DNA of 54,299 nt from positions 1 through 54,299 of the forward strand of contig JAJDHX010000005.1 of the NCBI GenBank assembly GCA_030266395.1, in the 5' to 3' direction. Source of the DNA: Selenomonadales bacterium OttesenSCG-928-I06 (lineage in GTDB: Bacteria; Bacillota; Negativicutes; Sporomusales; Sporomusaceae). The notes beneath the pieces are model-generated. The model worked only from the letters and a program-made list of their open reading frames with translations. It was not told the DNA's origin and did no database searches. The position numbers and the translations under genes are program-made. Positions 1 to 54,299 of the stretch are shown piece by piece. Numbering within the stretch: position 1 is the first letter of the stretch; each line of letters starts with the position of its first letter.

Positions 1-1
1 T

Positions 2-661
2 GATGCTTTTGGTCATGTTAGCGTGAGAAATCCGGAAAACCCAAATACTTTCTTCCAATCTTGTGCAAAAGCACCAGAGGTAGTTGAAAGAGACGACATT
101 CTTGAAATTGATTTAGATGGCAATGTTGTAACTCAAACTGACAAAAGACCTTATGGAGAAAGAGTTATTCATGCGTATATCTTTAAAGCAAGACCAGATG
201 TGAATGCAATTTCGCATAGTCATCCTCATGCCCTTATTCCTTTTTCTTGTACTAATACGCCTGTAAAAACAATGGCTCATTTTTCCAGTATGTTTTTTGA
301 AGGTGTTCCTGTGTATGATGATTATGATGTAAGTACAGGAATGCTTATAGCAACTAAACCGGAAGGTGAACGTCTCGCAAGAGTTCTTGGCGATAAGAGA
401 GGTTGCTTAATGCGTAATCATGGTTGTGTTGTAGTTGGTGAAACTACCGAAATTATGGTTATGTCTTCAGTTTATTTAAGAGACAATGCAGTTATCCAGT
501 TCCAAGCAATGCAAATAGGAGACTATAAAACGTTAACTTGGGAAGAAGGCAGAGAAGCTGCTATAAAACAACTAGGTTCTGGCCCTGTTTCTCGTGGTTG
601 GGGATATTGGGTACACAGAGTTAAAAAAGCGATGCCTGATTTAGCAAATATTAAAGCATAG
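2..661 (+). CDS. Class II aldolase/adducin family protein (5' end outside window)
   Basis: The reading frame is open from base 2, so the start codon lies upstream and 219 residues are visible. The first visible residues (GHVSVRNP), a His-rich metal motif (HSHPHA) and a later RNHG histidine match the zinc-dependent class II aldolase/adducin fold. The family includes sugar-phosphate aldolases and decarboxylases of hydroxylated acids; the GHVSVRNP opening resembles the decarboxylase-like branch, but the substrate cannot be read from sequence. The GTG at 23 is internal to the conserved motif and is not the real start. A permease gene follows 73 bases later on the same strand, suggesting uptake and cleavage of one organic acid. 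The family call is firm and the substrate is unknown. Confidence 0.85.
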   Translation, partial: DAFGHVSVRNPENPNTFFQSCAKAPEVVERDDILEIDLDGNVVTQTDKRPYGERVIHAYIFKARPDVNAISHSHPHALIPFSCTNTPVKTMAHFSSMFFEGVPVYDDYDVSTGMLIATKPEGERLARVLGDKRGCLMRNHGCVVVGETTEIMVMSSVYLRDNAVIQFQAMQIGDYKTLTWEEGREAAIKQLGSGPVSRGWGYWVHRVKKAMPDLANIKA

Positions 662-734
662 GATTAGTAGTGTTAAAATAGTTTAATATTAAAATACTTT
701 ATATGAGTTTGAATATTAAAGAGAGGTGAAATGT

Positions 735-2048
735 GTGGAAGGTGCTGCTTTAGATATTTTTATAATTCTTTCAGTTGTGGTATCTATTGCTTTAGGTTAT
801 TTCTTAAAGATGAACATAGGTTATTTTGCGATTACCTTTGCTTATCTTATTGGAGCATTCATTTTGAAAATGTCTCCAAAAGCGATTATTGGATTATGGC
901 CTGTTGACTTTTTCTTTACACTTTTTGCAATTACGTTGTTTTATGGATTTGCGTTGAGTAATGGAACACTTGATGCAATGGCTAGAAGGGTTGTTTATTG
1001 GAGTAGAAACATTTCCTGGTTTATCCCAATAGCGCTTTTCTTATCATGTATATTCTTAGCAGGTATAGGACCTGGCGCATTACTAATATTCGTATTTATG
1101 CCACCTATCATTATGATGGTTTGTAAACAAAGTAATGTAAATCCACTTCTTGGTGCAATTTGTATGTGGTCAGGTGGAAACCTTGGTGGTTGGTTTATTA
1201 TAGGTCTAAATGGTGTTATTACAAAAGAACTTATTGCAAAGTCAAGTTCTGCTTATGCAGGAGCAGCAGGAGATATGGCCATGGGCGTTTTTATAAAAAT
1301 GGCTATAGTTATGACAATAACGTTCTTTATTGCTTATTTCTTACTTAAAGGATATAAAGCAACTCCTTCATCTGAAGGTGCTCCTACTCCTCTTACTAGA
1401 GAACAAATAGTTAATATGTGGTTAATTGGAATAATTCTTATATTTACAATAGTTCCGGCAGTATTGTTCCGTATTTATCCAGATAGTGGTTTCTTAAAAT
1501 TCTTCTCTGCAAGTATGAACTTACCGCTTCTATCAATTATAGGTGTTGTTGCTTCAATATTACTCAAGCTTGCAAACGAAAAAGAAGCAATGAAGTTTGT
1601 ACCTTGGAATCTAATTATTCTTCTTTGCGGTGTTGCGATGCTTATTGGTGTAGCTGTTAAAGCTGGCACAATTAAAGCTCTTGCTTCATTAGTAGGAACA
1701 ACTATTCCGGCAGCTTTGATGCCATATGGTGTTTCTGTAATTTCGGCAGCTATGAGTTACTGTTCAAGTACTCTTGGTGTTGTTATGCCGACATTATATC
1801 CAATCATTCCTGGTATAGTAGAAGCTACAGGTGGTGCTGTTGATGCGGTGCTATTATTTGCTCTTGTTTGTATTGCATCTACATTTGCAGGTCTTTCTCC
1901 GTTTTCATCAGTTGGTGCACTTTCACTCAGTGGTGTGCAAGATGAAAAAGAAAGAAACAAATTATTTACTCAATTATTATTTATCCCATTTATTGGTGTA
2001 GCATTCTTATTAGTTCTAATTTTTATTGGTTTACTGAATATAGGATAA
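735..2048 (+). CDS. MatC-like dicarboxylate/organic-anion permease (SLC13/IT superfamily)
   Basis: This is a very hydrophobic protein of about 437 residues with roughly 11-12 membrane segments. Its N-terminal half resembles the dicarboxylate carrier MatC N-terminal family, with glycine-rich re-entrant-like stretches (SGGNLGGWF) typical of ion-transporter-superfamily carriers. I place the start at GTG 735 because GAGAGG at 721-726 lies 8 bases upstream; the in-frame GTG at 726 would overlap that ribosome site. It follows the class II aldolase gene and is probably co-transcribed with it, so the two may handle the same carboxylate. A hairpin terminator follows. The exact substrate (malonate, malate or other) is not determined. 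Confidence 0.75.
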   Translation: MEGAALDIFIILSVVVSIALGYFLKMNIGYFAITFAYLIGAFILKMSPKAIIGLWPVDFFFTLFAITLFYGFALSNGTLDAMARRVVYWSRNISWFIPIALFLSCIFLAGIGPGALLIFVFMPPIIMMVCKQSNVNPLLGAICMWSGGNLGGWFIIGLNGVITKELIAKSSSAYAGAAGDMAMGVFIKMAIVMTITFFIAYFLLKGYKATPSSEGAPTPLTREQIVNMWLIGIILIFTIVPAVLFRIYPDSGFLKFFSASMNLPLLSIIGVVASILLKLANEKEAMKFVPWNLIILLCGVAMLIGVAVKAGTIKALASLVGTTIPAALMPYGVSVISAAMSYCSSTLGVVMPTLYPIIPGIVEATGGAVDAVLLFALVCIASTFAGLSPFSSVGALSLSGVQDEKERNKLFTQLLFIPFIGVAFLLVLIFIGLLNIG

Positions 2049-2097
2049 GCTGTTAAATAATATCTACTTTCTTTATAATTAAAGTTCAAATAAAAAT

Positions 2098-2139
2098 AAC
2101 CCTTAATGTAGTGTTAAACTCATTAAGGGTTGTTTTTTT
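2098..2139 (+). terminator. Rho-independent terminator after the MatC-like gene
   Basis: An 11-bp stem (AACCCTTAATG at 2098-2108 paired with 2121-2131) is followed by a run of T. It lies between convergent genes and can serve the plus-strand permease. Confidence 0.85.
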
Positions 2140-2170
2140 GTAGTTGCTTTGAGTATACGAGTATGAATGA

Positions 2171-2869
2171 TTATGTATTATCATCAGATATCCGTACCAT
2201 GCGGTAGCCAATGCCGACATGAGTCTGTAGATATAATGGTTTTGATGAATTTTCTTCAATTTTTTTGCGAAGGGTAGCCATACATACGCGCAATGATTGA
2301 GTATCACCATGAAAATCGCTTAACCAAAGTTCTTTCAAAATATTGTTATATGTTAATATTTTGCCTACATTACGGGAAAGCAACCATAGTAATTTATATT
2401 CCATAGGTGTTAGATGAATTTCAACATTGTCTATAAAAGCACAGTTTGCTGCATAATCAATACGTAGTTTTCCGTTTGTAAAAATATTTGAGCTTTTATT
2501 GTTGTAATTTATTTTGCGAATTGCTGCCCGTATACGTGCCATGAGTTCTTCAACATTAAATGGTTTGGTCAGATAATCTTCGGCTCCGGTGTCTAGTGCT
2601 TGTATTTTGTCAGATATCTCGTTGCGAGCACTAAGTACAATAATTGGATTATTTGTCCAGGTTCGCAATTTTCTTATAAGCTCTGTTCCATCCATATCAG
2701 GCAATCCTAAATCTATAATAAATAAGTCGGGTTGAGTAGAGACTGCTGTTTTGATAGCCTCAGCACCGTTAGAGGCATAACAAAATTTATACCCAAACGC
2801 AGATAGGGCAGTTGTTAGAAGATTTCTGATTGCGTTGTCATCTTCAACTACTAAGATATTTGTTTTCAA
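2171..2869 (-). CDS. OmpR-family response regulator, KdpE-like
   Basis: The 232-residue protein has an N-terminal receiver domain (about 1-118) with acidic residues D10/D11, phospho-acceptor D53 in the IIDLGLPD motif, and the conserved lysine in YLTKPF. A C-terminal OmpR/PhoB winged helix (about 135-228) follows. The receiver, including LSARNEISDKIQALD, is closest in character to KdpE, regulator of the Kdp potassium ATPase. The start is TTG at 2869: AGGAGG lies 7-8 bases upstream within the end of the kinase gene, and TTG overlaps the kinase stop (TTGA). No kdpFABC lies in the window, so the target genes are unknown. Confidence 0.85.
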   Translation of the reverse strand: MKTNILVVEDDNAIRNLLTTALSAFGYKFCYASNGAEAIKTAVSTQPDLFIIDLGLPDMDGTELIRKLRTWTNNPIIVLSARNEISDKIQALDTGAEDYLTKPFNVEELMARIRAAIRKINYNNKSSNIFTNGKLRIDYAANCAFIDNVEIHLTPMEYKLLWLLSRNVGKILTYNNILKELWLSDFHGDTQSLRVCMATLRKKIEENSSKPLYLQTHVGIGYRMVRISDDNT

Positions 2870-3987
2870 GAATATTCCTCCTCTAAAATCAGAGAGATAC
2901 TTATGACAGTACCATGTGGTATATTATCTTTAATTTGAATTGTGCCACCGTGAGCTTGAACAACAGATTGGCAAAGTGATAGACCAAAACCAAGACCGCG
3001 GCGAATGTTATCTAAATTATTGTTAACTGTATAGAACATTTCAAATACTTTTTGTTTTTCTTCATCACTTATTCCACAGCCCATATCGGCCACTTCTATT
3101 ATAGCATGTGAGTCTTTTTGAAATACTCTTATCTTTATATCAGATCCAGCAGGTGTATATTTTACTGCGTTGTCCACAAGATTGATGAGTACATGAACAA
3201 AAAGGCGGGCATCTATTTTTACGATAAGTAGTTTTTCGTCCATTTCTAAGGAAATGTTATGTGCAGGAGCATATCTGTCAAAACGGACAAGCGCTTCCGG
3301 AATAACTTCCTGTAGCACTTCAATTTCTGGATTGATAGACATAACACCATTTTCGATACGTGTGACAAAAAGCAGGTTTTCGACCATGTTGATCAGCCAT
3401 TCTGAATCGTCATGAATATTTTTATACAATTGTTGGCGTACAAGTGGACTGATCTTTTTTTCTTTGTTTAATAGGATATCTGCATTACCGGATATGCTTG
3501 TCAATGGTGTGCGCAGATCGTGCGAAATAGTTCTAAGTAAATTAGCTCTCAGGCGTTCTGCCTCTGCTTCTTGTGCAATGCGTTCGTTAACTTTGCGAAT
3601 TTCCATTGCTTCTTTGGCGACTTGACGGCGAAACATTGTCATGATGCTGTTGGTAATTAGAGAAACAATCAGCATGATAAATGTTGTTATAGAGTATTGC
3701 CAATCATAAAAAAACAGCGTAAAGCGCGGTTCTGCATAAAGGCAATTGAATAAAAACATGCCTATAACAGAGGAAGCACAGCCGTACTTCCAGTGCGAAG
3801 TAAGGGAAGAAATTATTAAGATTCCTAAAATATAAATTGTTATAATATTTGCTTCACTTAAATGTAACCAATAGAAAAAAAACCCTACAAGAGAACAAAC
3901 TCCTAAAATACTTAAAGATATTATAATGTCGTATGAGGTAGTGCCACTTTTTAAATGTTCATTTGTTTTTATAAAATTAAAAGTCAC
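2866..3987 (-). CDS. KdpD-like sensor histidine kinase lacking the N-terminal KdpD/Usp domains
   Basis: The protein has 373 residues. Four membrane segments at about 23-115 match the KdpD-type transmembrane (DUF4118) module. A HisKA domain with H156 in ISHDLRTPLT follows, then an HATPase domain with N, G1 (DMGCGI) and G2 (GLGFGLSL) boxes. Full KdpD proteins are near 890 residues because they carry cytoplasmic KdpD and Usp domains, and those are absent here. Start is GTG at 3987 with AAAGGA upstream. It is translationally coupled to the response regulator by a 4-base overlap. The signal is unknown; potassium or turgor sensing is only an inference from family. Confidence 0.85.
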   Translation of the reverse strand: MTFNFIKTNEHLKSGTTSYDIIISLSILGVCSLVGFFFYWLHLSEANIITIYILGILIISSLTSHWKYGCASSVIGMFLFNCLYAEPRFTLFFYDWQYSITTFIMLIVSLITNSIMTMFRRQVAKEAMEIRKVNERIAQEAEAERLRANLLRTISHDLRTPLTSISGNADILLNKEKKISPLVRQQLYKNIHDDSEWLINMVENLLFVTRIENGVMSINPEIEVLQEVIPEALVRFDRYAPAHNISLEMDEKLLIVKIDARLFVHVLINLVDNAVKYTPAGSDIKIRVFQKDSHAIIEVADMGCGISDEEKQKVFEMFYTVNNNLDNIRRGLGFGLSLCQSVVQAHGGTIQIKDNIPHGTVISISLILEEEYS

Positions 3988-4262
3988 TGCGAGTTCCTTT
4001 CGTTGCGAACCATGTATACAAATATTTTGTGATTATAGTCAGGTGTATTCCTAAGAGAAATTTTTATTTTCAAATTACTTTGTTAATTATTTCTCTCTTA
4101 AATATTATATACGATTTTGTCTATTTATAGCAATCAAAGTCAAAGACAATTCTGGTAGAATCTTTATACTTTCTTAACACGACATAAATATAAAATTTGC
4201 GTTTATGGACATGTTTATTTTAATGTAACACATCAGATAAAATAAGGATTTTCATTAAAAAC

Positions 4263-4299
4263 AAGACAAATTACAAGAGCGAATTTGTCTTATTTTTTT
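4263..4299 (+). terminator. Perfect 10-bp terminator hairpin in the 3988-4513 intergenic region
   Basis: AAGACAAATT (4263-4272) pairs with AATTTGTCTT (4282-4291) and is followed by ATTTTTTT. No gene is visible upstream on the plus strand; 3988-4262 holds only AT-rich sequence. The reverse side is also T-rich, so it may be bidirectional. Confidence 0.65.
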
Positions 4300-4408
4300 A
4301 GTGTTTTTCTTAATGAAATTTTTATATCAAGTGAGGTATTTTTAATACTAAAAAAATTCCGTTTTGATATGCCTTGTGATAACATTAATTTAAGTGTTGA
4401 TGGTTTTT

Positions 4409-4445
4409 GGGGTCGGCATTTTTATGCTGGCTCCGCCCTTTTTTT
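4409..4445 (+). terminator. GC-rich terminator or attenuator upstream of orphan dctQ
   Basis: GGGGTCGGCAT (4409-4419) pairs over 11 bp, with three G-U pairs, with 4424-4434. A TTTT loop separates the arms and seven T follow at 4439-4445. It lies about 70 bases before the dctQ start, where a dctP gene would be expected. It may be the left-over dctP/dctQ intercistronic hairpin or a leader attenuator. Confidence 0.7.
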
Positions 4446-4513
4446 GTTAAGAATATTTCCTATATAAATTAGGAAGTGTTTTTGAAAAATTTTAAACATG
4501 AAAGGAGTATTTT

Positions 4514-5032
4514 ATGCGATTTCCTACGTTTGTCAGAAAAATTAATGGTTTTTTTGCAGTTGTTTCAGGTACGTTAATCGCAACAATGGCATTATTTGCT
4601 TTTATAGAAGTAGTGCTCAGAAATGTTTTTAGTGCGCCGACAATCTGGACAACAAACGTTTCTCAGTATATGTTGCTTTGGGCTCTTATGCTGGGTTCGG
4701 CTTTTACGTTTGAAACCAAAGGTCATGTTTCTGTTGATTTTATCAGAGTTTCTTTTGCCCGACGTTTTGGCGTTAAGTATGCTAGATTTGTGGCAATTCC
4801 TTGCTATTGTTTCTGTCTAGTTTATATAGGCGTTTTATTCTGGAAAACTTATGATTTATTTTCACAAGCTATGGTATTAGAAAGACTTACTTTAGGTATG
4901 ATTCAAATTCCGGTTGCTTATTTGTATGGAGGCATCCTTGTAGGTTGCGTCTTAATGGCAATTACCGTTATTTTTATTCTTTTAGATTTATTTTCCGGAA
5001 GTAATGAATTTGCTAGTGAGGAGGAAATTTAG
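4514..5032 (+). CDS. dctQ: TRAP transporter small permease, DctQ family (orphan)
   Basis: The 172-residue protein has four predicted membrane segments and typical DctQ motifs: an aromatic W-x-x-x-x-S/A-Q-Y-M-L-L-W stretch in the second helix region and a GHVSVDFI motif after it. AAAGGAG lies 8 bases before the ATG. In a working TRAP system DctQ pairs with the large permease DctM and the periplasmic binder DctP. Here no dctP precedes it and only a 38-codon dctM stub follows. It therefore has no partner in this locus, unless it works with the dctPQM set at 15.7-18.6 kb or a distant DctM. Confidence 0.85.
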   Translation: MRFPTFVRKINGFFAVVSGTLIATMALFAFIEVVLRNVFSAPTIWTTNVSQYMLLWALMLGSAFTFETKGHVSVDFIRVSFARRFGVKYARFVAIPCYCFCLVYIGVLFWKTYDLFSQAMVLERLTLGMIQIPVAYLYGGILVGCVLMAITVIFILLDLFSGSNEFASEEEI

Positions 5033-5034
5033 AT

Positions 5035-5151
5035 ATGGAATTACTGGGTATCCTGGGGATCTTGTTGGTAGTTCTACTTATAGGAACTCCTATTAGCTTT
5101 GGGCTAGGTTTTATTGCATTTGTTTCTATTATAAATATATATGAGGAATAG
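5035..5151 (+). pseudogene. Truncated TRAP DctM remnant (38 codons)
   Basis: ATG at 5035 lies three bases after the dctQ stop, behind AGGAGG. The reading frame gives MELLGILGILLVV, then LIGTPISFGLGF, the usual first membrane helix of a DctM large permease (normally about 425 residues). It stops at TAG 5149-5151. No further DctM sequence is seen downstream, because an unrelated permease begins within 15 bases. I read this as a deletion or replacement that left the 5' end of dctM. A small membrane peptide in its own right is possible but less likely. Confidence 0.75.
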
Positions 5152-5153
5152 GA

Positions 5154-6461
5154 GTGATGCTTTTAATGGACCAACAAGTAATTATTGCAGTAACGATTTT
5201 TTTAATTGCCTATGCACTTATAATTTCCGAAAAAATACATAGGACAATAGTAGCATTAGCTGGTGCGATGCTCATGATTTTTTTTGGTATTTTAGATCAA
5301 GAATCTGCAATACATCATGTTGACTTTAACACATTAGGTTTATTAGTTGGGATGATGATAATAGTAGGTATTACAAGCAGAACAGGACTTTTTAATTATT
5401 TGGCTGTTTGGTGTGCTAAAAAAGTGGAAGCAGACCCTGTGAAGCTTTTGGTGGCACTAAGTTTACTTACTGCTGTTTGTTCTGCATTTTTAGATAATGT
5501 AACAACAGTGCTTCTCACAGTGCCTATTACTATTAGTATTACTAAGAAACTTAAAGTGCCTATTATGCCGTATTTGCTTGCTCAGATTATTGCTTCAAAT
5601 ATTGGTGGTACAGCAACTCTTATTGGTGATCCACCAAATATAATGATAGGAAGTGCAGTAAAAGAACTTACGTTTATCGCGTTTATTGAAAATTTGGCAT
5701 TAATTTCAATTCTTATTTTAATTGCAACAATTGCTATATTTGTTCTTATTTATCGGAAAAAACTTGTCACTACTGATGCTTTAAGACAAGAAATTATGGC
5801 AATTAAAGAGAAAGAAGAAATAAAAGATTCCAAGCTTTTAAAAATTTGTTTAGGAGTTCTTGCTATAACAATATCACTTTTCTTCCTGCATCAGGCTCTT
5901 CATTTGGAATCAGCTACAGTTGCTTTATTTGGAGCAAGTTTACTTATGGTGATTGCTAAAAACTATATAGAACATCATATGGAAGAAGTTTTTGAAAAAG
6001 TAGAATGGACAGCAATATTCTTTTTTGTAGGTTTGTTTATCATTGTAGGTGGTCTGATTGATACAGGGGTAATTAGTTTTCTTGCAAAAAAAGCAATGGA
6101 AATTACTGCTGGTGAAATGGTAATGACATCTATGATGATTTTATGGCTTAGTGCAATAGCCTCCGCGTTTGTAGATAACATTCCATTTGTGGCAACAATG
6201 ATACCTCTTATTAAAGAAATGGGAATGATGGGTATTGAAAATTTGGAGCCACTTTGGTGGAGTTTAGCGTTAGGCGCTTGTCTTGGCGGTAATGGTACAT
6301 TAATAGGTGCAAGTGCAAATATTATTGTAGCAGGACTTGCTGCTAGAGAGGGTAATCCAATATCATTTATTGAGTATTTTAAAGTAGGGTTCCCGTTAAT
6401 GATTTTGTCAATCATAATGTCTAGCGTTTATATTTATTTTAGATATCTTTTGAATTATTAA
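5154..6461 (+). CDS. ArsB/NhaD-type permease (SLC13/ion transporter superfamily)
   Basis: The protein has about 435 residues and 11-12 membrane segments. Two inverted-repeat signature motifs are visible, GGTATLIGDPPNIMIG in the N-terminal half and GGNGTLIGASANIIVAG in the C-terminal half, with conserved SAFLDN and SAFVDN motifs before each. This layout is typical of the ArsB/NhaD/P-protein branch, which moves arsenite, Na+/H+ or carboxylates. The start could be GTG 5154, ATG 5157 or ATG 5166; GAGG at 5143-5146 and AGGAG at 5150-5154 do not decide it. No arsR or arsA is nearby, so an arsenic role is unsupported. It sits where dctM should be. Confidence 0.8.
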   Translation: MMLLMDQQVIIAVTIFLIAYALIISEKIHRTIVALAGAMLMIFFGILDQESAIHHVDFNTLGLLVGMMIIVGITSRTGLFNYLAVWCAKKVEADPVKLLVALSLLTAVCSAFLDNVTTVLLTVPITISITKKLKVPIMPYLLAQIIASNIGGTATLIGDPPNIMIGSAVKELTFIAFIENLALISILILIATIAIFVLIYRKKLVTTDALRQEIMAIKEKEEIKDSKLLKICLGVLAITISLFFLHQALHLESATVALFGASLLMVIAKNYIEHHMEEVFEKVEWTAIFFFVGLFIIVGGLIDTGVISFLAKKAMEITAGEMVMTSMMILWLSAIASAFVDNIPFVATMIPLIKEMGMMGIENLEPLWWSLALGACLGGNGTLIGASANIIVAGLAAREGNPISFIEYFKVGFPLMILSIIMSSVYIYFRYLLNY

Positions 6462-6476
6462 TTTTTAAATAAAAAA

Positions 6477-6515
6477 GAAGCACTATAAATAATTTTTTAT
6501 AGTGCTTCTTTTTTT
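6477..6515. terminator. Bidirectional terminator between convergent genes
   Basis: GAAGCACTATA (6477-6487) pairs with TATAGTGCTTC (6498-6508). It is flanked by a run of A on the left and of T on the right, so it can end both the ArsB/NhaD-like gene and the DUF169 gene. Confidence 0.85.
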
Positions 6516-7296
6516 AGTTTCTTTTTAAAATTTCCTGCCATTCGTGTTTATAAAGGAAGACGTTGCTGTCGTTCGCATTATCTTCAAGTTCTAAGAACAT
6601 TTTATATGGAACTGTGAAAGAAAGAATGTCTTTATCAAAGACTTTTCTTACAGATATGTCTGTAAGACCTATAATTGCTTTAGGATATTCTTTTTCGCAT
6701 TCCTGATATGGCATCAGACACGTTTGGTGGCAACCTGCTCCAAAGTATGAAACAACATTATCGCGAGTTGGTCTGTTGTAACTTGCCAGAATACATAAAG
6801 CTGAAAGTTGATCAGGGTTAGCCAGGAATACTACTAATTTTACTTTTTCGCCTTCTTTGACATCTTTGAGTGGTTTATATACTACATACTCATAAGGAAT
6901 ATCAACAACAGGCAATTGTTTTATAAAATTTTCGGCAATTTCAGGTGATTTAAGATAGCCTTCGCCATCTTGCAGGTGAGGCATTTTTTGAGCTATCATC
7001 TTACCTTGTTCTGTTTGGCAAAACTCTTTGTTACCTGTTGATAAGAAATACTCTATTCCGCCAGGGAAATTCACATAGGTATTACCAAAACCAAGTCCTG
7101 TACCGCCCCCGATACAGCCATAGGTCTCTCTGGAGAAAACTCCTGTTTTACCGCTACCAGCTGCTTTTAAAAGAAAAGGAACACAGCCTCGCCTTCCTTG
7201 CGTAAATTCTACAGCATTATCAGGTTTTTCGTTAGTGTGGATTACCGCAACTGGAAAATACTTGAGTTTTAGTGCTTCAGCTACTTTACTTTTCAC
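6514..7296 (-). CDS. DUF169 family protein
   Basis: The 260-residue soluble protein has the DUF169 hallmarks: a GRRGCVPFLLKAA motif near residue 35, an ETYGCIGGGTGLGFG motif near 60, and a later FGAGCHQTCLMPY segment with two cysteines. The conserved cysteines suggest metal or cofactor binding, but the family has no established biochemical function. Start is GTG 7296 behind GGAGGG. It is a single gene, convergent with the ArsB/NhaD-like permease and divergent from the arg operon. The family call is good and the role is unknown. Confidence 0.8.
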   Translation of the reverse strand: MKSKVAEALKLKYFPVAVIHTNEKPDNAVEFTQGRRGCVPFLLKAAGSGKTGVFSRETYGCIGGGTGLGFGNTYVNFPGGIEYFLSTGNKEFCQTEQGKMIAQKMPHLQDGEGYLKSPEIAENFIKQLPVVDIPYEYVVYKPLKDVKEGEKVKLVVFLANPDQLSALCILASYNRPTRDNVVSYFGAGCHQTCLMPYQECEKEYPKAIIGLTDISVRKVFDKDILSFTVPYKMFLELEDNANDSNVFLYKHEWQEILKRN

Positions 7297-7423
7297 TTTG
7301 TTTCCCTCCTAAATAATAATTGAGAATCTTTAGCCTTTCTGCTACAATAGGTAGGAAATACTAATCCTGTTAGCTTAATTTTACCATAAATATTAAAGTT
7401 ATAAATGAAAATTAAAAATAAGT

Positions 7424-7474
7424 TTGAATATAAATAAAAAACTATTGCATTTTTATGCATATATATTGTATAAT
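7424..7474 (+). promoter_or_regulatory. argC operon promoter with ArgR-box-like sequences
   Basis: TTGCAT (7445-7450) and TATAAT (7469-7474) are 18 bp apart. The palindrome TGCATTTTTATGCA (7446-7459) overlaps the -35 element and TTGAATATAAATAA (7424-7437) lies just upstream. Both resemble arginine-repressor boxes (TGAAT-N-ATTCA type). The promoter is clear; ArgR control is inferred. Confidence 0.6.
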
Positions 7475-7501
7475 TATAAAAATATATAGGAGGAGAGCTT
7501 T

Positions 7502-8548
7502 ATGAAAGTAAGTATAATTGGTGCTACTGGTTATACAGGAGCAGAACTTTTAAGGATACTTAGTAATCATAGTGAAGTGCAAATAGAAGTAATAACTTCT
7601 GAAAGGCAAAATACAGAAGATATAAGAAATATATATCCTCATTTGAATGCACTTTATAAAGATATAGAACCATTGAAAAGCATAGAAGATTTTCGGGAAA
7701 TTGCTCAAAGAAGTGATGCAGTTTTTATTGCTCTTCCTCATGGACATTCAATGAAAGTTGTGCAAAAAATTTTGGCTGTAAACCCCAAAATTAAAATTAT
7801 AGATCTTGGTGCAGATTATCGTTTGAAAAGCAAGCAAACATATAAAGAATGGTATAAAACAGATCATCTTGATCCAGAGACAGATGCTGCTTATGGCTTG
7901 ACTGAACTTAACAGGAAAGAGGTTCAAAGCAAAAATATTATTGCTAATCCCGGTTGTTATACAACTGCAAGTATACTTGCTTTAACTCCTTTGGTAAAAA
8001 ACAAGTTTATAGATAATAAAACAATAATTGTTGATGCGAAATCTGGTGCTACGGGTGCTGGCAGAACTTTGAGTTTGGGCAATCATTTTGGCGAGGTTTT
8101 TGAGAATTTTAAGGCTTATGGTGTAGCAAGTCATCGCCATACACCGGAAATTGAGCAAGAAATAAGTAAGTTTGCTGATGAAGAGATAATAATCAATTTT
8201 ACTCCTCATCTTGTGCCAATGAACAGGGGAATACTTAGTGTATGTTATGCCAACCTTGCAGAAGGCATAGACTATAAAAAAGTGACAGAAGCTTTTGAAT
8301 CAGAGTATGGCAATGAATTTTTCATAAGGCTTTTAGGAGAAAAAGCATATCCTGCAACAAAAAATGTAAGAGGTTCTAATTTCTGTGATATTGCCTGGCA
8401 TATAGATTCAAGGACAAATAGGGTTATAGTGTTATCAGCTATTGATAATTTAGTAAAAGGTGCATCAGGTCAGGCTGTTCAAAATCTTAATGCAACTTTT
8501 GGATTAGATGAGCGTTTAGGACTTACAACTGCGCCGTTATATCCTTAA
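7502..8548 (+). CDS. argC: N-acetyl-gamma-glutamyl-phosphate reductase
   Basis: ArgC reduces N-acetylglutamyl phosphate to the semialdehyde with NADPH in the cytoplasm, the third step of arginine synthesis. The 348-residue length is normal. The N-terminal GATGYTGAELLRIL is the Rossmann motif, the catalytic cysteine lies in IIANPGCYTTASILAL, and HRHTPEIEQ is the conserved substrate-binding segment. AGGAGG lies 7-8 bases before the ATG. It is the first gene of the seven-gene arg operon and carries its only obvious promoter. Confidence 0.97.
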   Translation: MKVSIIGATGYTGAELLRILSNHSEVQIEVITSERQNTEDIRNIYPHLNALYKDIEPLKSIEDFREIAQRSDAVFIALPHGHSMKVVQKILAVNPKIKIIDLGADYRLKSKQTYKEWYKTDHLDPETDAAYGLTELNRKEVQSKNIIANPGCYTTASILALTPLVKNKFIDNKTIIVDAKSGATGAGRTLSLGNHFGEVFENFKAYGVASHRHTPEIEQEISKFADEEIIINFTPHLVPMNRGILSVCYANLAEGIDYKKVTEAFESEYGNEFFIRLLGEKAYPATKNVRGSNFCDIAWHIDSRTNRVIVLSAIDNLVKGASGQAVQNLNATFGLDERLGLTTAPLYP

Positions 8549-8601
8549 TTTATATAAATTATATAATCTTTTAATAGATTTTAAGAGATTTAAGGAGATA
8601 G

Positions 8602-9831
8602 ATGAAAATGTTACAAAAAATAGATGCAGGCATTACATATCCAAAAGGATTTAAGGCCAAAGGCGTTAAATGTGGGATAAAAAATTTAAAAAAAGAAGAT
8701 ATAGCAATAATTAAAAGCGAAAAGCGTGCTGTTGCGGCAGCACTTTTCACTACAAATAAAATGAAAGCAGCTCCTGTAATAGTTTCAGAGAGTGCTATGG
8801 AAAATCCTCAAATATCTGCTATAATTGTTAATTCTGGCTGTGCAAATGCTTGTACAGGTGAAGCCGGTTTAAGAGATGCTATGAATATGGCAGCAATTAC
8901 TGCAGAAGTTTTGGATATACGATATTCTGATGTTCTTGTTGCTTCCACAGGTGTTATAGGTGTAAATTTACCTATGGAAAAGATTTATAGTGGCATTGAA
9001 GAAGCTGCTTTAAATCTTGATAATGAAAGTGATGAATCAGTCCTCAGAGCAATAATGACTACAGATACATTTCCTAAACAAAGTTCTTATGAGTTTGTGA
9101 TTGATGGTAAAGAGGTAAGAATTTCTGGAATTGCTAAAGGTTCTGGCATGATTTGTCCTAATATGGCTACAATGCTATGTTTTATTACTACAGATGTTAA
9201 TATTTCACCTGAAATGCTTAAAAAAGCATTAAATGATGCTACAAATTTATCGTTTAACATGATTACTGTAGATGGTGATACAAGCACAAATGATATGGTT
9301 TGTGTTTTAGCAAATGGTGAAAGCGGTAATAAAGTTATAGATACAGAAGATAGTGAAGGTTATAAAATATTTGCCAGAGCTTTAAATAATGTTTGCATAG
9401 ACCTAGCCAAACTTATTATAATAGATGGGGAAGGCGCAACTAAGTTTTTAGAGATAACAGTTAAAGGTGCTAAAGACTTTAAAGAAGCAAAACAAGCAGC
9501 AATGTCAATTGCAAAATCGCCTCTTGTTAAAACTGCATTTTTTGGCGAAGACCCTAATTGGGGCAGGATTGTTTGTGCTGCTGGTTATGCAGAAGTTGAT
9601 TTAGATGCTGATAAAATATCTTTGACAATAGGTGAGCTTCCTATAGTTATTGATGGTCAAAAAAGTGAACAGTCTCTTTCAGAAGATTTTCAAAAGAATT
9701 TAAAAGAGATAATGGCACAAAAAGAAATTGTTTTGTCGTTGGATTTGGCAGCAGGGCAAGCAGAAGCTACTGTTTGGACATGTGATTTTTCATATGATTA
9801 TGTAAAAATAAATGGAGAATATACAACGTAA
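8602..9831 (+). CDS. argJ: Bifunctional glutamate N-acetyltransferase/ornithine acetyltransferase
   Basis: ArgJ moves the acetyl group from N-acetylornithine to glutamate and, in bifunctional forms, also acetylates glutamate with acetyl-CoA, so it closes the acetyl cycle. The precursor self-cleaves; here the site is A189-T190 in the CPNMATMLCF motif, with T190 as the nucleophile of the beta chain. The GDTSTNDM motif follows. The 409-residue length is normal. No argA or argE is in the cluster, consistent with a cyclic pathway. AAGGAG is 4 bases from ATG 8602 and 10 from ATG 8608, so the start could be either. Confidence 0.95.
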   Translation: MKMLQKIDAGITYPKGFKAKGVKCGIKNLKKEDIAIIKSEKRAVAAALFTTNKMKAAPVIVSESAMENPQISAIIVNSGCANACTGEAGLRDAMNMAAITAEVLDIRYSDVLVASTGVIGVNLPMEKIYSGIEEAALNLDNESDESVLRAIMTTDTFPKQSSYEFVIDGKEVRISGIAKGSGMICPNMATMLCFITTDVNISPEMLKKALNDATNLSFNMITVDGDTSTNDMVCVLANGESGNKVIDTEDSEGYKIFARALNNVCIDLAKLIIIDGEGATKFLEITVKGAKDFKEAKQAAMSIAKSPLVKTAFFGEDPNWGRIVCAAGYAEVDLDADKISLTIGELPIVIDGQKSEQSLSEDFQKNLKEIMAQKEIVLSLDLAAGQAEATVWTCDFSYDYVKINGEYTT

Positions 9832-9867
9832 CAATTTATGATAGATTAATGAATGGGAGATGTAAAA

Positions 9868-10779
9868 ATGATTGATTCAGTTCAAAAAGCTTCTGTGCTA
9901 ATAGAAGCTTTGCCATATTTACAGAAGTTTGCTAAAAGCACTGTAGTTATTAAATATGGTGGCAATGCAATGCTTAATGAAGAGATAAAAATGGGTGTAA
10001 TAAAAGACATTATCTTTTTAAAAGCGAGCGGTTTGCGTCCTGTTATAGTACATGGCGGCGGCCCGGAAATAACTAAAATGCTTAGTCAATTTGGCAAAGA
10101 GACTAGTTTTGTTAGTGGTCTTAGAGTTACAGATGAAGAGACTGCAGGAATTGCAGAGATGGTTCTTTTAGGACAAACTAATAGAGAAATAGTTAATTTA
10201 TTAAATATCTATGGAGATAATGGCAAAGCTGTTGGGCTTAGCGGTAAAGACGGCAGTCTTATTTTGGCTGAAAAGAAACTTGCTAAAACTACTGAAAACG
10301 GCGTAACAAAAGAAGTGGATGTCGGTTATGTTGGTGAGGTTGTTAAAATAAATACAGGTCTCTTGAATATTTTGCTTGATAATGACTACATACCTGTTAT
10401 TGCACCAAGCGGTGTAGGTAAAGATGGCAAAACATACAATATAAATGCAGATTATGTAGCAGGTGAAATTGCTGTTGCCTTAAATGCTGAGAAGCTTGCT
10501 TTTTTAACTGATGTAGAAGGTATTTACAGAGATTATTCAGATAAAAGCACTTTTGTTTCCACAATGTCGCTTGCAGAAGCTCAAGACATGATTAAGAAAG
10601 GCAATATAGAAGGTGGCATGATTCCTAAAGTTGAAGCTTGTATAAAAGCTTTGGCCGGCGGAGTGAAGAAAACTCATATTTTAGATGGACGTAAACCTCA
10701 TTCATTACTTCTAGAAATATTCACAAGTAGTGGTATTGGGACAGAAGTTGTGAAATATAGGAGGTATATATATGAATAA
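9868..10779 (+). CDS. argB: Acetylglutamate kinase
   Basis: ArgB phosphorylates N-acetylglutamate with ATP. The amino-acid-kinase signatures are present: VIKYGGNAM near the N-terminus, VIVHGGGPEI in the nucleotide/substrate loop, and YNINADYVAGEIA toward the C-terminus. I place the start at ATG 9868, because GGGAG lies 8 bases upstream; an in-frame ATG at 9853 has no comparable site. That gives 303 residues, a normal length. Its last 8 bases overlap the argD start (ATGAATAA), implying coupled translation. Feedback inhibition by arginine is common in cyclic-pathway ArgB but is not shown here. Confidence 0.95.
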   Translation: MIDSVQKASVLIEALPYLQKFAKSTVVIKYGGNAMLNEEIKMGVIKDIIFLKASGLRPVIVHGGGPEITKMLSQFGKETSFVSGLRVTDEETAGIAEMVLLGQTNREIVNLLNIYGDNGKAVGLSGKDGSLILAEKKLAKTTENGVTKEVDVGYVGEVVKINTGLLNILLDNDYIPVIAPSGVGKDGKTYNINADYVAGEIAVALNAEKLAFLTDVEGIYRDYSDKSTFVSTMSLAEAQDMIKKGNIEGGMIPKVEACIKALAGGVKKTHILDGRKPHSLLLEIFTSSGIGTEVVKYRRYIYE

Positions 10780-11968
10780 GCAGGAAGTAATTAATCTGGA
10801 CAATCAGAATTATTTACAAGTTTTTAGCAGAAATCAAATTGTTTTGGACCATGGTGAAGGTCCATATGTTTATGATATTGAAGGCAAGAAATATATAGAT
10901 TTTCTAGCAGGAATTGCGGTAAATGTATTAGGGCATAATCATGATAAATTAGTAGAAGCTATTTCAAGTCAAGCTAAGAAATTGATTCATTGCTCAAATC
11001 TTTATTATACTGAACCACAAGCATGCCTTGCAGCTACTCTTACCAAACTTAGTGGTCTTGATAGAGCTTTTGTTGGTAATAGTGGAGCAGAGGCAAATGA
11101 GGGTGCTTTAAAGCTTGCCAGAAAGTATGGAAAAACTATTGCTGATAATAAAGTTGAAGTAATAGCAGCAAATAACTCTTTCCATGGCAGAACGTTAACT
11201 ACACTTACTGCAACTGGTCAGCCTAAATATCAAAAAGGTTATGAGCCTCTGCCAGGCGGATTTAAGCATATTCCTTTTAATGATATTAAAGCTTTAGAAG
11301 AAGCTATTTCAGACAGAACATGTGCTGTGTTTTTAGAACCGATTCAGGGCGAAGGCGGAGTTAATATGCCTGATGAGAATTATCTAAAAGAAGTACGTGC
11401 TCTTTGTGATAAATATCAAGCACTTTTAATTTTAGATGAAATACAAACAGGTATGGGCAGAACAGGTACCATGTTTGCTTTTGAACAGTATGGTATTGTT
11501 CCTGATGTTGTAACATTGGCAAAAGGTTTGGCTGGTGGAGTGCCAATTGGTGCGTTTATTGCCAGTCAAAAGGTAGCTGATGCATTTAGTTTTGGTGATC
11601 ATGGGTCTACTTTTGGTGGCAACCCGCTTGCGTGCTCTGCTGCAAATGCGGTTTTCAAGGCGATAGAAGAAGAAAATTTAGTGGATAATGCTCGCCAGAT
11701 GGGAGATTATCTTAATGCTAAGTTAAATGAACTAAAAGAGAAGTATCCTAACATTATTACAGAAGTTCGTGGCAAAGGTTTATTAGCAGCAGCTGAACTG
11801 ACTTGTGCTGGTTCTGGTATTGTGACAAAATGTTTGGAAAAAGGTGCTATAATCAATTGTACTGCTGTAAATAAACTTAGATTTGTTCCGCCTCTTAATA
11901 TAAATAAAAATCATATTGACGAGGTAATTGATATCTTAGATGACGTTTTGGCCTCAGAGGAGATATAA
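10772..11968 (+). CDS. argD: Acetylornithine aminotransferase
   Basis: ArgD is a class III PLP-dependent aminotransferase converting N-acetylglutamate semialdehyde to N-acetylornithine. The 398 residues contain [18 protein letters not shown] (phosphate-binding loop), NNSFHGRTL, the [12 protein letters not shown] motif whose aspartate contacts PLP, and the PLP lysine in [19 protein letters not shown] precedes the ATG within the end of argB. argF follows after two bases. Some ArgD enzymes also serve lysine synthesis, which cannot be judged from sequence. Confidence 0.95.
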
Positions 11969-11970
11969 TT

Positions 11971-12915
11971 ATGAGTGTGATAAAAGGTTTAAAAGGAAGA
12001 GATTTTTTATCAGTAAACGATTTTACTGTTGAAGAAATATACGAGTTTTTTAATGTTGCCAGAAGACTTAAAGAAGAGCAAAAACGAGGAGAAAAACACG
12101 AAATACTTAAAGGTAAAACTTTAGGGATGATTTTTGAAAAATCTTCGACTCGTACCAGAGTATCTTTTGAAGTTGCTATGTGGCAATTAGGCGGACTTGG
12201 ACTCTTTTTAAATACTAATGACCTGCAAATTGGCAGAGGTGAACCAATAAAAGATACTGCCAGAGTTTTATCCAGGTATTTAGATGGTATAATGATCAGA
12301 ACTTTTTCTCATATAGAGGTTGAAGAACTTGCTGAATATGCATCTATACCAGTAATTAACGGGTTGACTGATCTGCTTCATCCAGGGCAGGTAATGGCTG
12401 ATATCTTTACTGTTATGGAGCATAAAGGTGACGTGAAAGGGTTAAAACTTTGTTATATTGGTGATGGCAATAATGTTGTAAATTCTCTTTTACATATTTG
12501 TGCAAAAGTAGGTATGGATATAAGTGTAGCTACTCCGCCTGAGTTTGGCCCGGATTGTCATATAGTGAGAGAAGCCAGAGAAGCTGCTGAATTGAGTGGC
12601 AGTAAAATAGAAATTGTAGAGAATCCGCTTCAGGCAGCTGAAGGGGCAGATGTTTTATATACAGATGTTTGGGCAAGTATGGGCAAAGAAGAAGAACAGA
12701 TGATGAGAAGACAGATTTTTAAGGGATATTCTATTGATAAACATACTTTAGGTGTTGCTAAAAAAGATGCTATAATTCTGCATTGTCTTCCTGCTAAAAG
12801 AGGAGAAGAGATTACAGATGAAGCAATGGAATGTTCGCAATCTGTAGTTTTTGATGAAGCTGAAAACAGACTTCATATGCATAAGGCAATTTTAGCTCTG
12901 ACTATGGTAGATTAA
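11971..12915 (+). CDS. argF: Ornithine carbamoyltransferase
   Basis: This enzyme joins carbamoyl phosphate and ornithine to give citrulline. The 314-residue protein has the carbamoyl-phosphate loop (EKSSTRTRVSFE), the HPGQ motif in LLHPGQVMAD, and the ornithine-binding HCLPAKRGEEI motif, which separates it from aspartate carbamoyltransferase. GAGGAG lies 8 bases before the ATG. Its place among biosynthetic genes argues for the anabolic enzyme; no arcA or arcC is present. Confidence 0.95.
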   Translation: MSVIKGLKGRDFLSVNDFTVEEIYEFFNVARRLKEEQKRGEKHEILKGKTLGMIFEKSSTRTRVSFEVAMWQLGGLGLFLNTNDLQIGRGEPIKDTARVLSRYLDGIMIRTFSHIEVEELAEYASIPVINGLTDLLHPGQVMADIFTVMEHKGDVKGLKLCYIGDGNNVVNSLLHICAKVGMDISVATPPEFGPDCHIVREAREAAELSGSKIEIVENPLQAAEGADVLYTDVWASMGKEEEQMMRRQIFKGYSIDKHTLGVAKKDAIILHCLPAKRGEEITDEAMECSQSVVFDEAENRLHMHKAILALTMVD

Positions 12916-12955
12916 ATAAAGTTAGTAAATTGATAATATTAAGGAGGCTTTTGTT

Positions 12956-14182
12956 GTGAAAAAAAATGTACGCGATATAAAAAAAGTAGTTTTAGCTTAT
13001 TCAGGTGGGCTTGATACTTCAGTAATAATTCCTTGGCTTAAAGATAATTATGGTTGTGAAGTAATTGCCATGTGTGCTGATTTAGGTCAGGGCGAAGAAG
13101 TTGCTCCTGTTAGAGAAAAAGCGATAAAATCCGGAGCAAGTAAAGTTTTTATAGAAGATTTGACAAAGGATTTTATTGAAGAATATATTTTCCCGACTTT
13201 AAAAGCAGGTGCGGTTTACGAAGGTAAATATCTTCTTGGAACTTCATTTGCCAGACCTATAATTGCTAAGAAGTTAGTTGAAATTGCTATAAAAGAAGGT
13301 GCAGATGCTATAGCTCATGGTGCTACAGGAAAAGGCAATGACCAAGTGCGTTTTGAACTTACTGTAAAAGCATTAGCCCCACATCTTGATATAATAGCTC
13401 CTTGGCGTCTTTGGGATATTCGTTCCAGAGAAGATGCTATAGATTATGCTGAAAAACATAACATAGATATTCCTGTTACTAAAGCTCGTCCATACAGTAT
13501 GGACAGAAATATCTGGCATTTAAGTCATGAAGGCGGAGATTTAGAAAATCCGGCTAATGAACCTTTAGATGATGTTTATATGGTAACTAATCACCCAGAA
13601 AAAGCACCAGATGAACCTATGTATGTAGAAGTAGAATTTGAAAAAGGGATTCCGGTTGCTGTAGATGGTCAAAAACTTGATGCAGTTAAACTTTTGGAAA
13701 AACTTAATGAAATTGGCGCAATCAATGGTGTGGGAATTGTTGATATTGTAGAAAACAGATTAGTTGGTATGAAGTCTCGTGGTATATACGAAAATCCAGG
13801 CGGAGCAATTTTATATTATGCTCACAGAGAATTAGAGTACTTAACTTTAGATAGAGCTACAATGCATTATAAAGAGCAAATAGCTTTAAGATATGCAGAA
13901 CTTGTTTATGACGGCATGTGGTTTTCACCTCTTAGAGAAGCATTAGATGCTTTTGTTGATAAAACACAAGAGACTGTAACAGGTAAAGTAAAAATGAAAC
14001 TTTATAAAGGAAATATAATGAGTGCAGGTGCAACTTCACCTTATTCACTTTATAATGAAGAATTCGTAACATTTGGCAGAGATGAAGTTTATAACCAAGC
14101 AGATGCTGAAGGATTTATCAATCTTTTCGGCTTACCGCTTAAAGTACGTGCGCTTATGAAAGCAGGAGTTAAAAATGACTAA
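12956..14182 (+). CDS. argG: Argininosuccinate synthase
   Basis: ArgG condenses citrulline and aspartate with ATP. The PP-loop motif [10 protein letters not shown] lies near residue 14, followed by [12 protein letters not shown] and the citrulline/aspartate-binding [11 protein letters not shown] segment. The 408-residue length is normal. Start is GTG 12956, with AAGGAGG ending 8 bases upstream. The stop overlaps the argH start by 8 bases (ATGACTAA), so the two are translationally coupled. Confidence 0.97.
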
Positions 14183-15593
14183 ACTTTGGGGCGGCAGGTT
14201 TTCTAAGAATACTGACGCTTTAGTTGAAGAATTTAATTCTTCCATATCTTTTGATTGGCGGCTTTATAAACAGGATATTTTAGGGAGCATTGCCCATGCT
14301 ACAATGCTCTCTAAATGCAATATCATAACAGAAGAAGACAGAGATCTCATTATCAAAGGATTGAAAGAGATTCTGGCTGAGATTGAAAATAATTCTTTTG
14401 AGTTTAAAGTGTCTTTAGAAGATATTCATCTTAATATAGAAAAGGTTTTGACTGATAAAATAGGACAAGCTGGCGGCAGACTCCATACAGCCAGAAGCAG
14501 AAACGATCAGGTAGCTTTAGATACTCATATGTATCTCAAAGAAGAGATTAAAGAAGTTTCTAATTTGATTTTGAGTATGCAGGAGGCAATAATAGAGGTA
14601 TGTAATAAATACCCTAAAACTATTATGCCTGGTTATACGCATTTGCAAAGGGCGCAGCCTATTTTATTTTCTCATCATCTTTTAGCATATTTCTTTATGC
14701 TGGAAAGAGATTTTCGGCGTTTTAAAGGTGCTTTTGAGTCTGCTGATATTATGCCTCTTGGAGCAGGAGCTCTTGCTGGCACTACTTATCCTATTGATAG
14801 GCATATGGTAGCAGATGAGCTAAAATTCAGCAGAGTTTATGAAAATAGTTTAGATGCTGTAAGTGACAGAGACTATATCTTGGAGTTTATGTCTGCTGCG
14901 TCTATTTTGATGATGCATCTTAGCAGAATAAGCGAAGAAATAATCCTCTGGTGTTCAAGTGAATTTTCCTTTGTGGAGTTAGATGATGCTCATGCTACTG
15001 GTTCCAGTATTATGCCTCAAAAGAAAAACCCGGATATTCCGGAATTGGTAAGAGGTAAGACTGGTAGAGTGTTCGGTCACTTAATAGCATTGCTTACAGT
15101 TACCAAAGGGTTACCTTTGGCTTATAATAAGGATTTACAGGAAGATAAAGAAGGTTTATTTGATACAATAGATACAATAAAATTCAGTTTGGCTGTTTAT
15201 AAAGAGATTCTTCTTGGCATGAAAGTAAATGAAGTAAGAATGAGAGCTGTTTTAAGAGATGATTTCTCTAATGCAACAGATATGGCTGATTATCTTGTTA
15301 AAAAAGGTATGCCATTTAGGCAGGCTCATGAAGTTGCAGGCAAATGTGTTGCTTATTGTATAGCTGAGAAAAAGGCTCTTTTGGACCTTAGCTTAGAAGA
15401 GTTCAAGTCTTTTTCAGAGCTGTTTTCAGAGGATGTTCTGGAAGCTATGCAAATCGAAACTTGTGTTGATAAGCGGAACTCTTTTGGTGGTACCGGTTCA
15501 AGTCAGGTACAGAAAACTTTGCAGATAGCAGCAGGGATAATAAGTAAAGAAAAAGAGACTGTTTCTGTTTATAAAGCAAAAACCCATTTTTGA
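14175..15593 (+). CDS. argH: Argininosuccinate lyase
   Basis: ArgH splits argininosuccinate to arginine and fumarate, the final step. The 472-residue fumarase/aspartase-fold protein starts with KLWGGRFSK and carries [19 protein letters not shown] and the flexible signature loop [12 protein letters not shown] with its catalytic serine. It is the last gene of argCJBDFGH and is followed by a terminator shared with the convergent dctPQM operon. Confidence 0.97.
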
Positions 15594-15610
15594 ATAAATA
15601 AAACATAAGA

Positions 15611-15656
15611 AAAGCCCCTTAATTGCAGGTAAATAAAACTGCATTGAGGGGCTTTA
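15611..15656. terminator. Bidirectional terminator between argH and dctM
   Basis: AAAGCCCC plus TTAATTGCAG (15611-15628) pairs with 15639-15655 (CTGCATTGAGGGGCTTT). T-rich sequence lies on both sides when each strand is read, so it can serve both convergent operons. Confidence 0.85.
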
Positions 15657-15698
15657 ATTAATATCTTTCAGGTTTTTATCAATTGAAATTTTTATTTA

Positions 15699-16973
15699 TT
15701 ACATCATATCTGGAAGCCAAAGAGATATTTGTGGGAAGAACATGAAAACTATCATAACAATGAACATGAGGATAATATATGGAATAACACCGCGAACAAC
15801 TTGCTCTACAGTAGCACGCGAAATAGAGCTTACCACAAAGAGGTTGAGTCCGACCGGAGGGGTGATTTGTGCCAATTCCATATTAACTACCATGACGATA
15901 GCAAAATGAATAGGGCTGATGCCTAATATTTTCATGATCGGTAATAGTAATGGTAAAGTAATAAGAATAATAGATGCTGCTTCCAGGAAAGTACCCATTA
16001 CGAAGAACATAAGTGCTGTCATCATGAAGAAACCGATGACACCTATGTTGTTGTCAGCAATCCATTGTGAAATCACATGAGGTACTTGGGCATTTGTAAG
16101 GTATAGAGCAAATACCATAGCACAGGAAATAATCAGATAAAGCATACTGGCTGTTCCTACACTCTCTACCATAATGCCACGAATATCAGGCAGTTTTAAT
16201 TCTCTGTAAACAAAAGCAGAAACAATTATTGTATACATTGAAGCTATAACTGCTGATTCTGTTGGAGTAGCTATACCGCTGTAAATACTGCCAAGAATCA
16301 GAACAGGTAAAAATGCACCTGGAAGTGCTTTAAAGGTTTTTTGCCAGCGTTCTTCCCAGGTAGCTTTTTCTGCACTGCCATAACCTAAACGTTTAGCCCG
16401 AATTACTGCTAAAGTCATAATTGAAAGTCCCAGAATTATGCCAGGTACTATGCCTGCCATAAAAAGTTTGCCGATAGATTCTTCGGCTGTTACACCGTAA
16501 ATAACCAAAGGAATACTTGGTGGAATAAGAATTCCTAATGTACCAGAGGCTGCGATCAGACCCATTGCATATTTTTTATCATAACCGGCTTTTACCATAC
16601 CTGGAATCATAATTGAGCCGATAGCTACCGCGGTAGCTGGACTGGAGCCACAAATCGCACCGAAAATCATACAGCATAATGTACTTACAACCGCAAGTCC
16701 GCCTGGAAAATGTCCTACCCAGGCTTGGACGGCTTCAATCAAATATCGAGCAATACCGCCACGTGCCATTAAAACTCCTGCAAAAATGAAAGCTGGAATT
16801 GCCATAAGTGTCGGATTTGTTAAAGTCGAAAACATCCGTTGAGTAACCATGTACATTGTAAAGTCGCCTGATGATGCTAAAATTATACCTGTTGCAACAA
16901 CCATACAGAGTGCGACTGGTACACTGGCTAAAAGCATCCCGATGAACAAAAGGAAAAGTAATGCAGTTAACAT
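15699..16973 (-). CDS. dctM: TRAP transporter large permease, DctM family
   Basis: The 424-residue membrane protein has about 12 segments and the DctM motifs PAFIFAGVLMARGG, GAICGSSPATAVAIGSIMIPGM and PPSIPLVIYGV. It forms the sodium-driven translocation channel for an organic acid delivered by the binding protein. Its ATG overlaps the dctQ stop by one base (TAATG). It is the last gene of dctPQM. Substrate is unknown; C4-dicarboxylates, pyruvate-like acids and sugar acids are all handled by this family. Confidence 0.93.
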   Translation of the reverse strand: MLTALLFLLFIGMLLASVPVALCMVVATGIILASSGDFTMYMVTQRMFSTLTNPTLMAIPAFIFAGVLMARGGIARYLIEAVQAWVGHFPGGLAVVSTLCCMIFGAICGSSPATAVAIGSIMIPGMVKAGYDKKYAMGLIAASGTLGILIPPSIPLVIYGVTAEESIGKLFMAGIVPGIILGLSIMTLAVIRAKRLGYGSAEKATWEERWQKTFKALPGAFLPVLILGSIYSGIATPTESAVIASMYTIIVSAFVYRELKLPDIRGIMVESVGTASMLYLIISCAMVFALYLTNAQVPHVISQWIADNNIGVIGFFMMTALMFFVMGTFLEAASIILITLPLLLPIMKILGISPIHFAIVMVVNMELAQITPPVGLNLFVVSSISRATVEQVVRGVIPYIILMFIVMIVFMFFPQISLWLPDMM

Positions 16974-17494
16974 TAGTGCAACTCCCCTTTCCTGCGTTCT
17001 TCACGTTCTGCCCAATCTTTTCCGCCATTTTTGAAAATAAAGAGCAGTTCAAAAAGGAAGCGCAAACCAAAAGTTACTCCTGAAATTGGGACAACGATAT
17101 AAGGAATCCAAAGAGGAATCTGAGCGTTTAGTGATTCTTGCCCGAGCATCATATAAATTTCTTCTAGTTGAATACCTGCTATGGTGAATAGAATGCAAAA
17201 TATTAAACCGCAAAGAGCAACCAAAGTAGAAAAGATGCGTTTTACTTTGTATGGCATTACATTATAAAACAACACCACTCTGATATGCCGATTTTCTTTG
17301 AAGGCAATGCTGAATCCCAGCATTGCACTCCAGATTATCAAATATGCTGCTACTTCGTCAGCCCAAAAGATGGGGTCGTTGAGTACGTAGCGACAAATAA
17401 CACTTACAAATACTAAGCCTAAACCTGTAAGCAGGAAAGCGGATGCTACAATATCTTCTATCCAATTAACTATACGTCCAAAAGATGCTATCAT
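16973..17494 (-). CDS. dctQ: TRAP transporter small permease, DctQ family
   Basis: The 173-residue protein has four membrane helices and the family pattern of an early RYVLND segment, then FWADEVAAYLIIWSAMLGFS. AAGGAGG lies before the ATG. It lies between dctP (33 bases upstream) and dctM (1-base overlap). The C-terminus is charged (WAEREERRKGE) and cytoplasmic. It is a different paralogue from the orphan DctQ at 4.5 kb, with only family-level resemblance. Confidence 0.92.
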   Translation of the reverse strand: MIASFGRIVNWIEDIVASAFLLTGLGLVFVSVICRYVLNDPIFWADEVAAYLIIWSAMLGFSIAFKENRHIRVVLFYNVMPYKVKRIFSTLVALCGLIFCILFTIAGIQLEEIYMMLGQESLNAQIPLWIPYIVVPISGVTFGLRFLFELLFIFKNGGKDWAEREERRKGELH

Positions 17495-17526
17495 TTACCT
17501 ACCTCCTTTTTTGAACATAAAATTAA

Positions 17527-18570
17527 TTATTTTGCTTCGCTAGCTGCCAATGCTCTTTCAAAGATATCTTCGCCAATTTTGCTTTTCCAGTTGTTCCATG
17601 TTGGTTCTATAGATTTTTTGAAAGCTTCTCTTTGTTCTGGTGTTAAAGTCACAACTTTAACTTTGTCTGAAGATAATACTTGTTTTTTGAAGTTTTCTTC
17701 TTCTTCTTTAACTATTCTTGCTGCATAATCTTGAGAATCGCGCCAAGTTGATTTAACTAATGCACGTAAATCTTCTGGTAAGCTGTCCATGAATTTTTTG
17801 TTGGAAATTACACTATAGTCGAAACGACCATGATCACTGACGGTTATGTATTGGCAAACTTCAAAGAACTTTTGAGAATATATATTAGCCCAACTATTTT
17901 CAGAACCGTCAACTGTTTTTAGTTGAAGAGCGGAATAAACCTCACCAAATGGGATAGATACGCTTGTTGAACCCATATTTGTATATTGTTCAGTTAAAAT
18001 ACCGCCAGCTGCAGCGCGCCATTTTACACCAGACATATCTGCAGGTGTGACGATAGGTTTTTTGGAATTAAACCATTGTTTGAAGCCGCTAGGAATGAAT
18101 CCTATGCCTACTAACCCTTTTTTCTCTAATCTGGAAAGCATTTTTTGACCGCCTTCAGGATCATTGAAGAATTTAATTACTGATTCTTCAGTTGGGAATA
18201 AGAACATAAGATCAAAAATTTGGAATCCTGGATCAAGAGAAACTACTTTTGTTGAAGATGGAGCTATAAATTGACAGTTGTTAGCTACCAAAGCTTCCAT
18301 TTCATCAGCATCGCCATATAATTGGCTGGAAGGGTATACTTCTACTTTTATACGTCCGTTACTTCTTTTTTCTAATTCTGTTGCAAAATATTGAATAGCT
18401 TTTCCTTTAGGAGTTTCTGCTGCAACGACATGAGTAAATTTAGCTATAATAGGTCCGTCCGATTTAGTTGTTACTGCCTTGTCGCCACCACATCCAGATA
18501 AAATTAAACTTAGTGATATGATTAGGGTTAATGCTAATAACCAAGTTTTATTGAGTGTTAATGATTTCAT
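17527..18570 (-). CDS. dctP: TRAP transporter substrate-binding lipoprotein, DctP family
   Basis: The 347-residue protein begins with a lipoprotein signal ending in LSGC, with C27 as the lipidated cysteine, so it should be anchored to a membrane facing the periplasm. DctP features include FTHVVAAETPKGKAIQYFA at the mature N-terminus, GVKWRAA with the arginine usual for carboxylate binding, and IPFGEVYSALQLKTVDG. AAGGAGG lies before the ATG. First gene of dctPQM. A lipid-anchored DctP is common in Firmicutes. The ligand cannot be assigned from sequence. Confidence 0.93.
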   Translation of the reverse strand: MKSLTLNKTWLLALTLIISLSLILSGCGGDKAVTTKSDGPIIAKFTHVVAAETPKGKAIQYFATELEKRSNGRIKVEVYPSSQLYGDADEMEALVANNCQFIAPSSTKVVSLDPGFQIFDLMFLFPTEESVIKFFNDPEGGQKMLSRLEKKGLVGIGFIPSGFKQWFNSKKPIVTPADMSGVKWRAAAGGILTEQYTNMGSTSVSIPFGEVYSALQLKTVDGSENSWANIYSQKFFEVCQYITVSDHGRFDYSVISNKKFMDSLPEDLRALVKSTWRDSQDYAARIVKEEEENFKKQVLSSDKVKVVTLTPEQREAFKKSIEPTWNNWKSKIGEDIFERALAASEAK

Positions 18571-18687
18571 TCGTTAGCCTCCTTGTTTTTATGTATTATA
18601 AAAATATAACCTATGATTATTATGATTATATTGTTAAATTATGTATCACCCCTTTTCGAAATAAAGACAAATAAAAAAGTTTTAATT

Positions 18688-18703
18688 TTGAATTTTCAAT
18701 CAA
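18688..18703 (-). promoter_or_regulatory. Candidate operator copy 1 in the dctP leader (CodY-box-like)
   Basis: TTGAATTTTCAATCAA recurs with one mismatch at 18768-18783. The core AATTTTCAATCAATT matches 12 of 15 positions of the CodY consensus AATTTTCWGAAAATT. It lies about 50 bases downstream of the inferred dctP transcription start. Binding by CodY or any other factor is inferred. Confidence 0.4.
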
Positions 18704-18754
18704 TTAATAAAACCTAAAAACATTGAAATTTCTGAAATTGTTAGCTTTATAATA

Positions 18755-18783
18755 ATTATATTATTAATTGAATTTTCAGTCAA
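18755..18783 (-). promoter_or_regulatory. dctPQM promoter overlapped by operator copy 2
   Basis: On the minus strand, TTGACT (18778-18783) and TATAAT (18755-18760) are exactly 17 bp apart, giving a 5' leader of about 180 bases. The repeat TTGAATTTTCAGTCAA (18768-18783) covers the -35 element, as expected for a repressor site. The rest of 18784-19103 is AT-rich; it holds a TAGCAT/ATGCTA palindrome at 19020-19035 and no gene that I can see. Confidence 0.6.
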
Positions 18784-19103
18784 CGAAAATTTTCCATTTA
18801 GGGAAAATATAGAGAATTAAGAATAGGGTTTAAGTGTATTTTATTTTCTCTAAAATTATTTTGCAGAACAGTTTGTAACAATTTTAGTACACACCTTTCC
18901 GTTTCTCTTTTTTTATGCCAAAAGATATAGTTATACCGCTTGTGTCATACACGTTTTAGGAGTATCGAAATAACATTTTATCGATTTCTGTTTCTTCTTT
19001 TTCAAATATACGTTCTTATTAGCATAAATATGCTATTAGTTGGTGAAGTAAGACAAATATTCTAATCTGGTTATGAATCAAAATTTTATCCTAAAATCAA
19101 AGT

Positions 19104-19133
19104 TGACAATAGTTGAAATTTGTTTGTATAATA
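19104..19133 (+). promoter_or_regulatory. gltX promoter
   Basis: Consensus TTGACA (19104-19109) and TATAAT (19128-19133) are 18 bp apart, about 35 bases before the chosen gltX start. Confidence 0.75.
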
Positions 19134-19169
19134 AAACGTACCTTACATAAGTTAGGAAGGAAAAAAGAT

Positions 19170-20639
19170 ATGATAAACGGAGAAATACGGCTGAGATTTG
19201 CGCCAAGCCCGACAGGCCCTTTTCATATTGGAGGAGCACGTTCGGCTTTATTTAATTGGCTTTTAGCAAAAAAACATAATGGAACGTTGATTGTTAGATT
19301 TGAAGATACTGACAGAGAACGTTCAACTGTTGAATCTGAAGAAAATATAAAAGATAGTCTTTTGTGGCTTGGTCTGAATTGGGACGAAGGTATTGATGTT
19401 GGTGGGGAAAATGGTCCTTATCGCCAGATAGAAAGACTTGGTATTTATCAAGAATATACAGATAAGCTTGTTGAATCTGGACATGCTTATTATTGCTATT
19501 GCAGCGAAGAAGAGTTAGAAGAAGACAGAAAGCAATCTTTTGAAGAAGGTTCAAATCCTATTTATTCAGGCAGATGCAGAGATTTAAGTCCAGAAGATAA
19601 AGCGAAGTTTGTCCAAGAAGGCAGAAAGCCTACAGTAAGATTTCATGTGCCGCCTGAAGGACAGGTTATGTTTAAAGACCTTATCAGAGGCGCTATCAGC
19701 TTTGAAAAAAGCGGGATAGGTGATTTTGTAATAGTTAAATCAGACGGGATTCCTGTCTACAATTATGCTGTTGTTTTAGATGATGCTTTGATGAAGGTTA
19801 CTCATGTAATAAGAGCAGAAGAACATTTGTCCAACACTCCACGTCAAATTGTTTTATATGAAGCATTAGGATTTAAGCAACCTGAATTTGGTCATGTTTC
19901 ACTTATCTTAGGCAAAGATAAAACTAAGATGAGTAAACGCCAAGGAGCAACTTCTGTTACTGAATATAGAAAATTAGGTTATCTGCCAGAAGCAATAGTT
20001 AACTTTTTAGCATTGCTTGGCTGGTCTACTGAAAGAGAAGATGAGATCTTCTCAGTGGAAGAGCTTATACAGGAATTTTCTCTAGAAAGAGTTTCTAAAA
20101 GTCCAGCTGTTTTTGATGTAGATAAACTTAATTTTATAAATTCGCAGTATATAAAAAAATCTTCTCCTGAAAGAATCGCTGATATAATAAAACCTCATCT
20201 TGTTAAAGCAGGATTTATAAAAGATGAAAATAGTGCAGATGAAAACGAGTATTTAGTTAAAGTAGCAGCAGAGATTAAAGATTACCTAAGTTTTGGCGCT
20301 CAAGCTCCGGAACATGCAGGTATCTTCTATGTAGATGAAATTCAATTTGAAAATGAAGAAGCTGCTGAGACTTTAAAATCAGAAGAAGCTAAGAATTTAA
20401 TTGAGACATTTAAAGTTAGATTAAGTGAATTAGAAGAAGTTAATCCAGAAAACATGAAAGCTCTTATTAAAAATCTTGGCAAAGAGCTCAGTGTGAAAGG
20501 CAAGCAACTGTTTATGCCTCTTAGAGTTGCTATTACAGGCAAAATGCATGGCCCGGAGCTTATTAATATAGTGCCACTAATTGGTAGAGAAAGAACGATT
20601 AAGAGAGCGGATTTTGCGCTTAAAATGGCAGGACATTAA
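19170..20639 (+). CDS. gltX: Glutamyl-tRNA synthetase
   Basis: GltX charges tRNA-Glu, and in organisms with GatCAB also tRNA-Gln. The class I motifs are clear: PFHIGGA (HIGH) near the N-terminus and KMSKRQG (KMSKS) in the middle, followed by the anticodon-binding region. I place the start at ATG 19170, behind AGGAAGGA. The open frame runs up to 19113, but that upstream part overlaps the promoter. This gives 489 residues, the normal length, beginning MINGEIRLRFAPSPTG. The minus-strand dctP operon diverges from it. Confidence 0.96.
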   Translation: MINGEIRLRFAPSPTGPFHIGGARSALFNWLLAKKHNGTLIVRFEDTDRERSTVESEENIKDSLLWLGLNWDEGIDVGGENGPYRQIERLGIYQEYTDKLVESGHAYYCYCSEEELEEDRKQSFEEGSNPIYSGRCRDLSPEDKAKFVQEGRKPTVRFHVPPEGQVMFKDLIRGAISFEKSGIGDFVIVKSDGIPVYNYAVVLDDALMKVTHVIRAEEHLSNTPRQIVLYEALGFKQPEFGHVSLILGKDKTKMSKRQGATSVTEYRKLGYLPEAIVNFLALLGWSTEREDEIFSVEELIQEFSLERVSKSPAVFDVDKLNFINSQYIKKSSPERIADIIKPHLVKAGFIKDENSADENEYLVKVAAEIKDYLSFGAQAPEHAGIFYVDEIQFENEEAAETLKSEEAKNLIETFKVRLSELEEVNPENMKALIKNLGKELSVKGKQLFMPLRVAITGKMHGPELINIVPLIGRERTIKRADFALKMAGH

Positions 20640-20648
20640 TAATTAAGA

Positions 20649-20677
20649 AGACCTTATCTTTAGATAAGGTCTTTTTT
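20649..20677 (+). terminator. gltX terminator
   Basis: AGACCTTATC and GATAAGGTCT form a 10-bp stem with a four-base loop, followed by six T. Confidence 0.85.
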
Positions 20678-20678
20678 A

Positions 20679-22502
20679 TTAATTGTGTTTTTTCCTCTCC
20701 TGAAAAAACCTATAAACAGTCTCGGCAGTCTTTTTATTCATAAGAGGGGCTTCTTGTAATTCTTCCAGAGAAGCTTCTTTAATTTTGCTTATTGTTTTGA
20801 AATGATCTAATAATGCTTTGCGTCGTTTAGAACCTACACCATCTATGTGATCTAACACAGAGACAAGATTTCTTTTAGATCTGAGTTTTCTATGATAAGT
20901 TATGGCAAATCTGTGAGCTTCATCTCGAATTCTTTTTACTAAGAATAAAGCATTGCTTTCGGGAGGCAATACTATAGGTTCTTTTTGACCTTCTTTAAAG
21001 AGATGTTCAAATCGTTCTGCCAAAGCTACAACTGCAACTTTATCAATGATTCCAGCTTCTTTTATGATAGGCAGGACAGCATTTAATTGTCCTTTGCCGC
21101 CATCTATTATAATAAGGTCAGGAAGAGGATTGTTTTTAGTACTTTTCAGATATCTTCTTGTAATTACTTCCTGCATAGACTTAAAGTCATCTGGTTTACC
21201 TTCAGTGGAGTTGATTTTAAAACGACGGTAACCATTTTTTTGAGATACACCGTTTTCAAAAACTACCATAGAAGCTACTGTTTCTGCGCCTTGGATGTGC
21301 GAGATATCAAAACATTCTATTCTGTCTGGGATTTTATCAAGTTCCAGATGTTCTGCAAGTTCTTCTAAAGAGATTTTTATGTTGTGGTCAGAGTCCAGTG
21401 GATTTTTAGAGAAATATTCTTCAAGATATGACTTAGCATTGTCATTAACCATGTTTAACAAATTTCTCTTGGCACCTCTTTGCGGGGCAAGCAGATGAAC
21501 ACTTGCTCCTTTTATATTGCTAAGCCAAGTGCTTAAAAGTTCTTTTTCTTCTTTTATTTCATGAGGCAAAAGAATTTCTTTTGGTATAAAAGTAGCTTGG
21601 TTATAATATTGTTTAATAAAGGCAGTAAGAACTTCCTCATCAGATTCGCCTTCGCTATTTGAGAGAAGAAAGTGGTTGCGCCCAATAACCATACCGTTTC
21701 TGACAAAAAAGACTTCAATACAGGTAGTATTGTTTTGTCTGGCAAGTCCTAATATATCTTGGTCGCCTTTTTCAGAGATAATATGCTGTTTTTCAATTAC
21801 TGCTTCTACAGCTTTTAATCTATCTCTAGCTTGAGCCGCTTCTTCAAATTTTAAATCTTCGGCAGCTTTAGTCATATCTTCTTTTATTTTTTTTACAACA
21901 AAGTCACTGCGACCTTCTAAAAACATTTCTAAAGACTGAATCATTCTATTGTATTCTTCTTTAGTTACATTTCCTGTACATGGTGCCAAGCAGCGTTTGA
22001 TATGGTATTCCAGGCAAGGCCTTTTGGGATTCATAGTTTTACATGATCGAAAAGGAAAGATGTTCTTTAATAATTTTATGGTTTCGTGGACTGCTCCTGC
22101 ATTTGTATATGGTCCAAAATATTTTGAACCATCTTTAATTATTTTTCTGGTAGCAAAAATGCGTGGGAAATCTTCTTTGCTGGTTAATTTTATATAAGGA
22201 TAAGATTTATCATCTTTTAAACTGATGTTGTATTTAGGATGATGCATTTTTATCAGATTACATTCCAAAATTAAAGCTTCAATTTCAGAAGAAGTAAGTA
22301 TATATTCGAAATCTGCTATTTTAGCACGAAGGGCTTTGAGTTTTGGGGCATCATTTACATTTGGGCGAAAATAGGAACACACTCTGTTTTTGAGATTAAT
22401 TGCTTTGCCAACATAAATAATATTGCCTTTAGCATCTTTCATTAAATAGGTACCAGGTTTGTTTGGTAAAAGTTTTAATTTTTCTTTTATGTTTTCCGGC
22501 AA
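20679..22502 (-). CDS. uvrC: Excinuclease ABC subunit C
   Basis: UvrC makes both incisions around a lesion during nucleotide excision repair. The N-terminal GIY-YIG nuclease is visible (PGTYLMKDAKGNIIYVGKA). It is followed by the cysteine-containing CLEYHIKRCLAPC region, a UVR motif near residue 200 (KFEEAAQARDRLKAVE), the RNase-H-like C-terminal nuclease (ECFDISHIQG, IIDGGKGQL) and terminal helix-hairpin-helix elements. I prefer TTG 22502 as start, since GAGG at 22511-22514 gives an 8-base spacer; GTG 22511 would abut the ribosome site. This gives 607 residues. uvrA lies 6 kb away on the same strand; uvrB is not in the window. Confidence 0.95.
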   Translation of the reverse strand: MPENIKEKLKLLPNKPGTYLMKDAKGNIIYVGKAINLKNRVCSYFRPNVNDAPKLKALRAKIADFEYILTSSEIEALILECNLIKMHHPKYNISLKDDKSYPYIKLTSKEDFPRIFATRKIIKDGSKYFGPYTNAGAVHETIKLLKNIFPFRSCKTMNPKRPCLEYHIKRCLAPCTGNVTKEEYNRMIQSLEMFLEGRSDFVVKKIKEDMTKAAEDLKFEEAAQARDRLKAVEAVIEKQHIISEKGDQDILGLARQNNTTCIEVFFVRNGMVIGRNHFLLSNSEGESDEEVLTAFIKQYYNQATFIPKEILLPHEIKEEKELLSTWLSNIKGASVHLLAPQRGAKRNLLNMVNDNAKSYLEEYFSKNPLDSDHNIKISLEELAEHLELDKIPDRIECFDISHIQGAETVASMVVFENGVSQKNGYRRFKINSTEGKPDDFKSMQEVITRRYLKSTKNNPLPDLIIIDGGKGQLNAVLPIIKEAGIIDKVAVVALAERFEHLFKEGQKEPIVLPPESNALFLVKRIRDEAHRFAITYHRKLRSKRNLVSVLDHIDGVGSKRRKALLDHFKTISKIKEASLEELQEAPLMNKKTAETVYRFFQERKKHN

Positions 22503-22568
22503 GGCGATCACCTCGTTCTAATAGATGTATAGTTTATGCCAATATTTATTATAATTTCAAATAAATGG

Positions 22569-22597
22569 TTGCATTAAAATAAAAATATTTGTATAAT
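22569..22597 (+). promoter_or_regulatory. Promoter of the first OmpM-like porin gene
   Basis: TTGCAT (22569-22574) and TATAAT (22592-22597) are 17 bp apart. The transcript would have a leader of about 305 bases before the porin ATG at 22912. Confidence 0.6.
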
Positions 22598-22726
22598 TTA
22601 ACTATAATATTTATTTTATAATATACCGAAAAAAAAGACAAATGGTGAGAAGTTACCTAAAAACTGAAATTGTTAGCAGGACAATAGTCGGAAAATTTCA
22701 AATTTTTACATATTTCTACAATAGCA

Positions 22727-22773
22727 AATTAGCAGGAACAATGTCTGCTAATTCTGAGGTGCACGCCTTTTTT
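22727..22773 (+). promoter_or_regulatory. Structured element in the porin leader: hairpin plus terminator-like stem
   Basis: AATTAGCAG (22727-22735) pairs perfectly with CTGCTAATT (22745-22753). It is followed by the short GC-rich palindrome AGGTGCACGCCT and six T (22757-22773). In a 300-base leader this could act as an attenuator. It matches no riboswitch class that I recognise. The rest of 22503-22911 is AT-rich with nothing else clear. Confidence 0.4.
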
Positions 22774-22911
22774 GTATTTAGGAAATGCAAAAACTGATGA
22801 CTGAAAAATGAAAAAATTTAAAAGAAGTAACTAAAGAAAAATTTAGAGGTTTTATTTAGGCGATTTAAAGTATATCTTTTATTTTTTACAAAAAAATTAG
22901 GAGGCAGAGAA

Positions 22912-24264
22912 ATGAAAAAAAATGTAGTTTTAGCACTTGCAGTGGCGTTGTCATTGAGTGTAGCTGGTACTGCGATGGCACAGAATCCATTTAATGATGT
23001 GCCACAAGGACATTGGGCTTATGATGCAGTAGCTCAACTGGAAAAAGACGGTTTAGTTACAGGTTATGGTGATGGGACCTATCGCGGTGACAGAGCAATG
23101 AGCCGTTATGAAATGGCTACAGTAGTTGCTCAAATTGATGATGCAAATGGTGAAAATGCTGAATTAATCAACAGATTAAGAAGTGAATTCGCTACAGAGC
23201 TGTACAACCTTGGTGTTCGTGTAGATAGGTTGGAAAAAAATGCTTCAACTATTAAGTTTACAGCTGATGGTAGGATTAGGTACCAAAAAAATGGCAGTGG
23301 CTCTTCGGCAATAGTAACAAAATCAGAAAGCGCCAGAGCATATTCCAGATTCCAACAACGTATTAGAATAACTATGACTGCTAATATAAATGAAAAAGTA
23401 AAATTTATTGGCAGAGTAAAATATGAAAATAGTAGTAATGTAAAATCTGCTGCAAATAAGAATCCAGGTACTTCTCATTCACATGATGTTTGGATGGAAA
23501 GAGCTGAGATTCAGTGGACAAATGGTTCCTTCCAAGGTAAGTTTGGTAGAATCATGACTAATCTTGGTCAAGGATTGATTTGGTCTAATGTATATCCGAT
23601 GGATGGTGGTTTAATAGGATATAAGACCAAGAAATGGGATGTATTTGGTGGTGTAGTTGATTTTGGTGCGTGGAATTTACCTCATGGTGACCATGCTCCA
23701 TCTGCTAGTGAAGCAACGATGAAAAGTAAAGTTGGTTCAGCAGCAAATATTGGCTATAACATAAATGATAAAGTTAGCATTACAGGTGCGTATTTCAATA
23801 GCCACAATGAAAATGTTTATCCTTTCAGCCAAATGTCTTTCGGTATTAATGCCAAATTAGGCAAAGATTGGAGACTGATGGGAGAGTATATCAAAAATAA
23901 TGCTGATTTGCCTAAATCATTAACAAAAAACAGAGATCAAGATCACGGCTATTGGGTAAGACTGCAATATAAGGATATTAATATGAAAAAGCCGGGAACT
24001 TATGGCATATATGCAGAATATCTGAAATTGGGAGCATATTCATTGGATAGTAAAGTGTGGGGTCATATACTTGATATCGCAGCAGGTAATGGCTGGAATG
24101 AGCAGAATACAAAATCTGATGGTGCTAAAGGCTATGGTATCAATGTTCGCTATGTTTTTGCTAAAAACATGAATCTTCAAGTTACTTTCCATGATCTTAA
24201 GAAATATGATGGATCAGAAAGTTACAGACACTACTATCAAGTAGCAACTAATTTTGCTTTCTAA
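22912..24264 (+). CDS. OmpM-like outer membrane porin with N-terminal SLH domain (copy 1)
   Basis: The 450-residue protein has a Sec signal peptide (residues 1-24, cleaved after AMA) and one SLH domain at about 25-85 (FNDVPQGHWAYDAVAQL, then GYGDGTYRGDRAMSRYEMATVV). A short coiled-coil linker at about 88-115 leads to a C-terminal beta-barrel rich in alternating aromatic/polar strands and ending in phenylalanine. In Negativicutes, OmpM porins tether the outer membrane by SLH binding to polyamine-decorated peptidoglycan and form diffusion pores. AGGAGG lies 7 bases before the ATG. A paralogue lies 2.7 kb downstream; the two are nearly identical through the signal and SLH parts and more diverged in the barrel. 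Confidence 0.93.
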   Translation: MKKNVVLALAVALSLSVAGTAMAQNPFNDVPQGHWAYDAVAQLEKDGLVTGYGDGTYRGDRAMSRYEMATVVAQIDDANGENAELINRLRSEFATELYNLGVRVDRLEKNASTIKFTADGRIRYQKNGSGSSAIVTKSESARAYSRFQQRIRITMTANINEKVKFIGRVKYENSSNVKSAANKNPGTSHSHDVWMERAEIQWTNGSFQGKFGRIMTNLGQGLIWSNVYPMDGGLIGYKTKKWDVFGGVVDFGAWNLPHGDHAPSASEATMKSKVGSAANIGYNINDKVSITGAYFNSHNENVYPFSQMSFGINAKLGKDWRLMGEYIKNNADLPKSLTKNRDQDHGYWVRLQYKDINMKKPGTYGIYAEYLKLGAYSLDSKVWGHILDIAAGNGWNEQNTKSDGAKGYGINVRYVFAKNMNLQVTFHDLKKYDGSESYRHYYQVATNFAF

Positions 24265-24280
24265 AATAAAAGAGTAAAAA

Positions 24281-24317
24281 AACAAGGTATAGTTATAATA
24301 CTATACCTTGTTTTTTT
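24281..24317 (+). terminator. Terminator of porin copy 1
   Basis: AACAAGGTATAGT (24281-24293) pairs with ACTATACCTTGTT (24300-24312), followed by T to 24317. Confidence 0.9.
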
Positions 24318-24387
24318 ATTAATTGATTATGTTATCTCTATATGGTTAAAGAATATTTATAGTTATTTGTGGAATAGTAAATAATAG

Positions 24388-24416
24388 TTGCAATATGGTT
24401 TAAATCTTTGTATAAT
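24388..24416 (+). promoter_or_regulatory. accC promoter
   Basis: TTGCAA (24388-24393) and TATAAT (24411-24416) are 17 bp apart, about 80 bases before the accC start. Confidence 0.6.
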
Positions 24417-24498
24417 TCAATTCAAATGATAGGTGATTTTGGAATATAAATAATAAATTAATACATAGAATTTTGGCCTCATATCTGGAGGGAGCAGG

Positions 24499-25833
24499 AT
24501 GTTTAAACGTTTACTTATTGCAAATCGCGGTGAAATTGCCGTTAGAATTATTAGAGCTTGTCAGGAACTTGATATTGAAACAGTTGCTATTTATTCAGAA
24601 GCAGACGCTAGTGCACTTCATGTACAATTAGCTGATTTTGCCTACCTTATAGGACCTGCTGAAGCAGCTCAAAGTTATCTTAATAAACAGGCTATAGTTG
24701 AAGCTGCTATAGATACTAAATCTGAGGCAATTCATCCAGGTTATGGATTTTTATCTGAAGATCATGAATTTGCTAAGATGGTCGAAGAAAGCGGTATAGT
24801 ATTTGTTGGTCCTTCTTCTGATACAATTTTTGAAGTTGGCGATAAAGGTGAAGCAAGAAAAGCTATGGTTAAAGCTGGTCTTAGTATGTTAGAAGGGACT
24901 AAACTTATAGACAGTGTTGAAGAAGCTCTTGTTCAGGCAGATTTGGTTGGTTATCCGATTATTTTAAAGCCGGTTCATAGCGGTGGTGGCAGAGGTATGT
25001 ATATAGCCTTTGATTCAGATGATTTGGTAGCAGCAATTGAAAAATATAACAATTCTTCTTTAGCAGGTACACCTTTTTATTTTGAAAAGTATTTAGCAGA
25101 AGCAAGACATATAGAAGTGCAAATTATTGGCGACAATTATGGTCATGTTGTTCACCTTGGTGAAAGAGAATGTTCTCTGCAAAGACGTAATCAAAAGATT
25201 TTAGAGGAAGCTCCTTCAAGTGCTCTTACTAATAAAAGCAGAAAAGTTGTTGGTGAACTTGCGGTCAGAGCTGCTAAGAGCGTACACTATGTAAATGCAG
25301 GTACTGTGGAATTTTTAATGGATGCTGAAGGTAATTTTCATTTTATGGAGATAAACCCAAGGATTCAGGTTGAACATGGTATAACAGAAATGATTACAGG
25401 AATAGATCTTGTAAAAACTCAGATTCAAATTGCGGCTGGTCAGTCATTGACTTTAAGTCAAGATGACATTACTTTTACAGGTCATGCAATTGAATGCCGT
25501 ATCAATGCAGAAGATGCCAATAATAATTTCATTCCTTCTCCTGGGCAAATCACTTTTTATCATCCGCCAGGTGGCTCAAATGTTAGAGTAGATACTGGTG
25601 TTTGTGCAGGTTCTGTTATTACAATGCATTATGATTCTCTTATTGCTAAAGTTCTTGCATATGGCAAAACAAGAGGTGAAGCAATAACTACAATGAAAAG
25701 AGCTCTTAAAGAATTTAGAGTAGAAGGAATAGAAACAACAATAGATTTTCATAGAAAGCTTATGATAGATCCAAACTTTAAAATGGGTAGGATTGATACT
25801 CAATTTATTAATAGAAGAATAGTAAAAGACTAA
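24499..25833 (+). CDS. accC: Biotin carboxylase subunit (acetyl-CoA carboxylase type)
   Basis: The 444-residue protein carries ATP-dependent carboxylation of biotin on a carrier protein. The N-terminal domain starts FKRLLIANRGEIAVRIIRA. The ATP-grasp glycine loop is HSGGGRGMYIAF, and the catalytic region reads MEINPRIQVEHGITEM, where most AccC proteins have NTRxQVEHPVTE. GGAGGG lies before the ATG. It has its own promoter and terminator; no accB or carboxyltransferase gene is adjacent, so its partners are elsewhere. It could equally serve another biotin enzyme such as a pyruvate carboxylase split form. Confidence 0.9.
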   Translation: MFKRLLIANRGEIAVRIIRACQELDIETVAIYSEADASALHVQLADFAYLIGPAEAAQSYLNKQAIVEAAIDTKSEAIHPGYGFLSEDHEFAKMVEESGIVFVGPSSDTIFEVGDKGEARKAMVKAGLSMLEGTKLIDSVEEALVQADLVGYPIILKPVHSGGGRGMYIAFDSDDLVAAIEKYNNSSLAGTPFYFEKYLAEARHIEVQIIGDNYGHVVHLGERECSLQRRNQKILEEAPSSALTNKSRKVVGELAVRAAKSVHYVNAGTVEFLMDAEGNFHFMEINPRIQVEHGITEMITGIDLVKTQIQIAAGQSLTLSQDDITFTGHAIECRINAEDANNNFIPSPGQITFYHPPGGSNVRVDTGVCAGSVITMHYDSLIAKVLAYGKTRGEAITTMKRALKEFRVEGIETTIDFHRKLMIDPNFKMGRIDTQFINRRIVKD

Positions 25834-25863
25834 AAAGAAGTTACCTTGGTAACTTCTTTTTGA
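25834..25863. terminator. Bidirectional terminator between accC and the QueG-like gene
   Basis: AAAGAAGTTACC and GGTAACTTCTTT form a 12-bp stem with a two- to four-base loop, A-rich on the left and T-rich on the right. Confidence 0.85.
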
Positions 25864-25864
25864 T

Positions 25865-26683
25865 TTATATTTTTTTAGGAATACGATCTCTGCAAGGCAC
25901 AGCTACTTGGCATTTCCCACAGCCATAGCGACTGCGTCCTGTATTAAACATTTGAGTTGCATTAACAAATTTCATGCAAGGGATATGGGATTTTGCTTCT
26001 GCCATATCTTTATTTTTATCTATAGCATCTGCGGGGCAGTTTATAGCACATTTACCGCAGTTTATACAGTAATCGTACAGGCCGGAATAAGGTCTTTCAT
26101 CAACAGGCAGTTCAAGATTTGTAATTATACTGCTAAGACGCCCGGCAATACCTTTTTTTGTGATAAGCCCTTTGGAAAGAGAAAAAGTTCCTAAACCACA
26201 AACATATGCTGCATGTCGTTCTGACCAGTTTGATTTAGTATGGTCATAAACTTTAAATCTACTATCATTAGTAGGGGCTATTACATTATAGCCTTCTTTT
26301 TTTATTTCTTCTACCAGGTGATCCATCAATGCTTTTTGGACAATCTGTCCTTCTATTCTAGCCATTAACCATTCGTCAGCCGGTTTGGTTAAATCTTTGG
26401 CATTTGCTTCTTTTATTCTTAAAGTAAATGGAGTGAAAATAGAAATAATGCTTTTAGCATCAGGCAGCCATTCAGTAGGAAGCATAAAATTTTCGTGTAT
26501 TCCTTGAGGAGATTTTAAATAATTAAAGAATGGATCTTGTGCTGAACCTATATTTAAAATAGGATCTTCATATATTTTCATTCCTACCAGATCTGATCTA
26601 AGTGCAAATTCTTTACTGATATAATTTAATTGTGTTGTTTGAACAAATTTTGTAGCTATATTAGTTATTTGTTCTTTATTCAT
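25865..26683 (-). CDS. QueG-like 4Fe-4S protein (short epoxyqueuosine-reductase-related)
   Basis: The 272-residue protein contains SNWSERHAAYVCGLGTFSLSKG and KGIAGRLSSIITN, the segments shared with epoxyqueuosine reductase QueG and related cobamide-binding Fe-S proteins. A ferredoxin-type cluster motif (CINCGKCAINCPADAI) follows at about 207-222, with further cysteines (CMKF, YGCGKCQVAVPC) near the C-terminus that could complete a second cluster. QueG itself is usually 330-380 residues with a C-terminal HEAT-like part, which is missing here. A single gene with AGGTG before its ATG, convergent with accC. An electron-transfer or reductase role is likely; queuosine synthesis is not established. 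Confidence 0.75.
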   Translation of the reverse strand: MNKEQITNIATKFVQTTQLNYISKEFALRSDLVGMKIYEDPILNIGSAQDPFFNYLKSPQGIHENFMLPTEWLPDAKSIISIFTPFTLRIKEANAKDLTKPADEWLMARIEGQIVQKALMDHLVEEIKKEGYNVIAPTNDSRFKVYDHTKSNWSERHAAYVCGLGTFSLSKGLITKKGIAGRLSSIITNLELPVDERPYSGLYDYCINCGKCAINCPADAIDKNKDMAEAKSHIPCMKFVNATQMFNTGRSRYGCGKCQVAVPCRDRIPKKI

Positions 26684-26930
26684 TAAAACACCTCCATTGT
26701 TTGAGGAGATTAACCAAAATGTATTTTCTGTATTTTATCATAGTTTATTTCAGTAGTCATTAATTTAGAAAATAAAGTTGAAATTAAAATTTTGAAATTT
26801 AACATAGATTTATCATTTACATAATATTGTCTTTACACGTTCTGGATATAATGCAAAATAACGAGGAAGATAATTTCTCAAATATTTTCATGGAAAAATA
26901 GGAAAACATGAATTTTAGGAGGAAAGAACA

Positions 26931-28253
26931 ATGAAAAAAAGTGTAGCTTTGGCAATAGCAGCAGCAATATCTTTAAGTTCGGCAGGTACTGCACTGGCGA
27001 ATAATCCATTTAGTGATGTACCACAAGGGCACTGGGCTTATGATGCAATATCACAATTAGAAAGAGATGGTTTAGTTACTGGATATGGTGATGGTACATA
27101 CCGTGGTGATAGAGCAATGAGCCGTTATGAAATGGCTACTGTAGTTGCTCAGCTTGATGATGCAAATAGTGAAAACACCGAGATTGTTAATAAATTAAGA
27201 AGCGAGTTTGCTACAGAGCTTTATAATTTAGGTGTTAGGGTAGATAAATTAGAAAAAAATGCTTCTACTATTAAGTTTACCGGAGATGCTAGAATTAGGT
27301 ATCAATCAGGTGGTGGCTCATCTTCTTTAATGAGTTTTAAAGATGATAATACTGCAAGAAGAGGTAGTAGATTTCAAGAACGTGTTAGAATAAATATGAC
27401 AGCAGATGTAAATGAGAAAATTAAATTTTTAGGTAGAATTAAGTTTGAGAATACGAGTAACAGAAAAGATGCTAGTAAGACAGATAGTAGATCTTGGTCA
27501 CAAGATGTTTGGTTAGATAGAGCAGAACTTGTCTATAAAAGTGGCAGTTTTAATGCTCGAGTAGGTAGAATTTTACCCACTCTTGGTCAAGGAATTATTT
27601 GGAGTAACAGTAATCCAGGAGATGGAGCATTAATAGGATTTACTAATAAAAAAATTGATATATTTGGCGGTGTACTTGACTTCAGTCCAACTACAGGTTC
27701 TAGCCATGGTGACAGTACAAATAGTCAATCGAGCAGAAATGCTAGTGTAGCTCATTTAGGTGTTAAAGTAACTGATAAAATTGCTATTACTGCTGCCTAT
27801 TTAAATAGTCATAACAATACTACATATCCATTTGAGTTAATGGCTTTTGGTGCTAATGCAAAATTGGGTAGTAATTGGAAATTAGCAGGGGAATGGATAA
27901 AAAATAATGCAGACATATCATCAGGAGTAAAAAATAGTGACCAAGATACTGGTTATTGGTTAAGATTACAGTATAAAAATGCTGATATGAAGAAACCTGG
28001 AACATATCATATATATGCAGAATATATGAGCATGGGAGCTTATGCGGTTGATTCAAGTGCTCATCCTGATATTCTTGATATTGCACCTGGTAATGGAACA
28101 GGTAAAGATGGGGCAAAAGGATATGGTATAGGCATAACTTATGTTCCTGCTAAAAATATGAACTTGCAATTTGTCTTCCATGATCTTGAAACAAAAGATG
28201 GTAGTAAAGATTATAGAAACAGTTATCAATTTTTAACTAACTTTAAATTCTAG
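26931..28253 (+). CDS. OmpM-like outer membrane porin with N-terminal SLH domain (copy 2)
   Basis: The 440-residue paralogue of the gene at 22912 has the same architecture: signal peptide (cleaved after ALA near residue 23), SLH domain (FSDVPQGHWAYDAISQL, then GYGDGTYRGDRAMSRYEMATVV), coiled-coil linker and C-terminal barrel ending in KF. The SLH and linker parts are nearly the same in both copies, while barrel loop regions differ, as expected for porins exposed to different solutes or to phage. AGGAGG lies 9 bases before the ATG. TATAAT at about 26850 with a weak -35 suggests a separate promoter, so the two copies may be expressed under different conditions. Confidence 0.93.
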   Translation: MKKSVALAIAAAISLSSAGTALANNPFSDVPQGHWAYDAISQLERDGLVTGYGDGTYRGDRAMSRYEMATVVAQLDDANSENTEIVNKLRSEFATELYNLGVRVDKLEKNASTIKFTGDARIRYQSGGGSSSLMSFKDDNTARRGSRFQERVRINMTADVNEKIKFLGRIKFENTSNRKDASKTDSRSWSQDVWLDRAELVYKSGSFNARVGRILPTLGQGIIWSNSNPGDGALIGFTNKKIDIFGGVLDFSPTTGSSHGDSTNSQSSRNASVAHLGVKVTDKIAITAAYLNSHNNTTYPFELMAFGANAKLGSNWKLAGEWIKNNADISSGVKNSDQDTGYWLRLQYKNADMKKPGTYHIYAEYMSMGAYAVDSSAHPDILDIAPGNGTGKDGAKGYGIGITYVPAKNMNLQFVFHDLETKDGSKDYRNSYQFLTNFKF

Positions 28254-28266
28254 GAAACAGATATAA

Positions 28267-28300
28267 AAAAACGGTATAGATTATTCTATACCGTTTTTTT
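28267..28300. terminator. Bidirectional terminator between porin copy 2 and uvrA
   Basis: AAAAACGGTATAGA (28267-28280) pairs with TCTATACCGTTTTT (28285-28298). The A and T tracts on the two sides allow use by both convergent genes. Confidence 0.9.
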
Positions 28301-28302
28301 TA

Positions 28303-31200
28303 TTAATGTTTTCTTTCTAAAATAGGTTTTAGAAATTGTCCTGTATATGATTTTTTCGTTTCAGCTACATCTTCTGGAGTTCCAGCTGCTATTACTTTGC
28401 CGCCTTTATCTCCACCTTCTGGACCAAGGTCTATAACGTAATCAGCACATTTAATTACATCCAGATTATGTTCAATCACTATAACAGTGTCGCCGCCTTC
28501 AACAAGTTGGTCAAGCACTTGTAAAAGCTTGTGGATATCTGCTGTATGAAGACCTGTAGTTGGTTCGTCAAGAATATATAAGGTTTTCCCTGTACTTCTT
28601 TTAGAAAGCTCTGTCGCAAGTTTAACTCTTTGAGCTTCGCCGCCTGACAAAGTAGTAGCAGGTTGTCCGAGTTTGATATATCCAAGCCCAACTTCTTCTA
28701 AAGTTTCAAGTTTGCGACTGATTTTAGGAACATTTTTAAAGAATACAACTGCTTCACTAACTATCATATCAAGAATTTGAGCAATGCTTTTGCCTTTGTA
28801 GCGAACTTCTAAAGTTTCTCTATTATATCTGGCTCCTTTACAAACTTCGCAAGGTACATATACATCAGGTAAGAAATGCATCTCAATCTTGATTATGCCG
28901 TCACCTTTACAAGCTTCACAACGGCCACCTTTAACATTAAAGCTAAATCGACCAGGTTTGTAACCTCTCATTTTGCTTTCAGGAGTAATGCTGAAAAGTT
29001 CTCTGATATGATCAAAAACTCCAGTATATGTTGCTGGATTGGAACGAGGTGTTCTGCCTATTGGTGATTGGTCTACTTCTATAATTTTATCAATATGTTC
29101 TATTCCTAAAATTTCTTCATAGTTTTTATAATGTGTTTTATTTCTGTTAATGAGATTTTTAACACCTTTAGATAAAACTTCATTAACTAAAGTGCTTTTT
29201 CCTGAACCTGAAACTCCTGTGACAACTGTAAAAACTCCAAGAGGAAATTTGATATTTAAGTTGTTTAAATTATTTTCAGAAGCTTTTTTTATATCAATCC
29301 ATTTGCCGTTAGGAGGTCTTCTTTTTATGGGAACAGGAATAAATTTTTTGCCACTTAGATAATTGCCTGTTACAGATTCAGGGCAGTTTTTTATCGATTC
29401 TATATTGCCTTGAGCTATAATTGTACCACCATGAGCACCTGCTCCTGGTCCAATATCAATTATTTCGTCTGCGGCATACATTGTATCTTCGTCATGTTCT
29501 ACAACCAAAAGAGTATTACCTAAGTCTCTCATGCCTTTTAGGGTATTTAAAAGTTTGTAATTATCTCTTTGATGTAGTCCTATACTGGGTTCATCTAAGA
29601 TATATAACACGCCGACAAGACCAGACCCTATTTGAGTAGCAAGTCTTATCCTTTGGGCTTCGCCACCAGAAAGTGTACCGGCAGACCTGGCTAATGTGAG
29701 ATAATCTAATCCTACATTTAGCAGAAATCCTAATCTTTCATTAATTTCTTTTAAAACTTGAGCTGCAATTTTCTTTTCTCTTTCTGTAAAATCCAGATTT
29801 GAGAAAAATTTGATACATTCAGCTACAGTAAATCTAGTTACTTCATTAATATTTTTATCGCCAATTTTTACTGATAAAGCAGCTTCATTTAGACGTGCAC
29901 CTTTGCAAGTAGGACACACTCTAAAAGTCATATATTTTTCCATATCTTCTCTGGCTTTATCAGTGAAAGCTTCTTTATAACGTCTGTTTATGAGCGGGAG
30001 TACTCCTTCAAAAGGTCTGGTATGTTTTCTTACTTCTCCCATCATATTTTCGTAATAAAAAGAAAATGTTTTACCTTCTTTAGCGCCATATAAAACTATG
30101 TTCCGAACTTTTTCTGGTAAGGTGCTAAATACTGTATCTAAAGTAAAACCATAGTGATCAAGTACTGCCTCTAGTTGGCACATGAAATAAGACTTAATAT
30201 TTTTACTAAATGGTGTAATTACGCCATCTGAGAAACTTTTATCCGGGTCTGGGATAATTAAATATGGATCAAACTCTAAATTGTTACCGAGTCCGGTGCA
30301 ATCAGGGCAAGCTCCATAAGGATTATTAAAAGAAAACATCCTTGGTGCTAGTTCTGGCAAACTGATTGTGCAGTCAGGACAGGCGAAATTTTGACTAAAA
30401 AGTAATTCTTGTGATTTAGTAGCAGAGTCATCTCTGGGTACTGTTATAACAGAGACTAGTCCGGACCCTAATTTTAAAGCAGTTTCAAGCGAATCTGCCA
30501 AACGAGTTGTATAATTTTCTTTTATAACAATCCTGTCTACAACAACTTCAATTGTATGTTTTTTGTTTTTCTCTAAAGTTATTTGACCGTCAAGGTATTC
30601 TGAGACATCTCTAATGTCACCATCTACTCGAACTCTCACATAACCATTTTTTCTAATATCTTCAAAGACTTTTTGATGAATTCCTTTTTTCCCTCTGACA
30701 AGAGGTGCTAAAATCATAAGTCTTGTATCTAATCCTAAATCTCCTATGTTATCAACCATTTGTTCTATTGTTTGCTGACTGATAGGTTTGCCGCATTTGG
30801 GGCAAAATGGTTTGCCAACTCTGGCAAATAAGAGTCTTAAGTAATCGTAAATTTCAGTAACAGTGCCAACAGTAGAACGAGGATTTCTGCTTGTAGTCTT
30901 TTGATCTATTGAGATAGCAGGTGATAATCCTTCTATATAATCAACATCAGGCTTGTCCATCTGACCTAAAAACTGTCTGGCATATGCTGATAATGATTCA
31001 ACATATCTTCTTTGGCCTTCAGCATAAATGGTATCAAAAGCCAGGGATGATTTTCCTGAGCCGCTTAAGCCTGTGATGACTACTAATTTATTTCGTGGAA
31101 TTGTTAGATTGATATTTTTTAAGTTATGCTCTCGAGCGCCTTTAATAACTATGTTTTCTAAGTAATTTCTGTTTTCTTTCACTTTTATATTGCAAAACAC
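28303..31200 (-). CDS. uvrA: Excinuclease ABC subunit A
   Basis: UvrA is the ATP-dependent damage-recognition subunit of nucleotide excision repair. It has two ABC ATPase modules with Walker A motifs [16 protein letters not shown] and [16 protein letters not shown], signature motifs [13 protein letters not shown] and [13 protein letters not shown], and zinc-type cysteine pairs (CPDC...CPDC, CEAC...CEVC). The frame opens at GTG 31200 giving 965 residues, about 15-20 more than usual, and no convincing ribosome site decides the start; a start near the [13 protein letters not shown] segment is also possible. uvrB is not adjacent, unlike the common uvrBA order. Confidence 0.95.
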
Positions 31201-31697
31201 CTTTTGGTGAAAAGCTTTTCTCCTTTCCTGGGCAGGTATAAATCTATGGCTTAATTTTGAATTTATATAATCAATCTTATGTATAAAAACATAAATAGTA
31301 ATTGTTATTTATAAATAATTTATAGCCTATATAATATTTTATCACAAAATGATATTTATAGATAGATTTTACTAAATTTACTTATAAACATAAGAATATT
31401 AAAGGTTTTCTTGATTTACTTGACGCATTTCCTTTATCATGCTAAAATAAATTTGGTCGCCAAGATTAGCTAAAATTTTTAGGGAAAATATTAAGCTTAG
31501 TTGGTGTAAGTTTCAGTAACTTTTTCAATTTTGAAACTATATAATATACATAATCAAGATTTATACGAAAAAGAAGTGAAACCAGGCTTAGAAATTTTTA
31601 ATACTTAGCTTAAGTTTTACTTTGTTTTTTTGAGTTATTGATAATTTTTAAAATAGTTGATAGTCAAAAAGACATTAATTATGGGGGGTTATGGTTT
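31201..31697. other. Intergenic region between divergent uvrA and CofE-like genes
   Basis: About 500 bases, very AT-rich, with no open frame worth calling. A TATAAT lies at 31540-31545 without a good -35. GCTTAG occurs several times near 31490-31615, and AGTTTCA/TGAAACT forms a loose inverted repeat near 31509-31538. I see no recognised riboswitch. Confidence 0.4.
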
Positions 31698-32876
31698 ATG
31701 CGCACAGTAGGCACCGTGGTAAGAGGTATCAGAGCGCCAATTATAAAACAAGGTGATGATTTAGTAGAAATTGCTGCTCAAACCTTAATAAATTCAGCTA
31801 AACAAGAAGGCTATACGTTTAATGATAAAGACGTAGTTGGCGTTACTGAAGCTGTAGTTGCACGTGCTGAAGGTAATTATGCAACTTTAGACCAAATAGC
31901 AGCAGATGTAAAAGATAAATTTCCTGGAGGAGAAATAGGTTTAGTTTTTCCTATTTTAAGTAGAAATCGTTTTTCTATGCTTCTAAAAGGTATAGCTCAA
32001 GGAGTTTCTAAGATTGTTGTTCAATTAAGCTATCCATCTGACGAAGTGGGAAATCCTTTAATAAGTTTAGAAAAGCTTGATGAAGCAGGTGTGTGCCCTC
32101 ATAAAGATGTATTTACAGAAGTTGAGTTCAGAAAACTTTTTGGTGAAGTAACTCATCCTTTTACTGGTGTTGATTATATTAATTTTTACAAAGAAATAAC
32201 AGGTGGCAAAGCTGAAATTATTTTAGCTAATGATCCTTGTGAAATATTAAAATATACTAAAAATGTTATAAATGCAGATATTCATACAAGAAAACGCACT
32301 AAAGCTTTATTGCAAAAAGCCGGAGCAGAAAAAGTTTGCAGTATTGATGATTTATTAACTAAATCTGTTAATGGCAGTGGTTTTCATGCAGAGTTTGGTT
32401 TATTAGGTTCAAATCTTGCTACAGATGATTCTGTCAAGCTATTTCCAAGAACAGGTCAGGATTTTGTTAATAAACTTGCTGCTCGTTTAAATGAACTTAC
32501 TGGTAAAAATATAGAAGTTTTTGTTTATGGTGATGGTGCCTTTAAAGATCCTGTAGGTGGTATATGGGAGCTTGCAGACCCTGTTGTTTCTCCTGGTTAT
32601 ACCAAAGGCCTTGATGGACTTCCTAATGAGCTTAAATTAAAATATTTAGCTGATAATATGTTTGGCAACCTAGAAGGTAAAGAGATGGAGGATGCTATTA
32701 AACAAACTATTAAAGAGAAAGATAATAATTTGGTTAATAATATGTCTTCAGAAGGTACTACTCCTAGACGTCTGACAGATCTGCTTGGCAGTTTGTGTGA
32801 CCTTACGAGTGGCAGCGGAGATAAAGGAACTCCAATCATCTTAATTCAAGGTTATTTTGATAATTACGCTAGCTAA
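31698..32876 (+). CDS. CofE-like protein (F420-0:L-glutamate ligase family)
   Basis: The 392-residue protein carries the CofE-type fold: VVRGIRAPIIKQGDDL at the N-terminus, VVGVTEAVVARAEGNY, and VFVYGDGAFKDPVGGIWELADPVVSP. In F420-making microbes this family adds glutamate to F420-0. No other F420 gene is in the window and Negativicutes are not known F420 makers, so the actual substrate is probably another amide-ligation target. I chose ATG 31698 because six G (31683-31688) lie 9 bases upstream; an upstream in-frame start at 31638 has none. Monocistronic, with a strong terminator. Confidence 0.8.
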   Translation: MRTVGTVVRGIRAPIIKQGDDLVEIAAQTLINSAKQEGYTFNDKDVVGVTEAVVARAEGNYATLDQIAADVKDKFPGGEIGLVFPILSRNRFSMLLKGIAQGVSKIVVQLSYPSDEVGNPLISLEKLDEAGVCPHKDVFTEVEFRKLFGEVTHPFTGVDYINFYKEITGGKAEIILANDPCEILKYTKNVINADIHTRKRTKALLQKAGAEKVCSIDDLLTKSVNGSGFHAEFGLLGSNLATDDSVKLFPRTGQDFVNKLAARLNELTGKNIEVFVYGDGAFKDPVGGIWELADPVVSPGYTKGLDGLPNELKLKYLADNMFGNLEGKEMEDAIKQTIKEKDNNLVNNMSSEGTTPRRLTDLLGSLCDLTSGSGDKGTPIILIQGYFDNYAS

Positions 32877-32891
32877 TAATCTAAAAAATAT

Positions 32892-32931
32892 AAACCTTGG
32901 TGTTACTAAAAATGTAATACCAAGGTTTTTG
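32892..32931 (+). terminator. Terminator of the CofE-like gene
   Basis: AAACCTTGGTGTTAC (32892-32906) pairs with GTAATACCAAGGTTT (32914-32928), followed by T. Confidence 0.9.
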
Positions 32932-32993
32932 TTATTTTTAAGCGAATTATGGTAAAATATAAATGTTATTTTAGATGAGAGAGGCAAAGCAAT

Positions 32994-34151
32994 ATGATTA
33001 CTGCAATAATAACTGCCGCAGGTAGTGGCAAACGTATGAAAATGGATGTAAATAAAGTGCTTATATCGTTTAATGGCAAGCCAATTTTGGCTTATACAAT
33101 AGAAGCTTTTATTAAGTCGAAAGAAATAGATGAACTGATAATAACAACAGTTAAAGGTGAAGAAAGACAAATAGAAGAAATAGTTCAAGCCTTAAACATA
33201 GAGATTCCTTATAAAATAATTCAAGGCGGTAAGGAAAGACAGGATTCTATTTTTAATGCTTTAAAAGCTATTTCAATAGATTCTAAGATAGTATTAGTTC
33301 ATGATGCGGCAAGACCTAATATAAGACCAGAAATAATTTCTAAAGCTATAAAAGAAGCAAAAGAAAATAAAGCGGCTATAGTTGCTGTAAAAGTTAAAGA
33401 TACAATAAAAGAAGAAAAGGATTCCGTAGTTGCCAGTACTTTGGATAGAAACAAAATTTGGACAGTACAAACGCCACAAGCATTTGAGGTGAAATTACTT
33501 AAAGAAGCTTATTTAAAGGCAAAGGAAGATGATTTTTTAGGGACAGATGATTCTTCTTTGGTAGAAAAATTAGGTGTGGCTGTTAAGATTGTAGAAGGCG
33601 ATTATTCAAATATAAAAATAACGACAAAAGAAGATTTAGAATTATTGAGGTTGTTTATGAAGAGTAATGATAATATCAAATATCCAAGAGTAGGTATAGG
33701 TTATGATGTGCATCAATTAGTTGAAGGTAGAAAGCTGATTATAGGTGGGGTAGAAATTCCTCATATTAAGGGTCTTTTAGGACATTCTGATGCTGATGTT
33801 TTGTTGCATGCAATAAAAGATGCTCTGCTTGGTGCTGCTGCTTTAGGTGATATAGGCAGACATTTTCCGGATAGTGACAGCAGGTATGAAGGTGCTTCTA
33901 GTTTAGAACTTTTACGAGAAGTGGGAAGAATATTAGCACAAAAAGATTTTCAAGTAAATAATATAGACGCAACAATTGTTGCTCAAAAACCTAAGCTGGC
34001 ACCTTATATAGAAACTATGAATAAAAATATTGCAGATGCCTTAAATATTGAAATATCTCAAGTTAATGTTAAAGCCACTACTACTGAAAAATTAGGTTTT
34101 GCAGGAACAGAGCAGGGTATGGCAGCATATGCTACAGTATCAATTATATAA
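32994..34151 (+). CDS. ispDF: Bifunctional IspD/IspF isoprenoid enzyme
   Basis: This 385-residue fusion carries two steps of the MEP pathway. Residues 1 to about 222 are the IspD cytidylyltransferase ([16 protein letters not shown] nucleotide loop, [11 protein letters not shown]). Residues about 227-385 are IspF, 2-C-methyl-D-erythritol 2,4-cyclodiphosphate synthase ([11 protein letters not shown] with the metal ligands, [12 protein letters not shown], and [19 protein letters not shown] near the end). IspE, which acts between them, is elsewhere. A likely promoter is TTGTTA (32929) with an 18-bp spacer to TAAAAT (32953), overlapping the previous terminator tail. GAGAGG lies before the ATG. Confidence 0.95.
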
Positions 34152-34182
34152 AGAAAAGTTATTCAAAAAAATGAGGGTTAGA

Positions 34183-34214
34183 GAGTTGCTTTTATGCATA
34201 AAAGCAACTCTTTT
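34183..34214 (+). terminator. ispDF terminator
   Basis: GAGTTGCTTTTAT (34183-34195) and ATAAAAGCAACTC (34198-34210) form a near-perfect palindrome, followed by a short T tract. Confidence 0.7.
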
Positions 34215-34238
34215 GCATATATTAATGGTAACTTAAAT

Positions 34239-34319
34239 ATATACTAATTCTTAATTAAAAATGTGATAAATAAATTTTAGCCAAATTTATGTCGCGGTTT
34301 TAATTGAGGATTAGTATAT
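34239..34319. repeat. 22-bp inverted repeat with nested hairpin
   Basis: The left arm 34239-34260 and right arm 34298-34319 are complementary over 22 positions, with two G-U pairs. The 37-base loop contains an inner 8-bp hairpin (ATAAATTT and AAATTTAT around TAGCC). A 19-of-22 copy of the right arm lies at 39481-39502, between pheS and pheT. It ends 23 bases before the ribosome site of the next small gene. Confidence 0.65.
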
Positions 34320-34357
34320 GAATAAATATTTAAATTTTTGAGAAGGAGGCGTTAAGT

Positions 34358-34645
34358 GTGCTAAACTTAAGTAAAAAACATCTTTTATTAATTGTTTTTA
34401 TTAATTTGTGTGTTCTTTTTATCTTTCCAAGTATAGCCGTAGCCGACTTTTCTTTTAAAATTAATTTTATAAGTGAAAATGATGGTTGGCTGACAAGTGA
34501 AATTTGGTATGATAATGAACTTTTTTGGCGGGGAACAATTTTGCCTGATGGTGTAAAACCTGTCTTTGGCGGCTTTAAAGATTCCAAGACAACTTTTTTT
34601 ATACCTGATATAGTAAACGGCATGTTTGTGATAAAGGTAGAATAA
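34358..34645 (+). CDS. Small secreted protein of unknown function
   Basis: The 95-residue protein starts at GTG 34358, with a strong AAGGAGG 8 bases upstream. A hydrophobic signal sequence covers residues 1 to about 29, with likely cleavage after SIAVA. The mature part of about 66 residues is rich in aromatic residues (WLTSEIWYDNELFWRG, FFIPDIVNGMFVIKVE) and contains no cysteine. I recognise no family. The own ribosome site, the structured leader and a dedicated terminator support a real gene. Likely location is the periplasm or outer surface. Confidence 0.7.
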   Translation: MLNLSKKHLLLIVFINLCVLFIFPSIAVADFSFKINFISENDGWLTSEIWYDNELFWRGTILPDGVKPVFGGFKDSKTTFFIPDIVNGMFVIKVE

Positions 34646-34660
34646 TCAAAAACATATAAG

Positions 34661-34697
34661 AAAACCCCTTGAAATTTATATTTCAAGGGGTTTTATA
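34661..34697. terminator. Bidirectional terminator between the small secreted protein gene and cstA
   Basis: AAAACCCCTTGAAA (34661-34674) pairs perfectly with TTTCAAGGGGTTTT (34681-34694). Confidence 0.85.
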
Positions 34698-34705
34698 ATT
34701 ATTAT

Positions 34706-36313
34706 TTAATCTTTTTCAGTAAACACCTTATATCCTTCGGCGGCAAGAGCCAAAGACAATATAAATAAAATTACAGAAAGACCTGTTACCATGAGATTAG
34801 TTGTAAAGTTGTAGTAAATTAACTGGATAAGGGCTGTGAGAGTAACTAAAAACATAAATACCATTGGTATGATTGCCATTGAATATTTTAGTTTAGCTCG
34901 TTTTAGCCAAACACAAACAGCTAGAAGTGAAAGAGCTGCCAGAAGCTGGTTTGCTGTGCCGAAGATTGGCCATATTGTGATATAGCTACCTATTGACATA
35001 TAACCGCTAATTAAAAGAGTAATTAATGTGGCTATATATGGATTGGCCAGAATAGATTTTTTGGTTTCACCTGTTTTTTTATTTGTTCTAGTGAATAGCT
35101 CTTGAAAGATAAATCTAGCAAGTCTTGTTGCTGTATCCAGAGTTGTCATTGCAAATGCTGAAATAGTAAGGGCAATGAATCCTTTGGAAGCTTCAAAAGG
35201 AAGACCAAATGAAGTCATAAAAGTTCCTATCCCGTTTGCAAAAAGGTTAACAGGACCCTCGCTTTTAAGCATTTCCAGTAGTTTTTCTCCGCCTATATAG
35301 CCGACAGCAATTATTGCTATGACTGCCAGCAAGCCTTCTATTACCATACTGCCATAACCGATTAATTTGGCATCTTTTTCGTTTGCTAGTTGTTTGGAAC
35401 TGGTACCTGAAGCTACTAGTGAATGAAAGCCGGAAATTGCACCACAAGCTACTGTTACAAATAGCATTGGAAATAGGAAATTGCCTTTGCCTAGATCAAA
35501 TGTTGTGAAAGCAGCCAGATTCATTTCAGGCCTATACCACAAAACACCTGCAAAAGAGAATATTATCATAGCATAAAGCAGAAATGAGTTTAGATAGTCT
35601 CTGGGTTGAAGCAGTATCCAGACAGGTGCTATTGAAGCTATAAATATATATCCCATCAAAAACAAAATCCAAGAATTTTTATCTAGTTGAATAGGAAATA
35701 AACTTCCTAAATACATACATAAAATGAGGGATGCTAACCCCACTATTGTGGAGATTCCCAAAGGCAGGGAGCTTCTGTATACTCCAAATCCAAAGAGGAT
35801 AGCAAGTAAGATAAATAAAAGTGAAGAAGTAGCTGCTGCTGGTGTTGCTACAAATGTAGCAGCAACAATGTTAGCAAATGCTGCTATAACTACAATTAAA
35901 GTAAGCCAGGCAAATATAGAAAACAGAAATTTACCGCGACTGCCGATTGTTGAAGAAATTATTTCACCTATAGTTTTTCCTTTGCTTCTAATTGAAGCTA
36001 CTATTGAACCAAAGTCTTGTACTCCGCCAAAAAATATTGTGCCAACCAAAATCCAAAGTACAACAGGTACCCAGCCAAATAAGGCAGCTGTTATTGGTCC
36101 TATGATTGGTCCTGCTCCTGCTATTGAAGAAAAATGATGACCTAAGAGAACCATTCGATTTGCAGGGACATAATCTACCCCGTCGCGTTCAGAATGAGCA
36201 GGGGTTTCTCTTGAGGGATCAATATTCCACTTTTTTGCTAACCATGAGCCATATGTAACATAGGCAATAAAGAAAATAGCAGTACATACAAGTAATAACG
36301 AAGTTCCGCTCAT
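34706..36313 (-). CDS. cstA: Carbon starvation protein A family transporter
   Basis: The 535-residue membrane protein has about 15 segments and CstA motifs VPANRMVLLGHHFSSIAGAGPIIGP near residue 48 and FHSLVASGTSSKQL in the middle. CstA/BtsT proteins import pyruvate or peptides. E. coli CstA is about 700 residues, so this is the shorter form common in Firmicutes. AAAGGAG lies before the ATG. No BtsS/LytT-type two-component genes are adjacent. It could supply peptides or pyruvate in an amino-acid-fermenting organism. Confidence 0.92.
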   Translation of the reverse strand: MSGTSLLLVCTAIFFIAYVTYGSWLAKKWNIDPSRETPAHSERDGVDYVPANRMVLLGHHFSSIAGAGPIIGPITAALFGWVPVVLWILVGTIFFGGVQDFGSIVASIRSKGKTIGEIISSTIGSRGKFLFSIFAWLTLIVVIAAFANIVAATFVATPAAATSSLLFILLAILFGFGVYRSSLPLGISTIVGLASLILCMYLGSLFPIQLDKNSWILFLMGYIFIASIAPVWILLQPRDYLNSFLLYAMIIFSFAGVLWYRPEMNLAAFTTFDLGKGNFLFPMLFVTVACGAISGFHSLVASGTSSKQLANEKDAKLIGYGSMVIEGLLAVIAIIAVGYIGGEKLLEMLKSEGPVNLFANGIGTFMTSFGLPFEASKGFIALTISAFAMTTLDTATRLARFIFQELFTRTNKKTGETKKSILANPYIATLITLLISGYMSIGSYITIWPIFGTANQLLAALSLLAVCVWLKRAKLKYSMAIIPMVFMFLVTLTALIQLIYYNFTTNLMVTGLSVILFILSLALAAEGYKVFTEKD

Positions 36314-36345
36314 AAAAAGACTCCTTTGAAAAAATTGCTATAAAA

Positions 36346-36375
36346 AGTATAGAACTTATTTAAAAGTAATGTCAA
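36346..36375 (-). promoter_or_regulatory. cstA promoter
   Basis: On the minus strand TTGACA (36370-36375) and TATACT (36346-36351) are 18 bp apart, about 33 bases upstream of the cstA ATG. Confidence 0.7.
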
Positions 36376-36383
36376 GCGTTTTG

Positions 36384-36887
36384 TTAACAATCAAAATTAT
36401 AATTTTTTATTAACTTTTGGCCAAATTTATTACTATGAATCAACTTATTTTTAAGATCGACTAAAATTATGGCTAAATCAGCCCAGCCTTTCAGAGTAAG
36501 CATAAAATCTTTGTGATATTTTGCTTTTTCTGTTTCTTTTATTACTTCTGGTGATATATTTTCTTCTGTTATAATGACAAAAGTAACAATGGTTGACATA
36601 TGGTTTTCTGAGATTTTCAGGTCTTTAGATATATATTTTTTAAAAATATCTGTGTAAGAAGTGATTGATTCAGCAGATAGGGACGTGGAAGGTATATGGA
36701 TACAGATAAATTCATGATTTTTGGTTTGATAGATATTTAATTTTTTAGTAAATAAATATTTTTCACTAACAATTTTTTGTTCTGCAAATAATTCTAAGTT
36801 TAAATAGGGAAAGTTATTTGCATCTCTGAAATCAAAACTATTTTGCAATTTTCTTTTAATATGTCTTAAATAGTCAGCTGTATTCAT
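36384..36887 (-). CDS. Hypothetical protein, 167 residues
   Basis: I do not recognise the family. It is a soluble, mixed alpha/beta protein without signal peptide or membrane helix, with a single cysteine at the C-terminal end. A repeated pattern of strands (FICIHIPS, STIVTFVIITEE, ADLAIILVDLKN) suggests a compact alpha/beta domain. The start is ATG 36887 with GAGG five bases upstream. It lies downstream of pheT on the same strand, about 50 bases away, and its stop is just before the cstA promoter. Possibly transcribed by read-through from pheST, as the intervening hairpin has a poor T tract in that direction. Confidence 0.6.
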   Translation of the reverse strand: MNTADYLRHIKRKLQNSFDFRDANNFPYLNLELFAEQKIVSEKYLFTKKLNIYQTKNHEFICIHIPSTSLSAESITSYTDIFKKYISKDLKISENHMSTIVTFVIITEENISPEVIKETEKAKYHKDFMLTLKGWADLAIILVDLKNKLIHSNKFGQKLIKNYNFDC

Positions 36888-36902
36888 ATTAACCTCAGCA
36901 TA

Positions 36903-36935
36903 AATCCCCTAACTAGCATAATTAGGGGATTTTTT
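36903..36935. terminator. Hairpin between pheT and the 167-residue gene
   Basis: AATCCCCTAA (36903-36912) pairs with TTAGGGGATT (36922-36931). Six T follow only on the plus strand. On the minus strand, the direction of pheT, the tail is ATTTATGC, so termination of pheST here may be partial. Confidence 0.55.
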
Positions 36936-36939
36936 ATTA

Positions 36940-39417
36940 TTAACTACGTAAAGCAGCATTAAATTTTTCTTTTAGATTTGTTACGATTTTTTCGTATATT
37001 GGATCTATTTCTGCATCTGTTAAGGTTTTGTTTTTATCTCTAAAAGTCAAAGAAAATGCTAAACTTTTTGAACCTTTTGGAATTTGTTCGCCTTTATAAA
37101 AATCAAATAACTCAAGGCTTTCCAGTAAATTGCCTGAACTTTTAAGAATAGCTTCTCTAATGGCTGAAGCAGGTATTTCTTCAGAGAGAATAACAGCTAG
37201 ATCGCGTGTGATAGCAGGGAATTTAGGCAGTTCTTGATAAACTGCTGTTGTAGTATATTTTGTGAGTTTATCCAGGAATATTTCAAATACATAAGTTTTT
37301 CTTTTAATATCAAATGCGTTCATAACTACAGGATGTACTTCTCCTAAATATCCTATCAGCTCGTCACCAATTTTGATTATAGCTGATTTTCCAGGGTGAA
37401 GAGTTGTTTGGAGAAGGTTGATATAATCTTTGTCTTCTGGGCTCTGATTTGAAGTTTCAAAATCAGGAACTGTAATGATATAATCTTTTATTTTTAATGA
37501 ATCTAAGATAACTTCCAGAGAACCTTTAGCATCATAAAAATCAACATTATCATTTGATTGACTGAAAACTTGTTTATGTCTTCTGCCTGACAAAAGACCG
37601 CCAAACATTAAAGGTTCAACAGGGAATTTTGTTATGGGAAGTTCTTCAGATTTGTATATAGCACCTATTTCATAGATTTTAAGATCATAGTTGTTTTTAG
37701 CAGAGTTACTTGAAGCTGTCTCTAATAAACTGCCTAAAAGAGTTGTTCTTAAACTAGGGAAATCATCTGTAATAGGATTTAAAATATCAATAGTTTTTCT
37801 TAAATTGCTATCAGAAGTAAGATTAAGTTTATCTAGAGTGCGGTTATTTACAAAGCTAAATGAAATAGTTTCATAAAAACCTATGCCTTGGCAAATTTCT
37901 TTAATTTGGTTAACAATAGAAGAGGTGCTTTTTTCGGCAGTTTCTGAAACAGGGAAAACAGGTGTACTTGTAGGTATATTGTCATAACCATATAATCTGG
38001 CAATTTCTTCTGAAATATCAGCAACCTGTTTTACATCAGATCGCCAGGAAGGAACTGTTGCTGACATATCTTGCCCATTTATAGATATTTCAAATTCTAA
38101 AGATTTTAGGAAACTTACCATGGTTTCTTGATCAATATTTGTACCTAGAATTTTGTTTATTTTATCTTTTGTAAAATTAATTTCAGTAGGGGCTATTGGA
38201 TTAGGATAATTATCTACTATCCCTCTGCAAGTTATAGAAGAGTCTGTAGCTTCTAAAAGATTAGCAGTTCTATCTAAAACATTTGTGATATTTCTAATGT
38301 CTACACCACGTTCAAAACGACTTGAAGCTTCTGAACGAAGACCAAGTTCTCTTGACGTTCTTCTGATGTTAGCATTATTAAAAGAAGCTGATTCTAAAAG
38401 AACAGTTGTTGTTTTTTCAGTAACCTCTGTATGTAAACCGCCCATAACTCCTGCAAGTCCTACAGCATTGGTTTTATCTGCAATTACTATCATATCTGGA
38501 TTTAAAGTTCTTTTAGCATCATCAAGAGTTGTTAATTTTTCATCTTTGTCAGCTTTTCTTACTATTATTTCATGATTTTCTAAAAGATCATAATCAAAGG
38601 CATGTAAAGGCTGACCTGTCTCCAACATAACAAAGTTAGTTATATCTACTATGTTATTTATAGGGCGCATACCTGCTGCCAGAAGCCTTTTTTTAAGCCA
38701 AGCTGGCGAAGGTTTTACTTTTACATTTCTAAAAATTCTGGTAGCATATCTATGACAAATACTGCTGTCAGCAATAGTAATTTTGGTTAAATCTGCTACA
38801 TTTTCTGAGGATTCTTCTTTTACATCTAAAGAAGGTTTCTTTAAAGGTCTTTTGGTTAAGGCTGCAATTTCTCTTGCAATGCCAAGCACGCTAAAACAGT
38901 CTGCTCTGTTAGGTGTTAAATCAAACTCTAGAACAACATCATCAAGACCTAAAACTTCTCTGATATCTGCTCCAATAGGAGTATCATCAGGTAATATATA
39001 AATACCTTCTCTATCTTGAGCTGATACTAGTTTTGCATCAAGTCCTAGTTCAGTTGTAGAACAAAACATCCCAAAAGATTCTACACCTCTTAAAACTGCT
39101 TTTTTCATTTTTGTACCGTCAGCAAGTTTTCCGCCTACAGTTGCAACAGGAACAATATTGTCTTTTCTTACATTTGTGGCTGCTGTAACTATTGTTAAAA
39201 TTTCAGTATTTATATCAACTTTACATACAGATAATTTTTCTGCATTTTCGTGTTTGTCTACACTAAGAATTTTACCTGTGATAATACCTTCAATATCTTT
39301 ACCTAAATATTCAATACTATCTACGGCAACACCAGCTCTTGTAAGCATTTCTGCAAGTTCTTCAGGTGTTTCTTTTATTTCAACATATTCTTCAAGCCAT
39401 TTAATGCTTGTTTGCAT
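36940..39417 (-). CDS. pheT: Phenylalanyl-tRNA synthetase beta subunit
   Basis: The 825-residue beta chain of the alpha2-beta2 enzyme contains the N-terminal EMAP-like tRNA-binding domain (GKILSVDKHENAEKLSVCKVDI), the B3/B4 editing region, B5 domains (FTKDKINKILG) and the C-terminal anticodon-binding fold (FPAITRDLAVIL...). I place the start at ATG 39417 (MQTSIKWLEEYVEI), behind AGGAGG; the frame is open to 39462 but that extension is not conserved-looking. It follows pheS by 90 bases and shares its T-box leader. Confidence 0.96.
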   Translation of the reverse strand: MQTSIKWLEEYVEIKETPEELAEMLTRAGVAVDSIEYLGKDIEGIITGKILSVDKHENAEKLSVCKVDINTEILTIVTAATNVRKDNIVPVATVGGKLADGTKMKKAVLRGVESFGMFCSTTELGLDAKLVSAQDREGIYILPDDTPIGADIREVLGLDDVVLEFDLTPNRADCFSVLGIAREIAALTKRPLKKPSLDVKEESSENVADLTKITIADSSICHRYATRIFRNVKVKPSPAWLKKRLLAAGMRPINNIVDITNFVMLETGQPLHAFDYDLLENHEIIVRKADKDEKLTTLDDAKRTLNPDMIVIADKTNAVGLAGVMGGLHTEVTEKTTTVLLESASFNNANIRRTSRELGLRSEASSRFERGVDIRNITNVLDRTANLLEATDSSITCRGIVDNYPNPIAPTEINFTKDKINKILGTNIDQETMVSFLKSLEFEISINGQDMSATVPSWRSDVKQVADISEEIARLYGYDNIPTSTPVFPVSETAEKSTSSIVNQIKEICQGIGFYETISFSFVNNRTLDKLNLTSDSNLRKTIDILNPITDDFPSLRTTLLGSLLETASSNSAKNNYDLKIYEIGAIYKSEELPITKFPVEPLMFGGLLSGRRHKQVFSQSNDNVDFYDAKGSLEVILDSLKIKDYIITVPDFETSNQSPEDKDYINLLQTTLHPGKSAIIKIGDELIGYLGEVHPVVMNAFDIKRKTYVFEIFLDKLTKYTTTAVYQELPKFPAITRDLAVILSEEIPASAIREAILKSSGNLLESLELFDFYKGEQIPKGSKSLAFSLTFRDKNKTLTDAEIDPIYEKIVTNLKEKFNAALRS

Positions 39418-39480
39418 TTTAATTCCTCCTGATTCATAATACAGATTCACATTCAAAAACATATGATATTTATTCTGTGT

Positions 39481-39502
39481 TTTTAAATGGGGATTAGTAT
39501 AA
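39481..39502. repeat. Single copy of the 34.2-kb inverted-repeat arm
   Basis: This 22-base segment matches the right arm at 34298-34319 at 19 of 22 positions, with GGATTAGTATA in common. It lies in the pheS-pheT gap with no complementary arm nearby. Confidence 0.45.
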
Positions 39503-39507
39503 GTAAT

Positions 39508-40539
39508 TTAGAATTGTTCTAAAAATCTTACATCATTTTCATAAAATAATCTTAAATCATTTATTTTGTATAAAAGCATAGTTATTCTTTCTATGCCAAG
39601 ACCGAAGGCAAACCCACTTACTTTTTCAGGATCATAGTTACTCATTTTAAGTACATTTGGATGAACCATTCCTGACCCTAAAATTTCGAGCCAGCTTGTG
39701 TATGAGCAAACTCTGCAACCTTTGCCATTGCACATTACGCAAGAAATATCAACTTCTGCACTAGGCTCTGTGAATGGGAAAAAGCTTGGTCTGAAACGAA
39801 CTTTTACGCTGTTACCGAAAATGTCTTTTAAGAAAAATTCTAAAATAGCTTTTAAATCTGAAAAGTTTATATCTTCATCTATTACAAGTCCTTCAACTTG
39901 GTTAAATACCGGAGAGTGTGTAGCATCATAATCTCTTCTGTAAACTCTACCTGGAGCAATAATTCTGATAGGTGAGTTCGGCTTTGCTTGTTGCATAGTT
40001 CTTACTTGAACAGGTGAAGTGTGTGTTCTAAGTAAAAATTCTTTTGTTATGTAAAAAGAGTCTTGCATATCTCTGGCAGGATGATCTTTTGGTAAATTCA
40101 AAGCTTCGAAATTGTGAAAATCACTTTCAATTTCAGGACCTTCTGCTACAGAAAAACCCATATTTATGAAAGAGTTTTTTACTCTTTCTAAAGTTAAAGT
40201 TAAAGGATGTTTATGTCCGATATCATTTCTTCTGCCAGGCAAAGTTACATCAATTTTTTCGCTTGATAATTTGCCTGAAAGCTCTTTTTCTTTTAAAGTG
40301 CTTGATTTTTCAGCAATAATATTTTCAAAATCTGCTCTTACTTCATTTACTAATTTACCTACTAGAGGTCTTTCTTCTGGACTCAAAGATCCTAGGGAAC
40401 GCAAAAAAGTAGTCAAGTTGCTTTTTTTGCCCAAATATTTTACCTTTAAATCATTTAATTCTTTTTCAGAAGAAGCGTTGTTTAATTCAGTTAAACCTTC
40501 ATTTCTAAATAAATTAAGTTCTTCTTTAAGCTTATTCAC
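39508..40539 (-). CDS. pheS: Phenylalanyl-tRNA synthetase alpha subunit
   Basis: The 343-residue class II synthetase catalytic subunit has an N-terminal coiled coil (about 1-85), the [14 protein letters not shown] start of the core, motif 2 in the [10 protein letters not shown] to [13 protein letters not shown] region, and motif 3 in [16 protein letters not shown] four-cysteine knuckle, [12 protein letters not shown], lies before motif 3, as in many Firmicute PheS proteins. It is first in pheST and is controlled by an upstream T-box. Confidence 0.96.
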
Positions 40540-40571
40540 TTTTTAACCTCACTTTTTAATGTTATAAATAT

Positions 40572-40830
40572 AAAAATAAAAAGACTTTTACCCCTTGAAA
40601 GGGGCAAAAGTCCTGCTTTTGCGGTACCACCCTAATTTTTGCTTGTGGTTCTTTTAACGGGGAAAACCGTTTGACCTACGCAAGATAAATCTCTTCAGTC
40701 AAAAGACTCCAGAACGAACTTCTGTCAGAAAATTTTAGTGCAGCTTTCAGTCTATGGCTGCATTCTTCCCTGTAAAAATTTTGGCCTGACGTACTTTTTT
40801 CTTTCATAGTCCTAAAAATTATATAAATGC
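40572..40830 (-). ncRNA. T-box leader of pheST
   Basis: Read on the minus strand, the leader has the core AGGGTGGTACCGC (40621-40633 region). It is followed by a terminator, GACTTTTGCCCC (40601-40612) pairing with GGGGTAAAAGTC (40583-40594), then T-rich sequence. The TGGT matches an ACCA end with discriminator A, as in tRNA-Phe. The stem I region (about 40690-40820) includes GAAGTTCGTTCTGG, a possible TTC specifier. A T-box senses uncharged tRNA and prevents termination. Confidence 0.9.
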
Positions 40831-40836
40831 TTTAAA

Positions 40837-40932
40837 CTATTGTACCATGATTTTTTTATAATATAAATACATAGCAACAGAACCGGTAGCTTCAAAAAGT
40901 CGCCAAAAGAAATTAACATTAACAGAAACCAT
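40837..40932 (-). CDS. yqzL: YqzL-like microprotein, 31 residues
   Basis: ATG 40932 opens a 31-codon frame reading MVSVNVNFFWRLFEATGS, then VAMYLYYKKIMVQ. The W-x-LF-x-x-TG-S-x-x-x-YL-x-YK pattern matches the small YqzL-like family of Firmicutes, whose function is unknown. AGAGAGGG lies 10 bases upstream, and a good promoter lies at 40988-41016. The gene sits between the spoU-type methyltransferase gene and the pheST T-box. It is short and could be overlooked by size-limited gene calling. Confidence 0.7.
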   Translation of the reverse strand: MVSVNVNFFWRLFEATGSVAMYLYYKKIMVQ

Positions 40933-40987
40933 TACGGTCACACCCTCTCTTGCTGTTTGGGCAATTTAAGGTTATTGCTTAAACGTA

Positions 40988-41016
40988 ATTATAGCATAAT
41001 TGATTTAAAGACACAA
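40988..41016 (-). promoter_or_regulatory. yqzL promoter (extended -10)
   Basis: TTGTGT (41011-41016) and TATAAT (40988-40993) are 17 bp apart, and TGC directly before TATAAT makes an extended -10. It lies immediately after the upstream gene's stop codon. Confidence 0.6.
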
Positions 41017-41022
41017 GGGAAT

Positions 41023-41901
41023 CTAAATTTTGGCAATTTCATATAAAATAATTCCTGCAGCTACCGATACATTAAGTGATTCAGCTTGTCCATGAATAGG
41101 AATACAAACATTTTTATCTGCATTTTTCAAAATGTTTTCTGAAAGACCGTTTGCTTCATTGCCAAAAGCAATTGCCAGAGGTTTAGTAAATTTCATATTG
41201 GTATAATTATTGTTAGAATCTAAGGCTGTAGCATATAAAGCTACATTATTTTCTTTAAGATATTTAATAAGATTTTGAGATTCAATTCCTTGAATGATTG
41301 GCAGATGAAATAAAGAGCCCATAGAAGAACGTACTGTTTTAGGATTAAAAAGATCAGCAGTTCCTTGCAGCATAATGACAGCACTGCATCCAGCTGCATC
41401 AGCAGTCCTTATAATTGTACCTACATTACCGGGATCTTGAATATTGTCTAATACAGCTATGAAATGATCACTTTTATTTTTAGAAAACAATCTATCTAAG
41501 CTATATTCAAATTTTTCAACTATTACCATTACACCTTGCGGTTCTTCTGTATCGCTTATTTTATTATAAACTTCTGGTGATACTTCCAGAAAAGGGATTT
41601 TATCTATATTAAAAAAATCAAAGTAATTTGCACTGTTAGGATTGTTTTTTAAAAATTTTTTGCCAAAAGTATATAAGGCATCTTGAAGTCTTCGTTTTTT
41701 TAGCACTTCTTTTGTGTAAATAACTGTTTTAACACGGCATTTTGATTTTAGACATTCTTCTATAAGTCTTATACCTTCTAAACAGTAAACATTGTTTTTA
41801 TCACGATATTTTTTTTGCTTTAAAAGCGCAATTTCTTTAATGATAGGGTTTTGAACACTTAAGATTATCTTTTTGTTAATATCAAGATTTGCAAAGTCCA
41901 T
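41023..41901 (-). CDS. TrmH/SpoU-family RNA 2'-O-methyltransferase
   Basis: The 292-residue protein has an N-terminal SpoU substrate-binding domain (about 12-110) and a C-terminal SPOUT methyltransferase with the three family motifs: LDNIQDPGNVGTIIRTADAAG, IAFGNEANGLSENI and PIHGQAESLNVSVAAGIILYE. These form the knotted SAM site and act on rRNA or tRNA. Location near rpmI-rplT and pheST is a common Firmicute arrangement. The target nucleotide is unknown. Confidence 0.9.
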   Translation of the reverse strand: MDFANLDINKKIILSVQNPIIKEIALLKQKKYRDKNNVYCLEGIRLIEECLKSKCRVKTVIYTKEVLKKRRLQDALYTFGKKFLKNNPNSANYFDFFNIDKIPFLEVSPEVYNKISDTEEPQGVMVIVEKFEYSLDRLFSKNKSDHFIAVLDNIQDPGNVGTIIRTADAAGCSAVIMLQGTADLFNPKTVRSSMGSLFHLPIIQGIESQNLIKYLKENNVALYATALDSNNNYTNMKFTKPLAIAFGNEANGLSENILKNADKNVCIPIHGQAESLNVSVAAGIILYEIAKI

Positions 41902-42042
41902 TAGTACACATCCTTTCTATAACAAGGATTTTTATTAGTTGGTTGTATTATACACCAGTAAACTTATTTTTAGCAATGCATTACTTATTTGGGAATTATA
42001 TCTAAAAGATCAGATAGCTTTTTAAAATTTTTATTTACACCA

Positions 42043-42090
42043 TAAAAAAATAAAGCCAGGTACAGATTTGAATAGACTGTACTTGGCTTT
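42043..42090 (-). terminator. Terminator of infC-rpmI-rplT
   Basis: AAAGCCAGGTACAG (42052-42065) pairs with CTGTACTTGGCTTT (42077-42090), followed on the minus strand by a T-rich tail. Confidence 0.85.
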
Positions 42091-42103
42091 TGTTTTTAAA
42101 TCA

Positions 42104-42460
42104 TTAATTAAATTGCTCTTTAGCGGTATCTGCAAGTTTGCTAAAAGCAGCAGCATCAGTAACTGCTAAGTCAGCAAGCATTTTGCGATTTATTTCTATA
42201 CCTGCTTTTTTAAGACCGTTCATCATTCTGCTGTAAGAAATATCATTCATTCTAGCAGCAGCATTTATTCTGGCAATCCATAATTTTCTAAAGTTACCTT
42301 TTTTGTCGCGACGATCTCTATAAGCATAATGAAGTGCTTTCATTACTGTTTCGTTAGCTTTTTTAAACTGTCTGTTTCTTGCGCCGCGATATCCTTTTGC
42401 TAATTTAAGAATTTTTTTATGACGTCTATGTGCTGTTACGCCTGTTTTTATTCTTGGCAT
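42104..42460 (-). CDS. rplT: Ribosomal protein L20
   Basis: The 118-residue basic protein is typical of L20 throughout ([31 protein letters not shown]). It binds 23S rRNA early in large-subunit assembly and, in Firmicutes, represses its own operon by binding the infC leader; such a leader is present here. It is the last gene of infC-rpmI-rplT, 62 bases after rpmI. Confidence 0.98.
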
Positions 42461-42522
42461 TTGTTAAACCTCCTATAATTGTGAACCGTTATTTTTACAT
42501 AAAAGTTTTATAATACTAGAAA

Positions 42523-42723
42523 TTATCTTGCGTAAGGAAGCATTTTAGATACGCGTTCGTGATCAGACTTGCTTACAAGCGTAGCTTTTCTAAGATTTCT
42601 TTTTCTAGCAGGTGATTTTTTTTCTAAGATATGACTTTTAAAAGCTTTAGCACGTTTAAATTCTCCAGAGCCTGTGACTTTAAAACGTTTTGCAGCGCTT
42701 CTACGAGTTTTAATTTTAGGCAT
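42523..42723 (-). CDS. rpmI: Ribosomal protein L35
   Basis: The 66-residue protein starts [20 protein letters not shown], the usual L35 start. I use ATG 42723, which has GGAGATGCTACA before it; the frame is open to 42783 but that part is the intergenic region. Basic C-terminus with [12 protein letters not shown]. Middle gene of the IF3-L35-L20 operon. Confidence 0.97.
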
Positions 42724-42809
42724 TGTAGCATCTCCTTTTAATTTATGAGAAAAAGACTTTTGTGATATGTAATACACAGACAAGTCCTTTTACATGCATT
42801 TTTAATAAT

Positions 42810-43343
42810 CTAGTTAGCTTGAGTTGTACTAGATTTTGGACTTAAAATCATAATCATATTTTTACCTTCAAGTTTGGCTTCTCTTTCAATAATGGCAGCT
42901 TCTTTTAATAAATCTCCCATTTTAACTAAAAGTTGTCTGCCAAGCTCAGGATGAGATAACTCTCTTCCTCTAAAGGTGATTGTAACTTTAACTTTATCTC
43001 CATTATCCAAGAAGCGTTGAGCATTTTTCAACTTAACATTAAAATCATGATCTTCAATGTTAGGTCTAATTTTAACTTCTTTTAAAGCTGTTACTTTTTG
43101 TTTTTTCTTAACTTCTTTAGCTCTTTTTTGTCTTTCGTATCTGAATTTACCTGAATCAATAATACGACAAACAGGTGGTTTGGCAGTAGGAGCAACTTCT
43201 ACTAAATCAAGATTTTGCTCACTTGCAAGTTTAAGGGCATCTTTAAGGCTCATTATACCCAATTGTTCATTTTCGCTGTCAATCAATCTAACTTCTTTAG
43301 CCTTAATTTCTTCGTTGATCTTTAAATTAGCTTCTTTGCTAAT
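42810..43343 (-). CDS. infC: Translation initiation factor IF-3, AUU start codon
   Basis: The 177-residue protein has the N-terminal domain (INEEIKAKEVRLIDSENEQLG) and the C-terminal ribosome-binding domain (IRPNIEDHDFNVKLKNAQRFL, KVTITFRGREL). The start is ATT at 43341-43343. GGGAGG lies 9 bases upstream, and an in-frame TGA three codons before the ATT excludes any earlier start. Starting at TTG 43286 instead would delete the conserved INEEI segment. A rare AUU start lets IF3 limit its own synthesis in other bacteria. Confidence 0.95.
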   Translation of the reverse strand: MSKEANLKINEEIKAKEVRLIDSENEQLGIMSLKDALKLASEQNLDLVEVAPTAKPPVCRIIDSGKFRYERQKRAKEVKKKQKVTALKEVKIRPNIEDHDFNVKLKNAQRFLDNGDKVKVTITFRGRELSHPELGRQLLVKMGDLLKEAAIIEREAKLEGKNMIMILSPKSSTTQAN

Positions 43344-43371
43344 TGAGACTCACCTCCCGATTAATATAAAA

Positions 43372-43490
43372 ACATAAAAAGCGAGTGGAACAGTCCACCC
43401 GCAAAATAATTTAAATCATAAATATGATAAATTTATTATTTCGACCATACTAGCTAAGCGCTGTAAGGTGAGAAGCGGATGGCTTCTACT
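43372..43490 (-). ncRNA. L20-type autoregulatory leader of infC-rpmI-rplT
   Basis: On the minus strand the leader begins with GTAGAAGCC...GCTTCTCACCT (about 43466-43490), a stem resembling Firmicute L20 leaders. It ends in a terminator, GCGGGTGGA (43394-43402) pairing with TTCCACTCGC (43381-43390) and then TTTTT. The overall arrangement ahead of infC matches the L20 leader class; the exact fold was not computed. Confidence 0.75.
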
Positions 43491-43506
43491 TTAATTTTAC
43501 TCTAAT

Positions 43507-43535
43507 ATACTACCATTATTTTTTCTTAAAGTCAA
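43507..43535 (-). promoter_or_regulatory. infC operon promoter
   Basis: TTGACT (43530-43535) and TAGTAT (43507-43512) are 17 bp apart on the minus strand, placing the transcription start just before the L20-type leader. Confidence 0.65.
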
Positions 43536-43552
43536 TTTTTTCTTTTGAAAAA

Positions 43553-45475
43553 TTAAACTTTCACTAAATTTTGAGCTTTTGTATTTATTTCTTCTCTAAC
43601 TCTATCAATAAACTCGTTTAATCCCATAAACCCTAAATCGCCTTGACCAAATCTTCTTACAGATACACCGTTTTCTTCAATTTCTTTTTCTCCAACAACA
43701 AGCATATAAGGGATTTTAGCAAGTTGGCCTTCTCTTATTTTATAACCGATTTTTTCGTTTCTGGAATCAACTTCTACCCTAATATCTTTATCAAAGATTT
43801 CAGAGGCAATTTTTTCTGCATATTCTACATGACGAGAACTTACAGGTAGAATTTTTACTTGTACAGGAGCAAGCCAAACAGGGAAAGCACCTGCATAGTG
43901 TTCTATTAAAATACCAATAAATCTTTCTATACTGCCATAAACTACTCTATGCAACATAACAGGACGATGTCTTTGACCATCTTCTCCAACATAATTTAAG
44001 TCGAATTTTTCAGGAAGCATCATATCAAGCTGGATAGTACCGCATTGCCATGTTCTGCCGATAGAATCTTTTAAATGGAAATCTATTTTAGGTCCATAGA
44101 AAGCTCCATCGCCAGGGTTGATTTTATAAGGCATTTTAAGTTCTTCTAATGCTTCTTTTAAGGCGTTAGTAGTTATATCCCATATTTCATCAGTACCCAT
44201 TGCTTTATCTGGTTTTGTGCTTAATTCAGCATGATAAGAAAGTCCAAAAACATTATATACTTCATTAAATAAATGAATTACATTTTTAATTTCAGATTTA
44301 ATCTGAGAAGGTAGCATGAAAATATGTGCGTCATCTTGAGTAAAACTTCTAACTCTCATTAGTCCATGAAGAACTCCTGAAATTTCATGTCTGTGAACTT
44401 GACCTAATTCGCAAGTTCTAAGAGGCAGGTCTCTATAACTGTGATAGTCAGCTTTATACACTAAAATTCCACCAGGACAATTCATTGGTTTTACAGCAAA
44501 ACCTTCGGTATCTATTTTAGTGAAATACATATTGTTTCTATAGTGCTCCCAGTGCCCTGACTGTTGCCAGAGTCTTTGATTTAAAATGATGGGAGTTTTA
44601 ATTTCTTTATAACCATATTGACGATGAATTTGACGCCAATAATTTTCAAGTTCATTTCTGATAACCATACCATTAGGATGGAAAAAAGGAAACCCAGGAC
44701 CATCTTCTTGAATACTGAACAGATTTAGTTCACGACCAAGTTTTCTATGGTCGCGTTTGGCAGCTTCTTCAAGCATTGTCAAATAAGCTTCTAATTCTGA
44801 TTTCTTTTCAAAAGAAGTTCCGTAAATCCTTTGCAGCATTTTACGGTTTTCATCGCCTCTAAAATAAGCGCCTGCAATACTTTGTAATTTTAAAGCTCTT
44901 ATTTTGCCAGTAGAAGGAAGATGCGGACCGGCACAAAGATCAACGAATTCACCTTGTTTATATAAAGATATTTCAGCATCTTGCGGTAAGAGAGAGATAA
45001 GTTCTTGTTTATAAGTTTCGCCCATTTCACCAAACATAGCTATTGCTTCTTTTCGAGGCATAACAAATCTTTCGATAGACAAGTCTTCTTTTACAATTCG
45101 ATTCATCTCAGCTTCTATTTTTACAAGATCTTCTGGAACAAATTTATGATTACAATCAAAGTCATAGTAAAAACCATTAGCAATAGCAGGACCTATACCA
45201 AGTTTGACATTATGATATAGACGTTTTACAGCTTGAGCTAAAATATGTGAAGAAGTATGACGAAAAGCATCTTTACCTTCTTCATCTTCGAAAGTAAGAA
45301 ATTCTACATTGCAGTCTTCTTCAATATGAGTAGTTAAATCAGTCAGGTTGTCATTAACTTTAGCAACAAGCGCATTTTTGCCAAGGCTTCTGCTAATATT
45401 TGAAGCAATTTCTGATAATGTAAGCCCTTTTTCAAATTCTTTTACAATACCGTCTTTTAGAGTAATTTTAATCAT
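43553..45475 (-). CDS. thrS: Threonyl-tRNA synthetase
   Basis: The 640-residue class II synthetase has an N-terminal TGS domain (about 1-62), the HxxxH editing domain (HTSSHILAQAVKRLY, with CAGPHL), a catalytic core with zinc ligands and motif 2 (RTCELGQVHRHEISGVLHGLMRVRSF), motif 3 (MLHRVVYGSIERFIGILIEHY) and a C-terminal anticodon-binding domain. GGAG lies before the ATG. A T-box precedes it. The infC operon starts just downstream with its own promoter. Confidence 0.97.
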   Translation of the reverse strand: MIKITLKDGIVKEFEKGLTLSEIASNISRSLGKNALVAKVNDNLTDLTTHIEEDCNVEFLTFEDEEGKDAFRHTSSHILAQAVKRLYHNVKLGIGPAIANGFYYDFDCNHKFVPEDLVKIEAEMNRIVKEDLSIERFVMPRKEAIAMFGEMGETYKQELISLLPQDAEISLYKQGEFVDLCAGPHLPSTGKIRALKLQSIAGAYFRGDENRKMLQRIYGTSFEKKSELEAYLTMLEEAAKRDHRKLGRELNLFSIQEDGPGFPFFHPNGMVIRNELENYWRQIHRQYGYKEIKTPIILNQRLWQQSGHWEHYRNNMYFTKIDTEGFAVKPMNCPGGILVYKADYHSYRDLPLRTCELGQVHRHEISGVLHGLMRVRSFTQDDAHIFMLPSQIKSEIKNVIHLFNEVYNVFGLSYHAELSTKPDKAMGTDEIWDITTNALKEALEELKMPYKINPGDGAFYGPKIDFHLKDSIGRTWQCGTIQLDMMLPEKFDLNYVGEDGQRHRPVMLHRVVYGSIERFIGILIEHYAGAFPVWLAPVQVKILPVSSRHVEYAEKIASEIFDKDIRVEVDSRNEKIGYKIREGQLAKIPYMLVVGEKEIEENGVSVRRFGQGDLGFMGLNEFIDRVREEINTKAQNLVKV

Positions 45476-45526
45476 TCTATATTCTCCTTACTAGGTAATA
45501 AACATATATACAGGGTTTTAATAAAA

Positions 45527-45775
45527 CTAAAAAACTCTCATCCCTAATAGGGACGAGAGATACTCGCAATCCACCCTGATCTAAATAAAAACAAATCATG
45601 TTTTTTTAACGAGGTTTTATCCCCGGCATAATTTACTGTAATTTTCAATCATGCAGTTTAAAGGTGGTAACAATTTTTAGGTTTGCGCAAAGATGCTTTC
45701 AGCTTATAACATCTATTCTCTGGATACGCCTATCTGAAAATGTCATGTCCTCATCATAACTATTTAAATATTAAT
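45527..45775 (-). ncRNA. T-box leader of thrS
   Basis: On the minus strand the core AGGGTGGATTGCGAG ends at 45564. The terminator CTCTCGTCCC (45550-45559) pairs with GGGATGAGAG (45535-45544), followed by six T. TGGA would pair with a UCCA tRNA end. GTTACCACC near 45660-45672 offers an ACC threonine specifier. The second half of the core departs from the usual ACCGCG. Confidence 0.85.
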
Positions 45776-45788
45776 TTGTGTTCAATAA

Positions 45789-45818
45789 ATTATAAGATAA
45801 AAACAGTTTTTTTGTCAA
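45789..45818 (-). promoter_or_regulatory. thrS promoter
   Basis: Consensus TTGACA (45813-45818) and TATAAT (45789-45794) are 18 bp apart on the minus strand, directly upstream of the T-box leader. Confidence 0.8.
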
Positions 45819-45830
45819 GTTTTCTTTATT

Positions 45831-46475
45831 TTAATTAGATTTTTCTTTTTTCTTTTGTAATTCTTGCTTAATATATTCTACATCTTGAATCATTTTTTCA
45901 ATTTTAAGCCATTTTTCACCAAGCGGACTTAGCGGATTTTCTTCTATATTTTTGCTGAATTCAGCTAAATCATGTTTGGTAAGAGGCTCTTTATCATTTT
46001 CTAAGATGATGCTGAGATCACCGGAACTTTCAAGTCTAGCTAATTTTATGTCTTTCATATCCAGCATTGTAAGTCCTTGTTTGTGTAATTCTTGTCTTAA
46101 ATCATCAAAGTTAAGATGTGTTTTTTTAAAATTGTTTTTGAGAATTTGTCCATCTGCAATCAAGGTTACAGGGACACCTTCAAACCATTCTCTTAGAGTT
46201 ATATTTTTTAAAGCTAAATAGCCCATAGCTTGTTGTATAATAAGCAAAAACAACAAAATTAGTATACATATAAAAACACTTATCGAATTATCTACTGCAC
46301 CTGAGATTACAACATCTCCAACTCCTACTAACATTATAAAATCAAAAGGAGATATTTGCCCTACGGTTCTAGCGCCCATAATTCTAACTACTATAAAAGC
46401 AGTAAATATTAGAACGAAAAACCTAATAAGAAGAGATATGTGTTCTAGGAATGTTGGCATAAATTCTTCGGACAT
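45831..46475 (-). CDS. DUF421 (YetF-like) membrane protein
   Basis: The 214-residue protein has three membrane helices at about 15-85 and a cytoplasmic C-terminal domain. The motif VVRIMGARTVGQISPFDFIMLVGVGDV is diagnostic for DUF421/YetF. The soluble part carries LREWFEGVPVTLIADGQI and the conserved DDLRQELHKQG motif, and ends in a lysine-rich tail. Homologues in Bacillus are linked to spore membranes or germination, but the general role is unknown. Monocistronic between zapA and the thrS leader. Confidence 0.85.
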   Translation of the reverse strand: MSEEFMPTFLEHISLLIRFFVLIFTAFIVVRIMGARTVGQISPFDFIMLVGVGDVVISGAVDNSISVFICILILLFLLIIQQAMGYLALKNITLREWFEGVPVTLIADGQILKNNFKKTHLNFDDLRQELHKQGLTMLDMKDIKLARLESSGDLSIILENDKEPLTKHDLAEFSKNIEENPLSPLGEKWLKIEKMIQDVEYIKQELQKKKEKSN

Positions 46476-46600
46476 AAAACCTACCCCTGCAAGATAAATA
46501 TTTTTAAGTTAATATATAATACTATTATTAACCTAGAAATATAAAACATACTTAAATCATTTTTTAAGTTTGCAGGATTTATTTGAGTGACTAATAGCAG

Positions 46601-46637
46601 AAAAATAAAAAAGGATATGTCTTAGACATATCCTTTT
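46601..46637 (-). terminator. zapA terminator
   Basis: AAAAGGATATGTC (46609-46621) pairs with GACATATCCTTTT (46625-46637), with TTATTTTT beyond it on the minus strand. Confidence 0.85.
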
Positions 46638-46650
46638 AATGTTTTAAAAA

Positions 46651-46935
46651 CTATTTTGTTTCTGCTTTAATCATCTTCATTAGTTCTGTATAATCATCAG
46701 ATAGCTTCGAATATTCTTCAGCTAGATTTAAAGCTGCCAAAACAGCTATTTTTAATAAAGGAAGTCCTGGATTTTCTTTTGCCAGTTTGTTTAATTGTCC
46801 GTCTACAAATCTTGCTAATCTTATTACTTTATCAGGATCTGAAGTTGTTTTTAGAGAATATGTACTGCCAAATATTTCAACTGTAACTTTCACTTTTTCT
46901 TGTTCTCTTATTTCATTTATGTTTTTTTCTAACAT
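46651..46935 (-). CDS. zapA: Cell division protein ZapA
   Basis: The 94-residue protein matches ZapA: a beta-alpha N-terminal domain (KVTVEIFGSTYSLKTTSDPDKVIRLARFVD) and a C-terminal helix that dimerises (LPLLKIAVLAALNLAEEYSKL). ZapA bundles FtsZ filaments at the septum. ATG 46935 is preferred, with GGTGGGAG upstream; GTG 46944 is too close to that site. In many Firmicutes zapA follows pheT; here it lies upstream of the thrS region. Confidence 0.85.
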   Translation of the reverse strand: MLEKNINEIREQEKVKVTVEIFGSTYSLKTTSDPDKVIRLARFVDGQLNKLAKENPGLPLLKIAVLAALNLAEEYSKLSDDYTELMKMIKAETK

Positions 46936-47023
46936 TGCTCCCACCTGACTTCTTTAGATTTATATATTTTATTTTATCATAATCTCAAAAATAAAGCTTC
47001 TTAATTTTTAAAAGAAAATTTAA

Positions 47024-48487
47024 TTACCAGCTACTTTTGCTGCGCCAAAACTCTGGTCTAAGGAAAACTATAACTGTAATTAACTCCAGACGTCCCAGAA
47101 TCATTAACATAGTACATAAAAATTTGGTTCCTTCATTAAGTTCAGCAAAAGTCGTAGTAGGACCGATTATCCCAAAACCAGGACCGATATTTCCCAGTGA
47201 GGTTGCTGCTATAGATAAAGATTCAAATAATTCGGCATTTGATATACCGCAAATTATTAAAGCTGAAACAAATAAAGTTAGTATATATAGGAAGAAAAAT
47301 TGCAGAATTGTGGTAACCATAATATGATCTATGGTTTTATCATTGATAGTTATGCTTGTTACGACTTTAGGATGCACCATTTTTTTGAGTTCGGCCCAGC
47401 TTGTTTTGAATAAAACAATATAACGCAAAATTTTAATACCGCCGGCAGTAGAGTAAGTACAACCTCCGATTAACATTAAAATAAATAAGAGCATTTTAGA
47501 AAAATTGGGCCAAGTTTCGTAATCTGCACTGACAAAGCCGGTGCTGGTGATAATTGAAGACACTTGGAACAAAGAATCCAGAAAAGCAGTTGATGCATTT
47601 GCAGAATTTCTAATCATTAAATCTATGCTTATTAAGATAGAACAAGTAGCTATTATAGCTAAATATGTTCTAAGTTCTGTGTCTTTATATATTCTGGCTA
47701 AACCACCTTTGCGGGATGCTTGGAAATAAAGAGCAAAGCTGCCTCCGGATATGATCATAAAGATTATAGTGATTATTTCTATATAAGCATTGTTGTAATA
47801 AGCAATACTTGCATCTTTTGTGGAAAATCCGCCTGTAGCTATTGTGGAGAAAGAGTGGTTTATAGCTTCTAATATAGGCATACCTGCCAACACTAACAAA
47901 ATGGCTTGAGTTATTGTAAAAAACATATACAAACCAAGTAAAGCTTTAGCAGTGTCTTTAAGGCGCGGAACTATTTTATCAGTAGCCGGACCTAAGATAT
48001 CTGATCTAAACAAATGATAAGAATTCATGCCAATACTAGGTAAGATTGCAATATAAAGCAAAACTATACCCATACCGCCAAGCCAGTGAGTGATGCTTCG
48101 CCAAAGCAATACTGAATCTGTCATATTTGCTATGTTAGGAAGTATTGTTGCGCCTGTTGTGGTTATACCAGAAACAGCTTCAAACCAAGCATCTATTCCT
48201 GATGGGATAGCACCTGTAAAGAGAAAAGGCAAAGTTGCATATAAAGGAGCTAAAAGCCAAATCCCAACGATGATGGCATATCCTTCTCTGATTTTTAGAT
48301 CCATTTGATCTATGTTTCCTCTGGTAGCAAGAGAAATGCCGCTAATAAAGGTTAGTAAGAAGGCCATAAATAAACCAATAGAGCTGCCATCTTGTAAATA
48401 TATTGATAAGGTAAAAGGAAATAGCATTGTGAGAGAGTAAAAAATTAGAAGTCTTCCTAAAATTCCTCTGACAAATGACGTGTTCAT
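47024..48487 (-). CDS. trkH: TrkH-family potassium uptake channel subunit
   Basis: The 487-residue protein has the fourfold M1-P-M2 layout. Pore-loop segments are visible at AVSGITTTGATIL, FSTIATGGFSTKD, VSSIITSTGFVSAD and AATSLGNIGPGFG, each with the filter glycine. The HWLGGMGIVLLYIAILP and IGGCTYSTAGGIKILR motifs are also typical. It moves K+ (or Na+) with regulation by the cytoplasmic TrkA ring encoded 144 bases upstream on the same strand. AGAGG lies 10 bases before the ATG. Confidence 0.95.
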   Translation of the reverse strand: MNTSFVRGILGRLLIFYSLTMLFPFTLSIYLQDGSSIGLFMAFLLTFISGISLATRGNIDQMDLKIREGYAIIVGIWLLAPLYATLPFLFTGAIPSGIDAWFEAVSGITTTGATILPNIANMTDSVLLWRSITHWLGGMGIVLLYIAILPSIGMNSYHLFRSDILGPATDKIVPRLKDTAKALLGLYMFFTITQAILLVLAGMPILEAINHSFSTIATGGFSTKDASIAYYNNAYIEIITIIFMIISGGSFALYFQASRKGGLARIYKDTELRTYLAIIATCSILISIDLMIRNSANASTAFLDSLFQVSSIITSTGFVSADYETWPNFSKMLLFILMLIGGCTYSTAGGIKILRYIVLFKTSWAELKKMVHPKVVTSITINDKTIDHIMVTTILQFFFLYILTLFVSALIICGISNAELFESLSIAATSLGNIGPGFGIIGPTTTFAELNEGTKFLCTMLMILGRLELITVIVFLRPEFWRSKSSW

Positions 48488-48631
48488 TTTTTAGATTCCT
48501 CTTCATTTTATTGATTTTGTGATAATAATTAGATTTGTTTTTTAGTATATTTAAGTGTGGATATAAATATATGTTTAGTGGGGCTGGTGCATTTGGATTT
48601 TAAATTATTGCTTTCTTCTATGCGTATATAT

Positions 48632-49975
48632 CTAGCGTTTACCGAAGTAAGATATAACTTTTTCAACAGACTCTGGTAAAACAACTACTATAACTCTATC
48701 ATTTATCATTAAAACAGTATCACCGTTTGGTACAATTGCCATTCCGTCTCTTACTATAGTACCTATTAAGGCATTTCTAGGGAAGCTGGCATCTTTTAAA
48801 GGAATATTTATATGTTTGCATTTTTCGCTGACTATGAATTCCAAAGCTTCTGCATTAGCTCCCTGCAAGAGAGATACTTGAACGATATCACCTTTTCTTA
48901 CTAGTTTTAAAATTGTGCCTGAAGTTATATTTATAGGTGATAGTGTTACATCTATTCCCAGTTGTTCTGTTAGATCGCTGTAGTCTGTCCATTCAAGCTT
49001 AATTATTGTTTTAGCAGCTTTTAGATGTTTGGAAATAAGCGCGAGAAGCAAATTGAGTTTATCATCTTCTGTTACGCAAACTACAACATCAGCTTCTTCA
49101 ATACCAATGTTTTTTAAAAATTCAATATTTGCAGCATCAGCACAAAATACGTTTGATTTTCTTAATTTGTCAGCAGCAAATTGTGCCCGTTTGGGATCTT
49201 TTTCAATAATTTTTACAGAAATATCTTTTTCTTGCAGCATTGCTGCCAGATATCTACCTATTCTGCCTGCACCTATTATTAAAACCCGTTCAACTTTTGA
49301 TTGTTTACTACTAAATTGTTGGCTGAATTCGTGTATTGCCTCATCTTCTCCCAGAAAAAATGCATTGTCATTAAGCAGCAAGCTATCTCTGCCACTAGGT
49401 ATAATCATTTTGTGAGAACGCATAATTCCTGCAATCAGTATTTGAGGAGGTAAAGTTAAATCAATTAAAGGTATATTGCTGTAAGGGCAATCTTCTTTTA
49501 TTTTAGTTTCAAACATTTGTACTTTGCCTTCGGCAAAATGTTCTACATTTATAGCGCCAGGTGTAATTAGAATTCTTAATATTTCAAGAGCAGTTACCAG
49601 TTCAGGATTGATTGATAAATCAACTCCTATTAAATCATTAAAGAATACCAGTTCTCCTTCTTTGGAATAATCTTCGCTTCTAACTCTGGCAATAGTTTTC
49701 TTGGCACCTAATTTTTTGGCAGCAAGACAAGAAAGCATATTTATTTCATCAGATATAGTTACTGCAATTACCAAGCCGCTTTTTTTTGCGCCGGCATCTG
49801 TGAGTGTCTGTGGGCTGGCACCATTTCCCAAGATAGTTGTTACATCCAAATTTGATTTTACCACATTAATCCTATCTTCATCTTGATCAATAACTACCAC
49901 ACTATGGCTTTCTTCTGAAAGACGTTTTGCTAAACTATAACCTACTTTGCCTGCACCAATAATAATTATATGCAT
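48632..49975 (-). CDS. trkA: TrkA potassium uptake regulatory protein
   Basis: The 447-residue protein has two tandem RCK units: IIIGAGKVGYSLAKRL and VLIIGAGRIGRYLAAML are the two Rossmann nucleotide-binding motifs, each followed by a TrkA_C domain (about 140-220 and 365-447). It binds NAD(H)/ATP and gates TrkH. GGAGG lies 7 bases before the ATG. With trkH it forms the complete potassium uptake pair in this window. Confidence 0.95.
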   Translation of the reverse strand: MHIIIIGAGKVGYSLAKRLSEESHSVVVIDQDEDRINVVKSNLDVTTILGNGASPQTLTDAGAKKSGLVIAVTISDEINMLSCLAAKKLGAKKTIARVRSEDYSKEGELVFFNDLIGVDLSINPELVTALEILRILITPGAINVEHFAEGKVQMFETKIKEDCPYSNIPLIDLTLPPQILIAGIMRSHKMIIPSGRDSLLLNDNAFFLGEDEAIHEFSQQFSSKQSKVERVLIIGAGRIGRYLAAMLQEKDISVKIIEKDPKRAQFAADKLRKSNVFCADAANIEFLKNIGIEEADVVVCVTEDDKLNLLLALISKHLKAAKTIIKLEWTDYSDLTEQLGIDVTLSPINITSGTILKLVRKGDIVQVSLLQGANAEALEFIVSEKCKHINIPLKDASFPRNALIGTIVRDGMAIVPNGDTVLMINDRVIVVVLPESVEKVISYFGKR

Positions 49976-50169
49976 ATATAGGCCTCCAAAAAATTATATA
50001 TTTATAACAATGTTTATAACTTATTTTAATATTATTATCTACTATCCTACATTTTTTGAAAAATGATTTCAAGTAGATTATTTATTTTATATTAGAAAAT
50101 AAGGTTTTGTAACAGAAGATTTAGTTTAGACATATATATAAATAGAATAAAAAGAGAGGGGGATCATGT

Positions 50170-50871
50170 GTGACCGACAAAAAGCTCAGAGCTTATATGA
50201 CTAATAAAAAGGGCAGTCTTAGTTTACCAGCAGGACCTCAAACAGTTGTTGTTCGCCAAGTAATAGGAGAACAAGAAAGACAAAAGGTGCTTGATGTTCA
50301 AATAAAAGTTCCTGAAAGAAAACCTGCTATTGAACAAATAGTAGATGTTTTTGTAAAGAATTTAAAAGTACTTCGCGTTGATGTTATCAATGATAGAGTT
50401 ATAGTTCGCGGCGATTTAGAAATAAAAGCTATTTATGTAGCTGCACTGCCTCAACAACCTGTTCATGCGGTTGAAGTAAAACATTATAAATTTACTCAAG
50501 AAGTTGATATCCCTGGTGCAAGAAAGGGTATGGATGCAGAAGCTAATGTAGTTGTAGAATTTGTAGATTATAATGTAGCTGAATATACAAGAGCTTATAA
50601 ATATAAAAACTTCGAAAACATGGATAGTAATTGTAGTTGCAACAGCTATTGTGATTCTTGTGATGATTATTGTAGTGATGACTGTGAAGATACTCCGGTT
50701 TGTGATGAAGAAGATACTTGCCCTTGCGAAGACACAAGAGAATTTGATGTATCCATTGTTTTAAAAATAGTGGCTAAAGTTATGGCGGATCGTGAAGTTG
50801 TAGTTGGTTATATTCCGCCTGCTGTGAAATCTGCTGTAAAGGCGAAATTACCTGCAAAACCTAAAGGATAA
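50170..50871 (+). CDS. SPOCS-domain (DUF3794) protein with cysteine-rich insertion
   Basis: The 233-residue protein has one SPOCS/DUF3794 domain at about 25-210, the domain of spore coat-associated SipL (VLDVQIKVPERKPAIEQIVDVFVKNL, DRVIVRGDLEIKAIYVA). Between the two domain halves lies an acidic insertion with nine cysteines in 32 residues (C155, 157, 161, 164, 168, 172, 178, 184, 186). Metal binding or disulfide cross-linking is plausible. GTG 50170 has GAGAGGGGG 8 bases upstream. There is no signal peptide. The next gene is a paralogue. The domain call is firm and the function is unknown. Confidence 0.8.
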   Translation: MTDKKLRAYMTNKKGSLSLPAGPQTVVVRQVIGEQERQKVLDVQIKVPERKPAIEQIVDVFVKNLKVLRVDVINDRVIVRGDLEIKAIYVAALPQQPVHAVEVKHYKFTQEVDIPGARKGMDAEANVVVEFVDYNVAEYTRAYKYKNFENMDSNCSCNSYCDSCDDYCSDDCEDTPVCDEEDTCPCEDTREFDVSIVLKIVAKVMADREVVVGYIPPAVKSAVKAKLPAKPKG

Positions 50872-50911
50872 ATTTTTAGCTTGAAAAATGAGGAAGAAGG
50901 GATGGTTTAAA

Positions 50912-51847
50912 TTGAAAAGTAAAAAGCCTAAGTCCCAGCTTGACTCCAAAAAAGATAAGGCTGAACTTAATAGACAGATAGATGTTACTTGTGTCTGTCA
51001 GGCCAATGTTGCTCCTCAGACTATTCAAGTGGAACAGGTATTAGGAGCTAATATGGCACAGCGGATAGTTGAATTTGACCTTGTTGTGCCAGAAAACAAG
51101 CCTGGCATTGAACAAATAATTGATGTTTATGTGAAAAACATAGAAATAACAGCAGCTGACATTATTTTAGACAGAGTTATTGTGCGTGGTTGTTTAGAAG
51201 TGAAGGTTTTATATGTGGCAGATCTTCCTGATCAGCCTGTTCATGCTTTTGAAAGAAAGAATGTTAAATTTACTCGTGATATAGAAATATTAGGTGCTGA
51301 ACCAGGAATGAAAGTCAATGCTGATACTATGGTTGAATTTATTGATTATGATGTTGATTATGAAGATGACGGCTGTACTTGCAAAGATAAAATTAATGTA
51401 ACTATAGTCCTAAAAGTTTGGGCAAGAGTTATTAACACTCTAAAAATGCAAGTTTATGCTAGTGAAATCCCAGGAGAAAAACCTATTGCTGTACTAGAAG
51501 AACCTATTATAGTGCCTGAAGAGCCTGTTGTGCCCGAAGAGCCTATTGAAGAACCGGGAGAAGGTGTATCTGGGGAAGACTTAGAGCAAGGCGAGGATTT
51601 TTATGAAGAAGAATATTTAGAAGAAGAAATAGAAGATTTAGAAGAAGGCATTCAAGTTATGCAAGTTACAGGAAATGTAGTTAATGTTAGAAATGGGCCA
51701 GGAACTAATTTCCCAGTTTTAGCAAAAGTAAGTAAAGGTGATCTTGTTAGTATAAGAGATCAAGCTTTTGGCTGGTTTAAAGTAACTTTAGCAGATGATT
51801 CTACTGGTTGGATTGCAAGCTGGCTTCTAACTAATGTTAAGGGATAA
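50912..51847 (+). CDS. SPOCS-domain protein with Pro/Glu linker and C-terminal SH3b domain
   Basis: This paralogue of the preceding gene has about 311 residues. The SPOCS domain spans about 35-185 (VEFDLVVPENKPGIEQIIDVYVKN, DRVIVRGCLEVKVLYVADL). At the place of its neighbour's cysteine cluster it has only a short CTC (155-157); CVC also lies at 27-29. A Pro/Glu-rich linker (about 191-244, EEPxxVPEEP repeats) leads to a bacterial SH3 domain (about 249-311, VVNVRNGPGTNFPVLAKVSKGD), usually a peptidoglycan-binding module. I prefer TTG 50912 (AAGAAGGG upstream); ATG 50888 is in frame but lacks a ribosome site. No signal peptide is evident. Confidence 0.8.
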   Translation: MKSKKPKSQLDSKKDKAELNRQIDVTCVCQANVAPQTIQVEQVLGANMAQRIVEFDLVVPENKPGIEQIIDVYVKNIEITAADIILDRVIVRGCLEVKVLYVADLPDQPVHAFERKNVKFTRDIEILGAEPGMKVNADTMVEFIDYDVDYEDDGCTCKDKINVTIVLKVWARVINTLKMQVYASEIPGEKPIAVLEEPIIVPEEPVVPEEPIEEPGEGVSGEDLEQGEDFYEEEYLEEEIEDLEEGIQVMQVTGNVVNVRNGPGTNFPVLAKVSKGDLVSIRDQAFGWFKVTLADDSTGWIASWLLTNVKG

Positions 51848-51877
51848 TTTTTGAAACTATAAAATTAATGAAGAAGG

Positions 51878-51920
51878 TCCCGGGGATAGATGCAATATGC
51901 TTGTCCTCGGGATTTACTTA
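51878..51920 (+). terminator. Terminator-like hairpin after the SPOCS pair
   Basis: TCCCGGGGATAG (51878-51889) pairs over 12 positions, with G-U pairs, with TTGTCCTCGGGA (51901-51912), then TTTACTTAATTTTT. Confidence 0.7.
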
Positions 51921-51966
51921 ATTTTTAGATTAATTTAGTAAAAATATTCGCCAGAGGTGAATTTAA

Positions 51967-52776
51967 TTGTTGACTGCTATTGAATATTTAGGACCGGTAG
52001 GAATAGGAGCTACAGCTCCTCAAATGTTTAACGCAATTGATCATAATGATAATGATGCTGTAAAAACTTATATAGTTAAATTTGCTAATAATCGTCTTGG
52101 TGCAAAAGTTTTGGTAAACGAACTTTTAGCACTTAGATTTGGAAAATTGATAGATATCTGCTTTCCTTCGGGAGGCATTATAAATATACCTAAAGAATTG
52201 GTAGTAAACAACAGAAGATTATTGATTGCCGGATTTACATCAGGGCTTCATTTTGGGTCTCGCTTTTTAAGAGGCACTCAATATTTATGCAGACAAAATC
52301 TTCATCTTGCCCAAAATAAATCTCAAATGGCTGGAGTAATATTATTTGACCATATGTTTTATAATCTTGACAGAACACTAAACAGAAAAAATTTATTGAT
52401 AAGAAAAGAAAAAACAGGATATAAAATTTATGCTATAGATAATTCCCATTTGTTTCGTCGCGGCAGATGGAATGTAGATTGGCTTAACGAATTGAAAGAT
52501 GGTCTTACTATAAACCACAGGCGTTCGTTTGGGCTTTTATTAAAGCATTATTTATATCCTGAAGATTTTATTTCTTACGTAGAAGCTATTAAAGATATAA
52601 GTGATGAAGAAATAGATGAAATAATAAATTCTATTCCGCAAAAGTGGTTGCCTGATTTTGAAGAAAGAGTTGGTTTAAAAGAATTTATCGTTAAAAGAAT
52701 AGATATGGTAGATGAAATAGCATATTCTTTAATAGAATTAATCCCTGATGTACACGGGAGTTCCGACCCTGACTAG
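51967..52776 (+). CDS. HipA-like kinase-fold protein
   Basis: The 269-residue protein resembles the HipA-like kinase domain family (HipA_2). K38 in YIVKF fits the ATP lysine. The catalytic loop reads FDHMFYNLDRTLNRKNLLI with D135 and N142, and YAIDNSHLF supplies the metal-binding DN. It is shorter than HipA toxins, and no HipB-type antitoxin gene is present. The start is TTG 51967 (or 51970) behind AGAGG. Its 3' end overlaps the convergent L,D-transpeptidase gene by 39 bases. A phosphotransferase role is likely; the substrate is unknown. Confidence 0.75.
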   Translation: MLTAIEYLGPVGIGATAPQMFNAIDHNDNDAVKTYIVKFANNRLGAKVLVNELLALRFGKLIDICFPSGGIINIPKELVVNNRRLLIAGFTSGLHFGSRFLRGTQYLCRQNLHLAQNKSQMAGVILFDHMFYNLDRTLNRKNLLIRKEKTGYKIYAIDNSHLFRRGRWNVDWLNELKDGLTINHRRSFGLLLKHYLYPEDFISYVEAIKDISDEEIDEIINSIPQKWLPDFEERVGLKEFIVKRIDMVDEIAYSLIELIPDVHGSSDPD

Positions 52777-53235
52777 CGCAAAAACTTCTTCCACATTACT
52801 ATTATGCATTCTGATGCAGCCATTGGATACCATTTTTCCTATTGACCATGGTGCATTTGTGCCATGTATGCCATAAGAGTCGTAATTAAGTCCCATCCAG
52901 CGGCTGCCAAGAACTCCGCCGGGATTGGCAATTTTTGTGGCTATAGAATATTTGCCAACAGGAGTAGGTGCCGAAGGTTTGCCTATGGCAATCTTAAATT
53001 GTCTCAAAGGCTTATTGCCATCAAATAAAGTGAGTTGTCTTTGTGATTTAACAATTAATATATTTCCTTTAGCTAGGGCAAATTGTGATCTAATAGGTTT
53101 ACTGCGTTTAGGTTCTATTTCTTTTTCTTCAGCCTTCATTTCTTGACATAATTTAATTACTCTCTTTTTTTCATAAGGTAAGCCGCTATAAGTATCACTT
53201 AGTCTATAGGGAAGATAAATTTTTCTAACAATCAT
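52738..53235 (-). CDS. L,D-transpeptidase (YkuD domain)
   Basis: The 165-residue protein carries a YkuD catalytic domain at about 55-165 with HGTNAPWSIG (H124) and SNGCIRMHN (C140, R142). This family makes 3-3 peptidoglycan cross-links or attaches proteins to peptidoglycan. The N-terminal 50 residues are charged (EKKRVIKLCQEMKAEEKEIEPKRSK) and contain no evident signal peptide or membrane helix. ATG 53235 has AAGGAGG 11 bases upstream, and no alternative start lies between it and an in-frame stop upstream. Export is therefore unexplained. It overlaps the HipA-like gene tail to tail by 39 bases. Confidence 0.88.
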   Translation of the reverse strand: MIVRKIYLPYRLSDTYSGLPYEKKRVIKLCQEMKAEEKEIEPKRSKPIRSQFALAKGNILIVKSQRQLTLFDGNKPLRQFKIAIGKPSAPTPVGKYSIATKIANPGGVLGSRWMGLNYDSYGIHGTNAPWSIGKMVSNGCIRMHNSNVEEVFALVRVGTPVYIRD

Positions 53236-53420
53236 AATATGTTGAGCCTCCTTAAATTCTGCTTTGCTTTTCTATGCATATTATATTCAATTAAAGCTTG
53301 TTAGGTTAGTGATGCCAGATTTTTCTTAAGCACAAATTGGGCACTTGTGTCATATAATTAATTACGACAAAAAGAGAAAAAGTGTTAAATATAAATTCTC
53401 TATAGTAAGGAGGATATATT

Positions 53421-53687
53421 ATGGTAAAAACAAGCGATTTAAAAGTAAAAGAAGTAGTGTGTTTCACAGAAGGAAGGCGTTTGGGGAATATTACTGATTT
53501 AGAAATAGATGTGGAAACAGGAAAAATTACTGCAATAGTTGTCCCGGGGTTTTCGAGATTTTTAGGGATTTTGGGAAGAAGCGAAGATGTGGTTATTCCT
53601 TGGGAGAATATTACTAAGATAGGTACAGATGTTCTTTTGGTAGATTTAAGTAAACTTAAAAATTATAAGGGTTTAGCTGAAATTTAA
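53421..53687 (+). CDS. YlmC/YmxH family PRC-barrel protein
   Basis: The 88-residue single PRC-barrel protein (KTSDLKVKEVVCFTEGRRLGNITDLEIDVETGKITAIVVPG, then IPWENITKIGTDVLLVD) matches the YlmC/YmxH group, often conserved in spore-forming Firmicutes and annotated as sporulation-related, with no proven function. AAGGAGG lies before the ATG. Monocistronic, with a terminator at 53726. Confidence 0.9.
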   Translation: MVKTSDLKVKEVVCFTEGRRLGNITDLEIDVETGKITAIVVPGFSRFLGILGRSEDVVIPWENITKIGTDVLLVDLSKLKNYKGLAEI

Positions 53688-53725
53688 TTACTTAATTTAG
53701 AGAAGATATATAGCGAATATAAATA

Positions 53726-53757
53726 AATTCAGAAAAAGTTTTCTTTTTCTGAATTTT
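53726..53757 (+). terminator. Terminator of the YlmC/YmxH gene
   Basis: AATTCAGAAAAAG and CTTTTTCTGAATT form a 12-13-bp stem with a TTTT loop, followed by TTT. Confidence 0.8.
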
Positions 53758-53788
53758 GACTTTAAGAAGATAAATATGTATTATTAAG

Positions 53789-53831
53789 ATAAGATCATTT
53801 AACAAAAATATTGCTTAAATGACTTATTTTT
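53789..53831 (+). terminator. Second hairpin upstream of nrdG
   Basis: TCATTTAA (53795-53802) pairs with TTAAATGA (53815-53822), extended by five more pairs past one bulged A, and followed by TTTTT. It lies just before the nrdG promoter candidate TTTACA (53833-53838) and TAATAA (53856-53861). Confidence 0.5.
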
Positions 53832-53898
53832 GTTTACATATTAACTTGGTTCTTTTAATAATTGCAATATTAGGCAGTTTAAAGAGGGGAAATATGCA

Positions 53899-54299
53899 AT
53901 GAGGGTTTCTGGCATTTTAAATGAAAGTATAGTAGATGGTCCTGGAATTAGAACAGTTATTTTTGCTCAAGGTTGTTCACATGATTGTTTTGGCTGTCAA
54001 AATCCAGATACTCATGATATGAATGGTGGTCAAGAAATTTCTCTGGATAAAATTTACGAAAAAGTAAGATCTATTGTAGCAGAAAATAAAACTCTTTCAG
54101 GAGTTACTTTTTCAGGCGGCGATCCTTTTTTTCAAAGCAGAGATTTTGCAGAGTTAGGGAAGAGGTTAAAAAGATTAAATCTTTCTGTAGTAACATACAC
54201 TGGCTTTACTTTTGAACAATTATTAGATAAAAGTGAAGCTGATGAGGATATTAAAAAATTCTTGGAAATAACAGATATTTTAGTTGATGGAAGATATTT
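53899..54299 (+). CDS. nrdG: Anaerobic ribonucleotide reductase activating protein (3' end outside window)
   Basis: The frame opens at ATG 53899, with GAGGGG 9 bases upstream, and runs off the window after 133 codons. MRVSGILNESIVDGPGIRTV is followed by the radical-SAM cysteine triad CSHDCFGC (CxxxCxxC) and the glycine-rich TFSGGDPFFQ, typical of NrdG, which makes the glycyl radical on NrdD. No nrdD precedes it here; it may follow downstream. It fits an anaerobic lifestyle. Confidence 0.92.
   Translation, partial: MRVSGILNESIVDGPGIRTVIFAQGCSHDCFGCQNPDTHDMNGGQEISLDKIYEKVRSIVAENKTLSGVTFSGGDPFFQSRDFAELGKRLKRLNLSVVTYTGFTFEQLLDKSEADEDIKKFLEITDILVDGRY

Follow-up and report, generated by a model that had tools for sequence, protein, structure and literature searches.

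What does a pair of adjacent genes for SPOCS-domain proteins build in a member of the Negativicutes? The pair lies in a 54,299-nucleotide stretch of Selenomonadales bacterium OttesenSCG-928-I06 (hereafter the window), and an initial annotation of its sequence had described two SPOCS/DUF3794 paralogs that diverge at a single loop. The open reading frames (ORFs), their coordinates and their matches to the SPOCS profile PF12673 agree with that description. The first protein, P1 (50170–50871, plus strand; 233 aa, with a GTG start codon at 50170), matches PF12673 at residues 54–136 (50329–50577; E = 1.2e-14, 54.7 bits against a cut-off of 23.6). The second, P2, was listed as an ORF of 319 aa beginning at an ATG (50888–51847, plus strand); its true start is probably the TTG at 50912, which gives 311 aa, because a GA-rich Shine-Dalgarno sequence lies upstream of this codon and the starts of related proteins align with it. 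Its SPOCS match (51107–51355; E = 6.3e-15, 55.6 bits, same cut-off) is, as in P1, the only one in the protein.

AlphaFold models placed a six-strand SPOCS core in both proteins, with ten-residue pLDDT means of 73–96 across the core of P1. At the place where P1 carries a long insert, P2 has a loop that is short in all relatives and holds only the motif CTC (51374–51382). P2 instead extends into an acidic Pro/Glu linker, predicted to be disordered (51476–51676), and an SH3b domain (51677–51829), which was recognized by the SH3_3 profile PF08239 (E = 1.1e-11, 45.1 bits against a cut-off of 27) and, in its modeled form, by Foldseek matches to bacterial SH3 structures. All three of these features had been noted initially. 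The Pro/Glu composition of the linker is peculiar to this genome, the corresponding region being rich in Ser, Thr and Gly in relatives. Pfam profiles detected no LysM domain in either protein; P2 carries the SH3b domain and P1 neither module. Comparisons of P1 with the PDB, by Foldseek with the model (no match at E < 0.001) and by phmmer with the sequence (no match), did not tie its SPOCS fold to a solved structure. Sequence checks of P1 and P2 revealed no hydrophobic N-terminus, signal peptide or membrane segment. Because coat proteins are synthesized in the cytosol of the mother cell, the missing export signal fits a spore coat rather than an exported envelope layer.

To place the pair among its relatives, we compared 30 loci, the one in the window and 29 from related genomes. 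P1 and P2 were side by side at all 30. Scanning titled GTDB genomes yielded 38 loci, each either from a genome with a Negativicutes name (Sporomusa, Pelosinus, Massilibacillus, Lucifera, Anaerospora, Selenomonadales and Sporomusaceae) or from a metagenome-assembled genome (MAG) titled merely 'Bacillota bacterium'. The check proposed initially, whether the pair tracks sporulation genes across Negativicutes, revealed a strong association with SpoIVA, detected by TIGR02836. P1 was present in 53 and SpoIVA in 52 of 381 Negativicutes genomes; 50 had both, 3 P1 only, 2 SpoIVA only, and 326 neither (Fisher p = 2e-56, a value that ignores shared ancestry). Both were thus found in 50 of the 55 genomes with either, and the five exceptions are incomplete drafts (65–94%). 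The genome of the window, itself 72% complete, contains SpoIVA.

The region upstream of P1 is conserved as well. Alignment of the 30 loci revealed a promoter-like element, an ACA-type box followed after 16 bp by CATATATAT, with the same spacing at every locus and an invariant CATATATAT −10 part. In the window it spans 50111–50141 (plus strand) and reads AACA (50111–50114), 16 bp and CATATATATAA (50131–50141); nearly every locus has the form CACA-N16-CATATATATAA, the exception to the ACA-type box being L021, with CACT. A 37-base pattern derived from this region matched perfectly once and only once in each of seven genomes, every time upstream of P1, and its reversed control gave a single match in total. 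With one mismatch allowed, the promoter pattern occurred once in the window against 0.1 matches expected, and in one genome the sporulation gene yunB has a copy with a single mismatch upstream of it. A regular-expression search for a strict sigma-K/E consensus gave no match at this promoter, and the spacing of the sigma-E −35 box does not fit the element. Its −35 box and spacing fit sigma-K of B. subtilis, and its −10 box fits only in part, reading CATATATATAA and not CATANNNTA. Judged by the B. subtilis consensus, we predict that a mother-cell-type sigma factor, K or E, would transcribe P1. A strong, G-rich ribosome-binding site follows (50154–50162, plus strand; GAGAGGGGG here and AAAGGGGGG in most relatives), and a terminator-like hairpin stands after P2 (51875–51918, plus strand; fold z-score −3.6).

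Most loci with enough flanking sequence share the order P1, P2, a HipA_2 kinase-like gene and a reverse-strand L,D-transpeptidase gene. The kinase-like gene (51967–52776, plus strand; PF20613, E = 9.4e-15) is probably its own transcription unit. It was found in 27 of 28 SpoIVA-positive and 0 of 17 SpoIVA-negative Negativicutes genomes, and another copy is often present at a different site; one guess is that its product is a coat-protein kinase. The YkuD L,D-transpeptidase gene (52738–53235, reverse strand) is convergent with the kinase-like gene and overlaps it. Also near the pair is a gene for a PRC-barrel sporulation protein of the YlmC/YmxH family (53421–53687 of the window; TIGR02888).

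The genomes that carry the pair appear to lack SipL and SpoVID. We searched 37 genomes with PF12673, 30 of which gave matches. The triple-SPOCS and LysM arrangement of SipL was not detected in the sporulating Negativicutes examined, although a diverged SipL could escape the profile. Only one genome (G045) had two SPOCS matches in one ORF, of 438 aa and without LysM, and six sporulators of 96–100% completeness (G014, G017, G030, G032, G038 and G043) had no SPOCS protein beyond the pair. SpoVID (TIGR02907) did not exceed the profile cut-off in any of 23 genomes, which a diverged SpoVID could also evade; the four matches obtained were all below the cut-off and all at the LysM end of the profile. 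Neither P1 nor P2 matched TIGR02907. Outside the class, SPOCS proteins of the phylum are mostly of the SipL type. Across 399 genomes drawn from the phylum, the highest-scoring PF12673 matches outside Negativicutes were ORFs of about 500–600 aa. In 49 stretches examined, 46 ORFs had three SPOCS domains and LysM, 3 had three SPOCS domains and SH3b, one had four and one had two SPOCS domains with LysM; the remaining ORFs had three SPOCS domains without either module, or one or two SPOCS domains, several of them being cut at the end of the stretch.

A tree of SPOCS domains united all members of the Negativicutes pair (support of 0.998 when one SipL domain, L144 D1, is counted inside the group and 0.69 when it is left out). 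Within the group a P1 side (0.93) separates from a P2 side (0.87), which indicates that the duplication is old. We also considered derivation of the pair from one particular SipL domain; the pair grouped together and the tree did not single out a nearest SipL domain. In G045 a divergent pair accompanies the multi-SPOCS ORF (L068, L069), and this genome may represent an intermediate stage between SipL and the pair. Both of its pair genes, including the one for its SH3b protein, branch basally on the P1 side.

We propose that P1 and P2 serve Negativicutes as morphogenetic and structural proteins of the spore coat that the mother cell produces during sporulation, with P2 acting as a SipL-like adaptor and P1 as its partner; as a whole we consider this reading probable. 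Its parts differ in strength. The sequence data make a location in the coat very likely. That a one-domain P2 takes the place of SipL is, by analogy, about an even call. P2 would then be a reduced adaptor whose SH3b domain stands where SipL has its SpoIVA-binding LysM, and could anchor its SPOCS domain to either the base layer of SpoIVA or the cortex. PMC6436350 describes the LysM domain of SipL as binding SpoIVA and as needed for the coat to encase the forespore; a SpoIVA-binding role for the SH3b domain in the same position is drawn by analogy with it. Three SipL-type proteins of non-Negativicutes (L125 in G653, L173 in G607 and L177 in G755) have three SPOCS domains and, confirmed with Pfam, an SH3b domain in place of LysM. 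These proteins and the SpoIVA-binding LysM make it doubtful that, as initially suggested, the SH3b domain marks P2 as a peptidoglycan binder. P1 is most likely the abundant partner of P2, which it might join through the shared SPOCS fold to form the mass of a layer.

The pair could instead form an outer coat or exosporium lattice rich in cysteine, similar to CsxA or CdeC, with some unrecognized protein linking the coat to SpoIVA in place of SipL. The strength of the ribosome-binding site and the conservation of the promoter point to P1 as an abundant structural protein, several genomes have third P1-like copies with more cysteines, and Cys-rich spore-surface proteins of clostridia form disulfide-linked arrays (PMC7333573, PMC7677010). 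Against such a lattice, the six sporulating genomes above have no other SPOCS protein, P2 has a SipL-like layout, and SH3b occupies the LysM position in the three SipL-type proteins, and we therefore regard it as unlikely. In a Sporomusa genome (G008), six further divergent SPOCS ORFs are clustered (L128:4270–9099), one of them encoding 522 aa with 55 cysteines in CKPHHDDD-type repeats, and similar clusters occur in other genomes of Sporomusa.

The insert of P1 bears on how such a layer might be held together. All nine cysteines of P1 lie within 32 residues of an acidic loop (residues 155–186; 50632–50727, plus strand), as first noticed in the initial annotation; none of 20,000 residue shuffles of P1 placed nine cysteines in any 32-residue window. 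AlphaFold predicts this insert, between strands 5 and 6, to be disordered, and its position is the same in all orthologs. Its presence in close relatives was therefore upheld, whereas the cysteine count was not. Orthologous inserts are Asp-rich (18–34 acidic residues in the compared stretch) and contain 2–8 cysteines and usually histidine, mostly 9–23 residues of it. Loop composition varies widely, with six or fewer histidines in five relatives (L007, L008, L021, L026 and L029) and only 2 cysteines and 4 histidines in L026. With 9 cysteines and no histidine, the loop in the window has the most cysteine of the 30 loci, and it is P1 here that has lost the N-terminal cysteine (CTLG) of its relatives; in some more distant P1 proteins the loop is longer and the ORF contains as many as 23 cysteines. 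The conserved property is therefore a disordered, acidic loop bearing cysteine and histidine, and not nine cysteines, a composition peculiar to this genome.

Since the nine cysteines represent a local form of an insert whose conserved trait is richness in Asp, His and Cys, the loop can be read in two ways, and disulfide cross-linking is just one of them. P1 could be mainly a metal-binding coat protein whose loop stores or sequesters zinc, nickel or manganese without cross-linking. The loops of its relatives are rich in histidine and aspartate (for example, HDHDHDHD), and histidines outnumber cysteines in most orthologs; the loop in the window has no histidine at all, though, and every ortholog retains cysteine, which leaves a pure metal store improbable to our minds. 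In the reading we prefer, the disordered loop of P1 would cross-link neighboring molecules by disulfides, bound metal ions or both, hardening the coat, in keeping with the self-assembly of Cys-rich spore proteins (PMC7333573). Whether P1 touches P2 and cross-links in this way we rate as evenly balanced.

The proposal of an undescribed envelope or coat layer thus survives in its coat half, for a diderm Firmicute. A vegetative envelope layer, in which P2 would bind peptidoglycan and so hold a cross-linked sheet of P1, draws on the nearby reverse-strand L,D-transpeptidase gene and on the wall components that SH3b domains bind in many proteins, but we reject it as highly improbable given the lack of a signal peptide or membrane segment, the mother-cell-type promoter predicted upstream of P1, and the way P1 follows SpoIVA, down to the 326 Negativicutes genomes that lack both.

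Both proteins of the pair also end alike, in PKG in P1 (50860–50868, plus strand; PKG in 29 and KG in all 30 of the orthologs) and in VKG in P2 (51836–51844, plus strand; KG in 24 of 30). Among ORFs from the same kinds of loci, 64 of 111 SPOCS ORFs end in KG compared with 0 of 312 others, counts that are not independent as the sequences are related, and the KG persists in alignments where the preceding residues vary. Many clostridial-type SipLs also end in PKG or AKG, and SipL-type ORFs with a C-terminal KG include L119, L146, L150 and L182. We tentatively put forward, as a joint proposal that we hold to be somewhat less probable than not, that the KG tail common to P1, P2 and many SipLs is an unrecognized assembly or docking signal, and that sporulating Negativicutes build the coat without SipL or SpoVID, by a SPOCS system divided between two genes, where SH3b would replace LysM as the link to SpoIVA and the Cys/His/Asp loop would provide cross-links.

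P1 and P2 are a real, conserved and sporulation-bound pair within a known domain family. In the literature searched (on DUF3794 and spores, SipL and Negativicutes, and the Sporomusa coat or exosporium), we found no description of the pair, its arrangement or its SipL-free setting; the part of PMC7985256 covered concerns sporulation generally and does not describe it. For sporulating Negativicutes as a whole, the pair supplies candidates for the proteins of the base layer, could account for the lack of SipL and SpoVID, and provides a ready marker by which such bacteria can be recognized in genomes and MAGs. The exchange of SH3b for LysM and the shared C-terminal KG lead to specific, testable predictions on SPOCS docking.

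Among known systems, SipL of Clostridioides difficile, with three SPOCS/DUF3794 domains and LysM, shares with P2 the order of SPOCS followed by a small C-terminal module, and shares with the pair the lack of a signal peptide, the tie to SpoIVA-bearing sporulators and, in many cases, the KG end. It differs in having three SPOCS domains rather than one, LysM rather than SH3b, and one gene rather than two; the Cys/His/Asp insert belongs to P1. The three SipL-type proteins with SH3b resemble P2 in combining SPOCS with a C-terminal SH3b domain, but hold three SPOCS domains in one protein and occur outside Negativicutes. SpoVID and CotE, coat morphogens of Bacillus, are classed as SPOCS proteins like the pair (PMC10659427) but, unlike it, were not matched by PF12673 in a B. 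subtilis control. CsxA and CdeC, Cys-rich exosporium or spore-surface proteins of clostridia that self-assemble into disulfide-linked arrays (PMC7333573, PMC7677010), resemble P1 by description, without a claim of homology, and serve as a functional model for it, with the difference that P1 confines its cysteines to a single disordered loop within its SPOCS fold.
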